10,139 bases of DNA from NCBI GenBank assembly GCA_021014945.1, contig MU266881.1, forward strand, positions 1 through 10,139. The letters run 5' to 3'. Positions 1-10,139 of the stretch are shown in pieces. Numbering within the stretch: position 1 is the first letter of the stretch; each line of letters opens with the position of its first letter. The position numbers were made by a program, and so were the translations under genes. Source of the DNA: Leucogyrophana mollusca. Taxonomy: Eukaryota; Basidiomycota; Agaricomycetes; Boletales. Below the pieces are notes generated by a model, which saw only the letters and a list, made by a program, of their open reading frames with translations, searched no databases and was not told the origin of the DNA.

Positions 1-592
1 AGGAATGGTAAATCGGCTCACTGAATGTGGCAAGTTTGGAAACCGTTATAAAGCCTCCCATGCGTTGGAATCATACGACCCGACATGCCGTTTTCGACTA
101 ATCTTGGCGAAGCCCCCAAAACCAATACTATGGATTATCTTCTGCGATAAATATGCTATGTATCTGACAGCTTAGGCTGTCGGCTCTGTTCTTATATAGT
201 AGTCATCAACTCATATACAACTTTCTCTTTCGCGAACATTTTGGTGTGAGTGGCGAAAATGAACATGCTCAAATCACGCCAACTGGTTTTTTGTGATGCT
301 GGAACTAGCAAACGGGAACAACTGATCTGAAGCAGGCAGACCAGTGGGACTTGGACAAACTTGGGGTGGCACTGGGACCAACAACAACACCCCACTGTAC
401 ATGTATGTGGGTGGGAAAACATTCTCAGCGTCATGTCCCAGTCGTTTCGGCACTCGGGCAACTGTTTTGCGACCTCTAACCGTATCGTTTCCTTATGCAT
501 ACTCTTTTCTCACTGATGGACTAGCTGTTGACTCAGGCGGGGCCACTGTTTTGCTACTTCAACAAGTTCAATTTCAATTTCTTCTCCACAGG
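1..592. other. Left-edge sequence, no confident gene
   Basis: No gene is supported here. Several frames stay open for 70-100 codons on both strands, including a minus-strand frame open from 492 down to a TGA at 274-276 that reads plausibly (Pro- and Ser-rich, ending in Lys-Asn-Gln-Leu-Ala). None has a convincing start, splice context or recognisable family. On the minus strand the words GCAAAACAGT-GCCC occur twice, near 457-475 and 543-560, suggesting a short degenerate duplication. A pyrimidine-rich stretch ending in CCACAG near 575-592 is a good candidate 3' splice site for the + strand feature that follows. Confidence 0.3.
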
Positions 593-1003
593 CTGTCCAT
601 CGTCACACAAAATATAGGTGCATACACGAGCGGCCGATGAACTCGATTTTTTCGATGCTCTCGAGGGTGTGGCACGGTTCACCAAGTTTCATGTTTATAC
701 CTGACAAGCAACTAACGGTCGCAGGGGATGTGTTTCTCCTCATTACGACGGGACAGTGCATACTTGTCTGGCAAGAATCAGCACGAGCCACCCATTTGAC
801 GGCTGTCGGTCGCACTGCTTCAGTCGATGCAAAGGCGGTCATAGGCTTCAACGGAGGGCAAGAACCAGTCAAGCCCCATTGGCGTCATCCTGAGGATGGA
901 GAGACCGGAATCTGACTCCGAGGCTTTAGAGGACATACGCAGGCTTGACCAAATGATGGGAAAGTCGGAATCACTGCGGTCGGGAAAGATGGCCTCCTGT
1001 TAG
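593..1003 (+). other. Possible 3' exons of a + strand gene, or a decayed gene; product unknown
   Basis: After the CCACAG acceptor-like site near 592, one + frame stays open to a TGA at about 915 and includes an ATG at 637. It reads like protein (a hydrophobic segment Asp-Val-Phe-Leu-Leu-Ile-Thr-Thr at about 730). A second frame, starting after a CATAG at about 846, runs to a TAG at 1001-1003. It is rich in Glu, Asp, Arg and Ser, as in Arg-Pro-Glu-Ser-Asp-Ser-Glu-Ala-Leu-Glu-Asp-Ile, as real C-termini often are. Joining the two frames needs an intron of only about 40 nt with a poor GTCGGT donor, or a frameshift. I therefore cannot choose between a real two-exon 3' end and a decayed gene. No family is recognised. 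Confidence 0.3.
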
Positions 1004-1099
1004 TGTCGCTCATAACAATAATCATTGACATGCCGACGTGGTCCACAGTGCGCTTTACCCTTCCCAGCGTACTGGCCCCCCATTCGGTCTTAACATCGT

Positions 1100-1167
1100 G
1101 CCATCCCTGTTAACAATAGAGTGGACCATACCCAATCTCGAAACCACGCCATCCCTGTTCACGATGG
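1100..1167. repeat. Direct repeat GCCATCCCTGTT upstream of the hexapeptide-repeat gene
   Basis: The 12-mer GCCATCCCTGTT is found at 1100-1111 and 1148-1159, 48 bp apart, and similarity continues for about eight more bases. CATCGTG at 1094-1100 and its reverse complement CACGATG at 1160-1166 frame the pair. The position, 220-290 bp upstream of a TATA box, fits paired binding sites in the promoter of the gene at 1444, but no known factor is assigned. Confidence 0.4.
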
Positions 1168-1378
1168 CTTGGGTCCCAGTTCGTTAGAGGGTGATCGACT
1201 TACCTTGATCGAGCAGGAACAGGACTTCCTTTTACTTTACCAGTTGCGGTATCAGAGTCCGCCATGACCGCGTCGCGCTGAAGGTCTTTTCAAAAAAAAC
1301 ACGGGTCCCTAATCTCGTCTCGGTCAGCTTGGCATCCACCTGCTCTCCAAGCCTGAGTGAGGCAGTTCTCTGAAGTGC

Positions 1379-1386
1379 TATAAAAG
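1379..1386 (+). promoter_or_regulatory. TATA box of the hexapeptide-repeat gene
   Basis: TATAAAAG lies 58 bp before the ATG at 1444. With the usual 25-35 bp offset, transcription would start near 1410-1420 in the C/T-rich stretch, giving a short leader of about 25-35 nt. This is the clearest core promoter in the window. Confidence 0.6.
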
Positions 1387-1443
1387 CCAGGGGGCGAGCT
1401 CATTTCCTGCATCTCAAGTCCACACTCGAGTTTACCATCGAAC

Positions 1444-2342
1444 ATGAAATTCGCTCCCATCATTCTTCTCTTCGCCACTTTGGCCATCGCTGCTCCTCAG
1501 CCGGGGTACTCGAAAGACAAGGATGTTGATCATTACGGTGTCGGACCAAAGAAGTATGCGAGCGCGCCTTCGTTTCTCCGTCCCTCTCGCTGACCCTAAG
1601 GCTATTACAGGTCGGAGAATGGGTATCACCACGGCAGTGAACACGGCGTGAAAGGGTACGACTATGGGAAGGGATATGACCATGACCATGGCAAAGGATA
1701 TGTCAGAAGGGGCTACTATGGCCAGGGGTACGACGATGTCAAAGGGTACGATGATGGCAAGGGGCACGATGACGGCAAGGGGTACGACAATGGAAAGGGA
1801 TACGACAATGGAAAGGGATACGACGACGGCAAGGGGTACGATGATGGAAAGGGATACGACGACAGCAAGGGGTACGATGATGGCAAGGACTGCGATGACA
1901 GCAAGGGGTACGATGACAGCAAGGGGTATGACGACGGCAAGGGATACGACCAGGGGAAAGAGGATGGCGACGAGAAGGGCTACGACTATGGAAAAGGCTA
2001 CGTCAAGAGGGGCGGTGATGGAAAGTGGTATCACGATGGCAAAGGATACGACGATGGCAAGGATGACAAGGGGCACAAAGGCGGCAAGGGGTATGACGAC
2101 GGGAAAGGCAATGACAGTGGCAAGGGATACGATGATGGAAAAGGGTACGACAACGGCAGGGGCTACAATGATGGCAAGGGCTACGACGACGGCAAGGGCT
2201 ATGACAACGGCAAGGGCTACGACGACGGCAAGGGCTACGACAATGGCAAGGGGTACAAGGGGTATGTCCGTCAATATTTTGCCCCGCTACAAGTCTGGTA
2301 GCTGACAGTCGCTCAACCTACAGAACTGAGAAGGAATACTAG
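1444..2342 (+). CDS. Secreted disordered hexapeptide-repeat protein (GKGYDD type), three exons
   Basis: Exons are 1444-1553, 1611-2261 and probably 2324-2342. Intron 1 (57 nt, GTATGCG donor, CTGAC branch, TTACAG acceptor) holds an in-frame TGA, so it must be removed. Intron 2 (62 nt, GTATGTCC donor, CTGAC branch, CTACAG acceptor) gives 259 residues ending in Gly-Thr-Glu-Lys-Glu-Tyr. If it is retained, the frame ends at the TAG at 2299-2301 with 266 residues. Residues 1-17 are a signal peptide (Lys-Phe-Ala-Pro, then a hydrophobic core ending Ala-Ile-Ala-Ala). From about residue 51 the chain is almost wholly hexapeptides Gly-Lys-Gly-Tyr-Asp-(Asp/Asn/Ser), with a single Cys at residue 131. Dibasic Kex2-like sites Arg-Arg (69-70) and Lys-Arg (169-170) both follow Lys-Gly-Tyr-Val. 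The protein is inferred to be secreted and unfolded; its function is unknown, and a wall-associated, adhesive, metal-binding or Kex2-processed peptide role is possible. Confidence 0.85.
1648..2258 (+). repeat. Degenerate 18-bp tandem repeat coding for GKGYDD hexapeptides
   Basis: The repeat core of the gene at 1444 is a tandem array with an 18-bp period of the form GGC/GGA-AAG-GGG/GGA/GGC-TAC/TAT-GAC/GAT-GAC/GAT. Most differences between units are at third codon positions, which means the peptide, not the DNA, has been conserved. The array keeps two other frames open as well: a + frame rich in Met/Thr/Arg and a minus frame made of Val/Ile/Ala/Leu/Pro. These are by-products of the repeat. Confidence 0.85.
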
Positions 2343-2703
2343 ACTCACAAGCGCCTACGCCTACAATGTTCCCGAGTCCATTCTGATCTTGTACCAGTGA
2401 AGTAAGAAGTCGTCGATAAATGTACTTATATGTGTGTCTCCCGAAAGTGTGTCTCGAACTTCGCTTTAATTGATCCATGCGACTGGGCTTTAGCGTTACT
2501 AGGACCTTAAAGTCACGACGGCCCAATGAACCTCACTACCAATTCTGAATCTCTAGAAGGTGGATTCGGAATTCGGACAGTATATATAGCTGCAGCAGGA
2601 TGACTATAACGATAAAGAGAGATAATGCAATCAGATCACAGAAACAACACGAATAGATGCACGAGCTAGAACCGGGACTATTGCTCCCCAGTGTGTTCTG
2701 CGA
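2343..2703. other. Convergent intergenic spacer
   Basis: This 361-bp spacer lies between the 3' ends of the + strand hexapeptide-repeat gene and the minus-strand membrane-protein gene, so it should hold both 3' UTRs and cleavage sites. GATAAA at 2415-2420 is a weak poly(A)-signal candidate for the + gene. A palindromic TATATATA at 2581-2588 is present, but no gene starts near it on either strand. No ORF here is convincing. Confidence 0.5.
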
Positions 2704-5178
2704 CTACCCGCTCGTCCGCCTCCCAGTATACCCGCGCAACACGATCTCGTCCACCTCCGCGAGCGCCTCTAGCGCTTTAGACATCCGCACCCGTGAGGTG
2801 GGGGAGATGGGTTCGCCGGGGGAAGCAGCACCTGCCGTATCGTAGACCGGAGGAAGGGACCCGTCGCGGGTCCGTACCTTTGTAGGACGTGGAGGCGACG
2901 CGTCTTTGTATGAGGGGAAGGGGAGGAGGGGAGGCGGCTTTGGGGACCGTAGTTTCCTAGTCGTCGCTTTGCGCTTCTTGGAGGGCAGCGGGAAGAGCTC
3001 GGGGGAGAGCTCAGCGCCTGCGGCCGTCTTAGGGTCCCGGCTCTCCAGTGCCCCCATCCCCATCTCGGAGAAATCGACCGGCCCCATCTTGGGCCACTCA
3101 ACGGCACCCATCTTGGGGCTCTCGAGCACCCCCCGCGCGGCGACGAGGCTGAGGGACGTGCTCGACTGGAGGGGCGGGGAGGTGAAGAAGAGGGTCGACG
3201 CGAGGGGCGGGGACATGAGCAGTGGGGGGCTGCGGGGCAGGATGGAGGAGTCGATGCGCGGTATCGAGGAAAGACGGGCCGGGGGCGCCTCAGGCTCCAC
3301 GCCACTCCGCTTCCGCCAGGACGGGCGGCGCTGGGGGAGAGTGGTGTATCGATCTGTGAACTGGTCCCCTCGAGTAGGCGTGCTCTGCTGGTCGCCACGC
3401 AGCGGTGCGTTGTCCTCACTGTTCGGTGTGCTGTTCTCGTCGTGGTGCTGGTGGTGCTGGCGGCCCGTTTTCTTGCGCCGTATCGTATCCCAGATCCCGC
3501 TCTGCCTTGGCGTCTCTCCTTGCTCGACTTCGTGCTCCTTCTCCCCAGTAGAGTCCCCATGGCTTTGCATGATCCTGAATCCGCTCCCGCCTACCCATAC
3601 CGTCCGAGGTTGAGGCTCCGCGTCGTCCTTCTCCACCCGCCGCGTCCGAGCCTCATCGCCTTCCGCCTCAGCGCCCCTCACGACACCCCTCTCCTTCCTG
3701 GGCGTGCCAGCGGGAGAATACGTCTTTCCAGGCCGCTGCAGCGACCTCGTGCCGCGCGCACCGCCGGTGCTCGGATCGGTGGACCCGCCATCACTCCCGC
3801 CGCGCCGCAAGCTCTCTAGACGGCTCTGTCCACTGATACTCACAGAACCCCCGTCGCTCCCACCACGCCTCAGGCCCTCCAGGCGACTCAGACTGCGCGT
3901 AGGCATTCCATGGCTCATGTCCACGTCCACGTCCGCATTCACATCTACAGCTGCGTACTCCTCATGGCGCAGTGCACCGAACTTGAGGCGGTCGAGGATC
4001 CCGCGGCGGATGGGCTTGGATTTGAGTCTGGGCTGCGTGGGATTCATAGCAGCGCCAGCTGTATCATCATCTTCGCTGCCTGGCGGCGCTGCAGCGACGT
4101 CAACCGATAGACGAGATGCAGTGACATCGATTGATGGCCGAGTCGACGACTCGGTGACGAGGAACGGATCGAGCTCGCACTCACGCTCGCTGACAAAGCT
4201 CGGGCCCATAATAAACGGAGGCCGCGAACTCACCCTCTCTACCTCTACCCCCACCTCCCCACCCCCATCCACCCCCGGCTCGCGCGCGTGCGACGACTTC
4301 GACCGCCCACGGGACGGCCACAGCGTGCTCCTGTGCTGGCTGGCGCTGGATGGCCCAGAGTCACGCGCGTCCGAGGGCGGCCACAGGGTGCTCCGGTGGG
4401 ACGGTCCACCGGAGGGCCACAGATTGGAGCGTGCGCCGTACCGCGCGCCGTGCACGGAATATTTGCTCGGGCTGCTGGCGTGTGCATGTGCGAAAAGCAT
4501 GGCTTGCTCCGTGTCCTCACCGTGCCGCGCCTCTTCCTGCGTGTCCTCCTCTTCCCCGGGGACGTACGCAGGTCCGTGCTCCAGAGAACCGTATCGCGGC
4601 CCAGGCTCCAGCGAAACCACCCTCCCGCGGCGCCTCCCACCGTGGTTGCCGCACCACCGGAGGCACGCCCACGCCGCCAAACACCCCAGCCCGACGCCCA
4701 AGACGGCAAACACGGGCGCGAGGTAGACGACGTTGAAGGGCGTGTGGGGGGTGATCTTGGGGGGTGGACGGGGTATGGGTGTATTACTGGCTGGGGGAAG
4801 GGCGGGTATTTGAATTAAGGGGGCTGTGGACGCGGGGTCGTCTAGTACGGGGGTGGAGGTGGACGGGATGGTCATTGAAGCTGCCGACGAGGGCAGTGAA
4901 GCTGATATGTCCGCCGAGGTCGGAATCCCTGCGCTGACGTCGGCGGTGGCGGGTCCGGGGGACGACGGAGGTGCTGTTGTGCTTGCACCCCAAGCTGGGT
5001 AGGGCCACCAGAAGTCGTAGTTAGACGTGCTGGGGTCCGGATCGCCAGCGGGGATGGCCTGCCGCGCGTAGTTGATGTCATAGTGGCTTATGATGGGGAA
5101 GTACGCGGAGGTGGTGAGGGAAGGGGTCTGGGACTCGGACTCGGACTTGGATGCTGGGGCGTGGTGGGCGGTTTTCAT
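2704..5178 (-). CDS. Single-pass membrane protein with Ser/Pro-rich ectodomain and long disordered tail
   Basis: This is one uninterrupted frame. The first ATG is at 5176-5178, because the upstream extension to 5217 has only a TTG, so the protein is 824 residues with a TAG stop at 2704-2706. Residues 1-147 are rich in Ser, Pro, Thr and Ala, with an aromatic Tyr-Asp-Phe-Trp-Trp-Pro-Tyr-Pro-Ala-Trp patch at about 54-63. Residues 149-172 form one hydrophobic helix (Val-Val-Tyr-Leu-Ala-Pro-Val-Phe, then Gly/Leu/Ala/Cys), followed by Arg-Arg-Arg-Gly-Arg. By the positive-inside rule the tail is cytoplasmic. I see no signal peptide, so it is probably a type III protein, unless an upstream exon supplies one. 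The tail of about 640 residues is low-complexity and charged, with two sets of short repeats and basic clusters (Lys-Lys-Arg-Lys), and ends in a Glu-Val-Asp-Glu-Ile-Val-Leu-Arg-Gly-Tyr motif. Family unknown; a surface sensor or scaffold is only a guess. A broken copy lies at 7577-8021. Confidence 0.85.
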   Translation of the reverse strand: MKTAHHAPASKSESESQTPSLTTSAYFPIISHYDINYARQAIPAGDPDPSTSNYDFWWPYPAWGASTTAPPSSPGPATADVSAGIPTSADISASLPSSAASMTIPSTSTPVLDDPASTAPLIQIPALPPASNTPIPRPPPKITPHTPFNVVYLAPVFAVLGVGLGCLAAWACLRWCGNHGGRRRGRVVSLEPGPRYGSLEHGPAYVPGEEEDTQEEARHGEDTEQAMLFAHAHASSPSKYSVHGARYGARSNLWPSGGPSHRSTLWPPSDARDSGPSSASQHRSTLWPSRGRSKSSHAREPGVDGGGEVGVEVERVSSRPPFIMGPSFVSERECELDPFLVTESSTRPSIDVTASRLSVDVAAAPPGSEDDDTAGAAMNPTQPRLKSKPIRRGILDRLKFGALRHEEYAAVDVNADVDVDMSHGMPTRSLSRLEGLRRGGSDGGSVSISGQSRLESLRRGGSDGGSTDPSTGGARGTRSLQRPGKTYSPAGTPRKERGVVRGAEAEGDEARTRRVEKDDAEPQPRTVWVGGSGFRIMQSHGDSTGEKEHEVEQGETPRQSGIWDTIRRKKTGRQHHQHHDENSTPNSEDNAPLRGDQQSTPTRGDQFTDRYTTLPQRRPSWRKRSGVEPEAPPARLSSIPRIDSSILPRSPPLLMSPPLASTLFFTSPPLQSSTSLSLVAARGVLESPKMGAVEWPKMGPVDFSEMGMGALESRDPKTAAGAELSPELFPLPSKKRKATTRKLRSPKPPPLLPFPSYKDASPPRPTKVRTRDGSLPPVYDTAGAASPGEPISPTSRVRMSKALEALAEVDEIVLRGYTGRRTSG
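3781..3888 (-). repeat. Tandem 21-residue repeat in the membrane-protein tail
   Basis: The segment Ser-Arg-Leu-Glu-(Gly/Ser)-Leu-Arg-Arg-Gly-Gly-Ser-Asp-Gly-Gly-Ser occurs twice in a row, 63 bp apart (residues 431-445 and 452-466 counting from the ATG). Only one of 15 residues differs, so the duplication is recent or conserved. Arg-Arg-Gly-Gly-Ser resembles a basophilic kinase site; that is inference. Confidence 0.75.
4312..4431 (-). repeat. Three Arg-Ser-(Thr/Asn)-Leu-Trp-Pro repeats in the membrane-protein tail
   Basis: The motif Arg-Ser-(Asn/Thr)-Leu-Trp-Pro occurs three times, starting at about residues 250, 262 and 283 of the 824-residue protein, separated by Ser/Gly/Pro-rich linkers. 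Trp is otherwise rare in the tail, so the motif may be a short docking peptide just inside the membrane. The function is unknown. Confidence 0.7.
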
Positions 5179-5290
5179 GATCAGAAGAGTGCCTGCTGCG
5201 TGCTGTGGTGTGATCAAAGTGTACTACTGTGCTTTGTGGCCTGGTCCGAGTATGCTACTGCACAATGTGATCGAGGGCGAGGAGGCCGAA

Positions 5291-5701
5291 CGTAAAGAGC
5301 TGAGGTCAGCTGTGATTACGTCGATCGACGAATGAGGACCGGGGGCTGGGGTCTGTCAGCCAGACCAGTTCGCCAGGGACTATAGCGATGCGAGCTGCGA
5401 GCGTATTAGTTAAATTCGCGCTTGGAGCGTAATGGGGTAAGACTCACAGAGGGGTGGTCCGACTCTAGGTCAAGGATGGTTGCTGAGCGCAGAAGCGGAA
5501 CGCCTCGACGATGTGCGCGTGTTGCACGGTGGAGGGGTCGGCGCGTTGTCTGTTGTCTGTTTTCTACTGTTCACGAAGGGGCGAAGGAAGGATCTGGTGT
5601 TTGGATGTGACCTTGAGCGGGCGACTGAGACCATTTCGATTTCGACGGTCGAAACTGAAATCGAGGGACTTGGGTGACGTATATATAGTGAAGTCGGCCA
5701 T
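5291..5701 (-). pseudogene. Decayed copy of the small Met-Ala-Asp gene (homologue of 6892-7540)
   Basis: An ATG at 5699-5701 opens a frame beginning Met-Ala-Asp-Phe-Thr-Ile-Tyr-Thr-Ser-Pro, then Lys-Ser-Leu-Asp-Phe-Ser-Phe-Asp-Arg-Arg. This aligns with Met-Ala-Asp-Leu-Thr-Val-Leu-Val-Ser-Pro and Asn-Ser-Leu-Asn-Phe-Asn-Phe-Ala-Arg-Arg of the intact gene at 6892. The frame stops (TAG) after 45 residues, but homology goes on in another frame (Lys-Gln-Thr-Thr-Asp-Asn against Lys-Gln-Pro-Ile-Asp-Asp). The exon border CCCCTCT|GTGAGT at 5448/5447 matches CCCCTCT|GTAAGT of the intact gene. A decayed second exon follows from about 5379: Leu-Ile-Arg-Arg-Ser-Thr is retained at 5319-5336, then a stop, then an Asp-Leu-Ser-(Ser/Ala)-Leu block near 5294-5308. 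The frameshifts and stops make a working full-length product unlikely. A short 45-residue protein cannot be ruled out. It sits just upstream of the membrane-protein gene, in the same order as in the right-hand copy. Confidence 0.72.
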
Positions 5702-6762
5702 CGTAGGAGTGAGCTGGTTGGAGGACGGTGCGCGTAGCAATTTGAGGATCGAATGTCTGTGCTTATTGATAACGGTAACAAATGTGTGCTGCCTGGCGAA
5801 CGATTGGAACTCATTGACTGAGGGTGAATGGCAGTGAATAATGGAGCTATAATCTGCCGCCGTCTCTGGGACACGCTGCCGATACTGAGGGCCGGGCATA
5901 CGAGCATCTTCGTTGTGTTGTATTCACCGAACTTTGCGGTTCGACGTCGCCTCCCTTCACCAGCTCCTCATCCCCCTGACCTATCAACGTCAACGATCGT
6001 GAACAATCACGTCGTGCTATAGTGTAACATCGATATAGGCGATTCCCGGTTTGAATACTCGAGAGATTCGTACCGGAGCTTACCTTGTGCAGATATACTT
6101 CTACCCCCACGTCCCCGGCCCTCTCCGCACCCTAAGCGCTCTCCGTCGTGAACGTCAGGAACTTCGCCGAGCCCGTCATGCGAGCTTGCATCCGCCTCCA
6201 AGTCCTATACGCTCTCAGCACCCTCAGTCACGAGCTTCACCGCGTTCCAGTGCTTCACTCAGTCCCGAAGCTCCCCCGTCCCGAAGCCTCTCTCCGTCTC
6301 CAAATCTTCTTCTCCCGCGCCGCCGAGCTTCTTCTTCACTTGCCCAGGCTTATCTAGCTCCTCCCCACATCCACGCTCATCTCGTGCCAAGACTGCGCTC
6401 CGTTCCCAGGTCCTCTATAACCCCGGGCTCGTCCTGAGAGGCGCGTGTGTCGTGGCACATGTCTGAGCCGTACGCGGAATCTTTCAAGGAAGATGAATTT
6501 ATTAGAGCATTTTAGTCGATAGGTTAATTAACGATGAACGGCGGGCAGGAGCAACAGTATTAGGATGAGATGTATCGAGTGATGGAGCTCGGAGCTTGGA
6601 GGCCCGAACGGCGGGGGGTTTTCTAGGGATGTCAATGAATACCTTGCATGTGAGACAGAGATAGTTGAGAGAAGTAGTTCAGCTCGCCTGCCAGTGCAGG
6701 GATAGGCCAGTTAGAACAACGGGAAGTAGCCGAGCGAGTCGGTGGTTGCTGCAAAGAATGTC

Positions 6763-6770
6763 TTACGTAA
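6763..6770. promoter_or_regulatory. TTACGTAA bZIP-type site, distal copy
   Basis: TTACGTAA is a perfect palindrome matching the binding site of fungal Yap-type and related bZIP factors (established knowledge of the family). It lies 122 bp upstream of the ATG at 6892 and is followed by TGTGATGCGC. The same word recurs 31 bp further on. Confidence 0.5.
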
Positions 6771-6793
6771 TGTGATGCGCCCTCCGCCATTAA

Positions 6794-6801
6794 TTACGTA
6801 A
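6794..6801. promoter_or_regulatory. TTACGTAA bZIP-type site, proximal copy
   Basis: This second perfect TTACGTAA is followed by TGATGCGC, nearly the same flank as the distal copy. The 31-bp start-to-start spacing is close to three helical turns, which would put both sites on one face of the DNA. It is 91 bp upstream of the ATG at 6892. No TATA box is visible, so these sites and the C/T-rich stretch at 6851-6870 are the likely promoter elements. Confidence 0.5.
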
Positions 6802-6891
6802 TGATGCGCGCCGACATCTATTCTGGGGTCAGCGGGACGACAACGCACCCACTGTACTTCTTTCCCTCGTTACAACGTGCTGGTCGGTACA

Positions 6892-7540
6892 ATGGCCGAC
6901 CTCACCGTACTCGTCTCGCCGACGCCGCTCTACCCGCGGCCCAACTCTCTCAACTTCAACTTTGCCCGTCGCAGCCAAACGGATCTGACTACTCGGCGCC
7001 CGGTGATGGTGACCCTCCAAACGCCGGACCCTGCGCCGTCCTCACCACCTGAGAAGCAACCGATTGACGACGCTTTACTGTCACCACCGCGAAACACCTT
7101 CAAGGCCTCCAGGTCTCCTCCAAAGCGCCCAGCCTCTGCGCCCCCCACTCAGCCTTCCTTTGCAATAGAGCCCCAGCGCGTCCCTGCGAGCGGCCCACCG
7201 AGGAGCACCTTCCAGCGCAGAGTCGTATCCTCCTTCACAAGCAACACACCCCACAACGAACTAATCCGCCCGCCCCCACCCCTCTGTAAGTCCCTCCCCA
7301 TCCCCCAACCCAGCCTACTTCCTAAATTCACACCCAGTTCGCCCGACGACGTTCTGGCGAAAAACTAAGAGGTCGGGCGTAACAGGCCCTTCGTACTCTC
7401 CCTCCTCCCACCTCATCCGCAGATCCACCTTCATCGCTGCCGGCCTCGACCTCGAAAGGCCAGATGCCGACCTCTCGGCCCTCTGCGTTGAGTCGCGCGT
7501 CGCGTTTCTCGTGCTAGGCCCAGACCACAGCGTGCAGTAG
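6892..7540 (+). CDS. Small Ser/Pro-rich protein of unknown function, two exons (intact copy)
   Basis: Exon 1 is 6892-7285 and exon 2 is 7338-7540, separated by a 52-nt intron (GTAAGT donor, CTAAAT branch, ACCCAG acceptor) that splits a Phe codon after its first base. Without splicing the frame stops at 7366-7368. The start is ATG 6892 (context TACAATGG), since the upstream in-frame codon at 6877 is only a GTG. The 198-residue product has no signal peptide or membrane helix. Residues 1-30 carry Met-Ala-Asp-Leu-Thr-Val and Asn-Phe-Asn-Phe-Ala-Arg-Arg; residues 45-130 are Pro/Ser/Arg-rich and probably disordered. Exon 2 is more ordered and starts Arg-Pro-Thr-Thr-Phe-Trp-Arg-Lys-Thr-Lys, then Leu-Ile-Arg-Arg-Ser-Thr-Phe and Ala-Asp-Leu-Ser-Ala-Leu-Cys. 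I do not recognise a named family. The homologue at 5291-5701 is broken. A relic of the membrane-protein gene begins about 40 bp downstream. Confidence 0.75.
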
Positions 7541-7576
7541 TCGTTGCGGCCCTTGCGCAGTCGTCTGCCACAGCGC

Positions 7577-8021
7577 CCATGTGTGCCCTCAATTTGGCGC
7601 CCTCCCCCTAGCGAACCCTGCGACCTCAACTATGCACGACAGGCTACGCCTTTTAGCTCTTCCTCGTAGCGTTGCGCGCGTCCCCCTCTACAGTCCCCAC
7701 CACGTCACCCACCCCCAACCTCAGCGCTCTCCCAATACCATCACCACTCCCGGCGCTCCCCAAATGCCAGCATCAGTGCAGGCCTCCCAGTCTCGGTGGG
7801 CGTATACATACTACACAGCTTCGGGCGTGGGAAGCTGGGATGTAATGGCGTTGTGTTGGGGTGCTGGGCTGCACAGGCCAGGTGCAAGGTACGGTATGTG
7901 CGGTGGAGGCGTAGGCGTCATGTTCGTGCGAGACGTGGTATCGCTGAAGGGTGGATCATAGTACGGGTCCCTTGTGCACGGGCCAGCGTATGTCCTCCCT
8001 GAAGACGACGATGTCAATTAG
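7577..8021 (+). pseudogene. Truncated, decayed copy of the membrane-protein gene
   Basis: Blocks matching the N-terminal third of the 824-residue protein occur in the same order on +. At 7622-7651, Asp-Leu-Asn-Tyr-Ala-Arg-Gln-Ala-Thr-Pro matches Asp-Ile-Asn-Tyr-Ala-Arg-Gln-Ala-Ile-Pro. At about 7690-7765 there is a Pro/Ser/Thr-rich stretch. At about 7845-7905 there is a membrane-helix remnant (Val-Val-Leu-Gly-Cys-Trp-Ala-Ala) followed by an Arg cluster. At 7935-8018, Val-Val-Ser-Leu then Tyr-Gly-Ser-Leu-Val-His-Gly-Pro-Ala-Tyr-Val matches Val-Val-Ser-Leu and Tyr-Gly-Ser-Leu-Glu-His-Gly-Pro-Ala-Tyr-Val. A TAG (7959-7961) falls between the last two blocks where the intact protein has Arg, and another TAG closes the frame at 8019-8021. 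The blocks lie in different frames, and I see no match to the remaining 600 or so residues. It is therefore a pseudogene. Confidence 0.75.
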
Positions 8022-8930
8022 AAATAAGATAAGATGCGGGAAAGTCTGGAGCTCACGCAGGGGCTCGACCGTTTGGGGGGGACACTGGCGGGGGGAGACC
8101 ACGTGCGGGAGTAAGACCGCTTGCAGGAAGGGGGGACGCGTGCAAAACGAGGAATTCCCGCAAGACGGGGATCATACGCATGACGAGGAACGAGCGTGCG
8201 GGGCGTCCCACCCTGTCCGCAATGCGGCGTCTGGGGAGCGGCGAGAAGCAGGGGAGCGACGCCCGAGGCGCTTGTACAGCGAGGCCTGGGCGCGGATCGC
8301 CGCCGTGGGCCACAGCGACGCTGGGAGGCACGGAAGGCTGCGGACAACTCGTCGTGCGCGCCGTTCAAGGCCAGCATTGTAAAAGGGTGGGTACTGTAAC
8401 TACGCCCCATGATCTTGTGTAGGAAATGTTGACTGGCAACGCATGCCGTAGCGGCGCCAGGCCCGCCAGAGAGAATCGCCCAGGGGGCGGAGATGGCTTG
8501 CAATACCAAAATGCTCGTCCAGCGGGTGCGGGCCAGTCGGGTGCTATGCTTAGCCTCCCGTTCAATGTGTATCGACGTAAGGACGCGAAGGCGACGATAA
8601 TACCGCGAACACATAAATAAGTACTTGAAAGACATAGACGCAACGCATTTAGTCTAGTCCTCGTTTCTCAACTCTGCCCCTCGGCTGACCTCCAACCCCC
8701 AGAACAACGTGCGCGCGAACTATCTCCCCGACTGATGACAACAGTCCCGGATATCGGTTCTCTAAGCTGATTGTACGCACGTCTGCCCGAGGCTTAATCG
8801 CAGATGAGCCGAGGACGCGAAAGTTGATCAGAATGAACGGCAGCGCGGACGTCACGCTACTATATCCGAGAATAAGATCAGATATGTACATACACCACCG
8901 CGAAGAACAGACAAGCGGGGTCCGACTCGC
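8022..8930. other. GC-rich spacer with no supported gene
   Basis: About 900 bp between the end of the membrane-protein relic and the 3' end of the right-edge gene. The longest frame is on minus (8018-8635, 205 codons, ATG start), but its product is a biased Arg/Ser/Pro/Ala mixture without a recognisable motif, and several other frames are equally open, as expected in GC-rich DNA. I see no continuation of the membrane-protein homology. The last 250 bp should contain the 3' UTR of the minus-strand gene at right. A CACGTG E-box word occurs at 8100-8105 without clear meaning. Confidence 0.4.
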
Positions 8931-10101
8931 CTACCGCCCCCGCAAGTACCTCCGCCGTCTGAAGTACTCCCCGAAACAAATGGCGTCCAAGCACCCCGTG
9001 TCTACGTATTCCGACTCGGAATCGCTATCCTGTGACTCTGAATCCGAGTGTGGGTTGCTCCGGACACCGCCGCGCTGCGCTCGCGCACGAAAGCGTCGGC
9101 CTTTTCTGCCCCGAGGAGGCGCGGCGAACAGTCGCTATGGGAGCTCACGGTTAAATCAAACCGGGTCGACGGTGATGGGGTGCATACTTCATCAAGTTTT
9201 CCGAACGCTACGTTAGCCTTGCCCTTGTTTCTTGATGGCCGTGTTCGGGTATGGGAAGCTTGTGTATTTTCTGGTGTGTCTGCATCTCTTTCTGGACGTG
9301 CTTGTTGATTGGCCGGCAACTAGGTAGCATGAGTAGATATAAAATGAATGTTAACGTTCTTTCTGAAACTTACCTCTGGAGGGGCGGGAGCAATATTGGC
9401 GCGCTCGTGAAGGGGTAGAGGTAAATGAGGGGGGCCGTCCGGGAGGTCCACCGGAACGCGAGATTTGCGATGCCGGATATCCCGCCAGCGTTCACGGATG
9501 TTGCGTGACCAGTTGCGGCCAGACACGACGGGCTGAACGGTCGATGTTCCTTGCTTAGGGGTAGGATCCCGTTGAGGTTCGGTCTGTCGCTCAAAATGCA
9601 CAAGAATGAGAGGATACCGCGCAAAAGAGCCCGACGAACACTTACGAGGCGCGGACATATCGACTCGGTGTCCCAGTCGTCGAAACTCAGCTGTCTTGTC
9701 TGCGGGCGCTGGGTGGCGGGCTGTTGTTGCACAACGGCGGGGAGCTGGATATAATGCGGGACATCAGTTTCGAGATTAGGGTACGGGGGAAAACTCGATA
9801 ATTATTAGCAGGGGTTAATTAGCAGGGGTTAATAACTGTTATTAACTGTGAATAATAGAGGGGTCGGATGAGGGGATGTAAAGAAATGTTAATATTATCT
9901 CCTGGCCCCCAGACTTACACGACGCCCTTCCGCGAGATGCCCCAAGCCACATTGGACCGAAAAAACATCTTTTCATCAATATACGATAATTCGACGTATC
10001 TTACTCCTTCCCAGTGTATCGCCAAGAAAATATATTCCGTCAAGCCTAACTCAATGCCAGAAGAGTGCACGATGTCAGTCTTCACGAGGTTTAATACACC
10101 T
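8931..10101 (-). CDS. Last five exons of a multi-exon gene running off the right edge; product unknown
   Basis: Exons in transcript order are about 10101-9919, 9793-9646, 9583-9374 (or from 9589), 9319-9188 and 9134-8931, with a TAG stop at 8931-8933. Introns are 125, 62 (or 56), 54 and 53 nt, with donors GTAAGT, GTAAGT, GTAAGT and GTATGC. All phases agree: the first junction splits a Val codon 2/1 and the rest fall between codons. The 10101 start is uncertain; there is no in-frame ATG and a TGA lies at 10113-10115, so earlier exons are outside the window. About 290 residues are visible. The first exon looks folded (Leu-Gly-Leu-Thr-Glu-Tyr-Ile-Phe-Leu-Ala-Ile-His-Trp). The middle is Gln/Pro/Arg-rich with Ser-Phe-Asp-Asp-Trp-Asp. 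The last exon has an acidic Ser cluster (Ser-Asp-Ser-Glu-Ser-Gln-Asp-Ser-Asp-Ser-Glu, CK2-like) and a basic end (Phe-Arg-Arg-Arg-Arg-Tyr). No family is recognised. Confidence 0.72.
9805..9832. repeat. Perfect 14-bp tandem duplication over an intron branch site
   Basis: TTAGCAGGGGTTAA occurs twice with no gap (9805-9818, 9819-9832). It lies in the 125-nt intron of the minus-strand gene. Read on minus, each unit carries CTGCTAA, so the likely branch-point sequence has been doubled just upstream of the TCGAG acceptor. Confidence 0.8.
9829..9845. repeat. 17-bp palindrome in the same intron
   Basis: TTAATAAC, one T, then GTTATTAA form a perfect inverted repeat with 8-bp arms. It overlaps the end of the 14-bp tandem duplication. 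It may be a small insertion footprint or a simple AT-rich palindrome; no terminal repeats of a known element are seen. Confidence 0.7.
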
Positions 10102-10139
10102 CTTCGAAATCGTCAGCAAGTCAGTACCCTTGTAAATAT

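What the first reader, a model, noticed from the sequence alone, without database searches (positions are those of the whole stretch)
2704..8021. Inverted duplication of a two-gene unit with reciprocal gene loss
The order small Met-Ala-Asp gene, then membrane-protein gene, on one strand, appears twice head to head. Left copy (minus): small gene broken (5701-5291), membrane gene intact (5178-2704). Right copy (plus): small gene intact (6892-7540), membrane gene broken and cut to its first third (7577-8021). Each gene survives once, in opposite copies. This turns a co-oriented pair into a divergent pair about 1.7 kb apart and shows that the two genes were neighbours before the duplication, a hint that they may be functionally linked.
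Basis: partly seen in the sequence, partly recalled or inferred. Interest (0 to 1): 0.9.

Follow-up and report, generated by a model that had tools for sequence, protein, structure and literature searches.

The report
Flipped gene-pair duplicate with complementary losses
In a wood-rotting mushroom relative, a pair of neighbouring genes was copied in mirror image and each copy then lost a different gene, so two genes that once sat almost touching on one strand now point away from each other; it is a well-preserved example of a known kind of gene-order change, with a hint that the pair was once read as one unit.

Summary
The window is a whole 10,139-bp contig of Leucogyrophana mollusca (Boletales). 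Its minus arm carries a broken small gene (5701-5224) and an intact 824-aa single-pass membrane-protein gene (5178-2704). Its plus arm carries the intact small gene (6892-7540, one 52-nt intron) and a broken remnant of the membrane gene (about 7622-8011). Both broken copies match their intact partners above all shuffles and all control windows tried. They share the splice donor, the small gene's C-terminal end with stop, and an insertion absent from Hygrophoropsis and from every relative in which the site could be located (30 of 50).

On the left arm the small gene's stop lies 45 nt before the membrane gene's start, so the ancestor was a tight co-oriented pair. Third codon positions differ twice as often between arms, suggesting both copies worked for a time.

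Best reading: inverted duplication with reciprocal loss, a known kind of rearrangement. Whether the right copy was ever complete, and whether the pair was co-transcribed or works together, is open; no relative's DNA could be read, so orientation elsewhere is untested.

The parts
2704..5178 (-). Left copy, gene 2: intact 824-aa single-pass membrane protein (hydrophobic stretch about residues 146-176)
   Evidence: Open frame; one hydrophobic stretch; relatives in Hygrophoropsis, Trametes, Plicaturopsis; no Pfam family
5224..5701 (-). Left copy, gene 1: broken small gene, exon 1 clear, exon 2 and stop recognisable; stop lies 45 nt before the membrane gene's ATG
   Evidence: frameshifts and a stop; of 120 homologues the window's own intact copy scores best
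5702..6891 (.). Centre between the two arms; no clear similarity between its halves, no copy elsewhere among the scored matches
   Evidence: best score 22; 39 of 74 candidates scored
6892..7285 (+). Right copy, gene 1, exon 1 of the intact small gene (198 aa in all)
   Evidence: 69% identical to the Gyrodon lividus protein
7286..7337 (+). 52-nt GT-AG intron; the donor is conserved in the broken left copy (26-nt match 7276-7301 / 5457-5432, 85%)
7338..7540 (+). Right copy, gene 1, exon 2 of the intact small gene
7622..8011 (+). Right copy, gene 2: broken remnant of the membrane gene (about residues 34-212), including the juxtamembrane insertion; firmest over 7847-8011

Best explanation
A tight, co-oriented pair (small gene, then membrane gene, with tens of bases between them) was duplicated head to head in the Leucogyrophana lineage after it split from Hygrophoropsis. 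For some time both copies were under protein-level selection. Then the small gene decayed in the left copy and the membrane gene in the right copy, leaving one working copy of each on opposite strands about 1.7 kb apart. Shown: the two mirrored arms, their order and orientation, the broken state of one gene in each, and the shared insertion. Inferred: the timing, the period of double function, and that the right copy was once complete.
For: Significant alignment of both arms in mirrored order. Shared splice donor, C-terminal end with stop, and DINYARQA motif. The insertion YGSLEHGPAYVPGEEED lies in both arms but not in Hygrophoropsis nor in any of the 30 of 50 membrane-protein relatives in which the site could be located; 20 could not be assessed. 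Each broken copy matches its own window partner best: 1st of 120 listed small proteins; 119 against at most 82 for the 15 membrane relatives tried. No other full copy of either gene found in the 32.3-Mb genome. Arm differences by codon position, three alignments summed: 40/157, 39/157, 77/156. A model in which the broken copies were never constrained is rejected for both genes together at p = 0.02 to below 0.001, depending on the constraint assumed. The two genes lie on contigs of equal length, 18,822 bp in Hygrophoropsis aurantiaca and 700,875 bp in Plicaturopsis crispa.
Against: Taken singly, the codon-position bias is p = 0.004 for small exon 1, 0.46 for exon 2 and 0.046 for the membrane remnant, and the remnant alone does not firmly reject 'never functional' (p = 0.19 to 0.016). 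Part of the third-position excess comes from the intact copies. No trace of the remaining three quarters of the membrane gene was found beside the remnant. The tracebacks differ from the nucleotide alignment at the edges. The Hygrophoropsis small protein ranks only 105th of 120 against the broken left copy, though it is itself divergent with insertions. The tree leaves the base of Boletales unresolved, so the age rests on the insertion alone. No unnamed metagenome contig had equal lengths in the two hit lists.
Confidence: 0.68

Rival explanations
1. Partial duplication: only the small gene and the front part of the membrane gene were copied in mirror image. The right membrane fragment was dead on arrival and only the small gene moved, with later decay of the old small copy.
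For: Nothing of the later three quarters of the membrane gene is found at 8001-8900. For the right remnant alone, 'never functional' is not firmly rejected (p = 0.19 to 0.016).
Against: In the right remnant third positions differ twice as often (24 of 51 against 12 of 51 and 12 of 52, p = 0.046), whereas a separate broken fragment of the same gene on contig C414 shows a flat pattern (29, 29, 33 of about 162 each). That fragment comes from a different, more variable part of the gene, so it is an imperfect control.
Confidence: 0.3
2. Two steps: direct tandem duplication of the pair, then inversion of one copy. The outcome is the same, and this is compatible with the later history in the best explanation.
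For: Nothing in the sequence tells the two routes apart; no breakpoint signature was seen in the alignments.
Against: It needs one more event.
Confidence: 0.25
3. Assembly artefact: two haplotypes or two loci joined in mirror image in a short contig.
For: The contig is short and its ends match sequence of other contigs at 99-100%.
Against: The aligned arms are only 63-70% identical, far too different for haplotypes. Each arm holds what the other lacks, and no other copy of the pair was found in the assembly.
Confidence: 0.03
4. Chance similarity of GC-rich, proline- and serine-rich sequence.
For: Exact shared words are short; plain blastn gives only one 26-nt match at E = 0.003. Two short edge matches are reached by 4 of 500 shuffles each.
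Against: 0 of 200 and 0 of 100 shuffles and 0 of 280 and 0 of 240 genomic windows reach the main scores; the order is collinear, with shared donor, stop and insertion.
Confidence: 0.01

Closest known systems
Duplication and random loss of gene order (TDRL; passages seen in PMC7936035 for fish mitochondria)
   Same: A segment of several genes is copied, one copy of each gene decays, gene order changes, and remnants in the spacers reveal the path.
   Different: Nuclear, mirror-image instead of head-to-tail, and protein-coding genes of a fungus. An inverse form of the model is recalled by me; the papers my search listed did not describe it (passages of PMC2648760 use the phrase in another sense).
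Reciprocal loss of duplicates after genome duplication in yeasts (recalled; search listing only)
   Same: Alternative copies lost in the two duplicates change who neighbours whom.
   Different: A local two-gene duplication, not a whole-genome one.
Polycistronic gene pairs of Agaricomycetes (PMC4503453; abstract, passages and sections 9 and 12 read)
   Same: Two co-oriented genes close together in this fungal class. Reported mean spacing in Plicaturopsis crispa is 364 nt; in P. crispa the two families here lie on contigs of equal length.
   Different: No transcript evidence here, the supplement listing the pairs could not be read (cap zero), and in this species the pair has been split.

Membership tests
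Inverted duplication with reciprocal (random) loss | Two arms alike in reverse orientation and same gene order | tested here: met
Inverted duplication with reciprocal (random) loss | A different gene broken in each arm, one working copy of each found in the genome | tested here: met
   Frameshifts and stops; no other full copy found
Inverted duplication with reciprocal (random) loss | Both copies complete after the duplication | tested here: inconclusive
   Codon-position test favours it for the two genes together, weakly for the right membrane copy; three quarters of that copy are missing
Inverted duplication with reciprocal (random) loss | Co-oriented pair in relatives that lack the duplication | tested here: inconclusive
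Agaricomycete polycistronic transcription unit | Same-strand neighbours at short distance | tested here: met
   45 nt on the left arm between the recognised stop and the ATG; this is the ancestral state only, the working genes are now divergent
Agaricomycete polycistronic transcription unit | A transcript spanning both reading frames | not testable with these tools
   No transcript data available
Any named protein family | Pfam match of either protein | tested here: not met
   No match at E up to 1 for the window's membrane protein or for 3 small and 4 membrane homologues

The most novel reading that the evidence does not exclude
The small gene and the membrane gene are an old, operon-like bicistronic pair of Agaricomycetes whose products work together, and Leucogyrophana is a natural experiment in which the pair was unlinked by mirror duplication and complementary loss and rebuilt as a divergent pair that may share one promoter region.
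Probability: 0.25. Interest if true: 0.6.

Novelty: new member of a known kind. Interest (0 to 1): 0.42.

Why it matters
It is a readable fossil of how gene order and strand can change in a nuclear genome without any gene being moved: copy in mirror image, then lose alternate members. If the pair was co-transcribed in the ancestor, the locus also lets one ask whether such fungal pairs need to stay linked, and it points to two uncharacterised Agaricomycete protein families as possible partners.

Tried and rejected
The C414 fragment (C414:10671-11152) as the missing end of the right copy: it covers residues 445-613, is 81% identical over 485 aligned columns and shows no codon-position bias, so it looks like a younger, separate fragment.

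Orthology of the broken left small copy with the divergent Hygrophoropsis small protein: not favoured, it ranks 105th of 120.

RIP-like decay: CpG and TpG/CpA ratios of the broken copies are mixed (CpG observed/expected 1.26 left, 0.83 right) and give no clear signal.

A folded domain in the small protein: the model of a homologue (P0002, 50 of the 120 listed proteins in the alignment) is poor (mean pLDDT 55.5), so no fold search was made.

Relatives' DNA: none found in viral or prokaryote collections. Rfam: nothing at gathering score. Literature for the inverse form of the duplication-loss model: the hits used the phrase in another sense or were unrelated.

The small-protein search listed only 120 of 232 hits, so linkage could not be checked in the Trametes group.

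Full report
What the window is. It is a complete 10,139-bp contig (C540) of a 32.3-Mb, 545-contig genome. Outside the splice junction the intact small protein is identical to a protein of Leucogyrophana mollusca from a contig of the same length (P0001), a species placed in the Boletales. The contig's ends match other contigs at 99-100% (C85, C495, C238), so the neighbouring genes are unknown.

The two arms. Left arm, minus strand: a broken small gene 5701-5224 and an intact membrane-protein gene 5178-2704. Right arm, plus strand: an intact small gene 6892-7540 with a 52-nt intron and a broken membrane-gene remnant, about 7622-8011. Plain blastn sees only one 26-nt match, at the splice donor, but gapped alignment is clear: scores 60 and 71 against shuffle maxima of 38 and 42 in 60 shuffles each. 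With a frameshift-tolerant aligner the scores are 127 (0 of 200 shuffles reach it) and 119 (0 of 100). Among control windows from 8 fetched loci of the same genome, 5 of them around a repeat family, 0 of 280 and 0 of 240 reach these. The matches lie in the same order on both arms. Small details agree: the donor site (7276-7301 / 5457-5432), the last residues and stop of the small gene (ILGPGHKAQ* at 5253-5224, LVLGPDHSVQ* at 7508-7540) and the DINYARQA motif near the start of the membrane protein. Tested on their own, small exon 2 and the front of the membrane gene are only moderately significant (4 of 500 shuffles reach the score in each case), and the tracebacks place these edges differently; their weight comes from being collinear with the rest. 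Upstream of the small gene, and beyond the arms, the best alignments score only 22 and 31.5 (these two were not shuffled).

How tight the old pair was. On the left arm the stop of the broken small gene ends at 5224 and the ATG of the membrane gene starts at 5178: 45 nt between them. On the right arm 81 nt lie between the small gene's stop and the first recognisable membrane-gene codon. So before the duplication the two genes stood almost end to start on one strand.

Age and order of events. Next to the membrane-spanning stretch both arms carry the same extra segment (YGSLEHGPAYVPGEEED in the intact copy). It is absent from Hygrophoropsis and from each of the 30 of 50 relatives in which the site could be located; in the other 20 it could not be assessed. 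The simplest reading is that the arms separated after the split from Hygrophoropsis. Each broken copy is closest to its own window partner: first of the 120 listed small proteins, and 119 against at most 82 among the 15 membrane relatives tried. The tree of 34 of the 120 small proteins leaves the base of Boletales unresolved, so it does not date the event.

Were both copies once working? Aligned differences between arms are 40/157, 39/157 and 77/156 at codon positions one, two and three (three alignments summed). Singly the bias is p = 0.004 (small exon 1), 0.46 (small exon 2) and 0.046 (membrane remnant). If the broken copies had never been constrained, a smaller excess at position three is expected; that model is rejected for both genes together at p = 0.02 to below 0.001, for the small gene alone at 0.06 to 0.0005, and for the right membrane remnant alone at only 0.19 to 0.016, depending on the constraint assumed for the intact copy. 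A separate broken fragment of the membrane gene on contig C414 (81% identical over 485 columns) shows no such excess (29, 29, 33), though it is from a more variable region. So a period of double function is likely, but for the membrane gene it is not proven, and a partial duplication remains a serious rival because nothing of the gene's later three quarters was found beside the remnant.

Was the pair linked elsewhere? The hit lists give contig lengths. In the two other named species where both hits come from one assembly, the lengths agree exactly: Hygrophoropsis aurantiaca 18,822 bp (P0065, P0122) and Plicaturopsis crispa 700,875 bp (P0027, P0169). That they are the same contigs is an inference from equal length. 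Taiwanofungus camphoratus, the only other species in both lists, was left out because its two hits bear different strain prefixes and unequal contigs. Among unnamed metagenome contigs no length occurs in both lists. Only 120 of 232 small-protein hits were listed, so the many Trametes relatives could not be checked. Strand and distance in these species could not be read; scans of the viral and prokaryote collections found no relative.

What the proteins are. The membrane protein has one hydrophobic stretch, a serine/threonine/proline-rich front part and a long tail with short motifs shared with relatives (SLEPGPRY, SPSKYS, RRGIL). It has no Pfam match. The small protein is found across Agaricomycetes (232 hits, 120 listed), conserved most strongly in its last 66 residues or so. 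It has no Pfam match, and the model of a homologue is mostly unordered (mean pLDDT 55.5). A sensor-like role for the membrane protein and a partner role for the small one are guesses by analogy.

Comparison with what is known. Copying a segment and losing alternate genes is the duplication and random loss model, best known from mitochondrial gene order (passages of PMC7936035). Here it is mirror-image and nuclear. Agaricomycetes are reported to make many transcripts spanning two neighbouring genes, with Plicaturopsis crispa as the main species and a mean spacing of 364 nt between frames (PMC4503453, abstract, passages and sections 9 and 12). The ancestral 45-nt spacing would fit that, but there is no transcript evidence here. 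My literature searches listed no description of this locus; they cover open-licence papers only, and none searched for the gene names.

Verdict. Its interpretation is right in the main. The functional link is a reasonable lead and not a result.

Noticed in passing
window 1444-2300 (segment 302-2506): Gene for a secreted-looking protein made of about 30 six-residue GYDDGK-type repeats; the segment has three further copies in the genome (C260 90%, C189 82%, C227 75% identical).
   Followed up: partly
window 8894-9774: High-copy dispersed repeat, dozens of matches at 65-84% identity across the genome.
   Followed up: no
window 1-298 and 9774-10109: Both contig ends are near-identical to other contigs (end of C85 100%, start of C495 and a stretch of C238 99%), so the assembly seems to break at repeats.
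   Followed up: partly
C414:10671-11152 (L019, L025): Third, younger broken fragment of the membrane gene (residues 445-613) in a region without other similarity to the window.
   Followed up: yes
window 7286-7337: The public protein P0001 is spliced differently and is eight residues longer at the junction; the 52-nt intron gives the PPPPLFRPTTFWRK junction seen in relatives.
   Followed up: yes
window 2704-5178: No public full-length entry for this membrane protein turned up in the capped search; only a 501-aa piece without source or name (P0121), so it may be missing from the annotation.
   Followed up: no
P0083 (Boletus edulis): A second, divergent small-gene copy in Boletus edulis with an altered front part.
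   Followed up: no
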